DNA of 64,000 nt from Clostridia bacterium (GTDB lineage Bacteria > Bacillota > Clostridia > Christensenellales > Aristaeellaceae): positions 62,001-126,000 of the forward strand of contig JAFROK010000049.1 in NCBI GenBank assembly GCA_017429695.1, written 5' to 3'. A program made the position numbers and the translations under genes. Below, in pieces: positions 1 through 64,000 of this stretch. A model generated the notes under the pieces. The model made no database searches, was not told the origin of the DNA, and worked only from the letters and a program-made list of their open reading frames with translations. Each line of letters starts with the position of its first letter. Position 1 is the stretch's first letter.

Positions 1-20
1 ACAAAACGGAGGAAAGAAAA

Positions 21-194
21 ATGCTGCGTCTGCTTGGTATCCTGACCCTGGGAAACGTGATCTTTGGTGGCCATCGCTGCCATTGCCATCATTGGCATCA
101 CCATGGCGGACTGAGCAGAGGCCTTCTGCTCGGTGCGCTGATCGGACTGTTCATGAGCCGTTCAAATCAGACCCGCGCCGGAGAGGAGGAATAA
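21..194 (+). CDS. small His/Cys-rich peptide with hydrophobic segments
   Basis: A 57-residue protein starting at an ATG seven bases after GGAGGA (8-13). Residues 1-16 are hydrophobic, residues 18-28 are a dense metal-ligand cluster (HRCHCHHWHHH, seven His and two Cys), and residues 31-46 are a Gly/Leu-rich hydrophobic stretch that could lie in a membrane. The tail is acidic (GEEE). It is the first of three tiny genes with good ribosome binding sites, so translation is likely although I recognise no family. Metal binding is an inference from composition. It is complete: both start and stop lie in the window, but its promoter lies upstream of the window edge. Confidence 0.7.
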   Translation: MLRLLGILTLGNVIFGGHRCHCHHWHHHGGLSRGLLLGALIGLFMSRSNQTRAGEEE

Positions 195-197
195 CAG

Positions 198-356
198 ATG
201 CTGATCCTGATAACGGCACTCATAATTGGTACATTGCTTCTCACCAGGACCCCGCGTCTTGCTGCTTCCCGGACAGGTTCCCGGAAGAAAGTACATGCTG
301 ATGTGGATGGTAAACCTGTTGATTCATATGTAAAGGAGGGTTCCGACTGTGTTTGA
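198..356 (+). CDS. small membrane-anchored peptide, unknown function
   Basis: A 52-residue protein whose ATG follows GGAGGA (185-190) located in the end of the preceding gene; only three bases separate the two frames. Residues 1-16 form one hydrophobic helix (MLILITALIIGTLLL), followed by a basic patch (RTPRLAASRTGSRKK) and a polar tail, the pattern of a single-pass inner membrane peptide with its tail inside by the positive-inside rule. Its last codons overlap the start of the next gene by eight bases, so the trio is probably translationally coupled. No family recognised. Confidence 0.6.
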   Translation: MLILITALIIGTLLLTRTPRLAASRTGSRKKVHADVDGKPVDSYVKEGSDCV

Positions 357-498
357 GTATCGCGTGGCAATATACACGGTTCGTCAGGCGGAAACGGAAA
401 TGAACCGGATGGCCGCGGAAGGCTGGCGTGTGATCTCGGTTTCACCCAATATCGCTATGAGCCATGGTGTAGTAGTCACCTATGAACGGAAAAAGTAA
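349..498 (+). CDS. DUF4177-like small protein
   Basis: A 49-residue protein beginning at GTG, nine bases after an ideal AAGGAGGG (332-339). The pattern FEYRVAIYTV, then MNRMAAEGWRVISVSP, then VVVTYERKK matches the DUF4177 layout known to me (an N-terminal beta strand, 'L/M-N-x-x-G/A-x-EGWxLVSV', and a C-terminal strand ending in basic residues). DUF4177 proteins have no established function. It overlaps the preceding membrane peptide by eight bases and closes a three-gene operon that ends at the terminator at 543. The non-ATG start probably explains why such a gene would be missed. Confidence 0.7.
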   Translation: MFEYRVAIYTVRQAETEMNRMAAEGWRVISVSPNIAMSHGVVVTYERKK

Positions 499-542
499 CA
501 GGCGCCCGTAATAAGAGAAACGGGAACAGGCTTTCATATATT

Positions 543-574
543 GGGGGCAGGATTCATTTCCTGCCCCCGCTTTT
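543..574 (+). terminator. intrinsic terminator of the small-gene operon
   Basis: Perfect 9-bp stem GGGGGCAGG / CCTGCCCCC (543-551 with 560-568) with an 8-base loop, followed by GCTTTT. It lies 45 bases after the stop of the DUF4177-like gene. Confidence 0.85.
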
Positions 575-607
575 GCGCTGCATATAATAAGCACACTGTA
601 TTTCAGG

Positions 608-636
608 TTGAAAGTCATTTTGCTCTTCGGTATAAT
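608..636 (+). promoter_or_regulatory. sigma-A type promoter for the PPOX-family gene
   Basis: TTGAAA (608-613) and TATAAT (631-636) with a 17-base spacer, 80 bases ahead of the start codon at 716. A TTGGAGGA ribosome site follows at 702-709. Confidence 0.8.
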
Positions 637-715
637 CAGCAAGTGATTTCTTTAATACCTGAAAGCAGAATTTAAATTCCTGGCTGAAAGTTAGTATAGA
701 AATTGGAGGATAGCT

Positions 716-1192
716 ATGTTCAGGCCAATGAGACGATTCAAACAGCAGATCAGCGAGGCTGAATGCATCCGGGTCCTGCAGGAAGAGAAGCGCGGCGTTC
801 TTTCCATGCTTGGTGAGGATGGATATCCTTACGGCATTCCCCTGAATCACTGGTATAATCCCGAGGACGGAAAAATCTACTTTCACGGTGCAAAGACAGG
901 GCATAAGATCGATGCCATCGCCAGGTGCGATAAGGTCAGTTATTGCGTCTGGGATGCCGGATATCGCAAGAAAGGCGAATGGGCATTGAACGTAAACAGT
1001 GTCATTGTTTTCGGACGGATCAGTCTGGTCACGGATGAGGAAAAAGCAAAGCTGATTGGCTCCAATTTATGCCGAAAGTTTACGGACGATGAGGAATATA
1101 TTCAGCACGAGCTTCAGAACGCGCTTCCCCGGGCGCAGTGTCTGGAACTGACGATTGACCACATGACCGGTAAACTGGTAAATGAAGCATGA
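716..1192 (+). CDS. pyridoxamine 5'-phosphate oxidase-family flavoprotein (NimA-like)
   Basis: 158 residues, the usual length of the short PPOX-like split-barrel FMN proteins. The N-terminal pattern MRRFKQQISEAECIRVL, then EEKRGVLSMLGEDGYPYGIPLNHWY, then IYFHGAKTGHKIDAI is typical of the NimA/PPOX subgroup; the strand 'GVLSMLGEDGYPYGIPLN' is the FMN-contacting region. Likely a cytoplasmic flavin or nitro reductase; the substrate cannot be read from sequence. Monocistronic with its own promoter at 608-636. The start is fixed by TTGGAGGA six bases upstream. No good hairpin follows, only a weak AAAACA/TGTTTT stem near 1204-1222. Confidence 0.85.
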   Translation: MFRPMRRFKQQISEAECIRVLQEEKRGVLSMLGEDGYPYGIPLNHWYNPEDGKIYFHGAKTGHKIDAIARCDKVSYCVWDAGYRKKGEWALNVNSVIVFGRISLVTDEEKAKLIGSNLCRKFTDDEEYIQHELQNALPRAQCLELTIDHMTGKLVNEA

Positions 1193-1310
1193 TCAATCAA
1201 ATAAAAACAATTCTGTTTTTATAAAAGTAAAGAAAAAAGTGCTTGAAAAGATTTTTTAATTGCATTAGGCTTCTCTCTGGACGTCCGAATCATAACCAGG
1301 GAGGGCTTTC

Positions 1311-2306
1311 ATGAACAGGGAAGAGCTGCATGAATTCATTGCTTCAGGCACAGGAAATGAGAGCAACATATGTCAGATATCCGCTTTCAGGGATGGTAGC
1401 ATAGCCTATGAGGATTGCTGGCGCGGGTACAGAAATGAAGACGCTGTGAATGTCAATTCCGTGACAAAGGGCGTCATGGCTTTGCTTGCCGGTATTGCGC
1501 TGGACAGGGAATACATTCAGAGCGAAGACCAGAAAGTAATGGATTTTTTCCCGGATTACGAGGTCAGGAAGGGAGAAAAAACCATTTTTGATGTAACAGT
1601 ACGGCATTTGCTTACGATGACCGCTCCATATAAGTATCGTTCAGAGCCCTGGAAGAAGGTATGCACTTCCCAGGACTGGACGCTTACCGTGCTTGATTTC
1701 CTGGGTGGCCGGAAAGGAATTACCGGCGAGTTCAGATATGCCACACTTGGAATTCAGATTCTGGCAGGAATCATCGAGCATGCCACCGGGGAAAAGTGCA
1801 TCAACTTTGCAAACCGGAATCTCTTTGTGCCTTTGGGCATTCCGGAGCATACAATTCACGAGGACAGTTCCAAAGAGGACCAGTTTGACTTCTTCATGAA
1901 CAAGAATCCGCGAAACAATGAGTGGTATTCTGATCCGCAGGCTACTGTAACGGCAGGATGGGGATTGTGCCTTTCTGCGCATGATATGGCGAAGATCGGA
2001 GAACTTGTGCTCAACAACGGCCTGTACGGAGGCAAAAGAATTGTCTCAGAGAGTTACATCCATAAAATGACATTCCCGTATCTTAAGCTCGGTGAGCGAT
2101 TCGGGTATATGAGCTATGGATACCTATGGTACAAGCCTTTTGACGGCAGAGAAGTATATGCGGCAATCGGCGACTCCGGAAACATCATCTATGTAAACAA
2201 AGAGAAAAACGTGTCGGTTGGAATTACCGGCACGTTCAAGCCAAGAATATTCGACAGAGTAGACTTCATAGAGCAAAAAGTACTGCCGGTAGTTGAAGGG
2301 CAATAG
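1311..2306 (+). CDS. serine hydrolase, class C beta-lactamase family
   Basis: 331 residues. The class C beta-lactamase/esterase SxxK catalytic motif is SVTK at residues 50-53 (Ser50, Lys53), followed by a YxN-like motif at Tyr143 (YAT) and a C-terminal 'GDSGN' strand in place of KTG/HxG. No signal peptide is seen, so it is probably a cytoplasmic esterase or peptidase rather than an antibiotic-resistance enzyme. The start has an AGGGAGGG ribosome site (1299-1306). Substrate unknown. It stands alone; the next gene is convergent. Confidence 0.85.
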   Translation: MNREELHEFIASGTGNESNICQISAFRDGSIAYEDCWRGYRNEDAVNVNSVTKGVMALLAGIALDREYIQSEDQKVMDFFPDYEVRKGEKTIFDVTVRHLLTMTAPYKYRSEPWKKVCTSQDWTLTVLDFLGGRKGITGEFRYATLGIQILAGIIEHATGEKCINFANRNLFVPLGIPEHTIHEDSSKEDQFDFFMNKNPRNNEWYSDPQATVTAGWGLCLSAHDMAKIGELVLNNGLYGGKRIVSESYIHKMTFPYLKLGERFGYMSYGYLWYKPFDGREVYAAIGDSGNIIYVNKEKNVSVGITGTFKPRIFDRVDFIEQKVLPVVEGQ

Positions 2307-2334
2307 TCCCGGCAGGCCGAAGCAGGAAGATGGT

Positions 2335-3021
2335 TTATTTATCGCAGAGGAAACCGGCGCAATCAAACTTATACAGGACTGCTCTGTGACCGAAGAATTC
2401 TACGGGTTTTCCTTCTGCGCTACCGGCCCGGACGGCCTCCGCGCAGCGAATCAGTTCAGGAATCAAAGAAGGACTGACCGGAATGCTTCCGTGGGAAGGA
2501 TATACGCTGTCAAAGCGGCCGGTATAGTCCAGGAGCTTTTTCATGCTGGGAATATAAGTCTCCATGTTTCTGAACTTTCCGAACATGAAGATATTGCCGT
2601 CCTGGACAGAATCTCCGGAGATAAGCACCCGCCTGTTGATATCCAGAATGGCAATGCTGCCGGGCGTATGTCCGGGAATCTCAATAATTTCCAGCGGCCG
2701 GTTTCCCAGGTCAATCACGTCCCCATCCCCGACGGGTTTTATTGTTCCGTTCGGATTGTTTGCCCGGAAGTTTTCCTCTTCCGCCGGGCTCATATAGAAA
2801 CTGTCAAAAGCATCGTTTCCGGATATATGGTCCCGGTCGGCATGGGTATTCAGCAGCTCCAGCGGCTTTTTTGTCACGGATCCCGCCAATTGCCTGGCAT
2901 CCGGTGTGTTCATGCCGCTGTCGATCATCAGGGCTTTTTCCGTTCCTTCCAGGACAAAAAAGCGGACTCCCGCATCCTCAATCCTCCAGGTATCCGCATC
3001 CATCCGGATGATCTCAGCCAT
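2335..3021 (-). CDS. MBL-fold metallo-hydrolase
   Basis: 228 residues with the metallo-beta-lactamase fold: the metal motif is THADRDH (residues 59-65), an H-x-D-x-D-H variant of HxHxDH, followed by 'GHTPGSIAI' (third His), 'SGDSVQDGN' (bridging Asp) and 'YPSHGS' near the C-terminus. The substitution of the second His by Asp places it in the THADxDH subgroup of hydrolases, not in the lactonase or glyoxalase II groups with canonical HxHxDH. GGGAGGAA precedes the ATG. Substrate unknown. It is 19 bases downstream of the degV gene on the same strand, so they may be co-transcribed. Confidence 0.85.
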   Translation of the reverse strand: MAEIIRMDADTWRIEDAGVRFFVLEGTEKALMIDSGMNTPDARQLAGSVTKKPLELLNTHADRDHISGNDAFDSFYMSPAEEENFRANNPNGTIKPVGDGDVIDLGNRPLEIIEIPGHTPGSIAILDINRRVLISGDSVQDGNIFMFGKFRNMETYIPSMKKLLDYTGRFDSVYPSHGSIPVSPSLIPELIRCAEAVRAGSAEGKPVEFFGHRAVLYKFDCAGFLCDK

Positions 3022-3040
3022 AGCCCATTCCTCCCTGTTG

Positions 3041-3946
3041 TTAATCGTCTATCGGTTCATCTTCCCGCCGCAAAAATGCCATTCCGTATCCTGCCAGCCA
3101 GGGGCCGTTATGGCATCCGCTGACCGGGGACATAATAACGTCCTCGTGATTTACTGCAATACCATACTTTCCTTCCAGTTCTTTCAGTTCTGCAATCAGC
3201 GAAGGTCCGGTATATACATGCCAGAGCAGATAGTCTTCCGGCTTGCGGTCACCGATTTTCTCTTTCAGAATCTCACAGGTGCGGATCAATGCCTTTCTGG
3301 GGGTACGCACACTTTCCAGCGCGACGATTTCGCCTTCCGTGTTGAAATGAACCACCGGACAAATGTGAAGCGCTTTTCCCATGAAGGCTTTTCCGCCTTT
3401 CAGGCGACCATTATAAATCAAATAATCCAGTTTGCCATCCACACCCATAAATACCTGGCGACGCATCATCCAGGCGATTTCCTTCAGGATATCTTCTGAG
3501 CTCATCCCATTCCGGGCAAATTCCGCCGCCCTGATCGCCAGAAAACCTTCCCCGAAGCAGGTGATCTTTGTGTCAACCGTATGGATTTTGATCCGGTCCT
3601 GATAGTCCTCCGCCAGCAGCCGGATTTTATTATAGGTACCTCCCAGCCCACTGCTCAGGGAAAAAACGATAATCTCACTGTATCCGTCCGAGATTGCTTT
3701 CTCAAAAAGGCCAGTAATTTCTTCCGTATCAGGTATCGCCGTGGATGGCAAATGATTCTTTGGATCTTCTATCGTTTCCAACTGCCTGTAAAAATCCACG
3801 GGGTCAAGATCCAGTCCCTCCCTGTAATCTTTCCCGTTAAAAAGCACATGGACCCGGATGATATCAATTCCGAGATTCCGGTATCTTTCCGGAGCATACT
3901 CTATACATCCGGTTGATGTGCACATAATTTTGATTTCCTGCTTCAT
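3041..3946 (-). CDS. DegV family fatty-acid-binding protein
   Basis: 301 residues from the chosen start (MKQEIKIMCTSTGC), which is preceded by GAGGGAG at a normal distance; an upstream in-frame ATG would add 32 basic residues unlike the family. DegV hallmarks: N-terminal strand 'IMCTSTGCIEY', 'VHVLFNGKDYREGLDLD', 'STAIPDTEEI' and 'VFSLSSGLGGTYN'. Members (FakB type) bind a fatty acid and present it to the FakA kinase for phospholipid synthesis; that role is family knowledge. Cytoplasmic. No fakA gene is in view. Confidence 0.85.
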   Translation of the reverse strand: MKQEIKIMCTSTGCIEYAPERYRNLGIDIIRVHVLFNGKDYREGLDLDPVDFYRQLETIEDPKNHLPSTAIPDTEEITGLFEKAISDGYSEIIVFSLSSGLGGTYNKIRLLAEDYQDRIKIHTVDTKITCFGEGFLAIRAAEFARNGMSSEDILKEIAWMMRRQVFMGVDGKLDYLIYNGRLKGGKAFMGKALHICPVVHFNTEGEIVALESVRTPRKALIRTCEILKEKIGDRKPEDYLLWHVYTGPSLIAELKELEGKYGIAVNHEDVIMSPVSGCHNGPWLAGYGMAFLRREDEPIDD

Positions 3947-4099
3947 GTCTCCCTCGCTGCTTCTTTTCCGCCTTTTGGTGCCGATATACGGCATAGCCGG
4001 AATTTTATGGACTATTTTATAGAATACCATATTGAGTCCCACACGGGCAACAGGGAAAAGCCGAAATCCTGCAGCGAGGCTCCTTTGATATACTTGACG

Positions 4100-4744
4100 T
4101 CATACATAAGATAATGCATCAGTTTCTACGTGACACGGAAGGAATATGATTTTCACGCCTGCCTTTCGGGCGGCTTCCAGTGCATCGCAAAAGGCCGGAT
4201 CCGTCTCCCGGTTCCCCCGCACTTCAGCAATCCCATCCATCTGGATCACAAACATCAGCATCGGTTGATATCCTGCCGCGTTTGCCAGCTCTCTCAGGTG
4301 CTTTGCTCCGCGTTCTGTCGGCGCATCCGGAAAATATCCGATTCCGTTTCGTTCCAAAGTGCATCCTTTGACTTCCATCAGGAACCGCTCATGATCCCGT
4401 TCCATCATAAAATCCAGACGGGATTGTCCATATACATATTCAGAACGGATAACATCATAGCCCTGTGTCTCAAGCCATTCCCGTGCCACAGCGTTTGGCG
4501 CCTGGCTGTCGATGTTGATCAGCAAACCGTTTGATTTCCTGACCGCGATCAGATCATAGGCAGTCTTTCTGGCCGGATTCTCTGATCCGGCCAGAAAGAC
4601 TTTAGCTCCGGGAAGCAGCAACTCCCTGCAGCGCCCTGTATTTTTTACATGAACCGTTTCCAGGTGACCGTTTAAATCCACATGGGCGATAAACCGGTTG
4701 GGTCTGTCAACAAACGCCGCCGGGATTACATTCCTGTATCTCAT
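4100..4744 (-). CDS. sfsA: SfsA family nuclease-like protein
   Basis: 214 residues, close to the usual SfsA length (about 230). Recognisable blocks: RPNRFIAHVDLNGHLETVHV, 'KNTGRCRELLLPGAKVFL', 'SRLDFMMERD' and 'VEVKGCTLERNGIGYFPDAPT'-like text near the middle ('LMEVKGCTLERNG'), the D-x-EVK nuclease-type core, then the 'TERGAKHLREL' helix. SfsA was named as a sugar fermentation stimulation protein; the fold is that of a PD-(D/E)XK nuclease with an OB domain. It starts two bases after the stop of the CDF transporter gene upstream, so translation is probably coupled. Confidence 0.9.
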   Translation of the reverse strand: MRYRNVIPAAFVDRPNRFIAHVDLNGHLETVHVKNTGRCRELLLPGAKVFLAGSENPARKTAYDLIAVRKSNGLLINIDSQAPNAVAREWLETQGYDVIRSEYVYGQSRLDFMMERDHERFLMEVKGCTLERNGIGYFPDAPTERGAKHLRELANAAGYQPMLMFVIQMDGIAEVRGNRETDPAFCDALEAARKAGVKIIFLPCHVETDALSYV

Positions 4745-4745
4745 T

Positions 4746-5891
4746 TCATTCTTCCGCGAAGTCCGTATCCAGTGTTACCTGCAGCTGATAATCCGGGAAT
4801 GCCTTCTGCACACTTTCTGTGACTTCCCGGCAGACCGCTTTCCGGTCCTTGGCATCAAAGCTGATCACCACATCAAAACGCATGGTCTTTTGATCTTCCA
4901 GCAGGTAGAAGCCGTGCATTTGTTTTACATGCTCATGCGCCAGAACGATATCCTGCACCTTGCTGTGCGCCTGAATGATATTTTCATCTTTCGTATTAAC
5001 TGAGTACACCCCGATTGCGGTCAGGATCACATGATGCTCCGCCAAGACCTTCATCGTGATTTCCCGGATCAGCTGATCCAATTGATCCGCCGAGTATGTA
5101 TCCGGCACTTCGATATGAATGGAACCGTTCCAGGTATCCGGACCATAATTGTTCAATACCAGGTCATAAGCACCCTGTACATCCGGAAAGCTCATCACGG
5201 TTTCATGGATTTTTTGAGCAAGCTCCGCATCGTTTCTTTCTCCAAGAATCTGTGAGATCGTTTCCCGGAGCATTTCGATACCGGATTTGATGATCACCAG
5301 GGAGATGACCGCGCCGAGCCAGGCTTCAAGCGACACATGGAAGATCAGGAAGATTCCGGCTGCAACCAGTGTGGAAGCGGAGATGACGGCATCCAGCGTG
5401 GCATCTTCCCCGGAGTTGATCAGGGAATCAGAATTGACTTTTACACCAACGCCTTTTACATAACGTCCCAGCAGGATCTTAACCACTACGGCCACGGCCA
5501 CAATAATCAGCGAAACAGTATTATATTCCGGGGTTTCCGGATGAATAATCTGTTTGACAGACTCCACAAAGGATGTGATACCGGCATACAGCACGATCAC
5601 GGAAATGATCATGGCACTCAGGTATTCAATCCGCCCGTAGCCAAAGGGATGCTTCTTGTCCGGTTCCCGCCCCGCCAGCTTTGTTCCGATAATCGTAATC
5701 AGGGAACTGCCTGCGTCAGAAATATTGTTGACCGCATCCAGCACGATCGCGATGGAGTTTGTCATCAACCCGATTACCGCTTTAAAAGCAGCAAGAAATA
5801 CATTGGCGATGATTCCGATAATACTGGTCCTGACAATGGTTTTTTCCCGGGAATCATTACCTGCCTGGTTCAATTCCGTTCTGACTGTCAT
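4746..5891 (-). CDS. cation diffusion facilitator (CDF) metal transporter
   Basis: 381 residues. Six predicted membrane helices in residues 20-215 with CDF metal-site text: 'DAVNNISDAGSSLITIIG' in TM2 (D-x3-D type), the 'GREPDKKHPFGYGRIEYL' loop, and 'NSGEDATLDAVISASTLV' in TM5, followed by a roughly 160-residue cytoplasmic domain. Proton-coupled efflux of Zn2+, Mn2+ or Fe2+ is the family role; the TM2 motif starting N-x3-D with D in TM5 is closer to Mn/Fe-type than to the HD-HD zinc type, but I regard the metal as undecided. AAGGTGATT precedes the ATG. Confidence 0.88.
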   Translation of the reverse strand: MTVRTELNQAGNDSREKTIVRTSIIGIIANVFLAAFKAVIGLMTNSIAIVLDAVNNISDAGSSLITIIGTKLAGREPDKKHPFGYGRIEYLSAMIISVIVLYAGITSFVESVKQIIHPETPEYNTVSLIIVAVAVVVKILLGRYVKGVGVKVNSDSLINSGEDATLDAVISASTLVAAGIFLIFHVSLEAWLGAVISLVIIKSGIEMLRETISQILGERNDAELAQKIHETVMSFPDVQGAYDLVLNNYGPDTWNGSIHIEVPDTYSADQLDQLIREITMKVLAEHHVILTAIGVYSVNTKDENIIQAHSKVQDIVLAHEHVKQMHGFYLLEDQKTMRFDVVISFDAKDRKAVCREVTESVQKAFPDYQLQVTLDTDFAEE

Positions 5892-5939
5892 TCGTTAATC
5901 ACCTTCACTGCAAATTCAGGTATACCCTTTCCTTTCAGA

Positions 5940-6485
5940 TTACAGAACAGCTTCCACAGCGGAGCGAACCTCCTGCATATCCACCGTAGGTTCGAAGCGG
6001 GCGATGACCTTGCCCTCCCGGTCGATCAGGAATTTTGTGAAATTCCAGCCGATATAAGTCTTATCGCCATACTTCTTATTATTCATGGCTGCAAACTTGT
6101 TCAGCGCCGCATTTTTCAATCCCTTGCCGAAGCCCTTAAAAGGTTTTTCGGAGGCAAGAAACGCAAACAGCGGGTCGGCGCTTTCGCCATTGACGTCGAT
6201 CTTCGCAAACTGCGGAAACTCTGTTCCGAATTTCAGTGTGCAGAATTCATGAATCTCATCGTCACTGCCGGGTGCCTGATTGGCAAACTGATTGCAGGGG
6301 AAATCCAGGATTTCCAGCCCCCGATCCTTCAGATCCTTATACATAGCTTCCAGCGGTTCGTAATGAGGGGTGAATCCGCAGCCGGTCGCCGTGTTGACAA
6401 TCAGCAGCACCTTGCCCTGATACTCCGACAGGCTCATTTCCTGTCCCTGCCTGTTTTTCACTGTGAAATCATATACTGTTTTCAT
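5940..6485 (-). CDS. glutathione peroxidase family (Cys-type) thiol peroxidase
   Basis: 181 residues from the second of two close ATGs, which has AAGGAG nine bases upstream (the first, at 6491, is only four bases away). Peroxidatic Cys36 in 'NTATGCGFTPHYEPLEAMY', Gln and Trp of the catalytic tetrad in 'FPCNQFANQAPGSDDEI' and 'IGWNFTKFL'. The active site is Cys, not selenocysteine, so most likely a thioredoxin-dependent peroxidase reducing organic or hydrogen peroxides in the cytoplasm. It overlaps the end of the OhrR-like regulator gene by 17 bases and is therefore in its operon, probably induced by peroxides. Confidence 0.92.
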   Translation of the reverse strand: MKTVYDFTVKNRQGQEMSLSEYQGKVLLIVNTATGCGFTPHYEPLEAMYKDLKDRGLEILDFPCNQFANQAPGSDDEIHEFCTLKFGTEFPQFAKIDVNGESADPLFAFLASEKPFKGFGKGLKNAALNKFAAMNNKKYGDKTYIGWNFTKFLIDREGKVIARFEPTVDMQEVRSAVEAVL

Positions 6486-6948
6486 CTTCATTTTCTCCTT
6501 CCGTCGTTTTGTTTTTCTGGTTGTCCAGCAGTTCATACAGCAGTGCGTAAAGCAGCTGTGCTTTGTCCGCCGGCAGGTCAATACAGCCCGCAACCTTCGC
6601 CGGGACTTCGCCGGCCTTTTCCTGCAGCGCCCTGCCGCTTTCTGTGAGACGGATGACAACAACGCGCTCATCCTCCCGGCTCCGCTGGCGGGTAATATAT
6701 CCGGCATTCTCCAGCTTCTTCAGCAAAGGAGAAAGGGTCCCGTTATCCAGCATCAGCTTCTCACCGATCTCCGTGACGGAAATCCCGTCCTTCTCCCATA
6801 AAACCAGCAGAACAATATACTGTGTATAAGTCAGTCCTAACGGTTTCAGCCAGGGAGTATACAGGCCCGTCACATTTCTGGCGGCGGCATACAGCGGGAA
6901 ACATAACTGATTTTCAAGCTTCATTGCTTCCCTGTAATCATCGTTCAT
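6469..6948 (-). CDS. ohrR: MarR-family peroxide sensor, OhrR type
   Basis: 159 residues. The N-terminus MKLENQLCFPLYAAARNVT closely matches OhrR of Bacillus, with the redox-sensing Cys at position 16; then 'LTYTQYIVLLVLWEKDG', the winged-helix recognition region 'LDNGTLSPLLKKLENAGYI' and wing 'RSREDERVVVIRLTESG'. OhrR represses organic-peroxide genes until the Cys is oxidised. The start chosen has AGGAGG 7-12 bases upstream; an upstream frame extends without support. The next gene in the operon is a peroxidase, not an Ohr, so this is an OhrR-GPx arrangement. Autoregulation is likely but only inferred. Confidence 0.88.
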   Translation of the reverse strand: MNDDYREAMKLENQLCFPLYAAARNVTGLYTPWLKPLGLTYTQYIVLLVLWEKDGISVTEIGEKLMLDNGTLSPLLKKLENAGYITRQRSREDERVVVIRLTESGRALQEKAGEVPAKVAGCIDLPADKAQLLYALLYELLDNQKNKTTEGENEDENSI

Positions 6949-6979
6949 CAACAGGCCTCCTTTTGTTTGATGCAAATAT

Positions 6980-7008
6980 ATTTTATCATCTATTAACGAA
7001 TATGTCAA
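6980..7008 (-). promoter_or_regulatory. promoter of the ohrR-peroxidase operon
   Basis: On the minus strand TTGACA (7003-7008) and TAAAAT (6980-6985) with a 17-base AT-rich spacer. The region between the promoter and the start codon is a plausible OhrR operator, but I see no perfect TACAATT-AATTGTA palindrome. Confidence 0.8.
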
Positions 7009-7095
7009 TCCTTTTTTCAATCCCCTTCCCCGTCTTATTTTTGTCTTCATCCGGCCAGCCTTCCTGATATAGTCCGGTTCTCATTATGTCGAGTC

Positions 7096-7124
7096 TTGTT
7101 ATTGGAAATATCTTCGTGTATACT
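7096..7124 (+). promoter_or_regulatory. promoter for the P-loop kinase gene
   Basis: TTGTTA (7096-7101) and TATACT (7119-7124), 17-base spacer, 86 bases upstream of the start codon. Confidence 0.6.
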
Positions 7125-7209
7125 GATCCCGGCATCCGGGAAAGGGCACTGCATGAAAAAAGGAAATTCTTTCACGCTGTGATCGATTTTCATATCAGGG
7201 AGAAACCAC

Positions 7210-7857
7210 ATGGATCTGAGTAATGTATATTTCGTCATCGGAACATCCTATGCAGGCAAATCCACAGTCGTAAAGAACCTGGCCAAAAAGCATCATGGGA
7301 TTGCGCTGGAAGAAAATTATCATGATGCAAAACTGCCTGAGCTTGACAGCAGGGAGTTCCCGGGACTGACATACACCCGTGACCTTCAGGACTGGCATGA
7401 ATTTATCCGGCGTACGCCGGACGAATATGTCACCTGGCTGGAAAGCACAAAGAAAGAATGCGAAATTGTCGAACTGCAGATGATTGAAGAGCTTCTGGAA
7501 AAGCCTGAATCGCAGGGAAAGAAAATCTTTGTGGATACCAACATCTGTATTGAAACGCTTCACAGGATTTCCGATACGCAGCATGTCCTGGTGATGCTGT
7601 CCGACCCTGAAATCAGTATTCATCGTTTCTTTGATCGTCCCGATCCTGAGAAACAGTTCCTTTACCAGCTCATGCTGGAGGAACCGGATCCCCAGGCTGC
7701 GCTGGACAATTACCGGGAAATCCTTACACGGATATGTTCAAAGGAATGCTATGACGAACTCCTGCATTCCGGATTCAAAGTCATCTTCAGGGATGAAAAC
7801 CGGAGCCAGGAAGAAACCGTTGTGCTGGCTGAGCAGATATTCGGGATCAATCAATGA
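7210..7857 (+). CDS. P-loop nucleotide kinase-like protein, function unknown
   Basis: 215 residues. Walker A is GTSYAGKST at residues 11-19, at the very N-terminus after a short strand (VYFVI), the arrangement of shikimate-kinase-like and other small-molecule or nucleoside kinases. 'KIFVDTNICIETLHRI' and 'HVLVMLSDPEISIHRFFDRPD' resemble a Walker B strand and lid region. No substrate-specific motif is recognised. The start has AGGGAGA upstream. It is monocistronic and its last 7 bases overlap the end of the convergent aldo/keto reductase gene. Confidence 0.7.
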   Translation: MDLSNVYFVIGTSYAGKSTVVKNLAKKHHGIALEENYHDAKLPELDSREFPGLTYTRDLQDWHEFIRRTPDEYVTWLESTKKECEIVELQMIEELLEKPESQGKKIFVDTNICIETLHRISDTQHVLVMLSDPEISIHRFFDRPDPEKQFLYQLMLEEPDPQAALDNYREILTRICSKECYDELLHSGFKVIFRDENRSQEETVVLAEQIFGINQ

Positions 7858-8978
7858 TCAAAATGCGCTGAAACTTTTTTCATCAGGTCAATAATCGGCA
7901 GATGCTGGGGACATACGCTTTCACACTGGCCGCAGGCAATACAGTCTGCGGCTTTTCCAAAGCTTTCCGTCAGGTTCGCATAATTGGAAAAATTGATGGT
8001 CCAGCCTTTCTGGGCCAGGTTCTCGCGCATATCTTCATTATACAAGGAAAAATATTTCGGAATCGGAATATTCATCGGGCATCCTTCTGTGCAATAGGAA
8101 CATCCGGTGCACGGTACCGCGATCTGTGCGTTGATGATTTCCGCAACACGGTGGGTCAGGCGGATTTCCGCCTCCGTCAGCGGCCGGAAATCTGACATGT
8201 AGTTTGTATTGTCCTCCACCTGGTCCAATGTGCTCATTCCGGAAAGGACCATCATCACACCGGGCTGGGAAGCGGCGAAGCGGATTGCCCAGGACGCAAC
8301 CGACAAATCCGGCTCCGCTTCCTTGAGCAGTTTTTTCGCTTCGGCAGGCACGTTGGCCAGGGTGCCGCCCTTCGCCGGTTCCATGACAATTATGGGCTTG
8401 TTATGCCTGCGGGCGACTTCATATACCGCCCTGGACTGAATCCATTCACTTTCCCAGTCCAGGTAATTGATCTGAAGCTGAACAAACTCCATTTCCGGAT
8501 ACTTTGTCAGGATCTGATCCAGCAGTTCCGGCGTATCGTGGAAAGAGAAACCGGCATGTTTTACCAGCCCCTGCGTTTTCTTTTCCAGCACCCAGTTAAA
8601 ACAATCATATTTTTCATACTTTGGCCAGCTGCCGGCCTCAATACCGTGCACCAGGTAATAATCAAAGTAGCCTGCGCCGGTCTGTTCCAGTTGCTCATTG
8701 AACACCCTGTCACGGTCCTCCATTGAATTGAAGAAAGCATTATGCAGCTTGGTGGCCAGGGTAAATCTTTCCCGGGGATACCGGTCCACCAGTGCTTCCT
8801 TTACGGCCCGTTGGCTGGCAAAACCGTTGTACATAATCGCCGTGTCAAAATAGGTAAACCCCCTGCTCATAAAGAGATCCACCATCTGTTTGAGCTGTTC
8901 AATATCCACGCTGGCGGCGTTCTTCGGATCCAGTACAGGCAGCCTCATAAGACCGAATCCAAGCTTTTTCGGTTCCAC
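7851..8978 (-). CDS. aldo/keto reductase with C-terminal 4Fe-4S domain
   Basis: 375 residues from a GTG start with GAGGAG six bases upstream. An AKR barrel (residues 1-285: 'GFGLMRLPVLD', 'FDTAIMYNG' with catalytic Asp/Tyr, 'LATKLHN' with catalytic Lys, 'YYLVHGIE' with His) is followed by a ferredoxin-type tail: CTGCSYCTEGCPMNIPIP and CIACGQCESVCP, eight Cys for two 4Fe-4S clusters (last Cys in each motif followed by Pro). This fused form is common in anaerobes and suggests electron input from ferredoxin rather than only NADPH. Physiological substrate unknown. Confidence 0.92.
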   Translation of the reverse strand: MEPKKLGFGLMRLPVLDPKNAASVDIEQLKQMVDLFMSRGFTYFDTAIMYNGFASQRAVKEALVDRYPRERFTLATKLHNAFFNSMEDRDRVFNEQLEQTGAGYFDYYLVHGIEAGSWPKYEKYDCFNWVLEKKTQGLVKHAGFSFHDTPELLDQILTKYPEMEFVQLQINYLDWESEWIQSRAVYEVARRHNKPIIVMEPAKGGTLANVPAEAKKLLKEAEPDLSVASWAIRFAASQPGVMMVLSGMSTLDQVEDNTNYMSDFRPLTEAEIRLTHRVAEIINAQIAVPCTGCSYCTEGCPMNIPIPKYFSLYNEDMRENLAQKGWTINFSNYANLTESFGKAADCIACGQCESVCPQHLPIIDLMKKVSAHFDH

Positions 8979-9200
8979 TCTGCTCTCCTCGCTTTCTGAT
9001 GTTTCTTTTATCTGTTCCGCCGTTTTGCCGGTATGTAAAAAGCACGGGTAATTTCAATCGCATTGTAAACCTTAAAGCATACTCGAAGTCAAGCGTACCG
9101 TTTTCCAAATCCGGCGCCCTAACAGGATTCCGGGCAGGCGGTATCGAATCATATAGCCGTCGTTCAATTCAACGCATGATGATGGAGGAGATATTTTCAG

Positions 9201-10232
9201 ATGGTATCATTTACAAGCGATTATATCGCAGGGGCACATCCGGAGGTTCTCAGGAGATTGATTGATAGCAACCTGGAGCCTCTTCCGGGGTATGGGACAG
9301 ATCCGTATTGCGAACGTGCCAAAGAAAAGATCCGGAATGCCGTCGGAGCCCCGGATGCTGAGGTTTTCTTCCTGACAGGCGGCACCCAGGCCAATGCCGT
9401 GGTGATTTCCACAATGCTGGCCGACTATGAAGGCGTCATCGCCGCAGGAACCGGACATGTGAGTGCACATGAAGCCGGCGCCATTGAATACACAGGCCAT
9501 GAAGTTCTTGAACTGCCCCAGACGGATGGGAAGCTCCTCCCGGAAACGCTGCGGGATTATCTTTCAGCTTTTTTCGCGGATGAAAACCATGAACATATGA
9601 CCTTTCCGGGCATGGTGTACCTGTCCCATCCGACAGAGTACGGCACGCTTTATACCAGGAACGAGCTGGCGTCCATACGGGAAATCTGCAGGGAGTACGG
9701 ACTGCGGCTGTACCTGGACGGCGCCCGGCTGGCTTACGGGCTGATGAGCCGGGAAACAGACCTGACGCTCCCCGATATCGCTTCCCTGTGCGATGTATTC
9801 TATATCGGCGGAACAAAGGCCGGCGCCCTCTGTGGCGAGGCGGTTGTCTTCACCGGCAGAAACATGCCAAAGCACTTCCTGACTTCGGTAAAAAGGCGCG
9901 GCGCCCTGCTGGCAAAAGGTCGCCTGCTCGGCGTTCAGTTTGACGCGCTGTTTACAGATGACCTGTATTTCCGCATCGGCCGCCACGCGATTGACCTGGC
10001 AGAAAAGATGAAGGAAATCTTTCATGCGCATCATATTCCGTTTTTGCTTGAAAGTCCGACAAATCAGCAGTTTGTGATTCTGGAAAACAGCCGGATGGCA
10101 AAGCTCCGGGAAAAGGTTGCTTTTGAATTCTGGGAGAGAAAAGACGATACGCACACGGTTGTGCGCTTTGCCACAGGCTGGTCCACCACGGAAGATAACC
10201 TGCATATGCTGGATCAGGCGCTGGCGGACTGA
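9201..10232 (+). CDS. low-specificity threonine aldolase / beta-eliminating lyase family
   Basis: 343 residues, fold type I PLP enzyme. Family marks: N-terminal 'FTSDYIAGAHPEVLRRL', 'PGYGTDPYCERAKEKI', 'FLTGGTQANAVVISTML', 'YLDGARLAYGL' (PLP-binding Asp), and 'FYIGGTKAGALCGEAVV' whose Lys should form the Schiff base. Expected reaction: cleavage of L-threonine/allo-threonine to glycine and acetaldehyde; exact specificity cannot be read. GGAGGAG lies 12-18 bases before the ATG. No close operon partner; the helicase gene follows after a 119-base gap. Confidence 0.9.
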   Translation: MVSFTSDYIAGAHPEVLRRLIDSNLEPLPGYGTDPYCERAKEKIRNAVGAPDAEVFFLTGGTQANAVVISTMLADYEGVIAAGTGHVSAHEAGAIEYTGHEVLELPQTDGKLLPETLRDYLSAFFADENHEHMTFPGMVYLSHPTEYGTLYTRNELASIREICREYGLRLYLDGARLAYGLMSRETDLTLPDIASLCDVFYIGGTKAGALCGEAVVFTGRNMPKHFLTSVKRRGALLAKGRLLGVQFDALFTDDLYFRIGRHAIDLAEKMKEIFHAHHIPFLLESPTNQQFVILENSRMAKLREKVAFEFWERKDDTHTVVRFATGWSTTEDNLHMLDQALAD

Positions 10233-10351
10233 TTCATCTTTATGATGGCCGAATTGCACCTTTGGAAGATGAATGGTATACTGTGCACCGTGCGTCCGGA
10301 ACGGGTGAACCGCAGCACCGGCGCACAGAAACAGTAAGGGAACAGAAACAA

Positions 10352-11743
10352 ATGGATTTCAGATCATTTCAATTATGCCCTGTTCTGCAGAAAAACATCA
10401 TCGATGCCGGATACCGGGAACCCACGCCGATCCAGCAAGCAACGATTCCCCTGGTTCTGGAGGGAAAAGACGTACTGGGCTGTGCGCAGACCGGCACAGG
10501 CAAGACCGCCGCTTTCGGACTCCCGATCCTGCAGCGGCTTCATGACATGCCCTCCCGGAAACCGGATGCCCGGGTTATCCGGTGCCTGATCCTGTCTCCG
10601 ACACGGGAACTGGCGCTGCAGACCTACGAAAACCTGGAAATATACGGAAAAGGAATGGGACTGCGCTGCTGTGTCGTCTTCGGAGGTGTTTCCCAGGGAA
10701 ACCAGGTGGAAGCATTGCATCGGGGAGCGGATATCGTTGTCGCCTGTCCCGGACGGCTGCTGGACCTGATGGGTCAGGGCATGGTACGCCTCGACTGGGT
10801 CCAGATCTTTGTGCTGGATGAAGCGGACCGGATGCTGGATATGGGCTTTATCCACGACGTGCGGCGGGTCATCCATGCCCTGCCGGAGCAGCGGCAGAAC
10901 CTCCTGTTCTCCGCAACAATGCCCCCGGAGGTTGAAAACCTGGCACTGGATTTGCTCACAGATCCGGAAAACGTAAAAGTTGATCCGGTCACTTCCACGG
11001 TGGAGGCAATTGACCAGTGCCTGTATTATGTGGATAAAGCCAATAAAAAGCACCTGCTGGCAAAGCTCCTGCAGGATGAATCGTTGGAAAGCGCATTGGT
11101 GTTTTCCCGGACAAAGCACGGCGTGGACCGCATCGTGCGGGACCTGAAACGTGCCGGAATCGAAGCGGTCGGCATTCACGGGGATAAGAGCCAGAATGCA
11201 CGGCAGACAGCGCTGAACCGGTTCAAATCCGGAGAATGCCGCATCATGGTGGCCACGGATATCGCGGCCCGCGGAATCGATATTGCCGGGCTGAGCCATG
11301 TGATCAACTACGATATGCCCAACGAACCGGAAGCATATATCCACCGGATCGGACGGACCGGCCGTGCGGGCCGGGCCGGAAAAAGCATTTCATTCTGCTG
11401 CATCGACGAGGTCAAACAGCTCGGCCAGGTGGAAAAACTGATCGGAAAGCGGCTGAGGGAGGAAAAGAGCGAATGGCCCATGGAGGTCTTTACCCCCAGT
11501 GAACCGAAACCCAGGGAACCGCGTCCCTCCCGGATCGACCGGAACGGCAACCCTGTGGAAAAGAAAAAACCGGTTCCCGCAGCAATACGGAAACCGGAAA
11601 GCAGGCAATCTGATAACAGAAAAGCTGAAAACAGAAGATCTGAAAGCAGGCGGCCGGACAGGCTCGGCGTTCCCGTTCAGAGAACCGCAGGCGCCAAACC
11701 GCACCGGCACCACCGGCGGAAACCTTCGCAGGGAAACCGGTGA
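10352..11743 (+). CDS. DEAD-box ATP-dependent RNA helicase, RhlE-like
   Basis: 463 residues. All DEAD motifs in order: Q motif 'GYREPTPIQQATIP', AQTGTGKT, 'PTRELALQ', 'VLDEADRMLDMGF', 'LLFSATMP', 'VFSRTKHGVDRIV', 'VATDIAARGIDIAGL', 'HRIGRTGRAGRAG'. The last ~80 residues are a Lys/Arg/Pro/Ser-rich tail (repeats like RKPESRQ, RKAENRR, RRPDR), typical of RhlE/CsdA tails that bind RNA. Start at MDFRSFQLCP matches family N-termini; an upstream in-frame start would add 30 unsupported residues. Role: RNA unwinding in ribosome assembly or decay. Ends five bases before the end of the convergent mntP gene. Confidence 0.93.
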   Translation: MDFRSFQLCPVLQKNIIDAGYREPTPIQQATIPLVLEGKDVLGCAQTGTGKTAAFGLPILQRLHDMPSRKPDARVIRCLILSPTRELALQTYENLEIYGKGMGLRCCVVFGGVSQGNQVEALHRGADIVVACPGRLLDLMGQGMVRLDWVQIFVLDEADRMLDMGFIHDVRRVIHALPEQRQNLLFSATMPPEVENLALDLLTDPENVKVDPVTSTVEAIDQCLYYVDKANKKHLLAKLLQDESLESALVFSRTKHGVDRIVRDLKRAGIEAVGIHGDKSQNARQTALNRFKSGECRIMVATDIAARGIDIAGLSHVINYDMPNEPEAYIHRIGRTGRAGRAGKSISFCCIDEVKQLGQVEKLIGKRLREEKSEWPMEVFTPSEPKPREPRPSRIDRNGNPVEKKKPVPAAIRKPESRQSDNRKAENRRSESRRPDRLGVPVQRTAGAKPHRHHRRKPSQGNR

Positions 11744-11747
11744 TTCC

Positions 11748-12332
11748 TCAGAAAACGCCGGTCACAAATATTTCAATGCCGATCGCAATCAGGATAATTC
11801 CGCCGAGGACGGAAGCCCATCCGGAGAGTTTTGTCCCGAACTTCCGGCCGATCAGGAGGCCGGCGATACAGATTACAAACGTGACTGCCGCAATAATCAG
11901 GGCACAGACCAGCGCCATCGCAAAATCATATTCCGCGATTGTAAAACCCACGGAAAGAGCGTCGATGGATGTTGCAATCCCCTGAACAAGCAACGCCATA
12001 ATTCCGACGCCTGGTTTTTCTTCGGCACCGTTTCTGTTCCGGATTCCTTCAATCAGCATTTTCCCGCCGATAAACAGCAGCAGGATCAGCGCAATCCAGG
12101 GGATCCATTTCTCAAAGGCGTGAAAGTGCTGTACGATTGTGTGGACACAGACCCAGCCAACCATCGGCATCAGCGCCTGGAAGAAGGCAAATACGCCGGC
12201 AATCAGGCCCATTTTGCGCCTGTGCATGTGCGGTTCATTCAGCCCGTTGGCCAGTGATACCGAGAACGCGTCCATGGCCAGTCCGACGCCCAGCAACGCG
12301 CTGTTAAAAAAATACACCAGACTCCAGTCCAT
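11748..12332 (-). CDS. mntP: manganese efflux pump MntP
   Basis: 194 residues with six predicted membrane helices. Conserved Asp-containing helices: 'GVGLAMDAFSVSLANGL' (TM1) and 'GIATSIDALSVGFTIA' (TM4), the hallmark of the MntP/YebN family that exports Mn2+. Start chosen at MDWSLVYFF, with GGGGGA about nine bases upstream. The leader contains an 8-bp GC stem CCGGCCGG with a 5-base loop (12360-12380) near the ribosome site. I do not find a yybP-ykoY riboswitch in its own leader; the candidate riboswitch belongs to the divergent permease gene. The -10 TATGAT (around 12389-12394) lacks a good -35, so activation by a regulator is possible. Confidence 0.92.
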   Translation of the reverse strand: MDWSLVYFFNSALLGVGLAMDAFSVSLANGLNEPHMHRRKMGLIAGVFAFFQALMPMVGWVCVHTIVQHFHAFEKWIPWIALILLLFIGGKMLIEGIRNRNGAEEKPGVGIMALLVQGIATSIDALSVGFTIAEYDFAMALVCALIIAAVTFVICIAGLLIGRKFGTKLSGWASVLGGIILIAIGIEIFVTGVF

Positions 12333-12461
12333 GCAAGAATCCCCCTGTGAAGCATGCACCCGGCCGGGTAAGCCGGCCGGCGTTTTTATATCATACACCA
12401 TTTCCTCCGGATGGGAAACATCCGTTTCAAAAACCTTCCGTTTTCAGAATCCGGCGCTGCC

Positions 12462-12490
12462 TTGACGGAAGCATGCCTGTATGCTATATT
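12462..12490 (+). promoter_or_regulatory. promoter of the riboswitch-controlled permease
   Basis: TTGACG (12462-12467) and TATATT (12485-12490), 17-base spacer. Transcription would start near 12497, immediately before the riboswitch aptamer. Confidence 0.8.
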
Positions 12491-12498
12491 GAAACTCG

Positions 12499-12620
12499 GT
12501 ATGAGGGAGTAGCTGGCGTTTTGGCGTAATGTATTCCGTCAGGACGGGATTTTTTCCCCGGAGTATGTTCAAAGCAGCAAGACTTTTACCGCAGCTTTGT
12601 TGTGGTGAAAGTCTTTTTTA
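12499..12620 (+). promoter_or_regulatory. yybP-ykoY (manganese) riboswitch candidate with expression platform
   Basis: The transcript start carries the two signatures of the yybP-ykoY class: GGGAGTAGC (12505-12513) and GCAAGAC (12577-12583). The flanks GGTATGAG and CTTTTACC can form P1, and AATGTATTCC can pair with GGAGTATGTT through Watson-Crick and G-U pairs as an internal stem. The 3' part of P1 also belongs to a 14-bp terminator stem (12579-12592 with 12602-12615) followed by T's, so aptamer folding and termination are mutually exclusive: metal binding should switch the gene on. This class senses Mn2+ (established knowledge). It leads into the permease gene at 12654. Confidence 0.85.
12579..12620 (+). 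terminator. riboswitch-controlled intrinsic terminator
   Basis: AAGACTTTTACCGC / GTGGTGAAAGTCTT, 14 pairs including G-U wobbles, 9-base loop, then TTTT. Its 5' arm overlaps the aptamer closing stem. Confidence 0.85.
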
Positions 12621-12653
12621 TTTCCACAGCAGAAGATCATGGAGGATTTGCCG

Positions 12654-13922
12654 ATGAAAATCTTTGCGCTGGTGCTTTTTATCCTGATGTATATCCTGAT
12701 GATTGCAAAATCCAAATATAAGCCATTTTATGCACTGGGTGTTGCCCTTATTTATCTGGTTTCCGGAATTCTTCCGCTGGACAGCCTGGGAGCCGCCATT
12801 AACTGGAACGTCATTATGATGATCGCGGGCACCATGATCATCGTCCATTTCTTCATTCAGTCCCAGATGCCGAACCGGCTGGCGGATATGCTGCTTGAAA
12901 AATCAAAGAATGTGATGTGGGTCACAATCCTGATGTCGCTGTTTTCCGGCCTTATCTCCGCGTTTATTGACAATGTGGCCACTGTGCTGATGGTTGCGCC
13001 GGTCGGACTGGCCATATGCAAAAAGCTGAAAATTAACCCGGTGGGAATGATTCTGTCTATTGCCGTTTCCTCTAACCTGCAGGGAGCGGCAACGCTCGTC
13101 GGCGACACAACATCCATCATGCTGGGCGACTTTGCCGGCATGAATTTCATGGATTTCTTCTGGATGCGCGGACGGCCGGGTATCTTCTTTGCGGTGGAAC
13201 TCGGTGCGCTTGCCACCGTTCCGGTCATGATGTTTTTGTTCCGGAAAGACAAGGAGCCAGTTTCATCCAGGGAAAAGGCTGCTGTCACCAATTATGTACC
13301 GACCGTTATGCTGATCCTGATGGTGCTTGGCCTGATTGTTGCCTCCTTTATTCCGGATACCCCGGAGATGATCAATGGTTTCATCTGCTGCGGCCTGGCT
13401 GTTGTCACCGTCATCATTGATTTGCTTCAACACCGCAAAGCGAACGATACGGCCGAAGCATTCAAGAGCCTTGATTTTGAGACTCTGGGCCTTCTGATGG
13501 GCCTTTTCATCGTCATCGGCGGCCTGACCAAGGTGGGAATTATTGACGACTTTGCCGACCTGATCGTTCGGCTCGGCGACAATAACATTTTCCTGCTCTA
13601 TACGATTGTTGTCTGGGGGTCCGTTCTGATCTCCGCCTTTGTGGACAATATTCCGTATGTGGCTACGATGCTCCCGGTCCTGACGGCTGTTACTGCCTCG
13701 CTGGGAATCGAGCCGTACCTGCTTTATTTCGGCCTGCTGACCGGTGCCACCCTGGGCGGCAACATCACGCCGATCGGTGCGTCCGCCAATATTACCGCCG
13801 TAGGTATGCTGAAAAAGGAAGGTTATACCGTTTCGTTCGGAGACTTTATGCGGATCGGTATTCCCTACACCTTCACCGCCGTGCTGGTGGGATACGTGTA
13901 CCTCTGGATCTTCTGGGCCTGA
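12654..13922 (+). CDS. ArsB/NhaD (SLC13-type) ion permease under riboswitch control, candidate Mn2+ exporter
   Basis: 422 residues, about 11 hydrophobic helices, with the two inverted-repeat signatures of the ion transporter superfamily: 'SAFIDNVATVLMVAPVGLAI' with 'GAATLVGDTTSIMLG', and 'SAFVDNIPYVATMLPVL' with 'GATLGGNITPIGASANI'. Known relatives export arsenite, exchange Na+/H+ or carry dicarboxylates. The start at MKIFALVLF has GGAGGA seven bases upstream (12641-12646). The candidate manganese riboswitch in the leader and the divergent mntP gene suggest this member handles manganese; that is inference. No neighbouring ars genes are seen. Confidence 0.85.
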   Translation: MKIFALVLFILMYILMIAKSKYKPFYALGVALIYLVSGILPLDSLGAAINWNVIMMIAGTMIIVHFFIQSQMPNRLADMLLEKSKNVMWVTILMSLFSGLISAFIDNVATVLMVAPVGLAICKKLKINPVGMILSIAVSSNLQGAATLVGDTTSIMLGDFAGMNFMDFFWMRGRPGIFFAVELGALATVPVMMFLFRKDKEPVSSREKAAVTNYVPTVMLILMVLGLIVASFIPDTPEMINGFICCGLAVVTVIIDLLQHRKANDTAEAFKSLDFETLGLLMGLFIVIGGLTKVGIIDDFADLIVRLGDNNIFLLYTIVVWGSVLISAFVDNIPYVATMLPVLTAVTASLGIEPYLLYFGLLTGATLGGNITPIGASANITAVGMLKKEGYTVSFGDFMRIGIPYTFTAVLVGYVYLWIFWA

Positions 13923-14024
13923 TCTGTTTCATTGATCCAACCTGATCATACTCTGCTTAAAAAATTTTAATTTGTTATATTTAACAATATGCCTTGCCTG
14001 ATATTGGCTTGTTTTCAAAACAGA

Positions 14025-14054
14025 TTGACACAGCCCGTATTCTTATGATATTTA
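14025..14054 (+). promoter_or_regulatory. promoter of the ZinT-like gene
   Basis: TTGACA (14025-14030) and TATTTA (14049-14054) with an 18-base spacer; a 13-base palindrome TGTTTTCAAAACA lies just upstream (14010-14022). The -10 is imperfect, and TATGAT at 14044 is too close to the -35. Confidence 0.55.
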
Positions 14055-14061
14055 TGTCGTT

Positions 14062-14077
14062 GTTAGCCTTAGCTAAC
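14062..14077. promoter_or_regulatory. putative DtxR/MntR-family operator (GTTAG-N6-CTAAC)
   Basis: GTTAGCCTTAGCTAAC, two perfect 5-base half sites separated by six bases, seven bases downstream of the predicted -10. Same architecture as the sites in front of the DtxR-family gene and the feo operon. Confidence 0.65.
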
Positions 14078-14180
14078 TTTTCGGGCGTTTTCACTCCCGT
14101 TGAAAACTGCCGCATTAATCCTGCTGTTCTGCTTCCTGCAAGGGAATGGAATAGACCATCAAAAGAAAGGACGGATACCC

Positions 14181-15254
14181 ATGAACAAGAAGTTTTTCTC
14201 CAGACTGGTCCCCCTGATGCTGGCATTTGCCCTGTTTCTTTCCTTCGGTACATATGTAAAAGCCGAAACTGCGTCCGCCACTGAAACGGATTCGGAAGAA
14301 GCAGCCGCTTTACTGGAAAATATCAAAGGAACCTATGTGCCGCTTTTCCCGGTGATCACCGACCCCCAGTACGATCAGCTCTGGCTGGATACCTGCAGCG
14401 CTGTACTGGGCGAAGAAACCGCGCCTGTGATGGCAGAAATCCTGAAAACAGCCTGCAACGGCACACTCTATGGCCAGGCCGCCATTGATGCATTCGGTGA
14501 CGGATCCAACGGCGCCCAGTTTGACTGCCTGTTCATCAGCGGTGTTTCCACCCTGACCTTTAACGGCGCCGCAATCAGCGGTGCAGACGAAAACGGCAGC
14601 CCGGTCTTCAGCCACGAATATACCTATGCCGGTAAGCTGGCCCTGGGCGGGATGATGGAAGGTTATCTGTATGAAACCACGGACGAGGACGCCGGAGAAT
14701 TCAAATATTTCTATATGATGCCCGACACACCCGCCACAACCTTCCACCTGGAATTCCGCTACGGCAGCAACGTGGAAGACCTGGCCAAATATAACGAAGG
14801 CCCGTACGCATACTGGCTGGCGGCCGGCTTCCCCGTGGACGCCGATGCGACCATGACCAAAAACGTGATTGAACTGTTCTGCCTGGAAAACATGGATTAC
14901 TCCGCCCACAGCGAAGCAGCCCTGGCCCAGCTGAAAGACCTGGGATTTGAAGGCAAATGGGTAGCCGATATGTCCCCCTTCGGCGAAGCCTATGCCGGTG
15001 TGGAACTGTATATGACAATTGACGAAAACGGCCACGGCCTCACCTACATGAACGGCCAGCAGACCCGGGACTTTGAAGCCTATGCTGTTGACAGCGGCGA
15101 AAAGGGCGACGGAGCCGGCCTGTATGTTGCGTATGACAATGAAGCCAAAGAACCGGAAGCCGCGCCGTATACCATGGTCACAGATGACAGTCAGCAGACT
15201 GTTCTGACCTTCTACGCAGTTGACGGCACAATCAGCTATGTAAAGGCGGAATAA
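14181..15254 (+). CDS. secreted ZinT/AdcA-like calycin protein (tentative)
   Basis: 357 residues with a signal peptide (MNKKFFSRLVPLMLAFALFL, cut near YVKA-ET); no lipobox Cys. GAAAGGA precedes the ATG. Weak resemblance to the ZinT/YodA metal-binding domain by eye: 'GTYVPLFPVI' ~ 'GVWQSVYPLL', and 'KYFYMMPDTPATTFHLEF' followed by 'YGSNVEDL' ~ the ZinT 'KYIQFSDH...HFHIFMGND' region; only one of the ZinT His ligands (His in TFHLEF) is kept. A last ~100-residue domain begins at 'GFEGKWVADMSPFG' and looks like a second beta domain. Metal context (operator at 14062, neighbouring Mn genes) supports the idea but does not prove it. Confidence 0.55.
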   Translation: MNKKFFSRLVPLMLAFALFLSFGTYVKAETASATETDSEEAAALLENIKGTYVPLFPVITDPQYDQLWLDTCSAVLGEETAPVMAEILKTACNGTLYGQAAIDAFGDGSNGAQFDCLFISGVSTLTFNGAAISGADENGSPVFSHEYTYAGKLALGGMMEGYLYETTDEDAGEFKYFYMMPDTPATTFHLEFRYGSNVEDLAKYNEGPYAYWLAAGFPVDADATMTKNVIELFCLENMDYSAHSEAALAQLKDLGFEGKWVADMSPFGEAYAGVELYMTIDENGHGLTYMNGQQTRDFEAYAVDSGEKGDGAGLYVAYDNEAKEPEAAPYTMVTDDSQQTVLTFYAVDGTISYVKAE

Positions 15255-15382
15255 AAAAACAGATATCGTATCATTTTAATAAAAACCGTCTAATTCTGCT
15301 ATTTTAATCCTCCGATTTGCAGTATTCTCTCCTTGCTGGTGAACAAAAGCCGGCGGAAAGAAAGCAAACGGAGGATTATTCC

Positions 15383-15562
15383 ATGATGAATATGATTTAT
15401 GTGCCCGCGATGAACAACATGATGTCCGAAGATGTGAACGTTCCGGCCCTGCGCAATCCGCTGAATCATATACACCGAAAACCGCGGAATCATGAAACCC
15501 GCTGTCGTGAAGGGCAGAAGGGCTGGATTGACGCCTGGCTGGCCAGCCGCAGGAATTACTGA
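15383..15562 (+). CDS. small basic protein, 59 residues, unknown
   Basis: An ideal GGAGG (15370-15374) eight bases ahead of ATGATG. The protein begins with a Met-rich stretch (MMNMIYVPAMNNMM), then 'SEDVNVPALRNPLNHIHRK', and ends in an amphipathic 'GWIDAWLASRRNY'. No membrane segment or known family. It sits between the ZinT-like gene and the acetyltransferase gene, 29 bases before the latter, and probably shares its transcript. Confidence 0.6.
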   Translation: MMNMIYVPAMNNMMSEDVNVPALRNPLNHIHRKPRNHETRCREGQKGWIDAWLASRRNY

Positions 15563-15591
15563 ACCCGGAATAAAAGAAGGGAGCATCTGCC

Positions 15592-16161
15592 ATGACTGAA
15601 CTGGAAAAAATGAAAGCCGGACTGGAATACTGCTATGATGACAAAGAAGTGGATGCCCTGAAAGAGCAGGCCATCATCTGGTGCGCACAGTACAACGCCC
15701 TGGATCCCCTGGATTTTGATGCCCAGCGGGCCATGCTGAAAGAACACCTGGGCAGCATGGGTGAAAAAGTGTGGATTGCGAAAACCTTCAACTGTGACAA
15801 CGGGAAGAACATCCACATCGGCAGCAATTTCACCGGCAATTACAATATCACCATGCTGGATATCCGGGAAATCTACATCGGCGATAACGTCATGATCGGT
15901 CCGAACACTTTGATTACCACCGTCAACCATCCCCTGACGCCCATGGGCCGCCGGAAGCACCTGGGCATCGCCAAACCGGTGACCATCGGCAATGATGTAT
16001 GGATCGGCGGAAACGTGACAATCCTGCCGGGTGTGACCATCGGCAACAATGTTGTGGTAGCAGCCGGCGCCGTGGTCACAAAGGATATTCCCGATAATTG
16101 TGTGGTGGCCGGTGTCCCCGCCCGCAAAATCAAAGATATTGAGAATGATGTCGACGATTGA
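15592..16161 (+). CDS. sugar O-acetyltransferase, Maa/LacA family
   Basis: 189 residues. N-terminal helical 'MAC' domain ('[20 protein letters not shown]') followed by a left-handed beta helix of hexapeptide repeats: '[20 protein letters not shown]', '[18 protein letters not shown]', '[20 protein letters not shown]', ending '[13 protein letters not shown]'. Catalytic His in 'TTVNHPLTP'. Acetyl-CoA-dependent acetylation of maltose, galactosides or related sugars is the family role. GAAGGGAG precedes the ATG. Confidence 0.93.
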
Positions 16162-16171
16162 CGCCCTGTTG

Positions 16172-16200
16172 TTGACGGAATCGGGAAAATCTGGTACATT
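16172..16200 (+). promoter_or_regulatory. promoter of the DtxR-family regulator
   Basis: TTGACG (16172-16177) and TACATT (16195-16200), 17-base spacer, beginning just after the acetyltransferase stop codon. Confidence 0.75.
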
Positions 16201-16208
16201 TGTGGTCA

Positions 16209-16224
16209 GTTAAGAGCTGTTAAC
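16209..16224. promoter_or_regulatory. putative autoregulatory operator (GTTAA-N6-TTAAC)
   Basis: GTTAAGAGCTGTTAAC, near-perfect 16-base palindrome starting eight bases after the -10 of the regulator's own promoter, the same offset as in the feo promoter. Confidence 0.65.
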
Positions 16225-16284
16225 CATATGGCCGCTTTATCAGATGTTTTTCTGAAAAATCCGCCGGACAGGGGGAATCATCCG

Positions 16285-16644
16285 ATGAATATTTACGAAT
16301 CCGCAGAAGATTACCTGGAGCAGATCCTGATGCTGCTGGAACAGAAAGGCCATGCCCGCTCGGTTGATATTGCCGCGGGCCTGGATGTTTCCAAGCCGTC
16401 CGTCAGCGTGGCCATGAAAAAACTGCGGGAGAACGGATACATCAATATGAGCCCGGACAATCTGATCTCTTTGACGGACAAAGGGTATGCGATTGCCCGG
16501 AAGATATACGACCGGCATCAGGCGCTGACCAAATACCTGATCCAGATCGGCGTTCCGGAAGGAATCGCCCGGGAGGATGCCTGCAAGATCGAGCACGACC
16601 TTTCCGAGGAATCCTTTGCGGCCATCTGTGAACAGATTAAATAA
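16285..16644 (+). CDS. DtxR/MntR-family metal-dependent repressor
   Basis: 119 residues: winged helix ('SVDIAAGLDVSKPSVSVAMKK') and helical dimerisation domain, without the SH3-like third domain. Metal ligands by alignment with MntR/DtxR: Asp9 and Glu12 in 'ESAEDYLEQI', His78 in 'YDRHQALTKYL', and Cys100-x2-Glu103-His104 in 'DACKIEHDLS'. The Cys at the position of MntR Glu99 resembles DtxR/IdeR Cys102, while Asp9/Glu12 are MntR-like. So it could answer to Fe2+ or Mn2+. Start at MNIYESAEDY, with GGGGG about 9-13 bases upstream. Probably represses itself and feo through the operators listed here. Confidence 0.88.
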   Translation: MNIYESAEDYLEQILMLLEQKGHARSVDIAAGLDVSKPSVSVAMKKLRENGYINMSPDNLISLTDKGYAIARKIYDRHQALTKYLIQIGVPEGIAREDACKIEHDLSEESFAAICEQIK

Positions 16645-16661
16645 GTATTTGTGGGGCAACG

Positions 16662-16701
16662 AAAAAACGGAAAGCAATTCAGAAAAACGCTTTCCGTTTT
16701 T
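16662..16701. terminator. bidirectional terminator
   Basis: AAAACGGAAAGC / GCTTTCCGTTTT (16664-16675 with 16689-16700), 12-bp stem flanked by A's and T's, between the convergent regulator and NUDIX genes. Confidence 0.85.
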
Positions 16702-16720
16702 AATTTGCAACGTAAGAAAT

Positions 16721-17197
16721 TTACCTGTTTGCCCACGGGCCGCCATATATGCTGAGATACCGCTCAAAGACCGGCCGGATCGGCGGGGAGATCATGCTGA
16801 GATCGATTTCCTTCAGGTCAAAGAACCGCAGTTCTTCAATCTCCGTTTCCTGCGGCCGGATATTCCCGTGATACTTCCGGCAGAGGTAGATGATCTCCAC
16901 ATTGGAAACCTCGTCCCCGTTCGGATAGATATAATGTGTTTCCAGCCCGGAATTGATACAGAAAAATTCGATATCATCCGCGATGAGGCCCATTTCCTCC
17001 TGCAGTTCCCGCCGGGCACAGTCTTCCACATGCTCGTCAATTTCCACCGATCCGCCGGAATACCCCCACAGGTGGTTGTCCGTGCGCCGGCCCAGGAGCA
17101 GGCGTCCCTGCTCATCCACAACGATGATGCTGGCCGCGCACTGCATAATGGTCCGGTGCCCGACGAGCCTCCGCATTTCCGCAATGTATCCTGTCAT
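16721..17197 (-). CDS. NUDIX hydrolase
   Basis: 158 residues from MTGYIAEMRR. NUDIX box: G-x5-E-x7-REUXEE-x-G-U, here 'GGSVEIDEHVEDCARRELQEEMGL' in pieces (GGSVEIDEHVEDCA then RRELQEEMGL), with upstream 'ASIIVVDEQGRLLLGRR'. Hydrolyses a nucleoside diphosphate linked to X; substrate unknown. GGGAGG lies eight bases before the ATG. The start overlaps the stop of the ThpR-like gene as ATGA, so the two are one operon. Confidence 0.92.
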   Translation of the reverse strand: MTGYIAEMRRLVGHRTIMQCAASIIVVDEQGRLLLGRRTDNHLWGYSGGSVEIDEHVEDCARRELQEEMGLIADDIEFFCINSGLETHYIYPNGDEVSNVEIIYLCRKYHGNIRPQETEIEELRFFDLKEIDLSMISPPIRPVFERYLSIYGGPWANR

Positions 17198-17709
17198 GCT
17201 CCTGCCCTCCCGCTGCTTCCGATCACCGTATATTCCATGCCGGTATCCAGATGATCCGAACGGTAAAGGCATACCTCATCCACGATCATCTCCGCATCCG
17301 GAACCGCAATGCCGGAGAGTACGGTATCATCCGGTACGGAAGGCTTCCGCAGCAAGGTGATATGCGGATTGAATGCCTTCGGATCAAAAGGAATGCCATG
17401 TCCGGTCAGATTGTTCCGAACCTGATCCGCCAGCCCATGCAGGGGTTCTGATTCTTCAACACCGGCCCATAGGACTTTTACTTCCGGAAAAATGCCCGGA
17501 CGGGCCAGCCGGATGGAAAAAGGGTGTGCTACCTGTGGAAGGACCGGTGTAATATGCTCCGGCCATTCCCCGATAAAAGCCAGGGTCATATGCAGATTGC
17601 GCGGATCCAGATACCGCCCGGTTATCCCGGCGGCACGAAGCCGGTCCTGCAATACAGCCAGCGCGGCCCGTAAGCTTTCGGACGGCCGCAGGCCGACAAA
17701 CAAACGCAT
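17194..17709 (-). CDS. thpR: RNA 2',3'-cyclic phosphodiesterase (2'-5' RNA ligase family)
   Basis: 171 residues. Two HxTx motifs of the 2H phosphoesterase superfamily: 'LHMTLAFIGEW' and 'PHITLLRKPS', plus the N-terminal 'MRLFVGLRPSESLRAAL' strand. Expected activity: opening of 2',3'-cyclic phosphate ends of RNA to 2'-phosphate. AAAGGA nine bases before the ATG. Overlaps the NUDIX gene by ATGA. Confidence 0.92.
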   Translation of the reverse strand: MRLFVGLRPSESLRAALAVLQDRLRAAGITGRYLDPRNLHMTLAFIGEWPEHITPVLPQVAHPFSIRLARPGIFPEVKVLWAGVEESEPLHGLADQVRNNLTGHGIPFDPKAFNPHITLLRKPSVPDDTVLSGIAVPDAEMIVDEVCLYRSDHLDTGMEYTVIGSSGRAGA

Positions 17710-17786
17710 GGGACCATCCTTTCAGATCGTTTTTTACGGCATTCATCATACCATACTTTTTTCGGAATAGAAATGGCAGGTGTCTT

Positions 17787-18566
17787 TTATCCCAGGGAAA
17801 CGTCCAGGATCATCATCAATACAAAACCGAGGGCAAACAGAACGGTACCGGTATTGGAATGAGTTCCTTCCGACATTTCCGGAATCAGTTCTTCAACGAC
17901 CACATACATCATGGCCCCGGCTGCAAACGACAGGAAATACGGCATGACCGGCGTCACCAGTCCCGCAGCCAGGATCGTCAGGGCCGCGGCAACAGGTTCC
18001 ACCGCACCGGAAAGAACACCCATCCAAAACGTCTTCTGCCGGGGCATTCCTTCCGCCTGCAATGGCATGGAAACAATCGCTCCCTCCGGAAAATTCTGGA
18101 TGGCGATTCCCAGGGCCAGGCTAAGCGCCCCGGCTGCGGAAATGCCTGCTGATCCGGCCTGCAGGCCGGCATAGACCACTCCGACGGCCATTCCTTCCGG
18201 AATGTTATGAAGCGTAACCGCCAGAATCAGCTTTGTGGTACGCTTCAGCCCGCTCTGCGGTCCTTCATTCTGCCGGTCCATATGCATATGCGGTATCACA
18301 ATATCCAGCAGCAGCAAGAATCCGATACCGGCCAGGAATCCGACCGCAGCCGGCAGAAAGGCAAGCGACCCCATATCAGCGCTGCTGTCCAGCGCGGGTT
18401 GCAGCAGGCTCCAGAAGGAAGCCGCAACCATCACGCCGACCGCGAATCCGGTCAGTGCTTTCTGGATTCCGCCGGATAATTCCTTTTTCAGAAAAAACAC
18501 CATCGCCGCGCCCAGGCTGGTGCCCAGGAACGGAATCAGGATTCCTTCAATCGCTGCAATATTCAT
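17787..18566 (-). CDS. ZIP-family divalent metal transporter
   Basis: 259 residues from the ATG with AGGAG eight bases upstream (a closer ATG at 18572 would add two residues). Eight predicted helices, a His-rich loop 'PHMHMDRQNEG', and the ZIP metal path motifs 'VTLHNIPEGMAVGVVY' (TM4) and 'IQNFPEGAIVSMPL' (TM5). Imports Zn2+, Fe2+ or Mn2+ (GufA/ZupT-like branch). Lies 89 bases downstream of the AraC-type gene with a terminator between them, so its expression may partly depend on read-through. Confidence 0.92.
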   Translation of the reverse strand: MNIAAIEGILIPFLGTSLGAAMVFFLKKELSGGIQKALTGFAVGVMVAASFWSLLQPALDSSADMGSLAFLPAAVGFLAGIGFLLLLDIVIPHMHMDRQNEGPQSGLKRTTKLILAVTLHNIPEGMAVGVVYAGLQAGSAGISAAGALSLALGIAIQNFPEGAIVSMPLQAEGMPRQKTFWMGVLSGAVEPVAAALTILAAGLVTPVMPYFLSFAAGAMMYVVVEELIPEMSEGTHSNTGTVLFALGFVLMMILDVSLG

Positions 18567-18592
18567 CGTCATCTCTCCTGTACGTCTCCGGG

Positions 18593-18626
18593 AAAAATCG
18601 GGATGCCGGTACGCTTCGGCATCCCG
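18593..18626 (-). terminator. terminator between the AraC-type gene and the ZIP gene
   Basis: Minus-strand stem CGGGATGCCG / CGGCATCCCG (18617-18626 with 18599-18608), loop of eight, followed by ATTTTTC. Confidence 0.8.
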
Positions 18627-18654
18627 CCCCTTTGGAGGTAAGGATCCTGGTATA

Positions 18655-19047
18655 TCATTCGGGCTGCCCGACCCGATTGATACTATGCTCATCATCCCGT
18701 GTACGGAGCCTGTACTCAGTCGGCGAGCATCCTTCCGTACGCCGGAACACATGCGTAAAGTGTGCAGGGGATACAAACCCCGTTTCCTCCCCGATGTCCG
18801 AAATGCTTTTCCGCGAATGTTCCAGCAGTTCCCTGGCCCTTTCGCAGCGGAGATGATTGTGATAGGCCAGCGGGGTGTAGCCTGTATGTTTTCTGAAAAT
18901 CCGCACAAGATAACTTTCATTGAGAAACAGCGACCCTGCCATTGTCTGCAGGGAGAATTTTTCCCGGTAATGGGCCTCAATAAAGTCTGCCACCGCATAA
19001 GCCGTACGTTCCCCGACGCTCAGCCGATCCGTTGTTTTCTGCTGCAT
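18655..19047 (-). CDS. AraC-family DNA-binding protein (HTH domain only)
   Basis: 130 residues; consists almost only of the AraC double helix-turn-helix: 'FSLQTMAGSLFLNESYLVRIF' and 'SISDIGEETGFVSPAHFTHVF' followed by 'EGCSPTEYR'. There is no sensory domain, so it resembles MarA/SoxS-type stand-alone activators. Start at MQQKTTDRL with GGGGG eight bases upstream. Candidate targets are the adjacent ZIP or ABC genes (inference). Confidence 0.85.
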   Translation of the reverse strand: MQQKTTDRLSVGERTAYAVADFIEAHYREKFSLQTMAGSLFLNESYLVRIFRKHTGYTPLAYHNHLRCERARELLEHSRKSISDIGEETGFVSPAHFTHVFRRTEGCSPTEYRLRTRDDEHSINRVGQPE

Positions 19048-19122
19048 GCTTATTCCCCCTGCCTGGTCTGCTACTGTTCCCCTCTGCCTGTATCGGAATG
19101 ACCACGCCATGTCTTTATGATA

Positions 19123-21417
19123 TTACTCGGCTGTCTTCAGTGCCGCGACCATATCAATGTGCCGGTTCTTGCGGGCCACCATCAGGCCAACGATCAGGGA
19201 TACGCCGAAGGTCAGCAGGATGCTCACCAGCCAAGTGGGCAGGCCCAGTACCAGCTTCAGTTCATATTCGGACGCCAGCGCCGTCAGCAGGTACTGCAGG
19301 ACGCCGATGCCGGCCGGAACGCCGATCATGATACCGATGACCGTCAGCCACAGGTTCTGGCTGATCAGCAGCCGGCCGATCTTGGAGTCCTTGAAGCCGA
19401 CCACCTTCAGCGTTGCCATTTCCCGATAACGTTCCGTGTAGCTCATCACGCCCAGGTTGTACAGCACCACGATGCCCAGGATCACCGCCGCGATCACCAG
19501 CAGCCAGATCATCTTGTTCATCAGGTCCATAAAGACGTCAAATGAATCCATGATGGACTGTTTGCTCTGCTTGTTCAGGATATGCGCGTCGTCCGGAATA
19601 TTGGCGGCATCTGTAAACACGGAAGAAACCTTATAGGGAATCCCGGTCCGGTCCGCGCAGGCGGCTGTCATGAAGATCCCCTCCGTCATGGAATCCAGCA
19701 CACCGGCCACGGGAATCGTATAATGCTCGTTGCTGTCATAGGGGGAGAAGGACAGCATATCCCCTTTCTTCAGGTTGTAATCCCGCGCAATCCTGGAACA
19801 GATATAAACGCCGTCGTCTGTCAGCGAAACGATCTTCATATCCGCATCCGCAAAACGGACCTTTTCCCGGGTAACGGAATAAATCTCCAGCGAGTATCCC
19901 TTGTCCCCGATCTGGATCGCCCGGGAAGCTGCCCAGTCCCCGTCCAGGGATTCCGCCAGGGCTTTCCCCTGCTCCAGGGTCATGTTCTCCTCATCGAGAT
20001 TGACCCGGGTCGTATAATTGATCGCTTTCTCATAGAAAACGTCCAGGAACGCGTCCATCGTATCTTTCATACCAAGACCGCCCACCAGCAGGACCATGCA
20101 GCCGATAATACCGAAGAGCGTCATCAGGCTCCTGGCCTTATGGCGGACGCAGTCCCTCAGGTTCCATTTGGTACCGAAACCCAGCCGCTTGAAACGCTTC
20201 GTTTCTTCAAACCGCAGGTGTTTCATCCGCTTCGGGGAATAGGGACGCAGCGCGTCCGCCGCCGTACCCTGCAGCATCTTCCGTACGGACAGAAAGCCGA
20301 TAAACGTCAGGAAAGCGATAATTCCCAGGATCACAAACCAGGTGAAAAGCGGCGCGTGCAGCGTCCAGGAGGGAATATCGATATAAGTTGCCATGGCCCC
20401 GTCCGGATTCATGATGAACCATCCCAGGCCGTATCCGATTCCGATGCCCAGAATTGTACCCAGCAGGCCGATGATCAGCGCGTATGCAGCATAGTGAATC
20501 AGGATTCGGCGATCCTTGAAGCCAAGTGCTTTAAAGGTGCCGATCTGCGTTTTTTCACTGGCGCAGATCCGGTGCATGGTGGTCACCATGGTCAGGATTG
20601 CGATCGCCAGGAAAAGCACCGGCAGTATTGACGCCATCGTCTTTCCCTCGTTGACCTCCCCCTGCGCCTCCGCCCAGGAAACCGTTTCATCCTTGGACAT
20701 GATCAACCGGGTGGTTCCCAGCACCTGATCCGCCGCCTCGACAAACGCGGCTTTATCCAGCGCGGACTTCACGTTGATCTGGTGATACAAGGATCCGGTA
20801 AAGGCCTTGTAGATAGCAGGGATCGCATTATCCAGCATGGCCGGAGAGATATACACAAATCCATAGGTCGTATAGTCCGGCATCATCTGCGTGGTATCCG
20901 GCAGGCAGATCATGTATTCACTGGCTTTCACCAGGCCTTTGATCTTCCCGGAAACAGTAATATTCTGGTAAACCAGTGTCAGCGGGTCCCCGACAGACAG
21001 GCCGTTTGCCTTCGCATAGGAATCTGAAAGCCAGAAGCCATCCGGATCCTTTTCATTGTACGGTTCTCCTTCCATCAGCAGGACACCGGAGACGTTCATG
21101 TTCTCACTCACCGTCAGCGCCAGGGTGTCCATATCGTCCTTCACTGAAACGTTCAGGGACAGGAAACGGGTCGCGTCCTCCACGCCGCTGATTGACTTTA
21201 CCTTGTCCAGGTCCTCCGGGGTAAACCCCTTGTCGTTATAGATCCGGAAATCCGCGAAACCGGTTGCGTCATAAACTTCCTTTGTATTCACTTCCAGCGA
21301 ATACCATTCCACATTGAAACCCAGGAAGACGCCGATACCCAGCGCCACCATGATGACCATGGAAATAAACTGGGCCTTGTACTGCCACAGCGTCCTGAAC
21401 AGTTTTTTGATCAGCAT
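19123..21417 (-). CDS. ABC transporter permease, MacB/FtsX type
   Basis: 764 residues. Topology: one N-terminal helix ('[18 protein letters not shown]'), a large extracytoplasmic domain (about residues 45-260), three helices with '[21 protein letters not shown]' and the FtsX-domain motif '[19 protein letters not shown]', a second such half ending '[19 protein letters not shown]'. Two FtsX repeats mark it as a type VII ABC exporter/mechanotransmission permease. Starts in TAATG overlap with the ATPase gene. Substrate unknown (lipoprotein trafficking, peptides or antimicrobial resistance are family roles). Confidence 0.92.
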
Positions 21418-22118
21418 TACCAGTCCACCTCTTCCACGGACAGCGGGTTATCCTGCTCCTCGCAGGACTTGATTTTCCCGTTCTTCACCCGGATCACCAC
21501 GTCCGCCATCTTCGCGATATTCTGGTTGTGGGTCACAATAATGATGGTTTTTCCCATATCCCGCGCCATGGAAAGCAGGAGCTTCAGCACCATGACGCCG
21601 GTTTCCGAATCCAGCGCGCCAGTCGGTTCGTCGCACAGGAGAATATGCGGATTCTTGGCCAGGGCCCGGGCAATGGAAACCCGCTGCTGTTCACCGCCGG
21701 AAAGCTCGGAGGGAAACTGATGAATATGGTCTTCAAGGCCGACAGCCCGCAGCATGTCATGGCTGGAAAGCGGATCCGGCGCGATCTCCTTGACCAGCGC
21801 CACGTTTTCAATTACGGTCAGCGTCGGGATCAGGTTGTAACTCTGGAATACAAAGCCGACGGAAGCCGCGCGGTACTCTGCCAGTTCATTGGGCGTAAGG
21901 GTAGAGATATCTTTTCCGTTCACAACAATGGTACCTTCCGTCGGGCTGTCCAGCCCGCCCAGCATATTCAGCAAGGTACTCTTTCCGGCGCCGCTGGGTC
22001 CCAGAATGACAATGAATTTCCCTTCCTCCAGGCTCAGGTTCACATGATCCAGCGCACGCTGTTCATGATCTCCGTTCCGGTAGACTCTCGATACGTCCCT
22101 GAATTCAACAATGGCCAT
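21417..22118 (-). CDS. ABC transporter ATP-binding protein, LolD/MacB type
   Basis: 233 residues. Walker A '[18 protein letters not shown]', Q loop '[13 protein letters not shown]', signature '[16 protein letters not shown]', Walker B '[16 protein letters not shown]', H loop 'IIVTHN'. The 'DEPTGALD' and '[11 protein letters not shown]' text is typical of MacB/LolD-class ATPases, matching the FtsX-type permease encoded directly downstream. GAGGAG precedes the ATG; -10-like GATATAAC lies about 30 bases upstream. Confidence 0.94.
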
Positions 22119-22163
22119 AGTGATCTTTCTCCTCTGTTATATCTGGTTTGATTTGGAAACAGT

Positions 22164-22430
22164 TCATTCTTTTCTTCTCATAAAAACAGAAAGCAATGAT
22201 CGTTTCTGTTGCACTTCTTCGTCTGCCGAAAGCATGGTATAACCTGTCGCATTTACAACCCGCCTGATCGCTTCAATGTCAAGCGGCTTTTCAGACAGAA
22301 TCACCGTTTCCCCTTTGGAACGGGAAGATGTTACTTTCTTCACCGGAAAAGCCGCCCGGATTACGTCATTCATATGTGTTTCACACATGCCGCATGTCAT
22401 CCCGGCAACTTGTAGCGTAATTTTAATCAT
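22164..22430 (-). CDS. heavy-metal-associated (HMA) domain protein
   Basis: 88 residues. HMA motif GMTCGMC (MxCxxC) at residues 9-15, followed by the beta-alpha-beta-beta-alpha pattern and a basic tail (QQKRSLLSVFMRRKE). The family binds Cu(I), Zn or Cd and acts as a metallochaperone in the cytoplasm. The Cys pair is intact. AGAGGA precedes the ATG. It follows the feo operon on the same strand after a hairpin at 22453, so it may be partly co-expressed with feoB. Confidence 0.88.
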   Translation of the reverse strand: MIKITLQVAGMTCGMCETHMNDVIRAAFPVKKVTSSRSKGETVILSEKPLDIEAIRRVVNATGYTMLSADEEVQQKRSLLSVFMRRKE

Positions 22431-22452
22431 ACTGCCATTCCTCTCTGAAAGA

Positions 22453-22483
22453 CGGAAGCACGGAAAATCTCCCGTGCTTCCGA
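22453..22483 (-). terminator. hairpin after the feo operon
   Basis: CGGAAGCACGG / CCGTGCTTCCG, 11-bp stem, followed on the minus strand by TCTTTC. The weak T run allows read-through to the HMA gene. Confidence 0.65.
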
Positions 22484-22486
22484 AGG

Positions 22487-22660
22487 TTATGATGATTTAT
22501 GGCATGATCCAGCCATCGGACAACTGCCGCAGTTGCAACCACAGACAGATTTGCCCTGTTTCCTGTCTTTACGAAGCCGGATGATAATCGCAGCCACCAG
22601 TCCGATCAGAATCAGGCTGATCAGAACAGTCCCCGCATTGTTACCGATCCATTGAAACAT
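22487..22660 (-). CDS. FeoB-associated Cys-rich membrane protein
   Basis: 57 residues. One N-terminal helix (NAGTVLISLILIGLVAAIII), a basic stretch (RLRKDRKQGK), then a Cys-rich tail CGCNCGSCPMAGSCHK with five Cys. This is the pattern of the FeoB-associated Cys-rich family that sits downstream of feoB in Clostridia; its role is thought to be in iron handling at the membrane (family knowledge, not tested). Starts four bases before the feoB stop region, directly following feoB. Confidence 0.88.
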   Translation of the reverse strand: MFQWIGNNAGTVLISLILIGLVAAIIIRLRKDRKQGKSVCGCNCGSCPMAGSCHKSS

Positions 22661-22664
22661 ATTC

Positions 22665-25127
22665 TCACACTTTCTGTGTCAATTTCGTCGCTTCCTGATA
22701 CTTTTTGAAAAAAACCATATAGATCATCGCGCCAAGCACTGCAACTGCCGCAATCAGGCCAATGACGCTGACGTTCCCGCTAAACACACCGCCGATCTGG
22801 TAGATCATCAATGCAACCGCATAGGCAAACCCGCATTGCCAAGCAATGGCAAACCATGTCCAGCCGGCATTGTTCATCTCCCGCCGGATGGCGCCGATCG
22901 CCGCAAAGCAAGGAGCACACAGGAGATTGAATACCAGGAACGCATAGGCAGCAATGCCGGTAAAGGAGGATGCCAGGTTGGCATAGGTTTCGGTACCGCC
23001 ATACAGGATACCCATCGTGCCGACAATGTTTTCCTTGGCAATCAGGCCGGTGAAGGAAGCCACCGTCGCCTGCCATGTCCCAAAGCCCAGCGGCTTGAAT
23101 ATCCAGGCAATTGCGCCGCCGACCGCAGCCAGGATAGACATTTCCAGTTCTTCCTCTTCCAGCATCCTGAAGGTACCGTCCGCCACACCGAAGCGGCTCA
23201 GGAACCAGACCAGGATTGTAGACAGAAGGATGATTGTTCCGGCCTTTTTGATAAAGCTCCATCCTCGTTCCCACATAGACCGCAGAACATTGCCGACAGT
23301 CGGCCAGTGATAGGCCGGCAGCTCCATCACAAACGGTGCAGGATCACCGGCAAAACGTTTCGTCTTCTTCAGGATGATGCCGCTGGTAATGATTGCCGCC
23401 ATACCAATGAAGTATGCGCTTGTCGCTACCCACGCGGATTTATGGAAGATCGCACCGGCAATCATCGCAATGAACGGCACTTTCGCACTGCAGGGGATGA
23501 ATGTTGTCGTCATGATTGTCATTCGCCGGTCACGTTCATTTTCAATTGTCCGGGATGCCATGATACCGGGTACTCCGCAGCCTACACCAATCAGCATGGG
23601 AATAAAAGACTTGCCGCTCAGACCGAACTTGCGGAAGATCCTGTCCAGAACAAAAGCGATCCGGGCCATATATCCACAGGCTTCCAGGAAAGCCAGCAGG
23701 AGAAACAGAACCAGCATCTGCGGAACAAATCCCAGCACTGCGCCGACTCCGGCAATAATTCCGTCCAGGATCAGGCCTTTCAGCCATGGCGCGGCATTTG
23801 CATTGTCAAGACCCTGTTCCACCAATGCCGGAATACCCGGTACCCATGTGCCATAATTTGCCGGGTCCGGCGCACCGATATCGGATTTATATCCTTCTTC
23901 TGTGCTCAGGTATTCATTAACTGCAGCTTTAAGATCTTCTTTCCCTGTATCAGGGTGTTCCTCTGTTTCCAGGGTTTCATCATCCTGTGTGATATATGTG
24001 ATGCAGGCATCTTCCGGTGTGGCATCAATCAGCGCCTGCAGGGATTCTTCCGGATTTTCCTCATCAATTTCGATCTCATATTCTCCGGCGAATGCTTCAA
24101 TAATTGCATCGGTATCACCGTAACGTTCCTCCGCTTCCTCAAATGCCGCTGCACCGTTTCCGAACAGATGATAACCGTCACCGAAGAGTCCGTCATTGGC
24201 CCAGTCCGTAGCAGGCGCACCGACGGCAACCATGGCAATCCAGTACACTGCAAACATAACTGCCGCAAAGATCGGCAGCCCCAGCCAGCGGTTGGTAACA
24301 ACCCTGTCGATCCTGTCAGACGTGCTCAGACTGCCGGCATTATGCTTCCGGTAACAGGACTTGATCACCTCCGCTATATACACATACCGCTCATTTGTGA
24401 TAATGCTTTCTGCATCATCGTCCAGCTCCTTTTCAGCTGCTGCGATATCAGACTCAATATGCTTCATGGTTTCCGGATCGATCTTCAGCCGCTCCAGCAC
24501 TTTGTCATCCCGCTCAAACACCTTAATCGCATACCAGCGCTGCTGCTCTTCAGGCAGGCTGTGCACTGCCGCCTCTTCAATATGCGCCAGCGCATGCTCC
24601 ACAGGGCCGGAGAACGTATGCTGCGGAACGGTGCTCCCGCTCTTTGCCGCCTGAATGGCAGCTTCCGCCGCTTCCATTACACCGGTACCTTTGAGCGCAG
24701 AGATCTCAACAACCTTGCATCCGAGCCGTTCAGACAGGTCCGATGTATTCAGCTTGTCACCGTTCTTCTTTACCACATCCATCATGTTGATGGCAATCAC
24801 CACCGGAATACCCAGCTCCACCAGTTGAGTAGTCAGGTAAAGATTTCGCTCCAGGTTGGTGCCGTCAATAATGTTCAGGATTGCATCCGGACGCTCGTTG
24901 ATCAGGTAATTCCTGGCAACCACTTCCTCCAGCGTATAGGGAGACAGACTGTAAATACCAGGCAGGTCTGTAATCGTTACACCGTCATGCTTTCTGAGCT
25001 TTCCTTCCTTCTTTTCCACCGTGACGCCGGGCCAGTTGCCAACAAACTGATTGGAACCGGTCAGTGAATTAAACAGGGTAGTTTTACCGCTGTTCGGGTT
25101 GCCTGCCAGTGCAATACAAATGTCCAT
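22665..25127 (-). CDS. feoB: ferrous iron transporter FeoB
   Basis: 820 residues. N-terminal G domain: G1 GNPNSGKT (9-16), G3 DLPG (54-57), G4 NMMD (114-117), G5 SALKGTG; then the GDI-like spacer and a polytopic membrane part with two Gate motifs ('GVGCGVPGIMASRTIE' and 'NLLCAPCFAAIGAI'). Between the first membrane helix and the first Gate domain there is an acidic extracytoplasmic insert of about 110 residues (322-435). GTP-dependent Fe2+ import. GGAGG nine bases before the ATG. Operon feoA-feoA-feoB, repressed presumably by the DtxR-family protein via sites at 25680 and 25710. Confidence 0.96.
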   Translation of the reverse strand: MDICIALAGNPNSGKTTLFNSLTGSNQFVGNWPGVTVEKKEGKLRKHDGVTITDLPGIYSLSPYTLEEVVARNYLINERPDAILNIIDGTNLERNLYLTTQLVELGIPVVIAINMMDVVKKNGDKLNTSDLSERLGCKVVEISALKGTGVMEAAEAAIQAAKSGSTVPQHTFSGPVEHALAHIEEAAVHSLPEEQQRWYAIKVFERDDKVLERLKIDPETMKHIESDIAAAEKELDDDAESIITNERYVYIAEVIKSCYRKHNAGSLSTSDRIDRVVTNRWLGLPIFAAVMFAVYWIAMVAVGAPATDWANDGLFGDGYHLFGNGAAAFEEAEERYGDTDAIIEAFAGEYEIEIDEENPEESLQALIDATPEDACITYITQDDETLETEEHPDTGKEDLKAAVNEYLSTEEGYKSDIGAPDPANYGTWVPGIPALVEQGLDNANAAPWLKGLILDGIIAGVGAVLGFVPQMLVLFLLLAFLEACGYMARIAFVLDRIFRKFGLSGKSFIPMLIGVGCGVPGIMASRTIENERDRRMTIMTTTFIPCSAKVPFIAMIAGAIFHKSAWVATSAYFIGMAAIITSGIILKKTKRFAGDPAPFVMELPAYHWPTVGNVLRSMWERGWSFIKKAGTIILLSTILVWFLSRFGVADGTFRMLEEEELEMSILAAVGGAIAWIFKPLGFGTWQATVASFTGLIAKENIVGTMGILYGGTETYANLASSFTGIAAYAFLVFNLLCAPCFAAIGAIRREMNNAGWTWFAIAWQCGFAYAVALMIYQIGGVFSGNVSVIGLIAAVAVLGAMIYMVFFKKYQEATKLTQKV

Positions 25128-25185
25128 GAATCCTTACCTCCAGCTGGTTCAAAATATTAGATTCCGCTAACTTATGTGCAAAAAA

Positions 25186-25407
25186 TTATTCAACCTCGAT
25201 GCTCTCTGCATCTGCCTTGCGCAGGGATAATTCATAGCCGCGCACAGTAATTTCGATAGGGTCACCCAGTGGCGCAACTTTTCGCACATGGATTTCGACA
25301 CCTCTGGTAATGCCCATGTCCATGATCCTGCGCTTGACTGCTCCCTCCCCATGAATCCTGACCACCTTGGCTGTTCCGCCCACCGGTACTTCCCTGAGAT
25401 TATTCAT
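25186..25407 (-). CDS. feoA: FeoA, SH3-like partner of FeoB (second copy)
   Basis: 73 residues, whole FeoA domain: 'VPVGGTAKVVRIHGEG', 'VKRRIMDMGITRGVEIHV', 'PLGDPIEITVRGYELSLRK'. FeoA proteins are small SH3-like cytoplasmic partners of FeoB. GGGAGG eight bases before the ATG. Second of two feoA genes, 17 bases after the first and 58 bases before feoB. Confidence 0.95.
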   Translation of the reverse strand: MNNLREVPVGGTAKVVRIHGEGAVKRRIMDMGITRGVEIHVRKVAPLGDPIEITVRGYELSLRKADAESIEVE

Positions 25408-25424
25408 GACGACATCCTCCCTTG

Positions 25425-25637
25425 TCAGATCATAATTTTTCGGGCCATCTCATCATTGATAGCCACCCGGGCCTCCTTGACCTTGACGATGACGTTTCCG
25501 TTCAGCGCTGTAATCACCATAACGTTTCCGCCAACCACAAACCCGAGATTCTCCAGATGCTTTTTGACCTCCGGACTTCCGCCGATTTTCCGAATCACGG
25601 ATTCTTCCCCCGGGTTTGCATAACTTAATGGTATCAT
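25425..25637 (-). CDS. feoA: FeoA, SH3-like partner of FeoB (first copy)
   Basis: 70 residues from MIPLSYANPGEE, with GGGAGG seven bases upstream. FeoA pattern: 'VIRKIGGSPEVKKHLENLGFVVGGNVMV', 'NGNVIVKVKEARVAINDEMA'. It differs from the second FeoA copy by having a longer helix with 'SPEVKKHL', a form common in Clostridia. First gene of the operon, with a strong metal-regulated promoter upstream. Confidence 0.93.
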   Translation of the reverse strand: MIPLSYANPGEESVIRKIGGSPEVKKHLENLGFVVGGNVMVITALNGNVIVKVKEARVAINDEMARKIMI

Positions 25638-25679
25638 TCTTGCGCCTCCCAACAACTGCAGTAATACGCACAGCGAATG

Positions 25680-25695
25680 GTTAGTATTTGCTAAC
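25680..25695. promoter_or_regulatory. putative DtxR-family operator 1 of feo (GTTAG-N6-CTAAC)
   Basis: GTTAGTATTTGCTAAC, extended to an 18-base palindrome with GG/CC at 25679-25696. It starts eight bases downstream of the -10 on the minus strand, i.e. over the transcription start. Confidence 0.75.
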
Positions 25696-25703
25696 CGTCA
25701 CAC

Positions 25704-25732
25704 AGTATAGTTATATATATCTAACTTGTCAA
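25704..25732 (-). promoter_or_regulatory. feo operon promoter
   Basis: Minus strand TTGACA (25727-25732) and TATACT (25704-25709) with a 17-base spacer: near-consensus sigma-A promoter, so strong unless repressed. Confidence 0.88.
25710..25725. promoter_or_regulatory. putative DtxR-family operator 2 of feo (GTTAT-N6-CTAAC)
   Basis: GTTATATATATCTAAC fills the spacer between -35 and -10, a second copy of the palindrome 30 bases (about three helical turns) from operator 1. Confidence 0.6.
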
Positions 25733-25796
25733 GCATTTTTTTCAGGACAAGATGTATGTACAAATGGAAGATCTGTGTTATACTGAGAACCGGCAA

Positions 25797-25824
25797 CTGA
25801 CAACCGATAACAAACAACTGATTT
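25797..25824. repeat. degenerate heptamer repeat, array A
   Basis: Four consecutive 7-base units CTGACAA, CCGATAA, CAAACAA, CTGATTT between the feo promoter and the carboxylesterase gene. Same period and composition as the other three arrays. Confidence 0.7.
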
Positions 25825-25841
25825 CAGGGAGGAAAAACAAT

Positions 25842-27368
25842 ATGCTGCGCCAGGTCAAAACGGAAAACGGATGGATTCACGGAATTGAAGCCGCAGATCC
25901 GCGCATTACCGCTTTTAAAGGAATCCCCTTTGCCGCTCCGCCGGTGGATAAAAACCGCTGGCGCGCGCCGCAGCCCTGTGAAAACTGGGAGGGTGTCCGG
26001 GAAACGGTCCGCTTCGGACCAATCTCAATGCAGTGGGTTCCCGGGCTGGGCGATGATATCTACTGCCGGGAATGGCATGTTGATCCCGAAATTCCTATGA
26101 GCGAGGACTGCCTGTATCTGAACGTCTGGACCGGCGCCAAATCCGCGGATGAAAAGCGCCCAGTACTGGTCTGGTTCTTCGGCGGCGGACTACAGTGCGG
26201 CTATACGGCCGAGATGGAATTTGACGGGGAGCGCATCGCCCGCCGGGGAATTGTCGTGGTGACCGTCAATTACCGGGTCGGCGCGCTGGGTTTCCTGACA
26301 CATCCGCAGATTACCGCCGAACAGCCGGAAGCACCGGCCAATTTCGGCAACCTGGACCAGCAGGCCGGCCTGCGCTGGGTGCAGCGCAACATCGCCGCCT
26401 TTGGCGGAGATCCGGCCAATGTCACCATTGCCGGGCAGTCTGCCGGCGGCGGCAGCGTGATGACCCAGCTGGCCTGCAAAGACAACGCCGGGCTCTTCAG
26501 CAAAACGGTCGTGATGAGCGCCATGATTTTCGATCCCTATATGCGCCGTGAAATCGGCCGCCCCGAACTGCTGAAGGATGCGGAAAAGAAGGGCGAGGAT
26601 TTCTTCGCGTTCCTGGGCGTAAAAACGCTGGAGGAAGCCCGGGCGATTGACGCCGTGACCCTCCAGCGCAGCTATGAACAATATATGCAGTCCCACATTC
26701 CTTTCTTTACCGTTCAGGATGACCTGATCTGTACCGGGGATCCGATCGCACTGTATGTGAAAGGCGACTGCGTGGATGTGACCATGATGGCCGGCAACAC
26801 CGGTTCGGAATTTCCGAACAGCATTGACGCGGATTCCGAAGAGAAGCTGGCAGCCGATGCCCGGCGCCTCTTCGGTGACAAGGCCGATGTGTTCCTTGCG
26901 ATTCCGGAAGCAAAGCAAAAGACGGAAGGCCTGGGCTACGCGGTTGCCAGCGGCATCGAATGTTCTGTGAAGGGTGTCCTCACGCTGGCCGCTGAAACCG
27001 GCCGCAAAGGATACTGCTACTGCTTCGATCCGGATATTCCGGGCTGGGATCACCCCGGCACCTTCCATTCCTCTGACCTGTGGTTCTTCTTTGAGTCACT
27101 GGCCAAGTGCTGGCGTCCCTTTACCGGCCGGCATTATGACCTGGCCCGCCAGATGTGCGATTACTTCTGCAACTTTATCCGCACCGGCGATCCCAACGGG
27201 AAAGACCTGAACGGCGAACCCCTGCCGCTGTGGAACACCTGGTCCGCGGACGCTCCATGCACCATGCGCTTCCTGGGCGACGGCGCAAAAGCCTCCGCCG
27301 ATCCGCTGCCGCCGCTCAAGCAGTTCCTGTCCGACCGGATCGTCGACCGCATCCGGACGCTCGGATAA
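25842..27368 (+). CDS. type B carboxylesterase / para-nitrobenzyl esterase family
   Basis: 508 residues from MLRQVKTENGWIHG with AGGGAGG upstream. Alpha/beta hydrolase: 'FKGIPFAAPPV', 'EDCLYLNVW', oxyanion 'WFFGGGLQCG', nucleophile elbow 'TIAGQSAGGGSVM' (Ser), acid in 'GNTGSEFPNS', His in 'PGTFHSSDLWFFF'. No signal peptide, so cytoplasmic. Carboxylic ester hydrolysis; substrate unknown. Single gene, convergent to serA, with a shared hairpin at 27365. Confidence 0.93.
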   Translation: MLRQVKTENGWIHGIEAADPRITAFKGIPFAAPPVDKNRWRAPQPCENWEGVRETVRFGPISMQWVPGLGDDIYCREWHVDPEIPMSEDCLYLNVWTGAKSADEKRPVLVWFFGGGLQCGYTAEMEFDGERIARRGIVVVTVNYRVGALGFLTHPQITAEQPEAPANFGNLDQQAGLRWVQRNIAAFGGDPANVTIAGQSAGGGSVMTQLACKDNAGLFSKTVVMSAMIFDPYMRREIGRPELLKDAEKKGEDFFAFLGVKTLEEARAIDAVTLQRSYEQYMQSHIPFFTVQDDLICTGDPIALYVKGDCVDVTMMAGNTGSEFPNSIDADSEEKLAADARRLFGDKADVFLAIPEAKQKTEGLGYAVASGIECSVKGVLTLAAETGRKGYCYCFDPDIPGWDHPGTFHSSDLWFFFESLAKCWRPFTGRHYDLARQMCDYFCNFIRTGDPNGKDLNGEPLPLWNTWSADAPCTMRFLGDGAKASADPLPPLKQFLSDRIVDRIRTLG

Positions 27369-27397
27369 TCCGTGCGGCCGGATGTAGTCCGGATTAT
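27365..27397. terminator. bidirectional hairpin between convergent genes
   Basis: ATAATCCG / CGGATTAT (27365-27372 with 27390-27397) overlapping both stop codons; followed by TTGTTTT on the plus strand. Confidence 0.5.
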
Positions 27398-28578
27398 TTG
27401 TTTTCCACAATCCGGCGCACACGGATGACGCCGTCAATTTCCTTCAGCCGCTCCACGGTGTCGTGGGGCATCGGATGGCTGATATCCAGCAGCGTGTACG
27501 CAAAATCGCCCCGGCTCTTGTTTGCCAGGTTCTCAATGTTCAAGCCCTGGTTGCCGAAGAAAGTTGTAATCTGGCTCAGCATATTCGGGATGTTCCTGTG
27601 CAGGATGCCAACCCGGGCTTCCGTCTCGCAGATGCCGAGGTTGATCTCCGGATAGTTCACGGAATTATGGATATTGCCGTTGTCCAGGTAATCCTGCAGT
27701 TCCTTCACGGCCATGACAGCGCAGTTATCCTCCGCCTCTTCAGTGGAAGCACCGAGGTGCGGAATGATAATTGCGTTTTTCATGTGTGTGCTGGCAGGCG
27801 TGGGGAAATCGGATACGTAGCATTTTACGGCGCCGGTTTCCAGCGCGTCGGCCAGCGCTTTTTCGTCCACCAGGGTATCCCGGGCAAAGTTCAGCAGCAC
27901 TGCGCCTTTTTTCATCTGGGCAATTGCTTCCGCGCTGATCATGCCCTTTGTGCTCGCCGTCGCGGGAACGTGAATGGTGATATAATCGCTTACGGCGTAA
28001 ATTTCATCAATCTTTTCCGCATGTTTCACCATTGGGGAAAGGTTCCAGGCGGAGCTGACGGACAGATAGGGATCAAAACCGTATACATTCATGCCGAGGG
28101 CTACCGCAGCGTTGGCAACCAGCACGCCGATGGCGCCCAAGCCGATGACGCCAAGCGTTTTGCCTGTCAGTTCGTTTCCGGCGAAAGCCTTTTTGGCTTT
28201 CTCCGTCGTTTTGGCAATATTCTCATCCGCCGCATTCTCGCGAACCCAGGCAATGCCGCCCGCCACGTCCCGCGCAGCCAGCAGCATGCCGCAAAGCACC
28301 AGCTCTTTGACGGAGTTTGCATTGGCGCCGGGCGTGTTGAAAACAACGATGCCTTCCTCCGCACAGCGGTCCAGCGGGATATTGTTCACGCCGGCGCCGG
28401 CCCGGGCAATCGCCCGGAGTCCCGCAGGAAAGGCCATTTCCTTCATATCGGCAGAGCGGACCAGCACGCCGGCCGCTTCATCCATCGTATCAATCAGCGT
28501 ATAGCCGGAACGGAATCCGTCCGTTCCAATTTTCGCGATATTGTTCAGGCAGTAAATTTTCCGTTCTTTCATACTCAT
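27394..28578 (-). CDS. serA: D-3-phosphoglycerate dehydrogenase with ACT domain
   Basis: 394 residues. D-2-hydroxyacid dehydrogenase with the Rossmann motif 'GVIGLGAIGVLVANAA', substrate-site 'ARAGAGVNNIPLD' and 'HLGASTEEAEDNCAVMA' (catalytic His), and a C-terminal ACT domain ('ANKSRGDFAYTLLDI') for serine feedback. First step of serine synthesis. AAGGA six bases before the first of two close ATGs. Lies 12 bases downstream of the trxB-like gene, same strand. Confidence 0.94.
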   Translation of the reverse strand: MSMKERKIYCLNNIAKIGTDGFRSGYTLIDTMDEAAGVLVRSADMKEMAFPAGLRAIARAGAGVNNIPLDRCAEEGIVVFNTPGANANSVKELVLCGMLLAARDVAGGIAWVRENAADENIAKTTEKAKKAFAGNELTGKTLGVIGLGAIGVLVANAAVALGMNVYGFDPYLSVSSAWNLSPMVKHAEKIDEIYAVSDYITIHVPATASTKGMISAEAIAQMKKGAVLLNFARDTLVDEKALADALETGAVKCYVSDFPTPASTHMKNAIIIPHLGASTEEAEDNCAVMAVKELQDYLDNGNIHNSVNYPEINLGICETEARVGILHRNIPNMLSQITTFFGNQGLNIENLANKSRGDFAYTLLDISHPMPHDTVERLKEIDGVIRVRRIVENK

Positions 28579-28590
28579 CCGTTTCCTTTC

Positions 28591-29508
28591 TCAGCCAAGT
28601 GAATCAATATACCGGCATGCTGCCAGCGCCGCCACTGCGCCGTCCGCGGCTGCCGTGGTCAGCTGCCGGATTGTTTTGCTCCGGCAGTCCCCTGCCACAA
28701 ATACGCCAGGGGTCTTTGTATCGCATGTTTCGCCGCTGTCGAAATATCCCCACTTGTTCAGGTCGGCCAGTTTTTCAAAAGCGCCGTTTTCCGGAATCAG
28801 GCCGATGGCCACAAACAGTCCGTCACAGGCCACGTTTTCCGGTGCCCCGCCGTCCTGCGGTTCAACGGTCACGCTTCGGAGCGCACCGCCTTCCGTGTTC
28901 AGCGCGGTAATCTTCACGCCGGTCCGCTTTTCGACGTTTGGCCGGGAAAACAGGATATCCTGCAGTTTCTTCTCCCCGGTAAACTCCGGCAGATCCTGCA
29001 GCATGATCACTTTTTCACACTTGCCCGCCAGCAGGATCGCCTCCTGCAGGGCGGAGTTTCCGCCGCCGGCCACGCAGACCGTCTGGCCGCTGTAGAAATC
29101 TCCGTCGCATACCGCACAGAAGCTGATTCCCTCGCCGACCAGTTCATTCTCACCGGGAAGCCCGAGCATCCGGTGCTTCACACCAGTCGCGATCACCACG
29201 GCTTTGGTGTCGTGCTGCCGGCCGTCATCGGTGTAAACCGTCTTCCGGTCTCCGTGATCCTCCACCTTCAGCGCTTCTGCCAGATCCACTTCCGCGCCTT
29301 GGGCCAGGATCTGCTCCACAAACGCATCGGCATACTCGTTGCCGCTCATCTGCGCGGTGCCCGGCCAGTTTTCCACCTTCGGACTGTAGGTAATCTGTCC
29401 GCCAAATCCGTGCTTTTCCAGCACCAGCACGCTCTTTCCGTTCCGCAGGGCATACAGCGCCGCAGTCATTCCAGCCGGGCCCCCGCCGATTACAATGATA
29501 TCCGTCAT
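28591..29508 (-). CDS. trxB: thioredoxin reductase
   Basis: 305 residues. FAD motif 'IIVIGGGPAGMTAALYA', redox pair CAVCDGD, NADPH motif 'VCVAGGGNSALQEAILLA', C-terminal FAD motif 'TPGVFVAGDCRSK'. Standard length for low-molecular-weight TrxR. GGAGGAAAG precedes the ATG. It is directly downstream of nrdD after a terminator and the heptamer array B; the fused thioredoxin-like tail of NrdD could be one of its clients. Confidence 0.93.
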   Translation of the reverse strand: MTDIIVIGGGPAGMTAALYALRNGKSVLVLEKHGFGGQITYSPKVENWPGTAQMSGNEYADAFVEQILAQGAEVDLAEALKVEDHGDRKTVYTDDGRQHDTKAVVIATGVKHRMLGLPGENELVGEGISFCAVCDGDFYSGQTVCVAGGGNSALQEAILLAGKCEKVIMLQDLPEFTGEKKLQDILFSRPNVEKRTGVKITALNTEGGALRSVTVEPQDGGAPENVACDGLFVAIGLIPENGAFEKLADLNKWGYFDSGETCDTKTPGVFVAGDCRSKTIRQLTTAAADGAVAALAACRYIDSLG

Positions 29509-29524
29509 ACTTTCCTCCGTATAA

Positions 29525-29575
29525 AGGTGTCAGGGTTTTTAGGCGTCAGGTGTCAGATCTCAGGTGTCAGGAGAA
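29525..29575. repeat. degenerate heptamer repeat, array B1
   Basis: Units AGGTGTC, then AGGCGTC, AGGTGTC, AGATCTC, AGGTGTC, AGGAGAA in 7-base register (29541-29575), after one irregular unit. Part of the trxB-nrdD spacer. Confidence 0.75.
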
Positions 29576-29633
29576 CGATTCTATAGAATCAGATAAAATG
29601 TCATATTTCATGAAAATGAATTCGTGCCACTTG

Positions 29634-29676
29634 AAAAAGTATCAGGTATCAGGAGGACAAACTCCTGACACCTGAT
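29634..29676 (-). terminator. nrdD terminator built from heptamer repeats
   Basis: ATCAGGTATCAGGAG (29641-29655) pairs with CTCCTGACACCTGAT (29662-29676), 15 positions with one mismatch, loop of six, followed on the minus strand by ACTTTTTC. Both arms are themselves heptamer repeats. Confidence 0.75.
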
Positions 29677-29695
29677 ACCTGAGACCTGCTACCTA
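29641..29695. repeat. degenerate heptamer repeat, array B2
   Basis: Plus-strand units AGGTATC, AGGAGGA, then in opposite sense ACTCCTG, ACACCTG, ATACCTG, AGACCTG, CTACCTA, each 7 bases. The inversion creates the terminator stem. Confidence 0.75.
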
Positions 29696-29704
29696 AAGAA
29701 ACCA

Positions 29705-32128
29705 TCAGCCTGCCTGCCTCGCAGTCAGCATTCCCTTGATCTCGGAAACGCCGCGGAACTTCTCATAGTCCTCTCCGGCGCCCATCACCACCAGCGTCGG
29801 CGCCTGCTTTACGCCGTACTTGTTGGTCAGCTCGATGTTCTCTGTCGCCAGCACTTTCTTGAACAGGAACCCGGCCTTTTCCAGCATGCTGATGGCCAGC
29901 TTGCAGTTCGGGCAGGTCGCGCTGACAAAGAGCATCGCCCGGGCATTCTGGCACGCCGGCTTCTGGATTTCCGGCTCCGCAGGCGCTGCCTGTTCCGGCG
30001 CCTTCGGCGCTTCCTGTGCCGCGGGGGCAACCACCACAGGACCGCTGTGGGTCAGGTGGGAATGACCGATATCATAGACCTTCCGGTCTTTGAATTCCTG
30101 CGCCTTGCCGTCATTCCAGTTCTGCACGGGACGGTAGTAACCGGTGATCCGGCTGTACACTTCCGTCTTCTGTCCGCAATGAGGGCAGACGTACTGTTCG
30201 CCGGTCAGGTATCCGTGATCCTTGCAGACGGAATAGGTGGGGCTCATGGTGTAGTAGGGCAGCTTATAGTTCTCCGCAATCTTGCGAACCAGGTTCGCCG
30301 CAGCCTTCCAGTCCGGCAGCTTTTCGCCCAGGAACGCGTGGAATACGGTTCCGGAGGTATACAGCGTCTGCAGCTCATCCTGCACGTCCAGGGCGGAGAA
30401 GATATCCTCGCTGTAGCCGACGGGCAGGTGGCTGGAGTTGGTGTAGTAAGGCGTGCCGTTCATATTGGCAGTGATGATGTCCGGATACTGCTCCTTGTCG
30501 TGCTTGGCAAAGCGGTAGGAGGTGGATTCCGCCGGCGTTGCTTCCAGATTGTACAGGTCGCCGTACTGTTCCTGGTAGTCGCTCAGGCGTTCCCGCATGT
30601 GGTTCAGCACATCCTTGGCAAACTGCTGGGCTTCCGCGTTCGTCAGGTCCTTCCGCAGCCAGTTGGCGTTCTGCGCCGCTTCGTTCATGCCCACCAGGCC
30701 GATGGTGCTGAAGTGGTTGTTGAAGGTGCCCAGGTACCGCTTGGTGTAGGGATACAGGCCGCCCTCCAGGAGCTTTGTGATGACCGTCCGCTTGGTCTTG
30801 AGGCTGCGGGCGGAGATGTCCATCAGGCGGTCCAGCTGGCGGTAGAAGTCCTTTTCGTCGGAAGATTCATAGGCCAGCCGGGGCAGGTTGATCGTCACAA
30901 CGCCGATGCTGCCGGTGGATTCGCCGCTGCCGAAGAAGCCGCCGCTCTTTTTGCGCAGTTCCCGCAGGTCCAGCCGCAGGCGGCAGCACATGCTGCGCAC
31001 GTCGTTCGGTTCCATATCGGAATTGATGTAGTTGCTGAAATAAGGCGTACCATACTTGGCGGTCATTTCGAACAGCAGCTTGTTGTTTTCGCTCTCGGAC
31101 CAGTCAAAGTCCCGCGTAATGGAATAGGTCGGAATCGGATACTGGAATCCGCGGCCGTTGGCGTCGCCTTCGATCATGATTTCGATGAAGGCCTTGTTGA
31201 CCATATCCATTTCCTTCTGGCATTCGCCATAGGTGAAGTCCACTTCCTTGCCGCCGATGATAGCCGGCAGGTTTGCCAGGTCCTTCGGGCATACCCAGTC
31301 CAGCGTGATGTTGGAGAAGGGCGCCTGGGTGCCCCAGCGGCTGGGCGTATTCACGCCATAGATGAAGCTCTGGATGCACTGCTTGACTTCTTTCTGGCTC
31401 AGGTTGTCGATCCGGACGAAAGGCGCCAGGTAGGTATCAAAGCTGGAGAACGCCTGGGCGCCGGCCCACTCGTTCTGCATGATGCCCAGGAAGTTGACCA
31501 TCTGGTTGCACAGGGTGGACAGGTGGCTGGCCGGGGAACTGGTGATCTTTCCGGGAACGCCGCCCAGGCCTTCCTGAATCAGCTGTTTCAGGCTCCAGCC
31601 GGCGCAGTATCCGGTCAGCATGCTCAGGTCATGAATATGGATCGCGGCGCTGCGGTGCGCGTCTGCGATTTCGTTGTCATAGATTTCGCTCAGCCAGTAA
31701 TTGGCCGTAATAGCGCCGGAATTGGACAGGATCAGTCCGCCCACCGAATAGGTCACGGTGGAGTTTTCCTTTACGCGCCAGTCGTTGATGCGCAGGTAGT
31801 TATCAACCAGGTCTTTATAGTTCAGCAGGGCGGAATTGACGTTGCGGACTTTCTCCCGTTGTTTGCGGTAGAGGATGTAGGCCTTGGCCACATCGGCATA
31901 GCCGGCCTCGGACAGCACCTTTTCAACGCAGTCCTGAATGCTTTCCACGGTGATTTTGTTGTCCCGGATCAGCGGCTCGTATTCCGCCGTTACCCGGAGG
32001 GCCAGCATGTCGATGACGCTGGGATGATACTGTTTGCCCAGCGCTTCAAATGCCTTTGTAATGGCTTTTGAAATTTTGCTGATTTCGAATTCTGTGACTT
32101 TGCCGTCACGTTTCACAACCTGATACAT
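29705..32128 (-). CDS. nrdD: anaerobic ribonucleoside-triphosphate reductase with fused thioredoxin-fold tail
   Basis: 807 residues from MYQVVKRDGK (GGGGAG upstream). ATP-cone (1-95: 'VVKRDGKVTEFEISKISKAI'), the ten-stranded barrel with conserved 'ADAHRSAAIHIHDLSML', Zn-binding 'CKDHGYLTGEQYVCPHCG', and the glycyl-radical motif 'SRITGYYRPVQNWN' with Gly663. After a ~30-residue Ala/Pro linker (697-725) a glutaredoxin/thioredoxin-like domain follows, CPNC at 739-742 and cis-Pro in 'KQAPTLVV'. Reduces NTPs to dNTPs without oxygen; the tail suggests a thiol electron donor rather than formate. Preceded by NrdR boxes and a promoter in the spacer after nrdG. Confidence 0.94.
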   Translation of the reverse strand: MYQVVKRDGKVTEFEISKISKAITKAFEALGKQYHPSVIDMLALRVTAEYEPLIRDNKITVESIQDCVEKVLSEAGYADVAKAYILYRKQREKVRNVNSALLNYKDLVDNYLRINDWRVKENSTVTYSVGGLILSNSGAITANYWLSEIYDNEIADAHRSAAIHIHDLSMLTGYCAGWSLKQLIQEGLGGVPGKITSSPASHLSTLCNQMVNFLGIMQNEWAGAQAFSSFDTYLAPFVRIDNLSQKEVKQCIQSFIYGVNTPSRWGTQAPFSNITLDWVCPKDLANLPAIIGGKEVDFTYGECQKEMDMVNKAFIEIMIEGDANGRGFQYPIPTYSITRDFDWSESENNKLLFEMTAKYGTPYFSNYINSDMEPNDVRSMCCRLRLDLRELRKKSGGFFGSGESTGSIGVVTINLPRLAYESSDEKDFYRQLDRLMDISARSLKTKRTVITKLLEGGLYPYTKRYLGTFNNHFSTIGLVGMNEAAQNANWLRKDLTNAEAQQFAKDVLNHMRERLSDYQEQYGDLYNLEATPAESTSYRFAKHDKEQYPDIITANMNGTPYYTNSSHLPVGYSEDIFSALDVQDELQTLYTSGTVFHAFLGEKLPDWKAAANLVRKIAENYKLPYYTMSPTYSVCKDHGYLTGEQYVCPHCGQKTEVYSRITGYYRPVQNWNDGKAQEFKDRKVYDIGHSHLTHSGPVVVAPAAQEAPKAPEQAAPAEPEIQKPACQNARAMLFVSATCPNCKLAISMLEKAGFLFKKVLATENIELTNKYGVKQAPTLVVMGAGEDYEKFRGVSEIKGMLTARQAG

Positions 32129-32207
32129 ATTCGTCCGCTCCCCTGCCTGTTTTTTATGCTTTTTTGTCATGTCGGAGCAAGCGGTCTGCTTGTCCGCGTG
32201 CCTGCAT

Positions 32208-32237
32208 AATATATCACGCTGGGATTGCAAAAGTCAA
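32208..32237 (-). promoter_or_regulatory. nrdD promoter
   Basis: Minus strand TTGACT (32232-32237) and TATATT (32208-32213), 18-base spacer. The -35 lies inside NrdR box 1. Confidence 0.7.
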
Positions 32238-32247
32238 TATGTTGTAT
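32232..32247. promoter_or_regulatory. NrdR box 1
   Basis: AGTCAATATGTTGTAT fits the NrdR consensus ACACWATATMTWGTGT at most core positions; overlaps the nrdD -35. Confidence 0.65.
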
Positions 32248-32264
32248 CAGAAAAAACTTTTTTT

Positions 32265-32280
32265 GTACTACATCTTGTGC
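32265..32280. promoter_or_regulatory. NrdR box 2
   Basis: GTACTACATCTTGTGC fits the NrdR consensus; 33 bases from box 1, about three turns, the usual paired arrangement. It overlaps the last codon of nrdG. Confidence 0.7.
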
Positions 32281-32975
32281 TAATCGGCCATTCCACGTAA
32301 TTCCACCGAAGGCACATATTCCCGGGCAATTTCCGCGTATGCGCGCATTTCATTATCCGCCGGCGCATGGAATCCCCCGAAGGGAACCGTATCCCGGTCG
32401 GTGAATTTCTGCAGGTAGTATCGCTTTGCGCCCCGAATCCATTCGCCGATGCCGCGGAAAGAATCTGCATCATGCAATTCCGCCACCACCGTGGTCCGGA
32501 ATTCATAATCCGTCCTGCCTTCCATCAGCAGGGAAACACTCTTCCGGATTTTTCCCATATCCAGCGTATCCACGCCGGCGGTCACTGCATACCGGTCCGG
32601 GCTGTTCTTGATATCCATGGCCACATAGGCCGCCAGACCCCGGTCAATGATTTCCCGCAGCCGGTCCGGATGCGTTCCGTTGGTATCCAGCTTCATCGGG
32701 TACCCCAGGTCCCGGATTTTTTCCGCCAGGGAAATGATATCCGGCCGCAGCAGCGGTTCACCGCCGGTAATCGCAACGCCTTCGAGCAGTCCCTGCCGTT
32801 TCTTCAGGAAAGCCAGCAGTTCTTCTTCCTCCATCACGGGCGGCGCCGATCCGTCAATCAGTTCCGCGTTGTGGCAGAAAGGGCACCGCATATCGCATCC
32901 GCCCAGGAAAACCGTGCATGCCACCCGTCCCGGAAAATCGAGCAGGGTCATTTTCTGCAACCCGTGAATTTTCAT
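32280..32975 (-). CDS. nrdG: anaerobic RNR activating protein (radical SAM)
   Basis: 231 residues. Radical SAM Cys motif CDMRCPFC (CxxxCxxC) near residue 27, 'AITGGEPLLRPDI' (GGE SAM motif), 'KLDTNGTHPDRL'. Activates NrdD by forming the glycyl radical. The C-terminal part with 'YYLQKFTDRDTVPFGGFHAP' is as in the PflA-like NrdG subgroup common in Clostridia. GAGGAG ten bases before the ATG. Upstream of nrdD on the same strand, separated by 151 bases containing the NrdR boxes and a second promoter. Confidence 0.93.
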   Translation of the reverse strand: MKIHGLQKMTLLDFPGRVACTVFLGGCDMRCPFCHNAELIDGSAPPVMEEEELLAFLKKRQGLLEGVAITGGEPLLRPDIISLAEKIRDLGYPMKLDTNGTHPDRLREIIDRGLAAYVAMDIKNSPDRYAVTAGVDTLDMGKIRKSVSLLMEGRTDYEFRTTVVAELHDADSFRGIGEWIRGAKRYYLQKFTDRDTVPFGGFHAPADNEMRAYAEIAREYVPSVELRGMAD

Positions 32976-32995
32976 CCGTCCGTTCTCCTCTCGTT

Positions 32996-33024
32996 CAAAA
33001 GCCCGGCGGATCGCACCGCCGGGC
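32996..33024 (-). terminator. terminator after the coiled-coil/OB gene
   Basis: GCCCGGCGG / CCGCCGGGC (33001-33009 with 33016-33024), six-base loop, followed on the minus strand by TTTTG. Confidence 0.85.
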
Positions 33025-33042
33025 CGGTTACCGTAAATCTTT

Positions 33043-34344
33043 TTATTCTGCTTTGGTCACTTTTGTAATGTGCGGATTCGCGCCGTTGTACCAGTACAGG
33101 AAACCTTCCAGGTCGATCACATCGCCGACATTCAGCGCTTCCACCGCCTTGTAAACTTCGGTATCCTGGCCGCACAGGTAGAATTCCACGCAGAAATCAT
33201 AAACCTGTCCGTCTTTGGAAACCTTGAAATACAGGTCATCCGTTTTGTTTTCGGCATTCTTGTAGGCAAAGGCTGCGCCGGTTTCATCGTATGCTTCCAC
33301 GGTCATTCCCTTAAAGGCAACCAGTTCATTCTGGCAGCTGATCAGTTCTTCCGTGCCCAGCTTTTCTGTCACATCCTCCGCTTCCGCAATGAAAGGATCG
33401 CCTTCGATGAATTCGAACTCAGCGCCATCCGCGACCTCAATTTCGCCGGACCATTCCGCTTTATAGCCTTTGACCCGGATCGCCGTGCCAGGGACCAGCT
33501 TTTCGGCATCCTCTTCGGAACACTTCATATTATATAGGAAGTAAGCGCCGTCCGGACTCTGGGCATAAACGGTAATCTTCCCGTCCCACCAGCTCTGCGT
33601 AGCCTGTACCCAGGTCTCGATGACGACCGGATCATCCACGGCAGCCGCGGCGTATTCATCATGCGTCATCACCTGCGGTCCGGCCGCTTCATCAGCGTTT
33701 TCCTGAACAGCCTCTGCGCTTTCTTCCACCGTTTCAGCCGCATCATTCACAACGCCTTCCACAGCATCTTTCATTTCATCCGTTTTTTCGGCAACCGCTT
33801 CCACCGTATCGCTTACAGCATTCTCCGCCGTTTCTTTCACTTCTTCGGTCGTTTCGGCAATCGATTCCGCCGTATCATTCACAGCAGTCTCGATCGTATC
33901 CTTTACTTCTCCAACCGCGTCAGCAACCGTTTCCGCTGTATCGCTTGCAGCATTCTCCGCCGTTTCTTTCACTTCTTCGGCCGTTTCAGCAACCGTTTCC
34001 GTCGCATCCCCGATATCAAAACCCAACGCCTGGGCAAGACCCTGGATGGTTTCCTTTACCTCCTTGTTTTGTTCTGCAAGAGACGTGTTCTCTTTCTCAA
34101 GCTGTTCTGCCGATTCCTTGTAACTGTCCCTTTCCTTCTCAGCCGCCTCCAGCAATTTTGCGCTGTCCACCGCTTTGGCTTCTGCCTCATCCTTCGCTTT
34201 CTGCATAGCGGCGATGCCATCCTGAGCTTCCTGGTGTTTCTTTTCCAGATCGGCAGCGCGGTTGTTCGCGCCGATAAAAAGGATCAGGAACACGACAGTC
34301 AGGATCGCCAATGCCGCCAATGCCAGGTTTTTCCAATTTTTCAT
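33043..34344 (-). CDS. membrane-anchored coiled-coil protein with LEA-like repeats and OB-type C-terminus
   Basis: 433 residues in four parts: a membrane anchor (6-25, LALAALAILTVVFLILFI), a coiled coil (about 28-105, heptads rich in Glu/Lys), an acidic repetitive helical region (about 112-225) with units like EEVKETAENAASDTAETVAD repeated with variation about every 33 residues, and a ~200-residue C-terminal part with two beta-rich segments resembling OB folds ('PGTAIRVKGYKAEWSGEIEV', 'LNVGDVIDLEGFLYWYNG'). The bulk is likely outside the cell, where it could span the wall. No family recognised for the whole. GGGAGG precedes the ATG. Confidence 0.7.
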   Translation of the reverse strand: MKNWKNLALAALAILTVVFLILFIGANNRAADLEKKHQEAQDGIAAMQKAKDEAEAKAVDSAKLLEAAEKERDSYKESAEQLEKENTSLAEQNKEVKETIQGLAQALGFDIGDATETVAETAEEVKETAENAASDTAETVADAVGEVKDTIETAVNDTAESIAETTEEVKETAENAVSDTVEAVAEKTDEMKDAVEGVVNDAAETVEESAEAVQENADEAAGPQVMTHDEYAAAAVDDPVVIETWVQATQSWWDGKITVYAQSPDGAYFLYNMKCSEEDAEKLVPGTAIRVKGYKAEWSGEIEVADGAEFEFIEGDPFIAEAEDVTEKLGTEELISCQNELVAFKGMTVEAYDETGAAFAYKNAENKTDDLYFKVSKDGQVYDFCVEFYLCGQDTEVYKAVEALNVGDVIDLEGFLYWYNGANPHITKVTKAE

Positions 34345-34388
34345 TTTATTCTGCCTCCCGGTCCAGTATGGTTGTGGAGTTTTTTCTT

Positions 34389-34397
34389 ATTATAGCA
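34389..34397 (-). promoter_or_regulatory. extended -10 promoter of the coiled-coil gene
   Basis: Minus strand TGCTATAAT, 45 bases before the ATG; no good -35 at 17 bases, consistent with a TGN-type promoter. Confidence 0.55.
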
Positions 34398-34659
34398 TGA
34401 TTTTTTCCAAATGAACAGGGCATATTCCGTCTGTTTTTGTGCCTTCCGGTGCTGTGCACATTTTGCTTCTTCCTGCCATACAAAATACAGGGATAAGGAC
34501 AAAAGTTGAGCACAATTTATGGCGGTTGTTTTCTCAAAACTGTACATTTAGCCAGAAAAATCTGAACAACACCAAAAATCAGGTTTGTTTTTCAGATGCA
34601 TTTTTATGTCTGTTTATGGTATGAAAACGGCCAAAAAGTCCATATATCGCAAATTTTGA

Positions 34660-34688
34660 TTGACATATGAGCAATAAATGAGTAGATT
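34660..34688 (+). promoter_or_regulatory. promoter of the solute-binding protein gene
   Basis: TTGACA (34660-34665) and TAGATT (34683-34688) with a 17-base spacer; leader of about 75 bases. A TATAAT at 34707 has no -35 partner. Confidence 0.65.
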
Positions 34689-34768
34689 TAATCTGTACGG
34701 ACAATTTATAATGATCACAAACGAGCAGCCGTTGACTGCTCAAAATTAAATCATAGGGAGGATAAAAC

Positions 34769-36484
34769 ATGAGAAAGTTCCTGGCTGCACTGTTGGTACT
34801 CTGCATGGTTGCTTCCTTCGCGACGGCGTTCGCGGAAGCAAGAACCCTGACCCTCTTCAAAGGCGATCCCGGCGATCAGCCCACCGAAGACAACAAGATC
34901 TACAAGCTGATTGAGGAGAAGTTTGGTGTAAACTTCGGCATCACCTTCCTCACCGGCGACCTGGATGAGACCCTGGGCCTGAAGATCATCGGCAAGGACT
35001 ATCCGGATCTGTTTGACGGCGGCAACAGCGCAGACCTGATCATCCAGGGCGGCGCGCTGCGCAACCTGATGGAGTTCATCTCCCCCGAGAAGACCCCCAA
35101 CATCTGGAAGCACATCGAGCCCCAGAAGGCCCGCCTGATCGAAAAGGATGAGAACGGCAACGACGTGCTCTACATCATCCCGAACAACGGCCTGCTGGAA
35201 GACAGCCCCCAGATCGTTCTGAGCGTCGGCGGCCCCGCCTTCTTCGTTCAGAAGCAGGTTCTTGCCTGGGCTGACTATCCGGAAATCAACACCCTGAATG
35301 AGTACTTCGATCTGCTGGAGCGCTTCATCGCTTCCAACCCCACCGATGAGAACGGCACCCCCTACATCGGATTTGCCATCCTGTGCGAAGACTGGCGTCA
35401 TTTCTGCCTGATCAACCCCGTACAGCACCTGATGGGCCGTCCGAACGATGGTGAAGTTTACATCTGCGTGGAGCCGCAGAACTACGAAGTGACCGGCAAC
35501 GATCCTTCTGAAGAGTTCAAGACCGAAACCTTCATCGAGAAGCCCTACGCCAAAGCTTACTACAAGAAGCTGAACGAAGTGTATCAGGCCGGCCTGATCA
35601 AGTCCAGCACCTTCACCCTCAGCTACAACGACTACATCGCGGACATCTCCAACGGCATCGTCCTGGGCATGTTCGACCAGACCTGGGACTTCGGTTCCGG
35701 CACCTCTGCCCTGCTGGATGCCGGCAAGTATGACCGCACCTACGTCGCGCTGGACCTGGTATACGATCCGGAATATGTGAACGGCGTTGAAATCGAGCCC
35801 AACTACGTCAATGGTTCCCTGCCGAACGTCCGCCGCGGCTTCGGTATCTCCGTGACCGCCGAAGATCCGGAATTCATCATCAGCATGATCGAAGAAATGC
35901 TGTCTGATGAGTGGCAGATCATCTTCAACTGGGGTATTGAAGGCGAAGATTACTACGTGGAAGACGGCCGCCTGCTGATGACCGAAGAGCAGTATGCCAA
36001 CACCCAGGATGCTGCCTGGAAGCTCGCCAACAAGGCTGACGCTCTCTTCTCTTCCGCTCCCAAGAAGCAGGGCTACATCATGAACGACATCACCCTGTCC
36101 AGCGGCACCGTCATCAAGGCCGGCAACTGCTGGGAGCCCGGCAACCAGCCCGAAATCGTCTTCGGTCTGATGAACGACTATGACAAGGCCTTCCTGGCTG
36201 CTTACGGCTACCAGACCTGGGCTGACTTCGTGGAAGATCCGATCGAACTGGCTCCCTACGGCGAAGCTTGGCAGATCGACTACACGCCCGTTGAAACCGC
36301 TCACGACAACTTCCTGAAGGTTCAGGATGTCCGCCTGCCCGAGCTGATCATGTGCGATCCGGCTGAGTTCGACGCCAAGTGGGATGCTTTCGTTGAAGAA
36401 ATCAAGCCCTACTGCGACGAGTTCGGCGCCTACATGCAGGAAGCGGTTATCAAGGAAGCCCACAAGGTCCTCGATAACGAATAA
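34769..36484 (+). CDS. extracellular solute-binding protein of an LplABC-like ABC importer
   Basis: 571 residues with a signal peptide (MRKFLAALLVLCMVASFATA, cut near AFA-EART). There is a Cys in the signal sequence but no lipobox (residue before it is Leu), so the protein does not look lipidated. Mature part 'LTLFKGDPGDQPTEDNKIYK', 'FLTGDLDETLGLKIIGKDYPDL' and a C-terminal 'GYQTWADFVEDP' are typical of the large (500+ residue) LplA/YtcQ group that binds oligosaccharides. AGGGAGG precedes the ATG. Codon use is strongly biased (C-ending codons), indicating high expression. A terminator separates it from the permease genes. Confidence 0.9.
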   Translation: MRKFLAALLVLCMVASFATAFAEARTLTLFKGDPGDQPTEDNKIYKLIEEKFGVNFGITFLTGDLDETLGLKIIGKDYPDLFDGGNSADLIIQGGALRNLMEFISPEKTPNIWKHIEPQKARLIEKDENGNDVLYIIPNNGLLEDSPQIVLSVGGPAFFVQKQVLAWADYPEINTLNEYFDLLERFIASNPTDENGTPYIGFAILCEDWRHFCLINPVQHLMGRPNDGEVYICVEPQNYEVTGNDPSEEFKTETFIEKPYAKAYYKKLNEVYQAGLIKSSTFTLSYNDYIADISNGIVLGMFDQTWDFGSGTSALLDAGKYDRTYVALDLVYDPEYVNGVEIEPNYVNGSLPNVRRGFGISVTAEDPEFIISMIEEMLSDEWQIIFNWGIEGEDYYVEDGRLLMTEEQYANTQDAAWKLANKADALFSSAPKKQGYIMNDITLSSGTVIKAGNCWEPGNQPEIVFGLMNDYDKAFLAAYGYQTWADFVEDPIELAPYGEAWQIDYTPVETAHDNFLKVQDVRLPELIMCDPAEFDAKWDAFVEEIKPYCDEFGAYMQEAVIKEAHKVLDNE

Positions 36485-36507
36485 TTCCTTGTAAAACCAA
36501 ATCAGGT

Positions 36508-36543
36508 CAGAGGGGAGAGGGGCTCTCTCCCCTCTGATTTTTC
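36508..36543 (+). terminator. internal terminator between binding protein and permease genes
   Basis: CAGAGGGGAGA / TCTCCCCTCTG (36508-36518 with 36526-36536), 11 bp, followed by ATTTTTT. Leaky termination would give more binding protein than permease. Confidence 0.85.
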
Positions 36544-36560
36544 GGAAAGGGGTATTGGAC

Positions 36561-37550
36561 ATGACCAGTGTCACGAACGGCCTCGGAACGCAGAGGCCTC
36601 TGAACCGGAAAAAGGGAGGCTTTTTCAGCACGCTCGGCAAGCAGTGGCAGCTGATGCTGATGTCCGTGCCCATGCTGCTTTATGTGCTCCTTTTCAACTA
36701 TGCCCCCATGTGGGGCTGGGTCAACGCCTTCAAGGATATCAGTAAGGAACGGGGCACCTTGCAGCCTTTCCTGGACGGCACCGGCGCCGCCTCCTATGGA
36801 TTCAAAAACTTTACGGATCTGTTTGATCCCCTGAGTCAGCCCACGTTTGTTTCCAGCATCCGGAACACGATCGCCATGAGCATCATCAACCTGGTGTTCG
36901 GCACCGTATCCGCGATCATTCTGGCGCTCCTGCTGAATGAAGTCCGTAACAAGGCCTTCAAGCGGACCGTCCAGACCGTTACCTACCTGCCACACTTCCT
37001 GTCCATGGTAATCGTCGTCGGTATCGCGAAGATCATCTTCTCCAATGACGGCGTCATCACCGAGCTGCTGCACGGCATGGGTTTTGCGCCCCGGTCTGTG
37101 GACTGGCTCGGCACAAAGCAATATTTCTGGTGGATCGTCGGTGTGGTCAACGTTTGGAAGGAAGTCGGCTGGGGTACCATCATCTATATCTCCGCCATGA
37201 CCGGCATCGATCCCAGCCTGTACGAGGCGGCCGCCATTGACGGCGCCGGCCGCTTCCAGCGTATCCTGCACGTCACCCTCCCCGGCATCAAATCCACCTT
37301 TATCATCCTGCTGATTATGAATATCGGCCACCTGCTGGATACCGGTTTCGAAATCCAGTACCTGCTGGGACCGGAAATTATTAACGAAGTCAGATATACG
37401 ATCGACCTGTACGTCCTGGATTACGGCACGCAGAAAACCAATATCGGCCTGGCTACCGCCGCCGGTATCTTCAAGAGCGTCATCGCTGTGATCCTGCTCA
37501 CAGCCGCTAACCTCATCGCCAGGAAGCTCGGCGAAGACTCGCTGATGTGA
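36561..37550 (+). CDS. ABC importer permease, LplB-like
   Basis: 329 residues from the ATG with AAAGGGG eight bases upstream. Six membrane helices; N-terminal 'QLMLMSVPMLLYVLLFNYAPMWG' as in LplB/YtcP proteins, EAA loop 'SLYEAAAIDGAGRFQRILHVTLPGIK'. First of the two permease subunits; sequence conservation and context fit an oligosaccharide importer. No ATPase gene is nearby, so a shared MsmK-type ATPase elsewhere is expected. Confidence 0.93.
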   Translation: MTSVTNGLGTQRPLNRKKGGFFSTLGKQWQLMLMSVPMLLYVLLFNYAPMWGWVNAFKDISKERGTLQPFLDGTGAASYGFKNFTDLFDPLSQPTFVSSIRNTIAMSIINLVFGTVSAIILALLLNEVRNKAFKRTVQTVTYLPHFLSMVIVVGIAKIIFSNDGVITELLHGMGFAPRSVDWLGTKQYFWWIVGVVNVWKEVGWGTIIYISAMTGIDPSLYEAAAIDGAGRFQRILHVTLPGIKSTFIILLIMNIGHLLDTGFEIQYLLGPEIINEVRYTIDLYVLDYGTQKTNIGLATAAGIFKSVIAVILLTAANLIARKLGEDSLM

Positions 37551-37575
37551 CGACGGTGAAAGGAGGATAAACGTT

Positions 37576-40047
37576 ATGAGCAAAAAGATTAAGGCGGACG
37601 CACCGATCGAGTTCGAAAAAGATAAACGCGGCCTGAAGGATATCCCGGATACCCTGCGCCGCCACGCGCGGATGAGCAAGCGCCAGATCCGCTGGTCGCT
37701 GATCATCGCCGGCCTGCTGATTGTCCTGCTGGCGGCGGTGATGGCCGTGACTGATAAGCTGGCCACCGACCCGCTGGAAGCGTATGAAAGCGCCGAGCTC
37801 ATGAAAGAAGCCGCCGGCGCCGAATACGTCGACATTATTAACAAAAGTACCAGTATCAAGCTCCGGCCTTCTGAAAGCGGAGAACCCGTCATGCTGGACG
37901 GCCGGCGGCTGATCCTGCTGCGCCGTTCCGGCGTCACTGCGGACGATTACTGGTTCACCGTCGTAAATAAGACAGACATCGATAAAATCCACGGCCTGAA
38001 AAACAACGACACAAAGAGCCTCGACGAAGGCACAGCGGACATTATCCCCCTGGCCAGCGATGGGGACCGGATGCTCTTCGTTTTCAAAGCCCAGCAGGTC
38101 GATATCGACAACACCCTGGCCGCCTGGCCTGAGAATGCCGGATACACGCCGGAGTTCATCAGCTACAACAGCAAAGCCGCAGATTTCTTCACGGATACCG
38201 GTGCTGCTGAGGCGGACGAATCAAACGAATACTCCGTGTTGCTCCACCAGATGCTGAGCAAGTTCACCTTCATCCAGTATACGCTGAACGGTGGTTCATC
38301 TCAGCTCAGCCTTTTCCGGGGCACAGACGCGGACCTGAAAAAGGCGGATGACAACCTTTCCCGGCTCCAGATTATCCGGATCGTTTTCATCCTGCTGCTG
38401 GTCATCGCCCTCGGCGTTCTGGCCTATACCCTGAAAGCGCAGAAAATCCTGACCTTGGAAAAAGCGAAACAACGCCTGATCCGTCTGGTGGTGCTGTGCG
38501 TAGCAGGTGCGCTGACCGCCTGCCTGGTCTTCCTGACCATACAGATTTCCAATCAGAACGACGCGATGATCCGCATCAATCCCAGAATCTTCCCCTACGA
38601 AGTCGATCATTCGGAAAAGACCATGACCGTTGTGAATGACTTTGACCAGTTCGCAGCGGAAATACGGGAAAAGCCGGTCAACGCTCCCGCCCCGTCCGGT
38701 TACGACGATAAAACCAAAGAAGTCCTGTATGATGAAAATCCGGTCGTCGTCGATATCGGCGCGGTGAAATCGTATATTGAAACGGAAGAAAGCGAACGGG
38801 ACGGCACGGACGCCGGCGAAACCGAATCTTCTGCCGAAGAAGCCTCAGGCAGCGCCGCCAAAGGTGTTTCCGGTCTTGCGGACGGAGTTATTTCGTTCTA
38901 CTTTGAAACGAGCGATACCGATATCATCTGGACTCCCCTGATCCAGGCGGACAAGATCACGCAGGAAGAAGGCCTGAACCAAAATCCGTCCGTCCTGCGG
39001 AAAAAGAGCGGCGGCAGCGTCTCCTCCACCGTCGCGACCTTCATGCACGCCACGGTCGAAGATGCCGCGATTCCGGGCAGCAATTTTATCTGGCGGATCC
39101 TGCATTACGCAGCCCTGGCCCTGATCGTGGTGCTGTTCGTCACGCTCCTGTATTACTTCCGGTATGAGCGGGACCTGGGCTTCCCGATTATCAACACCAT
39201 CATCCTGATTGTGCTGATGATCATCACGCTCTATCCCGTGCTGAACACCGTAGCCTACTCCTTCTCCAGCGGCAACGCCGCCAGCCGGGGCAAGGTCGGT
39301 CTGATCCCGCAGGAATTCACCACCAAGAGTTACCGGGATATCCTGGACAGCTATATGCTCGGCGCCGGGTGGATTTCCATCTCCAAGACAATCATTACCA
39401 CGATCCTGAACCTGTTCTGGACCGGTATGCTGGCCTTCACCCTGACCCGGAAGGAATATAAACTTGGCAAGCCGATCACCCTGATCATGGTGCTGACCAT
39501 GTACGTGAACGCCGGCCTGATCCCGAACTTCCTGCTGATCAGCCAGACCCTGGGCCTGCGGAATACGTACTGGGTCTACATCATCCCGACGATGTACTCC
39601 TGCTTCAACATGATCATCATCCGGACCTATATTGCATCCCTGCCGGGCGAGCTGGTGGAATCCGCCCGGATCGACGGTGCCGGGGATATCCGGATCTACT
39701 GGCAGATCATCTTCCCGCTGTGCGCGCCGGTGCTGGCCACCGTGGCCCTGTTCATCGCGGTCGGCAGCTGGAACTCCTGGTTCGACACCATGCTGTATAA
39801 CGACAGCGTCAAGAGCCTGCATACCCTGCAATACGTGCTGAAGGGCAAGATCGCCACAGCCAGCATGACCGCCAGCCTGGCCCAGACCAGCTCCGCGGCT
39901 GCCACCGAGCTGGCCAAAACCACCGTCAACTCCCGGACCGTGCAGTGCGCTACCACCGTGGTTACCGCTCTGCCGATCCTGGTGGTCTATCCCTTCCTGC
40001 AGAAGTATTTTGTCACCGGTATGGCGCTGGGCAGCGTAAAGGGCTGA
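37576..40047 (+). CDS. ABC importer permease, LplC-like, with ~530-residue N-terminal extension
   Basis: 823 residues; ordinary LplC proteins are about 300. Residues 535-823 are a normal permease (EAA loop 'ESARIDGAGDIRIYWQIIFP', end 'KYFVTGMALGSVKG'). The extension contains helices near 40-58, 268-286, 302-323 and 507-527, and two large extracytoplasmic regions (about 62-265 and 326-506), the second with an acidic low-complexity stretch (ESERDGTDAGETESSAEE). No family is recognised in the extension. The reading frame is continuous with uniform codon use, so this is a fusion, not a sequencing artefact. AAAGGAGG precedes the ATG. Confidence 0.9.
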   Translation: MSKKIKADAPIEFEKDKRGLKDIPDTLRRHARMSKRQIRWSLIIAGLLIVLLAAVMAVTDKLATDPLEAYESAELMKEAAGAEYVDIINKSTSIKLRPSESGEPVMLDGRRLILLRRSGVTADDYWFTVVNKTDIDKIHGLKNNDTKSLDEGTADIIPLASDGDRMLFVFKAQQVDIDNTLAAWPENAGYTPEFISYNSKAADFFTDTGAAEADESNEYSVLLHQMLSKFTFIQYTLNGGSSQLSLFRGTDADLKKADDNLSRLQIIRIVFILLLVIALGVLAYTLKAQKILTLEKAKQRLIRLVVLCVAGALTACLVFLTIQISNQNDAMIRINPRIFPYEVDHSEKTMTVVNDFDQFAAEIREKPVNAPAPSGYDDKTKEVLYDENPVVVDIGAVKSYIETEESERDGTDAGETESSAEEASGSAAKGVSGLADGVISFYFETSDTDIIWTPLIQADKITQEEGLNQNPSVLRKKSGGSVSSTVATFMHATVEDAAIPGSNFIWRILHYAALALIVVLFVTLLYYFRYERDLGFPIINTIILIVLMIITLYPVLNTVAYSFSSGNAASRGKVGLIPQEFTTKSYRDILDSYMLGAGWISISKTIITTILNLFWTGMLAFTLTRKEYKLGKPITLIMVLTMYVNAGLIPNFLLISQTLGLRNTYWVYIIPTMYSCFNMIIIRTYIASLPGELVESARIDGAGDIRIYWQIIFPLCAPVLATVALFIAVGSWNSWFDTMLYNDSVKSLHTLQYVLKGKIATASMTASLAQTSSAAATELAKTTVNSRTVQCATTVVTALPILVVYPFLQKYFVTGMALGSVKG

Positions 40048-40086
40048 TATTCAAAAACACGTAACACGATGGAGGAGGTGAGAGAA

Positions 40087-41010
40087 GTGGCCGTACAGAC
40101 GATCATCCGGAACCAGCCGCGCAAAGCGCGCTTTCCGGACGGATTCCGCGTCATGCAGGGACAGCAGGAATTCATCACCTATCCGGATCACTCCTCCATC
40201 CGTGTCTGGCCCTCTGATGAAAGTTCCCATTTTGACGCGCATATCCATTCCGCGGTGGAGATTATCATGCCCAGCCAGGGCGTTTCCGTTGTCCGCCTGC
40301 CGGACCGGGAATACCATGTCAAAGCGGATGAGATCCTGATTATTCCCTCCAACACCCTGCATGAACTGAGCGAGGATGAGGATATTCTCCGTTATCTGAT
40401 CCTGTTTGAGCCGGCGCCGCTTTTCAGCCTGGTCGACATGCAGCAGGCCTATCTGGTTGCCCAGCATCCGATTTACCTGCAGGGCCAGTCTGAGATCCAC
40501 CGGGAAATCACATCATTGCTCCATGAACTGGTGGACTGCTATTTCCAGCAGCGGGCCATGTGGAACACCCGGTGTTATGCCTGTCTCCTGCAGGTCTACG
40601 CTCTCCTGGCAGAAGAATTCACCGCAAGTACCGCAGCCATAACAGAGGAAGATCGCCGGCTCATTGATCCGCAGATCATGAACATGGCTGTCAGCTATAT
40701 CGGTGAGCATTATATGGAGGAAATATCGCTGGAGCAGGTGGCTGCCTTTACCGGATATTCCAGATACTATTTCTCCCGGGCATTCAAGAATTACTTCGGT
40801 ATTTCCTACTCCAACTACCTGATGGTCAAACGGGTGAACGAAGCGGTAAACCTGCTCGTCAATACGGATAAGCCCATCGGGGAGGTTGCCACCGAAGCCG
40901 GCTTCGGAAGCATCGCCACCTTCAACCGCGTCTTCCGGAACCACAAAAACTGTACTCCCACTCGCTACCGCTCCCTGTACGGGCGCCAAAAAGGCAGCGA
41001 ACAAGATTAA
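40087..41010 (+). CDS. AraC-family transcriptional regulator of the importer
   Basis: 307 residues from GTG, preceded by GGAGGAGGTGA (40071-40081) at 5-7 bases; the upstream in-frame ATG at 40069 overlaps this site and lacks its own. N-terminal cupin ('HFDAHIHSAVEIIMPSQG', 'HVKADEILIIPSNTLHEL') binds an effector, C-terminal AraC HTH: 'ISLEQVAAFTGYSRYYFSRAF', 'PIGEVATEAGFGSIATFNRVF'. Placed directly after the permeases, it likely activates the solute-binding protein promoter in response to the sugar. Confidence 0.92.
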   Translation: MAVQTIIRNQPRKARFPDGFRVMQGQQEFITYPDHSSIRVWPSDESSHFDAHIHSAVEIIMPSQGVSVVRLPDREYHVKADEILIIPSNTLHELSEDEDILRYLILFEPAPLFSLVDMQQAYLVAQHPIYLQGQSEIHREITSLLHELVDCYFQQRAMWNTRCYACLLQVYALLAEEFTASTAAITEEDRRLIDPQIMNMAVSYIGEHYMEEISLEQVAAFTGYSRYYFSRAFKNYFGISYSNYLMVKRVNEAVNLLVNTDKPIGEVATEAGFGSIATFNRVFRNHKNCTPTRYRSLYGRQKGSEQD

Positions 41011-41038
41011 CCAGAACAGGCAGAAAGGAACTGAGAAA

Positions 41039-41662
41039 ATGGAAATGTTCAGAAAAGCGCTTGCCATGCTGCTCCTGATGGTTCTGGCCGCAGCCCTGCT
41101 GCCGGCCGCCGGCTTTGGTGAGGAAGAAGTAGAAGAAGCGGATTCGGCTTTCGAGGCCCTGCGGGTGTTGATGGAAACACAGTTCTCAGCGGATATCCCA
41201 GTCGCGAAAGGCGAGTCCTTTACGACTTTTGTGATTGACGACGATTATATCGCCAAGCGCGTTGCTGAAAATCCCAAGCGGAATAAGGAAAGCTCCTATA
41301 ACAAAACACCGGACGGCATTCTCTGCCAGATTCTGTTTGAAAACAAACAGAACAGCAAGCGAAAAGACGTCAAGGACCAGGACGGAAATCCCGTGCAGGA
41401 GTATAAAATTATCAACTCCGCCATCAACAGCAATTATGAATATGAGGCCGTCCGGTACAGCAACCTGACCACAGAGCAGATGCTCTATTACGCGTACCTG
41501 CTCAGCGCCAATTACAGCGACATCCAGGACAAGCTGCCCGCGGGCGAAACCTTCTCCCTCGTCATCAAATACGGGGAGAACCTCCTGCTGATCAACGACA
41601 AGGAAAGCGCGAAGGACTTCGCCGCGCACGTAATCGACGCCGTCGCCAAGCTCGCCGAATAA
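41039..41662 (+). CDS. small exported protein, unknown
   Basis: 207 residues with a signal peptide (MEMFRKALAMLLLMVLAAAL, cut near PAAGFG-EEE); no lipobox. The mature part is charged: 'IAKRVAENPKRNKESSYNKTP', 'RYSNLTTEQMLYYAYLLSANY', ending 'AKDFAAHVIDAVAKLAE'. I recognise no family. AAAGGA ten bases before the ATG. Last gene of the importer operon, followed by a strong terminator, so it may be an accessory surface protein of that system. Confidence 0.75.
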   Translation: MEMFRKALAMLLLMVLAAALLPAAGFGEEEVEEADSAFEALRVLMETQFSADIPVAKGESFTTFVIDDDYIAKRVAENPKRNKESSYNKTPDGILCQILFENKQNSKRKDVKDQDGNPVQEYKIINSAINSNYEYEAVRYSNLTTEQMLYYAYLLSANYSDIQDKLPAGETFSLVIKYGENLLLINDKESAKDFAAHVIDAVAKLAE

Positions 41663-41685
41663 CCCTCCCCCCCAAAACTTCCCGA

Positions 41686-41720
41686 GGGGCTGTGATCAAA
41701 CTCACAGCCCCCCCGTTTTT
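41686..41720 (+). terminator. terminator of the importer operon
   Basis: GGGGCTGTGA / TCACAGCCCC (41686-41695 with 41702-41711), 10-bp perfect stem, then GTTTTT. Confidence 0.9.
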
Positions 41721-41730
41721 ATCTATTCCC

Positions 41731-41772
41731 CTAACCACTATCTTCTAATTCCTGACTCCTCATTTCTCACTT
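41731..41772. repeat. degenerate heptamer repeat, array C
   Basis: Six in-register 7-base units CTAACCA, CTATCTT, CTAATTC, CTGACTC, CTCATTT, CTCACTT, ending at the stop codon of ddh. Confidence 0.8.
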
Positions 41773-42749
41773 TAAAGCAGCTTTTTCCTCATCTCTTCCG
41801 GTTCCATCGCCGCCAGGTCCGCCGGCGCGATATCGAACAGCGTCTTGCAGCCGAAGATATTCCGGGCATGCATCCGTCCGATGGCCCGCGCGCAGGCCAC
41901 CAATACCGATGCGGTGAACTCCGGATTGGAATCCAGTTTCAGGGAGAACTCCATCACGTGCCGGTGGCCGTTGTCCTTCCCGGTATTGCCGCAGCGGATC
42001 ACCTGGCCGCCGTGAGGCAGCTCCATATGGTCCCGCTTCATTTCATCTTCCGTGATAAAGGTCACGGTGGTGTCGTAATCCGCGAAGTAATTCGGCATTT
42101 CCTTGATCTGCTTCTCGATCAGCGCCTTGTCCGCTCCGTCTTCCGCCACCACATAGCATTCCCGGGTGTGCTTCTGCCGGGTGGTCAGCTCGGGATTCTC
42201 GCCGCTGCGGACACGGTTCAGCGCATCCTCCACCGGCACAGTGTATTGCCGTGCGTCTTTGACGCCGGGAATCCGGCGGATTGCGTCGCTGTGGCCCTGG
42301 CTCACGCCCCGGCCCCAGAAGGTATAGTCCTTCCCGTCCGGCAGTACTGCATTCATCAGCAGCCGGGCCAGGGAAAACAGGCCGGGATCCCAGCCGGCAC
42401 TGATCAACGCCGTATGGCCGGTCTGGAACGCCGCCCGGTCGACGTTCGTGAAATGCTCCGGAATCCGGGCATGGGTATCGAAGGAATCAATCACATTGAA
42501 ATTCCTTGCCAGCATGGGCGTCATCACCGGCAGGTCAGACGCGCTGCCACCGCAGATGATCATCACATCAATTTCCGTTTCAAAATCTACAGCGGTTTCC
42601 GCAGCATATACCGGCGCGCCGGTCAGCGTTTTCACCGTTGCCGGATCCCGGCGGGTAAACACGCCGGCCAGTTCCATATCGGGATTCTGGCGGATGGCCA
42701 GTTCCACGCCGCGCCCCAGGTTACCGTATCCGTAAATACCGATCTTCAT
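41772..42749 (-). CDS. ddh: meso-diaminopimelate D-dehydrogenase
   Basis: 325 residues from MKIGIYGYGN, whose ATG has GAGGGAGA seven bases upstream (an ATG two codons earlier overlaps the dapB stop). Rossmann motif 'IGIYGYGNLGRGVELAI', 'DSFDTHARIPEHF', 'SAGWDPGLFSLARLLM', 'FWGRGVSQGHSDAIRRIPGV' and 'HGGQVIRCGNTG' are family blocks. Converts tetrahydrodipicolinate, ammonia and NADPH directly to meso-DAP for lysine and peptidoglycan. Third gene of dapA-dapB-ddh, so the cell uses the dehydrogenase shortcut. Confidence 0.95.
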   Translation of the reverse strand: MKIGIYGYGNLGRGVELAIRQNPDMELAGVFTRRDPATVKTLTGAPVYAAETAVDFETEIDVMIICGGSASDLPVMTPMLARNFNVIDSFDTHARIPEHFTNVDRAAFQTGHTALISAGWDPGLFSLARLLMNAVLPDGKDYTFWGRGVSQGHSDAIRRIPGVKDARQYTVPVEDALNRVRSGENPELTTRQKHTRECYVVAEDGADKALIEKQIKEMPNYFADYDTTVTFITEDEMKRDHMELPHGGQVIRCGNTGKDNGHRHVMEFSLKLDSNPEFTASVLVACARAIGRMHARNIFGCKTLFDIAPADLAAMEPEEMRKKLL

Positions 42750-42751
42750 TT

Positions 42752-43495
42752 TCATTCTCCCTCTCTCAGCAAATCTTTCATATCATAGATCCCGGGCTGT
42801 TTTCCGATCATGAACGCCGCCGCTTTCAGGCTGCCTTCCGCGAATACGCCCCGGCTGAAGGCTTCATGCTTCAGGGTGATCCGCTCATTCTGCGTGCCGA
42901 TCATCACCTCATGCACACCGACAATATTTCCCATCCGGATGGCGTGCATCCCCACCTCGTCCGGCGTCCGCTTTCCCTGGCCGGAGCGGCCCATATTGGC
43001 CGTTGCCGCGGGCCGGACATCTTTCACGGCGTTGAACAGCGACAGCGCTGTGCCGCTGGGAGCATCCAGTTTCCGGTCGTGATGCTGCTCCACAATTTCG
43101 ATTTCCCCGTCGGGATACAGCGCTGCCGCCCGTTTGACCAGATCCGTCAGCACAGCAATCCCCAGGCTGTAGTTGGCCGCCAGGAAAATCGGAATTTTCT
43201 TCGCCGCAGCCTGGATCCGGACTTTCTCTTCGTCCGTCTGTCCCGTTGTGGCCAGCACAACCGGCAGGTTCCGCTTTTCCGCAAAGTCCAGCATGGCGTC
43301 TGTCATGCTGTGGTGGCTGAAATCGATGATCACTTCCGCCTCCGCAGTACATTCATCAAAGGAGCGGACGCATACGCCTTCCGGCTCCGCTATCGGATCC
43401 ACGCCGGCAACAATTTCGCACCCGGCCACCCGGGAGGCGCTTTCCCGGACCTCCCGACCCATATGTCCCGCGTATCCGCAAAGAATCACTTTCAT
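42752..43495 (-). CDS. dapB: 4-hydroxy-tetrahydrodipicolinate reductase
   Basis: 247 residues. N-terminal 'MKVILCGYAGHMGREV', 'IIDFSHHSMTDAML', 'VVLATTGQTDEEK', catalytic region 'EIVEQHHDRKLDAPSGTAL' (E-x-HHxxKxDxPSGTA) and 'MAIRMGNIVGVHEVMIG'-like text ('HAIRMGNIVGVHEVM'). NAD(P)H-dependent reduction in the lysine/DAP pathway. Start overlaps the dapA stop by ATGA. Confidence 0.95.
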   Translation of the reverse strand: MKVILCGYAGHMGREVRESASRVAGCEIVAGVDPIAEPEGVCVRSFDECTAEAEVIIDFSHHSMTDAMLDFAEKRNLPVVLATTGQTDEEKVRIQAAAKKIPIFLAANYSLGIAVLTDLVKRAAALYPDGEIEIVEQHHDRKLDAPSGTALSLFNAVKDVRPAATANMGRSGQGKRTPDEVGMHAIRMGNIVGVHEVMIGTQNERITLKHEAFSRGVFAEGSLKAAAFMIGKQPGIYDMKDLLREGE

Positions 43496-44379
43496 ACCCG
43501 TAACCCCATCTCTCTCATCATTTCAAGCAGCTTCAGCCGGTTGCCCTCTTCCATCGGTACCAGCGGCAGCCTGACCCGGTTCTCCCCGAAGCCCATGGCC
43601 GCGCAGGCCGCTTTGGCTGGAATCGGATTGGTTTCAATCATCAGCTGGTTCATGAGCTGCAGCAGCTTCAGCTGCAGTTCCGCGGCACCCTGCACATCTC
43701 CCCGGAAGAACCGTGCGCAGATCTCCGCCGTTTCCGCCGGCAGGATATTCGCAACAACGGAAATCAGGCCCTTGCCGCCCAGGCTCATCGTTGGCACCAC
43801 CTGATCGTCACATCCGGAATAGATGTCCAGGCTGTCCCCGCACAGCAGGCGTTCCTTCGCAATCTGGCTCAGGTTCCCGCAGGCTTCCTTCACGCCGGTA
43901 ATCCGCTCGTGCTTTGCCAGTTCAGCCAGCGTCTCCGGCAGCATATTCATACCGGTCCGTGAAGGCACATTGTACAGAATGCAGGGCACGCTGCTTTCAT
44001 TCGCAATCGCGGTAAAGCTGGCAATCAGGCCCCTTTGTGTGGTTTTATTGTAATATGGCGTCACCAGCAGCACCGCGTCCGCACCAGCGCCGCAGGCTGT
44101 CTTCGTCCGCTCAATGGCATGCGCGGTATCGTTGGATCCTGTACCGGCAACCAGCGGAACCCGTCCGGCAATTCGTTTGGCGCAGAAAGCAATCACGTCC
44201 TCATGCTCCCTGTCCGTCAGGGTGCTGCCCTCACCGGTAGTTCCGGCAGCAACAATCGCATTGATTCCGTTTTCGATCTGGAAATCAATCAGCCGCCCGA
44301 ATGCGTCATAATCCACACCGTCCGCAGTGAACGGTGTGATAATCGCACTCGCCGCACCTGTGAATACCGTCTTCTTCAT
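43492..44379 (-). CDS. dapA: 4-hydroxy-tetrahydrodipicolinate synthase
   Basis: 295 residues, TIM barrel. 'SAIITPFTADGVDYDAF', 'AAGTTGEGSTLTDREH' (TT pair), 'YNVPSRTGMNMLPETL' (Tyr and Arg), Schiff-base Lys in 'ITGVKEACGNLSQIAK'. Condenses pyruvate with aspartate semialdehyde. GGGGGAGG precedes the ATG. First gene of dapA-dapB-ddh. Confidence 0.95.
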   Translation of the reverse strand: MKKTVFTGAASAIITPFTADGVDYDAFGRLIDFQIENGINAIVAAGTTGEGSTLTDREHEDVIAFCAKRIAGRVPLVAGTGSNDTAHAIERTKTACGAGADAVLLVTPYYNKTTQRGLIASFTAIANESSVPCILYNVPSRTGMNMLPETLAELAKHERITGVKEACGNLSQIAKERLLCGDSLDIYSGCDDQVVPTMSLGGKGLISVVANILPAETAEICARFFRGDVQGAAELQLKLLQLMNQLMIETNPIPAKAACAAMGFGENRVRLPLVPMEEGNRLKLLEMMREMGLRV

Positions 44380-44447
44380 GCCTGGTTCCTCCCCCGTTAT
44401 ACGGGTTCAGTTTACTCTTTGTACGAACAACCGTCAATAGGCGGCCG

Positions 44448-45014
44448 TCATTCTGAAATCACCCGGTCCATCCACCGGTCCATGGGCCCCATGGGAATAT
44501 CCGCCCGGATCATCCGCCGGAAACAGAGGCAAACCGTTTCCGTTTCCCGTCCCGCCAGGAAGCGGTCGTAATATCCGGCCCCGTGGCCCAGCCGTTTTCC
44601 ATCGGATGACGCTGCCACACACGGCACAATGATCAGATCCGGTTCCGGAATCTCCATACCTTCATCCGGTTGGCGCGGTTCCTGAATCCCCAGCCAGCCG
44701 TTTTCCATCTCTTCCCATCCGCTGAATGGCAGTGCCACCATCTTCTCCGGGCTGATACACCGGGGCAGCAGCACGATTTTTCCGTTTTCCACGGCATCCC
44801 GGATAATTTCCCGGGTGTCCGGCTCCTCCGGCAGGCTCGCGTATACCATTACGGTACCGGCATTTTGATATGCCTCAAGCAACAGCACCTTCTCCGCAAT
44901 CCGCCGGGAAGCCCATAAACGGTAATCTTCAGGCAACGCCGCTTCCGTCCGTATTTCCCGGCGCAGCTGCTGTTTCAGCTGCTGCAGTTCTTCCGGATTC
45001 GTATTTTCCGGCAT
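44448..45014 (-). CDS. 5-formyltetrahydrofolate cyclo-ligase
   Basis: 188 residues from MPENTNPEEL (AAGGAGGG 11 bases upstream; the earlier ATG precedes that site). Family motifs: 'GTVMVYASLPEEPDT', 'LIIVPCVAASSDGKRLGHGAGYYDRFL' in pieces (PCVAASSDGKRLG, GHGAGYYDRFL). ATP-dependent conversion of 5-formyl-THF to 5,10-methenyl-THF (the YgfA/MTHFS family). Stands alone upstream of dapA. Confidence 0.92.
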   Translation of the reverse strand: MPENTNPEELQQLKQQLRREIRTEAALPEDYRLWASRRIAEKVLLLEAYQNAGTVMVYASLPEEPDTREIIRDAVENGKIVLLPRCISPEKMVALPFSGWEEMENGWLGIQEPRQPDEGMEIPEPDLIIVPCVAASSDGKRLGHGAGYYDRFLAGRETETVCLCFRRMIRADIPMGPMDRWMDRVISE

Positions 45015-45130
45015 CAAACGCAAAACCCTCCTTTGCATCGGATGGATTATTGTAGCATATTCCGCAATATACCAGTTGTTTTCCGCTTGTTTTTCATCCT
45101 GTTGCCGTTCTTATTCCCCTGCTTCTGTGT

Positions 45131-45136
45131 TATGAT
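45131..45136 (+). promoter_or_regulatory. extended -10 element for the GNAT gene
   Basis: TGTTATGAT (TG-N-TATGAT) about 60 bases before the start codon; no convincing -35. Confidence 0.45.
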
Positions 45137-45147
45137 AGCTTCTGGCA

Positions 45148-45182
45148 ACTAATCACTGACCGCTAACCACTATCCACTGAAC
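45148..45182. repeat. degenerate heptamer repeat, array D
   Basis: Five in-register 7-base units ACTAATC, ACTGACC, GCTAACC, ACTATCC, ACTGAAC in the leader of the GNAT gene. Confidence 0.8.
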
Positions 45183-45198
45183 AATGGAGGTGTCTCCC

Positions 45199-45663
45199 AT
45201 GATACGACGCGCGGAAGAAAAAGACCTGGCCGGTATCAGAAAGCTTCTGTTCCAGGTCAATCAGCTGCATGCGGACGGGCGGCCGGATCTCTTCAAGTCC
45301 GGCGGCATCAAATATACCGATGCGGAACTGACGGAAATCCTGGCGGATGATCACCGTCCCGTATTTGTTTTTGCCCCGGCGGATCAGGTGCTGGGCTATG
45401 TGTTCTGCGTCTTTGAGGAAACAAAGGAGACTTCATCCCTCCGGGCAGTCCGGACACTGTATATCGACGATCTGTGCGTAGATGAAACCGCCCGGGGACA
45501 GCATATCGGTCAGCAGCTGTATGACCGGGCGGTTCAGCTGGCCCGGGACAGCGGATGTACCCGGGTTACGCTGCATGCGTGGAATTTTAATGAAAAAGCC
45601 TTCGGTTTCTATCAGAAGCTGGGCATGTCACCGCTGTATACCACCATGGAGCAGCGTTTATGA
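45199..45663 (+). CDS. GNAT-family N-acetyltransferase
   Basis: 154 residues from MIRRAEEKDL, with GGAGGT seven bases upstream. GNAT fold: 'IRRAEEKDLAGIRKLL', strand 'LYIDDLCVDETARGQHIG' with the acetyl-CoA loop (R/Q-x-x-G-x-G/A as ARGQHIGQQLY), 'VTLHAWNFNEKAFGFYQKLG'. Substrate unknown. Overlaps the end of the convergent M18 peptidase gene by six bases. Confidence 0.9.
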   Translation: MIRRAEEKDLAGIRKLLFQVNQLHADGRPDLFKSGGIKYTDAELTEILADDHRPVFVFAPADQVLGYVFCVFEETKETSSLRAVRTLYIDDLCVDETARGQHIGQQLYDRAVQLARDSGCTRVTLHAWNFNEKAFGFYQKLGMSPLYTTMEQRL

Positions 45664-46917
45664 ATACAGCGTTTCCAGGGCTGTAATCAGCATCGGCAGA
45701 TCCTTTGTACCGGCAGTTTCATAGACGGAATGCATCGCCAGCTGCGCCAGGCCGATATCCACACATTCCACGGATACATGGGTTCCGGAAATATGCCCCA
45801 ATGTGGATCCGCCGGCAATATCCGACCGGTTCGCAAAATGCTGCACCGGCACCCCGGCTTTTTCACATATCAGGGCAAACCGGGCGGAAGCAATCGCGTC
45901 CGTTGTGTATTTCAGGTTGGCGTTGTGCTTGATCACGACGCCTTTGTTCATATAGGTCCGGTTCTGTTTGTCATATTTTTCCGGATGATTGGGATGCACC
46001 GCGTGCGCGTTGTCCGCGGATACCATGAAACTGCCGGCCATGGCCGCCCGGATCTCCCCGTCGGATGCGCCCAGCGCAAATCCCAGCCGGGTCAGCGTAT
46101 CATACAGGAATCCGGAATCCGCTCCCTGGCGGCTGCCGGATCCGACTTCCTCGTTGTCAAACACCGCACAGACATTCACCGCATCCCGGGGCGCAGCCTG
46201 GATCATAGCCGTCACCGCCGCAAAAGCGCATTCCAGGTCGTCAATCCGGCCGCAGGAGAAATATGCATCTCCGGCGCCCCATATGCTGGCGCTCTGCCGG
46301 CTGTACAGGAACAGATCATGGCTCAGGATGTTTTCCGGCGCCGTCCCGGCTGCCCCCGCGATTTCCTTCATCAATCCGCCGGCGCTTTCGCCGTCCCCGT
46401 ACAGTGCCATCATATCCGTCTGCGCATCAAAGGCATACCCTGAGTTGACTTCCCGGTTAAAGTGAATCGGCATATTCGGAATCAGCAGCGCGTCCCGATC
46501 CAGGTTCATCAGCCGGGTCACCACCGTATCCCCTTCCCGGACGGCCAGGCGCCCGGCCACGGACAGCGGCCGGTCCATCCACGTGGACATGATCATCCCG
46601 CCGTATTTTTCGACGTTTACCCGGACATATGCCTCGGACTTGTCCTCAAAGAATTCCTTCAGTTTGAAGGCCGGCGAATCCCCGTGGGCGGCCACGATCC
46701 GGAAGGAAGCAAACCCTGTTTCCGGCACAGCAAAAGCAATCACCGCCGAATCGTTCCGGACCACAAAATATCTGCCGCCGGCATCCACCAGCCAGGGATC
46801 CGTTTCCCGCAGTTCCGTATATCCGGCCTCCCGCAGCATCTCTGCCAGGTTTGCCGCTGCGTGGAACGCCGTGGGGCTCTGTTCCGCAAAATTCAGAAAT
46901 TTCTCCAGAACATCCAT
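45658..46917 (-). CDS. M18 family aspartyl aminopeptidase
   Basis: 419 residues. Co-catalytic metal motifs: 'VAAHGDSPAFKLK' (His, Asp), 'VFDNEEVGSGSRQGADS' (Asp-Glu-Glu), 'MVSADNAHAVHPNHPEKYD', and 'GHISGTHVSVECVDIGL' with the final His. Cleaves N-terminal acidic residues from peptides, cytoplasmic. Located right after the atp operon terminator on the same strand; TTGGAGAG precedes the ATG. Confidence 0.93.
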   Translation of the reverse strand: MDVLEKFLNFAEQSPTAFHAAANLAEMLREAGYTELRETDPWLVDAGGRYFVVRNDSAVIAFAVPETGFASFRIVAAHGDSPAFKLKEFFEDKSEAYVRVNVEKYGGMIMSTWMDRPLSVAGRLAVREGDTVVTRLMNLDRDALLIPNMPIHFNREVNSGYAFDAQTDMMALYGDGESAGGLMKEIAGAAGTAPENILSHDLFLYSRQSASIWGAGDAYFSCGRIDDLECAFAAVTAMIQAAPRDAVNVCAVFDNEEVGSGSRQGADSGFLYDTLTRLGFALGASDGEIRAAMAGSFMVSADNAHAVHPNHPEKYDKQNRTYMNKGVVIKHNANLKYTTDAIASARFALICEKAGVPVQHFANRSDIAGGSTLGHISGTHVSVECVDIGLAQLAMHSVYETAGTKDLPMLITALETLYS

Positions 46918-46938
46918 CTGTTTTTCTCTCCAATCTGA

Positions 46939-46969
46939 ACAAAAAACAGCGGACAGGAATCCGCTGTTT
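46939..46969 (-). terminator. terminator of the ATP synthase operon
   Basis: AAACAGCGGA / TCCGCTGTTT (46944-46953 with 46960-46969), 10 bp, followed on the minus strand by TTTTTTG. Confidence 0.9.
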
Positions 46970-46976
46970 CGTTTAA

Positions 46977-48661
<1,685 letters not shown>

Positions 48662-48696
48662 CTATAATCCGCATCCCGCAACCTTAATCGGCGTGA

Positions 48697-48711
48697 CTCC
48701 CCACTGGGGAG
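48697..48711. repeat. inverted repeat CTCCCC-ACT-GGGGAG
   Basis: Perfect 6-bp arms around ACT in the atpG-atpD spacer, sharing the central ACT with the larger hairpin next to it. Confidence 0.75.
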
Positions 48712-48729
48712 CTCGCTTGTTTCGGTTGA

Positions 48730-48777
48730 GAGCGATCTTTGAGAAATTTCCGCCACTGGCGGTCTCAAAGACCGCTC
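48730..48777. repeat. long nested hairpin in the atpG-atpD junction
   Basis: Outer arms of 15 bases (48730-48744 with 48763-48777: GAGCGATCTTTGAGA against TCTCAAAGACCGCTC, one A/C mismatch) enclosing an inner CCGCC-ACT-GGCGG hairpin (48750-48762). It covers the atpG stop codon. Confidence 0.8.
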
Positions 48778-49574
48778 CCCGCGACAATCTCCGTAATCTC
48801 CTGCGTAATGGAGCTCTGGCGTGCCCGGTTATACTGCAGCTGCAGCTTGTCGATCATTTCCTGCGCGTTCTTGCCGGCGGAATCCATCGCCATCCGGCGT
48901 GCCGCCACTTCGCAGGCGTAGCTTTCCCGGATGCAGGCCGTCAGCAGGCCGCTCACATAAGTGGGTACCGCAGCCCCCAGCACGGTCCGCTCATCCGGTT
49001 CAAACACCGGAGCAGCTCCGGCGCTATCCCCGTTCTTCTCCTTCTTTTCCAGCGGCAGCACCCACAGCAGGGTCGCCTCCTGGCTCATCATGGAGCGGTA
49101 CTTCGTATACAGAATACCCATCCGGCCGAACTTTCCTTCCTGAAAGTCCCGGCACAGTTCATCCGCCAGTTCCTGGGCCTGCGCTGCCGTATATTTCTCG
49201 GAAGAAACAACCGGCCTGCCCCAGCGCTCACACGCGCGCTTTCCGACCGGAATGATCTCCGCATCCGGTTCAGTCGCCGCCAGTCGGAACACATTGGCAT
49301 TATAACCGCCCGCCAGGCCCCGGTCGCCCGCAATCACAATCAGCCGGGTGCCCTCACCCTTCGGCTGCATGTACGGCGTCCGCTCACACTCCGGCGAAGC
49401 GCTCAGCACGGAAATCACATCATCCATGGCGGACGCATATTCCCGGCTCTGGTTCATGGTCCGGGTTGCCCGGCGGATTTTGGAAGCCGCCACCAGCCCC
49501 ATGGCCTTGGTCAGATGCAGGGTGGAGTCTACGCTGCGGATGCGGATCCGTAATGATTTGATATCAGAGCCCAT
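48765..49574 (-). CDS. atpG: ATP synthase gamma subunit
   Basis: 269 residues. N-terminal 'MGSDIKSLRIRIRSVDSTLHLTKAMGLVAASKIRRA' is the gamma hallmark (read as LRIRIRSVDSTLHLTKAMGL), C-terminal 'ALIT'-type helix 'ITQEITEIVAGSGL'. Somewhat shorter than the typical 285-290. Central stalk of F1. CAGGGGG before the ATG. Its final codons lie inside the nested hairpin. Confidence 0.95.
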   Translation of the reverse strand: MGSDIKSLRIRIRSVDSTLHLTKAMGLVAASKIRRATRTMNQSREYASAMDDVISVLSASPECERTPYMQPKGEGTRLIVIAGDRGLAGGYNANVFRLAATEPDAEIIPVGKRACERWGRPVVSSEKYTAAQAQELADELCRDFQEGKFGRMGILYTKYRSMMSQEATLLWVLPLEKKEKNGDSAGAAPVFEPDERTVLGAAVPTYVSGLLTACIRESYACEVAARRMAMDSAGKNAQEMIDKLQLQYNRARQSSITQEITEIVAGSGL

Positions 49575-49577
49575 CCG

Positions 49578-51071
49578 TTACCCCCTGAAGCCTGCCAGCG
49601 CCTGCTTCATCTCTTCGATCTCAGCATCTTCCCACTTGCCCTGTTCAATCCGCGCCAGCAGATCGGCATACCGGGCACGCAGGTATTCATACAGTTTTTC
49701 TTCCCAGGCTGCAACATCCTTCGGTTCCACATCGTTCAGGTAACCGTTGATGACGGCGTAAACGATCGCCACCTGGCAGGCAACATCCACCGGCGCGGAG
49801 CGCTTCTGTTTCAGCACTTCCACAATCCGGGCACCCAGTGCCAGGCGGGCTTTGGTATCCGCGTCCAGGTCACTGCCGAACTGGGCAAATGCCTGCAGTT
49901 CGCGATACTGGGCATACAGCAGTTTCAGCTCGCCGGCCACTTTCTTCATGCCCTTGATCTGGGCGGAACCGCCGACGCGGCTGACCGAGATACCGGGGTT
50001 GATGGCCGGGCGGATACCGCTGTGGAACAGTTCGGTTTCCAGGAAGATCTGGCCGTCAGTGATTGAAATCACGTTCGTGGGAATATAGGCGGAAACGTCA
50101 CCCGCCTGGGTCTCAATGATCGGCAGGGCGGTGATGGAACCTCCGCCGTATTCCGGCGCAATGCAGACCGCTCGTTCCAGCAGCCGGCTGTGGAGGTAGA
50201 ACACGTCGCCGGGATACGCTTCACGTCCCGGAGGCCGGCGGATCAGCAGGCTCAGGGCGCGATAGGCCACCGCGTGCTTGCTCAGGTCGTCATAGATGAT
50301 CAGCACATCCTGGCCCTTTTCGCGGAAATACTCCGCCATGGCGCATCCGGAATACGGCGCGATGTACTGCAGCGGAGCGCTCTCCGCCGCTGTGGCGGAC
50401 ACGATGATCGTATAGGGCATCGCGCCGGCCTTTTCCAGTTCCTGCGCAATCTGCACAACGCTCGTCCGCTTCTGGCCGATGGCCACATAGATGCAGAGAA
50501 CGCCCTTGCCCTTCTGGTTGATAATCGTATCAACAGCAATGGTGGTCTTTCCGGTCTGCCGGTCGCCAATGATCAGCTCGCGCTGGCCGCGGCCAATCGG
50601 AATCATACTGTCGATGGCCTTAATGCCCGTCTGCAGCGGAACGCTGACGCCTTTGCGGCGGATAATGCCGGCGGCAATGGCTTCCACCGGGCGGATCTCC
50701 GTGGTCTCAATCGGACCTTTGCCGTCGATCGGCGCACCCAGTGCATTCACCACGCGGCCCAGCAGGTTTTCGCCTACCGGAACAGACAGGGCCTCGCCGG
50801 TCCGGAACACGGTGCTGCCTTCCTGGATGTTGTCCTTGTCGCTCAGGATGGCGACGGAGACCGTTTCCTCTTCCAGGTTCTGGGCCACACCGAAGCTGCC
50901 GTCTTCAAACCGGAGCAGTTCGTTGGCCATGCAGGAACGCAGCCCGTACACCGTCGCGATACCGTCGCCGACGGTGATGACCGTGCCGTTCTCCTTCATT
51001 TCGATTTTGGATTCGTATTGTTTGATCTGCTCTTTAATGATACTGCTGATCTCGCCCGCCTTGGAGCTCAT
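49578..51071 (-). CDS. atpA: ATP synthase alpha subunit
   Basis: 497 residues. '[16 protein letters not shown]', Walker A '[15 protein letters not shown]', '[19 protein letters not shown]', '[22 protein letters not shown]' in pieces ([31 protein letters not shown]). Regulatory nucleotide-binding subunit of F1. Start overlaps the atpH stop by ATGA. Confidence 0.97.
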
Positions 51072-51598
51072 GCGTTCATCACTTCCTTGATCTCATCAAG
51101 CTTATTCCGGATACTGCCGTCAATCACACGGCCGTCCACTTCCACACGGATCCCGCCGATCAGGTCAGGATCCACTACGCACTGCAGCATGATCTGCCTT
51201 CCCAGCTTCTTTTCCAGCCTGGTACGCAAAGTCACCGCCTCCGCCTCCTTCAGCGGAACAGCGCTCTTCACGACAGCCATCGACTCGCCCCGGTATCCCC
51301 GGGCCAGCTCCTCGTAATCCCTGGCCATCCCGTTCAGCGCCGAAATCTGGCCCCGGGATATCATCATCCGCAGAATCGCCAGCAGGATATCCGGGATCTT
51401 ACCGCGGAAAGCCGTGTCCAGTGCGGCCAGCCGCTCCTCCTTGGCAATCGCCGGGCTGGCAAGCAGCGCCCGGTATTCCGGCATCTGCAAAAGCGCGCTG
51501 ACAACGGTTTCCAGCCCTTCGGAGGTCTCCGTCGTCACGTTTCCCTGAACCGCCAGCTCAAACAGCGCCTCGGCGTATTCCCTACTTGTCGTCGTCAT
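51068..51598 (-). CDS. atpH: ATP synthase delta subunit
   Basis: 176 residues from [12 protein letters not shown], with GGAG seven bases upstream; a TTG further upstream would add seven residues. OSCP-like: '[15 protein letters not shown]', '[17 protein letters not shown]', '[24 protein letters not shown]', C-terminal '[18 protein letters not shown]'. Peripheral stalk cap of F1. Confidence 0.95.
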
Positions 51599-51611
51599 CG
51601 TCTGTCTCCTG

Positions 51612-52106
51612 TCAGTCAAGATCGTTCAGGAAGGAATCAATCAGCTTCCGATGATCCTCCTCGTTGATCTCACGCTGCAGCAGTTTGCCGGTCAGCTGGG
51701 TCGACACATCGGCAATCTCGTGCTTCATCTCATCCTCAGCCTTCTTGCGTTCCAGAATGGCATCCTGCTCTGCCTGGCGGCGGATTTCAGACGCTTTTTC
51801 CCGGGCCTGGGCAACGATCTCATGGCTCCGGTATTCCGCTGTACGGGAAGCGTCCGCAATAATCTGGTCGCCCGTGATCTTCGCGGCCGCCATGGCTTCG
51901 TCATAGTTCCGCCGGGTCTGTTCCGCTTCGTCCCGGGCAATCTTCGCCTGGGCATAGTCCTCGTCAATCGCCGCCCTGCGGCTGTCCACGATCTTCTTGA
52001 CCGGTTTGAAGAGGAACTTCTTCAAGATGCACGTCAAAATAAGCAGATTCGCCAGCGAGGCCAGAATCGCCCATACATTGACGGAAATAACATCCAAGCT
52101 CTGCAT
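51612..52106 (-). CDS. atpF: ATP synthase b subunit
   Basis: 164 residues: one N-terminal membrane helix (VNVWAILASLANLLILTCIL), then 'KKFLFKPVKKIVDSRRAAID' and a long charged helix (Ala/Glu/Arg-rich) to the C-terminus. Peripheral stalk. GGGAG before the ATG. Confidence 0.95.
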   Translation of the reverse strand: MQSLDVISVNVWAILASLANLLILTCILKKFLFKPVKKIVDSRRAAIDEDYAQAKIARDEAEQTRRNYDEAMAAAKITGDQIIADASRTAEYRSHEIVAQAREKASEIRRQAEQDAILERKKAEDEMKHEIADVSTQLTGKLLQREINEEDHRKLIDSFLNDLD

Positions 52107-52161
52107 AAAAAACTCCCGTTATCTTGATTGACAAATCCCCAGTAAACGAAGGTTTCCCGCC

Positions 52162-52473
<312 letters not shown>

Positions 52474-53406
52474 TTACGCGACCAAGTTTTGAATTTCAGG
52501 TTTGTTCCGTTTTTTTCGCCGGGCGTTCCAGTCATCCCACGGAACCGCACCGGCCACATTCAGCATCGTCAGCATGGCGAAGATAAACGCCTGCATCACC
52601 CCGCTGAATACATCGAAGTAAACGCTCAGCACCGCCGGCAGGCCGACCCGGAGCAGCGGCATATCCGACAGCACGCCTGGCAGCCATCCCAGCAGTGATT
52701 TGCTCAGCCCCGTCAGCGCCGATCCGATCAGCGCGGAAATCACTGCGCCGCTCAGAATGTTGCCGTAGTGACGGAAGGCCATGCTCACCGGGGTTGCAAA
52801 CTCCCCGATCAGGTTCATCGGTGCAAACACGGGAATCGGGCTGAACAGGCCTTTGGTGTAGTTCCACAGTCCGCCCCGGAACTTGTAGTACATGATCATG
52901 AAGAACACGAGGATCGCCCAGCCGAAGGTGACGTTGACGTCGCCCGTCGGGGAGAACAGTCCGACCAGACAGATCAGGCTGCTGAACGCACTCAGTCCCA
53001 TGATGGCTGCCACAAACGGCGCCCATTCCCGGAAGAAGCCGCCCATGTTGTTCTTCACCAGGGTTTCGCACTTCTCCACAATCCACTCTGCCGCCAGCTG
53101 CCGCTTCAGCACAGCCTTCTCGCTCAGCCCGTGGGTCATATAGAGGCACAGCCCCAGGATGGAGATCATCACCGCCCAGGTGTTCACCTGGGATTCAGAG
53201 ATGTAGAGCGATGTCATGGATGTGTTCTCTCCCAGGAAAATCATCGCCCCGGAAATCTGAACCCCGCCGTCTCCGGCCGGTGTGAACAGCACCTTCAGTA
53301 CGATGCACGCCAGAATCGGGAGGATCATCATCGCGAAATACAACCGGTCTTTCCGGCGGAACTTCGCGCTCTTCACATCCACTTCCGGCGCAGCTTTCTC
53401 AGTCAA
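52474..53406 (-). CDS. atpB: ATP synthase a subunit
   Basis: 310 residues from a TTG start (GGAAGTGA upstream); no earlier ATG or GTG exists, and the first internal ATG falls in helix 1. The essential Arg is Arg212 in 'PVSMAFRHYGNILSG'; helices 'LTMLNVAGAVPW'-type end. The extracytoplasmic N-terminal loop (about 41-75) and the loop around 90-130 make it longer than usual. Forms the ion channel against the c ring. Start overlaps the atpI stop. Confidence 0.94.
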   Translation of the reverse strand: MTEKAAPEVDVKSAKFRRKDRLYFAMMILPILACIVLKVLFTPAGDGGVQISGAMIFLGENTSMTSLYISESQVNTWAVMISILGLCLYMTHGLSEKAVLKRQLAAEWIVEKCETLVKNNMGGFFREWAPFVAAIMGLSAFSSLICLVGLFSPTGDVNVTFGWAILVFFMIMYYKFRGGLWNYTKGLFSPIPVFAPMNLIGEFATPVSMAFRHYGNILSGAVISALIGSALTGLSKSLLGWLPGVLSDMPLLRVGLPAVLSVYFDVFSGVMQAFIFAMLTMLNVAGAVPWDDWNARRKKRNKPEIQNLVA

Positions 53407-53827
53407 TCAGATCACTTCCTTCCGAATCCCCGGTGGTTACTCCGCGCTTCCGGTCGATCATCGGACGGAAGAGCAGGCCAATCCGGGGGAAAAGCAACGG
53501 GATCAGCGTTGCGAATACATTGGTTTTAAATACGCCGATCAGTAAAGCACACAATGCGCCCATGCCGATCAGCCGCAGGCCGGCGGACGCCTTCACCCGG
53601 GCTGCCGCCTTGTCCGGCTGTCCCTGGGCGACTGCCTTACTGACCACAAGCGCCAGCAGGAAGAAATTGCCGACCACGATCACGGCGCCGCCCAGATTCC
53701 CGAACAGCACGGAAAGATCCCACTGCCCGATAATCAGGAACACCGCTTCCATCAGCAGGCTCAGCAGCACCACCCAGACGGCAATATACCCGGTTTCCTT
53801 TTTAACCGCCGGATCCATCCCCGCCAA
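53399..53827 (-). CDS. atpI: ATP synthase subunit I-like membrane protein
   Basis: 142 residues with four hydrophobic segments and no long loops ('YIAVWVVLLSLLMEAVFLII', 'LFGNLGGAVIVVGNFFLLAL', 'MGALCALLIGVFKTNVFATL'), at the first position of the atp operon, as AtpI is. AtpI helps c-ring assembly and may carry Mg2+ (family knowledge). The start is TTG with AGGAGG eight bases upstream; an ATG three codons later has a poorer site. Confidence 0.85.
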   Translation of the reverse strand: MAGMDPAVKKETGYIAVWVVLLSLLMEAVFLIIGQWDLSVLFGNLGGAVIVVGNFFLLALVVSKAVAQGQPDKAAARVKASAGLRLIGMGALCALLIGVFKTNVFATLIPLLFPRIGLLFRPMIDRKRGVTTGDSEGSDLID

Positions 53828-53862
53828 AGCGCTCCCCTCCTGTTGACAAAACCTAACACCTT

Positions 53863-53891
53863 ATTTTATCAAATCCATCCCGGATTTGCAA
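53863..53891 (-). promoter_or_regulatory. ATP synthase operon promoter
   Basis: Minus strand TTGCAA (53886-53891) and TAAAAT (53863-53868), 17-base spacer, 36 bases before the TTG start of atpI. Confidence 0.7.
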
Positions 53892-53953
53892 TCCCGATGT
53901 CCTATGAAAACAGTACAAAAAACCGTAAACTTTATACTGCCGACCGATAAAAC

Positions 53954-55066
53954 TTACGGCGCCGTATAATGATCCCGCCAGCTGTAGCCGCACTTTGTGC
54001 ACACATGCTCAGTATAGCCCCATTCCCCTTCTGATGGCAGGTTGACCAGAAGCTCATATTCCGGATTATCACAGGTTTCCGGCAGCAGCACCACCTCATA
54101 TCTGATGCCCGCTTTTCTCCGTTTTTTGGCCTCTTCCTTATTTTCTTTCAGTTCCTTGCGTTCAAAGCCTTTCGTGTCGTTTTTGAAAAGGTTGAGTTTC
54201 ATCTTTTTCTTGAAGGGTTCCCCGATATCGCCGCTGCAATATGCCCTGCGGTCCGGATTGTCCTCAAAGAAGTAAATTCGCCCAGTAACAGTATTGCGGG
54301 TAACCGTACGTTTGGCATCCCGCAGGAAATTCTTCTTGCCGCAGTGCCAGTACATGCCCACCAGGCCGCCGTTGTGCACGTACCCGTGGCACGAATCGTA
54401 TCCGTCGATCTCCACAGTGCAGTCCAGGATCCGGCAAAAGCCGCAGGCCAGAATTCCGCCCAGGAACTGTTCGCATCTGGAATCAAAATTCCGGTCCTCA
54501 AAAATCAGTTCTGCCCGCACCTGGCATTCATTCACAGCCGTCCATCCGAACCCGGCCAGCCCGCCGACGCCGGTCATCACCGCATAGTTGTTCAGCCGGG
54601 CCCGGCCGTCCACCGTTACATTGGTAAAGTCCACATTATCCGCATATCCGGCCACGATCGCCGCGAAGCAATGGGTTTCCGCGTCAATCTCCACATGGGC
54701 ACCGATAACTTTCAGGTCGTGGATATTCGCGTTTTCAGCCACCGAAAACAGTCCTGCGAATACGGAATCGTATTTCTTCATATTGCCGTCTATGGTTGTC
54801 CGGACGTCCCCGCCGACCCGGGTGACCTCCAGGTTGTAAATGCCGTATCCGCCGCCGTCCAGTTCTCCCGAGAAGGGAATCGGCGTCCAGTCCTCATCCT
54901 GCAGGTCCAGGTCGTTCATCAGCCTGAAATGGGCGCCGGGGTGATTGACCACATCCTTCAGCTCCGCGATATCACGGATCTCAATGATCGTTTCATCCTC
55001 TGCCATACCCGGTGCCAATCCCATCACCAGCATCAGTATCAGCAGCAGCGCCGTCAATCTCCTCAT
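53954..55066 (-). CDS. exported GLUG-like beta-helix protein
   Basis: 370 residues from MRRLTALLL (AAGGAGG upstream) with a signal peptide (cut near GMA-EDE). After a short 'IEIRDIAELKDVVNHPG' segment come repeats like 'FRLMNDLDLQDEDWTPI', 'FSGELDGGGYGIYNLEV', 'GGLAGFGWTAVNECQV', 'GGLVGMYWHCG', the GLUG-type units of secreted beta-helix or adhesin-like proteins. A Lys/Glu-rich stretch (ELKENKEEAKKRRKA) and a C-terminal 'HVCTKCGYSWRDHYTAP' with CxxC close it. Likely surface or secreted; ligand unknown. Confidence 0.75.
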   Translation of the reverse strand: MRRLTALLLILMLVMGLAPGMAEDETIIEIRDIAELKDVVNHPGAHFRLMNDLDLQDEDWTPIPFSGELDGGGYGIYNLEVTRVGGDVRTTIDGNMKKYDSVFAGLFSVAENANIHDLKVIGAHVEIDAETHCFAAIVAGYADNVDFTNVTVDGRARLNNYAVMTGVGGLAGFGWTAVNECQVRAELIFEDRNFDSRCEQFLGGILACGFCRILDCTVEIDGYDSCHGYVHNGGLVGMYWHCGKKNFLRDAKRTVTRNTVTGRIYFFEDNPDRRAYCSGDIGEPFKKKMKLNLFKNDTKGFERKELKENKEEAKKRRKAGIRYEVVLLPETCDNPEYELLVNLPSEGEWGYTEHVCTKCGYSWRDHYTAP

Positions 55067-55150
55067 ATGCCCGTCCTCCTTGTTTCCCAAAGCCGGAAGA
55101 ATATGTCTGAAATCCCTGTCAGCATACCACATTTACCTCAAAATAACCAG

Positions 55151-55179
55151 TGGAAAAACGGCCTGAAATGCGATACAAT
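55151..55179 (+). promoter_or_regulatory. promoter for the zinc-finger membrane protein gene
   Basis: TGGAAA (55151-55156) and TACAAT (55174-55179) with a 17-base spacer, 33 bases before the ATG. Confidence 0.55.
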
Positions 55180-55211
55180 ACGTTGGAGTATTGATTGAAG
55201 GGTGTTGCTTT

Positions 55212-56330
55212 ATGGGAAGACTTGTGATGAATTACTGGGATTGCCCAGTCTGCGGAAACAAAGAAATCCGCGGTGATGTGGTAAAGTGCCCTTCCTGCGG
55301 CCGGGCTCGTGGCGATGATATACAATTCTATATTAAGGGATATACCGAAGGTACCGTTCTGAGCAAAGACGAAGCTGCTGCACTTGGCGCCGAGGAAGTC
55401 GACGCCGGGAAAGCCGCGGAAATCGGCAAAAACCCGGACTGGTACTGCTCCTTCTGCAATTCCCTGAACAACGACAAACTGCAAGTTTGCGGAACCTGCG
55501 GCGCAAGCCGGGCGGATTCAGAAGCCAATTATTTCCAGATGCTGGAAAAGAACAAGGCCAAGGAAGCTGCCGAACTTGCCGCCCAGCCCCATCCGGATGA
55601 GCCCCAAAAGAAACGCCCGAAGTGGCTCCTGTTCGCCGCACTTGCCGTTGTTGCGCTGTTGGTTTATCTCCTCTGGCCAAAAACCATTAAGGGACAGATT
55701 ACTGCGGTTAACTGGACGCGAAGCATTTCGATCGAGGAATATAAGCAGGTCCCTGAATCATGCTGGGATCAGCCACCGGCCGGTGCAGAGTCCATAACCA
55801 CCAAACGGGAAATGCGTACCCGCTACCGCAGGGAATTGGTCACCAGGGAAGTTACCCGTCGGGAAAAGGTTCAGGTTGGCACTCAGACAAAAGTAAAATA
55901 TGTCAATCTCGGAAACGGGATGAGTGAAGAAGTCGAATACGAAGAACCTGTTTATGACTGGGTTGAACGTCGCGAGAATGTTCAGCAATGGGAGAATGTT
56001 CCTTATACGGAGCTTGATACCAAATATTATTACTACATGTGGCGATGGTCCCCGGGACGGGAAGTTACCGCCTCCGGCGATGACCAGAATCCGTACTGGC
56101 CGGAATATGAGCTCGGCGAGAAGGAACGGGAAGGCACCCACACCGCGGTATACCGCTTCACCGCAACGGATGAAAAGGGCAACCCCACCACCTACCGCAT
56201 CGTCGAAAGCAACCATGCGGAGAGCGACTGGATAAAGCTTCCCGTCGGCACCGAGGTAAAGATCAACAACAAAAAGACAGTATCCGATATGTCGGGCAAT
56301 AAGATCGCAGATATTAAAGTAGATCAGTAA
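55212..56330 (+). CDS. membrane protein with zinc ribbon and RanBP2-type zinc finger
   Basis: 372 residues from MGRLVMNYWDCP (AAGGG nine bases upstream). Cys11-x2-Cys14 and Cys26-x2-Cys29 form a zinc ribbon. Residues 77-96 read W-x-C-x2-C-x10-C-x2-C (Trp77, Cys79, Cys82, Cys93, Cys96), the RanBP2-type finger better known from eukaryotes. A membrane helix follows at about 136-153 (WLLFAALAVVALLVYLLW), then a ~215-residue extracytoplasmic domain rich in charged strands ('RELVTREVTRREKVQVGTQTK', 'WEYVPYTELDTKYYYYMWRW'-like text: VPYTELDTKYYYYMWRW). Function unknown. Confidence 0.8.
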   Translation: MGRLVMNYWDCPVCGNKEIRGDVVKCPSCGRARGDDIQFYIKGYTEGTVLSKDEAAALGAEEVDAGKAAEIGKNPDWYCSFCNSLNNDKLQVCGTCGASRADSEANYFQMLEKNKAKEAAELAAQPHPDEPQKKRPKWLLFAALAVVALLVYLLWPKTIKGQITAVNWTRSISIEEYKQVPESCWDQPPAGAESITTKREMRTRYRRELVTREVTRREKVQVGTQTKVKYVNLGNGMSEEVEYEEPVYDWVERRENVQQWENVPYTELDTKYYYYMWRWSPGREVTASGDDQNPYWPEYELGEKEREGTHTAVYRFTATDEKGNPTTYRIVESNHAESDWIKLPVGTEVKINNKKTVSDMSGNKIADIKVDQ

Positions 56331-56333
56331 AAA

Positions 56334-56369
56334 ACGAACGGCGTGATTTCGGTCACGCCATTCGTTTTG
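56334..56369. terminator. bidirectional terminator
   Basis: AACGAACGGCGTGA paired with TCACGCCATTCGTT around TTTCGG, flanked by A's and T's, between the two convergent genes. Confidence 0.85.
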
Positions 56370-56376
56370 CCTTCTT

Positions 56377-57459
56377 TTATTCCCGTTCCTGCCTGCGGTT
56401 CCGGCCATGCTGGCGGTAGTATTCCGCTTTCTCTTTGGACATCGCCTGGTTGGCCCGGCGGATCAGGTGTTGAACCGGTTCATCCCGGTCCTCCCGCATC
56501 ACATACCCGGCAGAAATGCTGTATCCTTTTTCCCGGGCAATTTCGTGCAGCAGTTCCATGGTATCCTTTACGGCCTGCTCATCCTTCCGGATAAACAGCA
56601 GCGCAAATTCATCCGCCCCGATCCGGTATGCCTGGATCTGTTTGTCGCTTACCTGCCGCAGGCTGTCGCTGATGGCTTTGATCGCCCTGTCGCCCGCGTC
56701 ATGCCCGTAATCCTCATTCAGCTTCTTCAGGCCGTTGATATCGAGCATTACCACCGCGCTGACAGACCCGTCATACTGTTCATAATCCTCATAGAAGCAC
56801 AACCGGTTCCGGAGCTTCGTCATCGGATCCCGGTTCATGTCGAAGGATCTCAGGAAGATATACAGGAAGATGCTGCTCATCATCACCGTTGCGTTGATAT
56901 GGGAGCTTTCCTGGTAATAGTCAATCACCGCCGCCGCAACGCACAGTACCGCGCAAAGGTACAGTACCGTTCCTTCCTTAGCTCCGCTGTGGAAGCGCTT
57001 ATGCTTCAGCCACAGGATGCAGACGATATAGAAGAAGGAAACAATCAGCACGCTGAATCCCAGCGGTCCCCGCTGAATCACATTGTTCTCATCAATATGG
57101 AACGCAATCGGGGAGAAGAACGCCGTCAGGTAAATCAGGACATTGACAAGCGCCGGAATCCAGATAAACCGCGGCCGGTGAAATCCGGGATAAACAACCA
57201 GCGTGATGCTGAGCGCTGCAATGGGCCGGAAGGAATATCCGATCACCGCAAACAGCGTTCTCCAGAAAACCCGGTCAGCGGATTGCTGCGCCCAGTATTC
57301 CAGGCTTTCCGCCGCCACCAGCACCAGTGTGCTGATCACCGTCAGCCAGAAATACTTCAGCTGCGCGTCCCCGGCTGATTTCTGGGTCCGGAGTTTCAGC
57401 ATAAAGCCGATCGTCAGCCCCAGGGTGATAAAATGCCTGCCCAGTAAATATCCGATCAT
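56377..57459 (-). CDS. diguanylate cyclase-like GGDEF protein with integral membrane sensor
   Basis: 360 residues from MIGYLLGRHF (GGAG nine bases upstream). About six to seven helices in residues 1-200, then a GGDEF domain from 'DPMTKLRNRLCFYEDY'. The metal site 'VVMLDINGLKKLNEDYGHDAGD' is kept in essence, but the signature is IGADEFALL, i.e. GADEF instead of GGDEF. Such variants can still be active; makes or senses cyclic di-GMP. Start is one base after the lepB stop, so it is the last gene of the mrf operon. Confidence 0.9.
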   Translation of the reverse strand: MIGYLLGRHFITLGLTIGFMLKLRTQKSAGDAQLKYFWLTVISTLVLVAAESLEYWAQQSADRVFWRTLFAVIGYSFRPIAALSITLVVYPGFHRPRFIWIPALVNVLIYLTAFFSPIAFHIDENNVIQRGPLGFSVLIVSFFYIVCILWLKHKRFHSGAKEGTVLYLCAVLCVAAAVIDYYQESSHINATVMMSSIFLYIFLRSFDMNRDPMTKLRNRLCFYEDYEQYDGSVSAVVMLDINGLKKLNEDYGHDAGDRAIKAISDSLRQVSDKQIQAYRIGADEFALLFIRKDEQAVKDTMELLHEIAREKGYSISAGYVMREDRDEPVQHLIRRANQAMSKEKAEYYRQHGRNRRQERE

Positions 57460-57460
57460 A

Positions 57461-58501
57461 TTATTCGACTCCGCGCCAGTTCGCAAAGGGGAATACGACG
57501 CTGCGGGCGTGCCCGATAATCGCGCTGCGCTCCAGCGCGCCGACGCTCCGGCTGTCATTGGAGTTGTTCCGGTGATCGCCCATCACAAAATAGTAATCCT
57601 CATTCACCGTCAGTTCCTTATTGAACAGTTCGGAATGTGCCGCATAGAACTCAGACGGCGTGTAAATTTTGCCGTCGTAGGATACCACCGGCTCCAGGCT
57701 GATCTTGCTTGAATCAGTTTCCTTGCTGCTGTCATCCGTGTTCCGGTGATAGATCTTCAGGGTTTTCCCGTCCGCGTTAATTACCAGGCAGGTCCGTCCG
57801 CGGGTCCACGCTGCTCCATTTATCTCCAGGGAAATGTCATCCGACAGAACATAGTTATAATCCAGCAGTTGCAATGTTTTGTCCACGCCTGTAAGTTTCA
57901 CGGTATCGCCTTTTTGGGGCACATAATACGGACCAAATGTATATGCTATTCCGCCTTTACGATAATCGTCGGTAATTCCCTTGATTTTACTTTCTTCCTC
58001 GACCTTCGTTCCATTAATGTACAGATATCCGTTTCTCAGCTCCACATATTCACCTGGTTTGCCAACCACCCGCTTGACGAAGTTCACACCACCCCGTCCC
58101 GGATACCGGCAGATGACCACATCCAGCCGTTTCGGATCGCCGAAGGTAATCCGCGGCGCGCTTTCCACGGCATTATTGCCGGCAAACGGCAGGCTCAGCC
58201 ATGTGCTGGAATAGTCGAACTTGCTGACAAACATGATTTCGCCGTCGTTCAGCGTGTTGTCCATGGATCCGCCGTCCACCCGCACCAGTTCAAACACAAA
58301 CGAACGGATAATCAGCGCGGCCACAACCGCCACCAGAATGGTCAGCACCCATTCCAGGATCTCGCGTCCCAGTGATTTTTTGACCTTCTCCTTTTTTGCC
58401 TTCTTTTTCCTGCCGCCGGATACTTCTTCCTTCGGCTCTTCTTTTGGCTCTTCTTTCAATTCTTCCTTCAGTTCTTCCTGAACCGTCTCCTGCTCACTCA
58501 T
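57461..58501 (-). CDS. lepB: signal peptidase I
   Basis: 346 residues: an acidic then basic N-terminal extension (ELKEELKEEPKEEPKEEVSG, then RKKKAKKEK), one membrane helix (51-70), catalytic Ser79 in 'RVDGGSMDNTL', catalytic Lys143 in 'GVNFVKRVVGKPGE', and the C-terminal box 'FVMGDHRNNSNDSRSVG'. An insert (about 180-290) lies between them. Removes signal peptides outside the membrane. ATGA overlap with the TPR gene. Confidence 0.95.
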   Translation of the reverse strand: MSEQETVQEELKEELKEEPKEEPKEEVSGGRKKKAKKEKVKKSLGREILEWVLTILVAVVAALIIRSFVFELVRVDGGSMDNTLNDGEIMFVSKFDYSSTWLSLPFAGNNAVESAPRITFGDPKRLDVVICRYPGRGGVNFVKRVVGKPGEYVELRNGYLYINGTKVEEESKIKGITDDYRKGGIAYTFGPYYVPQKGDTVKLTGVDKTLQLLDYNYVLSDDISLEINGAAWTRGRTCLVINADGKTLKIYHRNTDDSSKETDSSKISLEPVVSYDGKIYTPSEFYAAHSELFNKELTVNEDYYFVMGDHRNNSNDSRSVGALERSAIIGHARSVVFPFANWRGVE

Positions 58502-59436
58502 GCCTGTGCCTCTCCTTTCAGCCGGTCAATTTCCGCTGTCACCTTTTCCTTGTTGCAGTAGTTCAGCGGAGAGAACCTGCCCTCAGCCGCCTCTTTCAGC
58601 TTTTCCAAGGCGCCCTGGGTGTTTCCCGCTTCCAGGTCATACCGGCTCTGGAACCAGAGCGTATCAATCTGCTGGGGCTTCAGGGCAATCGCCTTGTCAA
58701 ACCACGGCTTTGCCGCATCCTTGTCCCCAAGCACCCGGTATACAAACTGCCCCATATTATCCAGGCAGATGGCGTCTTCGTCGTCATACTCCAGGGACTT
58801 TTGGATAAATGCTTCCGCTTTTTTCCGGCCCTCGTCCCAGATCTCTTCCGGCGCCTTTTCAGCAGCCTTCGGATCCCCCGGAGTTGCTTTGGTTTCCGGA
58901 CGAGGATCACTTTCCGAATCATGGGCAGCATCCGCATCGGGATCAGCATCCGGTTCCGTTCCGTTTTCCACTGTTGTCTCTTCAACCTCTGCCGGTTCAG
59001 CCGGGGCCTGCCAGGCACCCGCCAGGATCGCGGCATAATCCAGGTCCGGATAACGCGCCTGGTCGAGCTGTTCTACATACAGGTATCCCAGCGTCTGGTA
59101 AATCAGCCCGGTCTCCGTTTTCCGGAACTGCTGCTCCAGCGTGCTCACGCCCTTATCCACCTGTCCCAGGCGGAAGCAGCATACCGCGTAATATACCATC
59201 AGCTCCACCCGCTGCTGGGGCATCATGCCCGGCGCCTTCTGGTGTTCCACCAGGAAATCCTTGGCTTTCTGGAACTGTCCGTCCCGGATGATCAGCAGTG
59301 CGTAAGGCAGGAGGAAACGGGGATCGTTCAGTCCCCCGGCAAAAGCTTCTTCATACAGGCGGATTGCCTCTTCCTTCTGTCCCTTTTTCTGTAGTTTGAT
59401 TGCTTTGGAACCCTTCAGATATGATCCGATTCCCAT
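58498..59436 (-). CDS. tetratricopeptide-repeat protein
   Basis: 312 residues, mostly TPR-like helices: 'KKGQKEEAIRLYEEAFAGGLND', 'AVCCFRLGQVDKGVSTLEQQF', 'MGQFVYRVLGDKDAAKPWFDKAI' in pieces, interrupted by an acidic linker (EPDADPDADAAHDSESDP). Likely a scaffold in the cytoplasm. AAGGAG nine bases before the ATG. Its first 86 bases overlap the end of mrfB, and its stop overlaps lepB, so it is translationally coupled on both sides. Confidence 0.85.
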   Translation of the reverse strand: MGIGSYLKGSKAIKLQKKGQKEEAIRLYEEAFAGGLNDPRFLLPYALLIIRDGQFQKAKDFLVEHQKAPGMMPQQRVELMVYYAVCCFRLGQVDKGVSTLEQQFRKTETGLIYQTLGYLYVEQLDQARYPDLDYAAILAGAWQAPAEPAEVEETTVENGTEPDADPDADAAHDSESDPRPETKATPGDPKAAEKAPEEIWDEGRKKAEAFIQKSLEYDDEDAICLDNMGQFVYRVLGDKDAAKPWFDKAIALKPQQIDTLWFQSRYDLEAGNTQGALEKLKEAAEGRFSPLNYCNKEKVTAEIDRLKGEAQA

Positions 59437-60580
59437 GGTTTTCCGTCTCCTTCATCCTGCGCCGAAGGCGCTCATAGCGGTATTGTAACTCATTTTGCGT
59501 CTGTTGTACAGTTTCTTCCGCCCGGAGCGTCATTTCACTGCAAAGCGCCATGGCGCGTTCCGTCATTTCCAGCGCGGCCGGAATGTTCCGCCGGATATGT
59601 TCCTCATACTTGGCCAGTTCGATATACGGCGTGATGCCGCCCTTCCGATCCCGGATCATTTCGCGCCAGACTTCGGCCGCCTGTTCCCTTTCCCCGGTCC
59701 GCCGGTAGCTGACCGCCAGGGCCTGCCCAGCCAGGTCGCCCGCCCGGCCGCGCCGCGCCAGCCGGTAGCAGTGCCGCGCGTTCTCCGTCCGGTTCAGCTT
59801 TTCCAGTGCGCGGCCCATGGAATAAACATCCTCGCTGAACCGGATCTTTTCGGGATGCAGATACAGCTCGGCCATATGGTTCAGCAGGACACACAGGCTG
59901 GCGATATCCTGCGCGTTATGCTTCAGGATATCCTCCAGCAGCTCTATCCGCTTGGTTTTCAGATAAGTGAAATACCGCTGGGGTACCTCGCTTCCGGGCA
60001 GGTCATCTGTCCGGGGCTTTCCCAGGATCACTTCCTCCAGCCGGCCCAGGTTGCACCGGCCCAGCCGCAGTTTCCACAGCCGCCGGCACATATGCAGCAG
60101 GTCCAGGTGCGGTATTTCCAGGCAGCTCCGGTCCATCCGGTTCATCAGAAACCGGCTTTCCAGCAGCGGCACATCAAAGGTTGTTCCGTTGAAGGTGCAC
60201 AGAACGTCGAACTTTCCGAGCCCCGCTGCCACATGCTTCAGCAGGTACGGTTCTTCCGGATAGTCCCGCATCAGGAACTGGTGCACCTCGAAGCCGTGAT
60301 CGGTCAGGTATCCCATTCCGACCAGGAATGCCACAGTGCCGCTTCCGCCGAGCCCGGTGGTCTCCGTGTCCAGATACAGGATCTTCCGGGGATCCAGTAT
60401 TTCCGGCAGCTCCAGGTCGCTCATCAGCTGCAGCGTTTCCCGGGTCAGGTCGTATGCCCCGGGAAACTCCTCCGCTTCCCGGTACACCGCAAAATGGCGG
60501 CAGTCGGTTGTCGCTTCGCCCGCAGGGCGGGGCTGGCCGCCGGTTCCGCCCACCGCACGCAGTTTGTCCCGCAGATTCAT
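59351..60580 (-). CDS. mrfB: MrfB/YprB-like DEDD exonuclease with TPR tail
   Basis: 409 residues. DEDD exonuclease: 'KILYLDTETTGLGGSGTVAF' (Asp-Glu), 'CTFNGTTFDVPLLESRF' (Asp), 'LKHNAQDIASLCVLLNHM' (Asp), then TPR-type helices. Matches YprB of Bacillus, renamed MrfB, which works with the MrfA helicase in repair of mitomycin C damage (established for B. subtilis). ATGA overlap with mrfA. Confidence 0.92.
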   Translation of the reverse strand: MNLRDKLRAVGGTGGQPRPAGEATTDCRHFAVYREAEEFPGAYDLTRETLQLMSDLELPEILDPRKILYLDTETTGLGGSGTVAFLVGMGYLTDHGFEVHQFLMRDYPEEPYLLKHVAAGLGKFDVLCTFNGTTFDVPLLESRFLMNRMDRSCLEIPHLDLLHMCRRLWKLRLGRCNLGRLEEVILGKPRTDDLPGSEVPQRYFTYLKTKRIELLEDILKHNAQDIASLCVLLNHMAELYLHPEKIRFSEDVYSMGRALEKLNRTENARHCYRLARRGRAGDLAGQALAVSYRRTGEREQAAEVWREMIRDRKGGITPYIELAKYEEHIRRNIPAALEMTERAMALCSEMTLRAEETVQQTQNELQYRYERLRRRMKETENHGNRIISEGFQSNQTTEKGTEGRGNPPV

Positions 60581-62847
60581 TTTGTCAGCTCCCGCAGCAG
60601 GCGGATTGCCGTCCGCTTGCCGTCCTCCCCGACTTCGCCCACCGGGCCCACGCAGCTGGGACAGCCGTATTCACATGGACAGTCCTCCGCCACCTGCAGT
60701 GCTTTCTCCAGCAGCAGCTGTTTCATGCCGTAAGCCTTATGGGCCAGCCCGATTCCGCCGGGGCAGTTGTCATAGAAAATCACGGTCGGCTTGTCCGTAA
60801 TGGGGCTCCGCACCTGGTATACCACCGCGATATCCTGCGGCGCGCACATCAGGTACAGCGGACATACGATCCGAAGCAGGTTCGCAATGCCCATCATGCC
60901 GTTTTTCAGCCGGTCGCTCGGAATCTTCTCCGCCAGTTCGTCCGGCAGCGTCCACCACATGGCGGTGGTATGCATATCCGTTTCCGGCAGCCGCACATGC
61001 CCGAACCCGAGGGTTTCATGGGTGTCGAATTTAATCTTCTTGAACATCGTCACCAGCGCGGTTACCTTGATTTCGCCCAGGGCGGCCACCGCCGTTCCCG
61101 CAAACGGTTCTTCCTTCTCAATATCCAACAGGCTCAGGTTGATGTTCAGATCCGCGTCCGTGTAGTATCCGACATCCACAGCCCGGATAAACGCCTTGCA
61201 GGCGTCAAAGTCCAGCTTCTCCACCTGGAACTGGCGGCCTTCGTGCATATAGATCGCGTTCTCATGCAGCAGCATCGGCGCCGTAAACCGGTCCATCTCC
61301 CCGACCACCCGGTGATGCGCCGGATCGGAGATATCCACAATAATGAAGTTTTCCGCCGCAGCAGACCGCAGGGAAATCTCGCTGGCCGGGAAATCCTCCG
61401 CGCTCCAGTGGTATTTCCCTTCCACATGGTGCAGGATGCCTTCCTCGCTCAGGTAATCCAGCAGTTCCTCCGGCCCCGGGGCATTCCCGAATCCGTCCCC
61501 GTCCTCAAAGGGCAGTTCAAATGCCGCGCACTTGAAATGGCTCAGCAGGATATACAGGTTGTCCGGATTCAGCAGCGCATTTTCCGGGCTCTGGTGCAGG
61601 AAGTAGTCCGGATGATTCACAATATACTGGTCAATCGCCGCGCTGCTCGCCACAAAGAATACAATGCTCGTTCCCTGCCGGCGCCCGGCACGACCTGCCT
61701 GCTGCCAGGCGCTGGCGATCGTTCCCGGATATCCACACAGCACGCAGGCATCCAGCGCGCCGATGTCAATCCCCAATTCCAGCGCGTTGGTAGACACCAC
61801 GGCATCCACCTGTCCGGCCCGCAGGCCGCGTTCAATCTCCCGGCGTTCCCCGGGCAGGTATCCGCCCCGGTATCCCCGGACCCGGCCGGCATTTCCCAGT
61901 GGATCCCGCACCATATCCTTCAGGTACCGGGTCAGCACTTCCACCGTCAGCCGGGAACGGGCAAAGGTAATCGCCTGGATCCCGTTTTTCAGCAGCATGC
62001 CGGAAATCGACCGGACCACGGGAATCGCGCCTTTCCGGATGCCCAGCTGCCGGTTCACCACCGGTGGATTGTAAAACACAAAATGCCGCTCGCCCATCGG
62101 CGCGCCGTTGTCATCAATCAGCGTGACCGGCCGGCCGATCAGCGTTTCCGCCAGTTCCCGGGGATTCGCAATCGTCGCGCTGCACAGGATATACTGCGGA
62201 TGGCTGCCGTAGAATTCGCACAGGCGCATCAGCCGGCGCAGTACGTTGGCCAGGTTGCTTCCGAACACGCCGCGGTAGCTGTGGATTTCGTCGATCACGA
62301 TATACTGCAGGTTTTCAAACAGTTTCACCCATTTGGTATGGTGAGGCAGGATTCCGGAATGCAGCATATCCGGATTCGTCACCACAATATGTCCCGCCTG
62401 GCGCACCGCTTTCCGGGCGGCAGCGGGCGTATCTCCGTCGTAGGTATAGGTTTTGATGTCCACGCCCATCTCTTCGATCATGTCATACAGCTCGCTGACC
62501 TGGTCGGCGGACAGGGCCTTGGTCGGAAACAGGTAGAGCGCCCGGGCATCCGGATTTTTCAGGATTGCGGAAAGCACCGGCAGGTTGTAGCACATGGTTT
62601 TGCCGGAAGCCGTCGGCGTAACCACGGTCACATCCTCGCCCCGGGCCGTCGCTTCCAGGCTCTTGGCCTGGTGCGTGTAGAGCTCGTAGATCCCGCGTTT
62701 GGCCAGCGCCGGCTTAATCCGCTCATCCATGCAGGCGGGAAAAGGCAAAGTCCGTGCCTTCCGCGCGGGAATCACTTCCCACCGGGTCACGTCTTTCATG
62801 AACATATGATCCTGTCTGAGCTGTTCTGCCAGCTGCGATACGTTCAT
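60577..62847 (-). CDS. mrfA: MrfA/YprA-like DExH helicase with Cys4 domain
   Basis: 756 residues from MNVSQLAEQL (GGGGG seven bases upstream). Walker A 'TVVTPTASGKTMCYNLP', DExH box 'YIVIDEIHSYRGVFG', 'YILCSATIANPREL', 'ITFARSRLTVEVLTRYL', 'STNALELGIDIGALDACVL', 'QQAGRAGRRQG', and C-terminal 'CPCEYGCPSCVG' with the four Cys of the metal-binding MrfA domain. ATP-dependent 3'-5' DNA helicase of the MrfAB excision repair pathway. First gene of a five-gene operon; its promoter region shares a 23-base palindrome with glgA. Confidence 0.94.
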   Translation of the reverse strand: MNVSQLAEQLRQDHMFMKDVTRWEVIPARKARTLPFPACMDERIKPALAKRGIYELYTHQAKSLEATARGEDVTVVTPTASGKTMCYNLPVLSAILKNPDARALYLFPTKALSADQVSELYDMIEEMGVDIKTYTYDGDTPAAARKAVRQAGHIVVTNPDMLHSGILPHHTKWVKLFENLQYIVIDEIHSYRGVFGSNLANVLRRLMRLCEFYGSHPQYILCSATIANPRELAETLIGRPVTLIDDNGAPMGERHFVFYNPPVVNRQLGIRKGAIPVVRSISGMLLKNGIQAITFARSRLTVEVLTRYLKDMVRDPLGNAGRVRGYRGGYLPGERREIERGLRAGQVDAVVSTNALELGIDIGALDACVLCGYPGTIASAWQQAGRAGRRQGTSIVFFVASSAAIDQYIVNHPDYFLHQSPENALLNPDNLYILLSHFKCAAFELPFEDGDGFGNAPGPEELLDYLSEEGILHHVEGKYHWSAEDFPASEISLRSAAAENFIIVDISDPAHHRVVGEMDRFTAPMLLHENAIYMHEGRQFQVEKLDFDACKAFIRAVDVGYYTDADLNINLSLLDIEKEEPFAGTAVAALGEIKVTALVTMFKKIKFDTHETLGFGHVRLPETDMHTTAMWWTLPDELAEKIPSDRLKNGMMGIANLLRIVCPLYLMCAPQDIAVVYQVRSPITDKPTVIFYDNCPGGIGLAHKAYGMKQLLLEKALQVAEDCPCEYGCPSCVGPVGEVGEDGKRTAIRLLRELTK

Positions 62848-62920
62848 TTTCCTGCCCCCTGCCACGGCCGCAGCCGCGAAATCTCTTCTCATTATAAAAT
62901 CATCATTCTCCCGTGACAAG

Positions 62921-62943
62921 GGGAACAAAATCTTTTTGTTCCC
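62921..62943. repeat. 23-base perfect inverted repeat in the mrfA-glgA divergent region
   Basis: GGGAACAAAA-TCT-TTTTGTTCCC, 10-base perfect arms, between the mrfA and glgA starts. Could be an operator or a transcript hairpin; a LexA box would need a shorter spacing. Confidence 0.75.
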
Positions 62944-63026
62944 ATCCGGCCCCTTTTTATGTTATACTGTTTTCATCCAGAAAAACGCCCCATAAAACCC
63001 ATTCAACTTTTCGGAGGAAACTGCAC

Positions 63027-64000
63027 ATGAAAATCGCATTTATCGGTTCCGAATGTTATCCCTTCGTCAAAACCGGCGGCCTTGGCGACGTGATGTACGC
63101 CCTTCCCCGCGCCCTGAAGCGCGAAGGGGATGAAGTCCGCGTCATTCTCCCCCTTTACCAGTGCATTCCCGCCAAATACAAGGAAAACCTCGTCTGGAAG
63201 GGTTCCTTCATGATGGACCTGACCATGGAAGGCCGCACCTTCTTCGTCGGCATCATGGAAACCGTCCTGGACGGCGTAACGTACGACTTCATCGACAACA
63301 AGGAATTCTTTGATTGGGGCAATCCCTACACCGGCCTCTGGGAAGATATTCCGAAATACTGCTATTTCTCCAAGGCCTCCCTGGCCATCCTGAATTATAT
63401 GGAGTGGATTCCGGACGTGATCCACTGCCACGACTGGCAGGCCGCCCTCGTTCCGCTGTACCTGCGCACCCGTTTCTGGGGCACCCCGATTGAGAAGGCC
63501 AAAACCGTCCTCACCATCCATAACCTCCGCTTCCAGGGCATCTGCAGCATTGACCACCTGAAATACTGGTCCGGCCTGCCGGACGGCCTGTTCGATTATC
63601 CCGTTCTCAAACAGAATGAAAATGAATCCAACATGTTCAAGGGCGGCCTCGCCTATGCCGACCGGATCACCACCGTCAGTGCCACCTACGCCCGGGAAAT
63701 CCAGACGCCGGACTACGGTGAAGGCCTGGATGCCCACCTGCGGTATCACAGCGGCAAGCTCAGCGGCATCGTCAACGGCATCGATGTGGACCTGTGGAAC
63801 AGCGATACGGACCAGCTCCTCGCCGCCCGCTATAACGAAGAAAACGTCCTCCAGAAAAAAGCACTCAACAAGCGCGCCCTGCAGCAGAGCCTGGGCCTGG
63901 AAGAGGATGAGGGCAAAATGGTCCTCGGCCTGGTCTCCCGCCTGACCGACCAGAAGGGCCTGGACCTGGTAGACGCCGTGCTGCCCCAGCTGATTGACGG
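63027..64000 (+). CDS. glgA: glycogen synthase, 5' part (runs off the window)
   Basis: 324 codons present; start ATG with GGAGGA eight bases upstream. GT5 family: ADP-glucose-binding 'KTGGLGDVMYALPRAL', 'DVIHCHDWQAALVPLYL', 'TIHNLRFQGI', 'GLAYADRITTVSATYAREIQ', 'GIVNGIDVDLWN'. Transfers glucose from ADP-glucose to the glycogen chain. The C-terminal half lies beyond the window. -10-like TATACT near 62961-62966 gives a weak promoter; divergent from mrfA. Confidence 0.95.
   Translation, partial: MKIAFIGSECYPFVKTGGLGDVMYALPRALKREGDEVRVILPLYQCIPAKYKENLVWKGSFMMDLTMEGRTFFVGIMETVLDGVTYDFIDNKEFFDWGNPYTGLWEDIPKYCYFSKASLAILNYMEWIPDVIHCHDWQAALVPLYLRTRFWGTPIEKAKTVLTIHNLRFQGICSIDHLKYWSGLPDGLFDYPVLKQNENESNMFKGGLAYADRITTVSATYAREIQTPDYGEGLDAHLRYHSGKLSGIVNGIDVDLWNSDTDQLLAARYNEENVLQKKALNKRALQQSLGLEEDEGKMVLGLVSRLTDQKGLDLVDAVLPQLID

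Follow-up and report, generated by a model that had tools for sequence, protein, structure and literature searches.

A P4-less variant of the yybP-ykoY manganese riboswitch precedes an IT-superfamily permease, a candidate Mn2+ exporter, in Clostridia

Introduction

The manganese riboswitches of the yybP-ykoY class, among them those of L. lactis yoaB and E. coli mntP, have an L1 loop with the sequence GGGAGUAGC, an L3 loop with UCA and the Mn-sensing A, and the motif GCRAGAC, all of which recur in a leader found in the window, the 64,000-nt stretch of clostridial DNA analysed here. The L3 adenosine, A41 in L. lactis and A48 in X. oryzae, is reported to be the discriminator of Mn2+ (PMC6754395, PMC9190785), and in L. 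lactis, as in the window, a strand of helix P1 is common to the aptamer and the terminator (PMC11087558, PMC6754395). Unlike the classic members of the class, the window leader has no P4 helix, carries two mismatched positions inside P1, and lies below Rfam detection. A three-way-junction member has been reported from S. pneumoniae (PMC9495176).

Among Rfam families, SSRC10 alone (RF02617, Streptococcus pyogenes) matches the window leader to a meaningful degree (27.9 bits, E 0.0017); unlike the leader it is filed as an sRNA, and its cut-off of 56 is not reached. This RNA was mapped by RACE and ends in an intrinsic terminator; its listed neighbours are SPyM3_0439 and a putative calcium transporter, and a remark that it was seen with a 3' probe would place it on the strand opposite the transporter gene (PMC3675131). 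Compared with window 12500-12620, it looks like the terminated leader of a yybP-ykoY-class riboswitch filed as an sRNA, a reading against which the 3'-probe remark speaks.

The gene behind the window leader encodes a permease that can be compared with several described transporters. It aligns over 410 profile positions with the arsenite/H+ antiporter ArsB (10tp, L. ferriphilum), the hairpin asparagines of which contact As(OH)3 and the H+-coupling residues of which are given as Asp112, Asp148, and Asp370 (PMC13381914). With the NhaD and NhaB Na+/H+ antiporters it has the IT superfamily in common, and with NhaB the acidic hairpins, but an Mn switch lies upstream of the permease. The Mn2+ efflux pump MntP resembles it in genetic setting, since the same switch precedes mntP in genus-mates and mntP is the neighbour of the permease in the window, but the two belong to different Pfam families and have no shared match. 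Among the titles and beginnings of abstracts listed, no description was found of a yybP-ykoY switch on an ArsB/NhaD/CitMHS permease; the 2015 class surveys (Dambach, Price) and Martin 2019 lie outside that scope and may mention one, and the passages on yybP and on ArsB in a paper that contains both treat them apart (PMC8402239).

The locus and its leader

A promoter-like site (TTGACG-17-TATATT, 10 of 12 matches) at 12462..12490 on the + strand predicts that transcription begins near 12497, the very base at which the aptamer opens; counting both strands, positions 12330-12680 hold two such sites, against a mean of 0.3 in shuffles. The aptamer, assigned from covariance models, alignment, and pair covariation as a yybP-ykoY (Mn2+) variant without helix P4, occupies 12497..12592 (+) and is made up of helices P1 (12498-12505/12583-12590), P1.2 (12512-12515/12575-12578), P2 (12516-12519/12524-12527), P3.1 (12528-12537/12560-12569), and P3.2 (12546-12549/12555-12558), with loops L1 at 12506-12512 and L3 at 12538-12544, all on the + strand. 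By alignment, the adenosine at 12541 (+) in L3 corresponds to the Mn2+-sensing A41 and A48, the role being that described for L. lactis and X. oryzae (PMC6754395, PMC9190785).

The preliminary description had recognised the class by two signatures, and both can be read in the + strand, the L1 motif GGGAGTAGC at 12505-12513 and GCAAGAC at 12577-12583. It had also stated that a terminator has bases in common with the closing stem, which is borne out by fold and sequence: an intrinsic terminator (12579..12623, +) consists of 17 pairs (12579-12615) followed by the T-run TTTTATTT, and P1 contributes its 3' strand (12583-12590) to the 5' arm of this hairpin. This overlap would be the expression platform of an ON switch, with the ON direction taken from other members of the class. 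The region from 12480 to 12625, which includes the terminator, folds with a z of -5.2, and 0 of 200 shuffles were as good.

A Shine-Dalgarno sequence, GGAGG, is found at 12641..12645 (+), and the permease gene at 12654..13922 (+), which starts 61 bp from the end of the aptamer, encodes an IT-superfamily protein of 422 aa that profile searches place in Pfam CitMHS and also ArsB. The mntP gene (11748..12332, -; Pfam/NCBIfam) is divergent from it; both genes lie where the preliminary description had put them, and no riboswitch was found upstream of this genome's own mntP. Two further genes lie 2-5 kb downstream of the permease, one for an MntR-like regulator of the DtxR family (16228..16644, +; 2.3 kb downstream), which reaches the Pfam cut-offs and misses the NCBIfam MntR cut-off, and one for a ZIP-family metal transporter (17787..18620, -, start approximate; Pfam/NCBIfam). 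Positions 12360-12380, between mntP and the riboswitch promoter, read on the + strand as a G+C-rich hairpin without mismatches, with a T-run; on the - strand this hairpin would stand at the beginning of the mntP leader.

Assignment to the Mn2+ riboswitch class

Covariance model R1 was built from alignment A2, which holds 23 leaders, the window and 22 others with both motifs, and omits L026, L044, and L045 as near-copies. R1 finds the E. coli mntP leader (1463-1576 of L143; 30.5 bits, E 6e-8), where the Rfam model RF00080 also matches, and does not find the E. coli alx leader. RF00080 itself found nothing in the window leader, even with E allowed to rise to 10, nor did it match the permease leaders given to it (some at the gathering score, some up to E 1). 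The preliminary description had named a comparison with this Rfam model as one check and a score below threshold as a refutation, and by that rule the silence of the model would count against the call. As a sole test RF00080 is unsound here and was dropped, because the E. coli mntP leader, a validated member, scores 41.6 bits and so falls below the RF00080 cut-off of 45; likewise, on five loci of a second bacterial class that share L1, L3, and GCRAGAC it finds nothing up to E 1. Rfam annotation therefore likely misses members of the class. Below its cut-off, RF00080 matches the mntP leaders of genus-mates and others at the places found by R1 (L167, L215-L217, L252, L253).

Model R2 was made from 30 leaders (11 of mntP and 19 of P-type ATPase genes), none of which precedes a permease, yet these leaders were gathered with the permease-based R1; as R2 is free of permease leaders, circularity is lessened. 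In a search of 670 kb, R2 gives the window 73.4 bits and an E-value of 4.2e-18 (E-values of both models are rough). It was given 100 sources, namely the window, 77 of the 80 main homologue loci, later loci, many of them already known from R1 (L083, L088, L090, L100, L187, L188, L190, L276, L280-L292), and E. coli alx. Up to E 1 it returned 47 matches, the window and 46 places in the 99 other sources. Forty-five of these places lie upstream of permeases on the coding strand, representing 43 distinct leaders because L276/L292 and L283/L285 are the same places twice, and the remaining one lies upstream of E. coli alx (16.7 bits, E 0.23), a known Mn-riboswitch gene.

With the R2 match, pair covariation, and motif conservation, the call of an Mn2+-class riboswitch is well supported. 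Judged from sequence, the leader almost certainly belongs to the yybP-ykoY class, and expression of the permease would very probably be Mn-induced, by analogy with other members of the class, from which Mn2+ sensing is taken.

Structure and conservation of the aptamer

With R1 as the guide for an alignment of 101 aptamers (99 distinct rows), pairing is kept in 93.0% of pair cells, and among the 99 distinct aptamers 25 of the 27 pairs show double changes, a result that no shuffle or slide comes near. This alignment leans to the R1 model, with the exception of the pair 12512-12578, which is absent from the model and is G-C in 88, A-U in nine, and G-U in two of the distinct aptamers. In a MAFFT alignment of the 23 leaders, 91.5% pair, 19 of 27 pairs show double changes, and the 12512-12578 pair is invariant. 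Covariation thus keeps helices P1, P1.2, P2, P3.1, and P3.2. The Mn-sensing L3 adenosine, A12541 in the window, is A in 101 of 101 aptamers, and the L1 consensus GGGAGUA and the 3' AGAC of GCRAGAC (alignment columns 9-15 and 203-206) are equally invariant.

A four-way junction with P4 was not found, the linker at that place measuring at most 7 nt in 85 of the 101 aptamers, the window included. P4 is not treated as required, because a three-way-junction member has been reported and because P4-less leaders precede mntP in genus-mates. By eye, the f131 leaders (L280-L288), which belong to the second class, have a P4-like hairpin and apparently no P2, the reverse of the form seen in the window.

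A scripted check for a terminator that takes in the P1 strand was passed by 19 of 31 leaders, a count that leaves out L004 and L033; the L004 terminator is visible by eye. The tail of L090, a leader that passed, is poor in T beside the stem, while among the failing leaders a hairpin with a T-run is visible by eye in L024-L026, L031, and L076. Others that failed (L041, L043-L045, L049, L052, L088) seem to have another expression platform.

Genes behind the switch

R1 matches (E 0.01) are present in 158 of 391 genomes of the class to which the window belongs. The downstream gene, defined as the longest frame starting at most 600 nt from the switch, was assigned at 69 places, which are no random sample because nearly all were among the highest-scoring matches and L182, L183, and L184 were picked by hand (L184 was already known as the G099 permease). 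These 69 comprise 21 CaCA-type exchangers, 19 P-type ATPases, 18 OadB-like proteins, three MntP, two ABC ATPases, two SPFH proteins, one KUP, one HlyD-like protein, one permease, and one place with no gene. Pfam was run on five of the proteins and the remainder were assigned by clustering and motifs, and the rare genes were given putative names by eye. OadB-like genes (related to the beta subunit of Na+ decarboxylases) stand directly behind the switch in L115, L117, L126, L134, and 14 more, and SPFH-domain proteins, named by eye, in L165 and L173.

In the genus of the window, 14 of 45 genomes have a switch match. The gene behind it is mntP in seven, the permease of the window in one, a CaCA-type exchanger in three, a Na/Pi cotransporter in one, and a UDP-GlcNAc 2-epimerase-like gene in two (L212, L254), all but mntP being named by eye; the mntP match of G044 has an internal stop, and in G005 a CaCA-type gene is followed by mntP. 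In close relatives, the element therefore precedes the Mn exporter gene mntP itself. Because mntP matches occur in 35 of the 45 genomes and many genomes are incomplete, complementarity between the permease and mntP in the genus is not claimed.

The CaCA-type exchangers behind the switch (L112, L120, L153, and 18 more, together with L213, L214, and L219 in the genus) are possible Mn2+/Ca2+ exporters. To our knowledge, neither CaCA-type nor OadB-like genes are known as Mn exporters, and because they account for 21 and 18 of the 69 loci, the switch alone does not name the substrate of the protein behind it.

Family and key residues of the permease

The window permease scores 201.7 bits against the Pfam CitMHS cut-off of 31.9 (PF03600), which places it in CitMHS and the IT superfamily, and 46.9 bits against Pfam ArsB. 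No NCBIfam cut-off for ArsB (58.3 versus 457, 55.7 versus 415, and 53.9 versus 760) or for NhaD (24.3 versus 80) is reached. The best NCBIfam match of the protein is to the magnetosome transporter MamN, whose model matches 63 of 63 members of the permease family, yet in the window protein this match has 81 bits against a cut-off of 500; the DASS model also matches 63 of 63 members and is below its cut-off in the window protein. The label of an ArsB/NhaD-type permease, given in the preliminary description, calls for care: the protein belongs to the superfamily and has CitMHS and ArsB matches in Pfam, but stays below the ArsB, NhaD, and MamN cut-offs of NCBIfam.

Alignment to ArsB predicts two hairpin motifs in the permease, D106-N107 and D331-N332. 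N107 and N332 align with the metalloid-site asparagines N111 and N337 of ArsB, and the permease gains an aspartate beside each (D106 for A110 and D331 for N336). Conversely, D112, D370, and K374 of ArsB are V108, T366, and N370 in the permease, while ArsB D148 aligns at low posterior with D151 and is perhaps kept. Position 106 is D in 62 of 63 permeases and E in one, and D331, N107, and N332 never vary, whether a switch is present or absent. The Asp-Asn pairs do not mark Mn, because they are equally invariant in switch-less homologues and are also kept in a relative of 32% identity. To judge from these alignments, the aspartate beside each hairpin asparagine makes a cation the likelier substrate, ahead of As(OH)3 and anions, without singling out Mn2+. 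The picture of hairpins and an elevator would be carried over from ArsB by analogy.

Recurrence among homologues

In the main set of homologues, R1 places the switch on 29 of 80 (48-81% identical), 22 of which belong to R1's own alignment, and R2 on 28 of the 77 that it was given; in this set L048 has no upstream sequence and L025 and L026 come from one assembly. A count of homologues with the riboswitch had been proposed in the preliminary description, and on these numbers recurrence is well supported. A second set gave an R1 match in three of 19 loci, at least six of which repeat contigs of the main set. All 33 R1 matches, the window included, are on the coding strand upstream of the permease, in L004 through a Na/Pi cotransporter gene. 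Ten more distant homologues (L101, L103-L111) gave no switch match, and a search of 220 plasmid records returned no homologue at 60% identity or above.

Within the class sample, 29 genomes encode a homologue at E 1e-90, and five of them, the window included, have the switch. Control by Mn is not universal, because no switch was found on 51 of the 80 homologues (one of them without upstream sequence) or in 24 of 28 class-sample genomes when the window is left out. Among the switch-less homologues are L083, which is 78% identical and comes from the genus of the window, and several at 72-79%, and no alternative element was found upstream of the 28 that were read by eye.

In the second class, family f131 has the switch at eight of eight permeases, which are 38-40% identical; six of the matches have E 0.0021 or better, and the two weak ones (0.0063 and 0.0097) keep GGGGAGTAGC intact with one base of GCRAGAC changed. 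Outside the class, family f168 has it at one of four loci (of the other three, one has 208 nt upstream and one a run of N), and it was found at 0 of 19 other examined loci, with G557 left out.

In a quickly built tree of 63 permeases, of which 22 have the switch and 41 lack it, the label changes at least 12 times, seven of these changes being forced by well supported branches, and shuffled labels change 18.4-18.5 times on average. This count fits either a repeated origin of the pairing or an old pairing that was often lost, and either one argues against a single recent accident.

Neighbourhoods of the permease genes

Neighbours were taken from loci where the script had placed the permease; 129 frames of at least 120 residues were listed and 105 scanned, with 24 omitted by hand as likely spurious, long, or repeated. 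Among the 25 of 118 families listed, none is matched by more than three of the 105 neighbours, and no ars or nha family is matched by two or more; rare ars or nha cases may exist, because the families listed are 25 of 118. An ars or nha operon context, which in the preliminary description would have told against the manganese reading had homologues consistently shown it, is not supported by these neighbourhoods. In L038 an MntR-like gene lies 6 nt before the permease gene, in L042 mntP is divergent from the permease, and in L090 a CorA gene follows 12 nt downstream.

In L004 (1024-4222), a gene for a Na/Pi cotransporter with a PhoU domain lies between the switch and the permease, and L003 (2732-4266) retains a remnant of the start of such a gene (29 residues, 86% identical). 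The permease of L201 is followed by a gene related to the Na/Pi cotransporter, and in G036 (L251) a Na/Pi cotransporter gene, named by eye, follows the switch on its own. Of 164 loci, three were found to have the Na/Pi gene. About 600 bp upstream of the riboswitch of L003, a Gut-1 RNA (L003:2049-2121) scores above the Rfam cut-off.

Proposed mechanism and alternative readings

RNA polymerase would start at the first base of the aptamer. While Mn2+ is scarce, the weak P1 would give up its 3' strand to the intrinsic terminator and transcription would stop at about 12620. As Mn2+ rises, L1 and L3 would dock around an ion held by A12541 and stabilise P1, so that the terminator could not form and the permease would be made. 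The permease would then work alongside MntP, exporting Mn2+ against H+ or Na+. At the level of sequence, the RNA, its structure and class, the terminator overlap, and the recurrent pairing with the permease are established. The account as a whole, a P4-less Mn2+ switch controlling an IT-superfamily permease that most likely exports Mn2+, is considered probable, and export of Mn2+ by the permease is held to be probable to the same degree; the transported ion, the direction, and the coupling are inferred. Against export of Mn2+ stand the absence of a switch upstream of the window's own mntP and the Na/Pi gene or remnant between switch and permease in L004 and L003.

Three other substrates or roles have to be weighed. 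The permease may be a Na+/H+ or similar cation-proton antiporter that aids Mn2+ efflux or pH in Mn stress and carries no Mn2+ itself. Hairpin residues Asp146 and Asp404 matter in KpNhaB, also of the IT superfamily (PMC9408914), D106 and D331 may do likewise, the permease has a weak NhaD match of 24 bits, and the E. coli mntP switch is reportedly linked to alkalinisation (PMC9603457). This role is nonetheless unlikely, as the NhaD match stays short of the cut-off of 80, no recurrent nha neighbours appear among the 25 of 118 families listed, and Na+ stress alone would presumably not call for an Mn switch.

Export of Ca2+, or of Ca2+ and Mn2+ alike, under a switch that answers to both ions, is a similarly improbable reading. 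The three-way-junction relative from S. pneumoniae is reported to bind Ca2+ tighter than Mn2+, with Mn2+ activating transcription better (PMC9495176, citing Martin 2019), and the window aptamer likewise leaves no space for P4; the same switch also stands before genes for CaCA-type exchangers and P-type ATPases, and the related SSRC10 is listed beside the putative calcium transporter (PMC3675131). Set against this, the same P4-less form precedes mntP in seven genus-mates, and an MntR-like gene or mntP adjoins the permeases of L038 and L042.

Still less probable is export of an anion (phosphate, citrate, or its Mn2+ complex) with which Mn2+ would leave or be kept soluble. The Na/Pi cotransporter genes or remnant at L004, L003, L201, and G036 would fit such a role, as would CitMHS as the best Pfam family and the DASS matches in all 63 members (below cut-off in the window), but the SNT motif reported for DASS hairpins (PMC13381914) is Asp-Asn here, and a Na/Pi gene occurs in only three of 164 loci. 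That the leader is a chance hairpin or belongs to another RNA class, as the silence of RF00080 on the window and on the permease leaders given to it might suggest, is very improbable, since R1 and RF00080 meet at the E. coli mntP leader, RF00080 matches the mntP leaders of genus-mates at R1 places below its cut-off, and the comparison of the fold with shuffles, the pair covariation, the R2 match, and the invariant adenosine argue against a chance motif.

Export of Mn2+ by the permease is thus preferred, and its extension to the family is, on balance and with slightly more reserve, also favoured: a branch of IT-superfamily permeases from at least two classes of one phylum, which carry ArsB/CitMHS annotations and have Asp-Asn in both hairpins, may be a family of Mn2+ (or Mn2+/Ca2+) exporters recurrently under Mn riboswitches. 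As far as we know, such a branch would be the first Mn2+ exporter family in the IT superfamily.

Implications

The Rfam cut-off hides members of the yybP-ykoY class, that of E. coli mntP included. Behind such switches lie riboswitch-controlled orphans, among them the CaCA-type, OadB-like, and Na/Pi cotransporter genes and the permease, which become testable candidates for a part in Mn2+ or Ca2+ homeostasis. Through its pairing with the switch, the permease family, labelled in databases as arsenic, citrate, or sodium transporters, acquires a probable substrate, and if the reading is true, the IT fold joins the known Mn2+ exporters.
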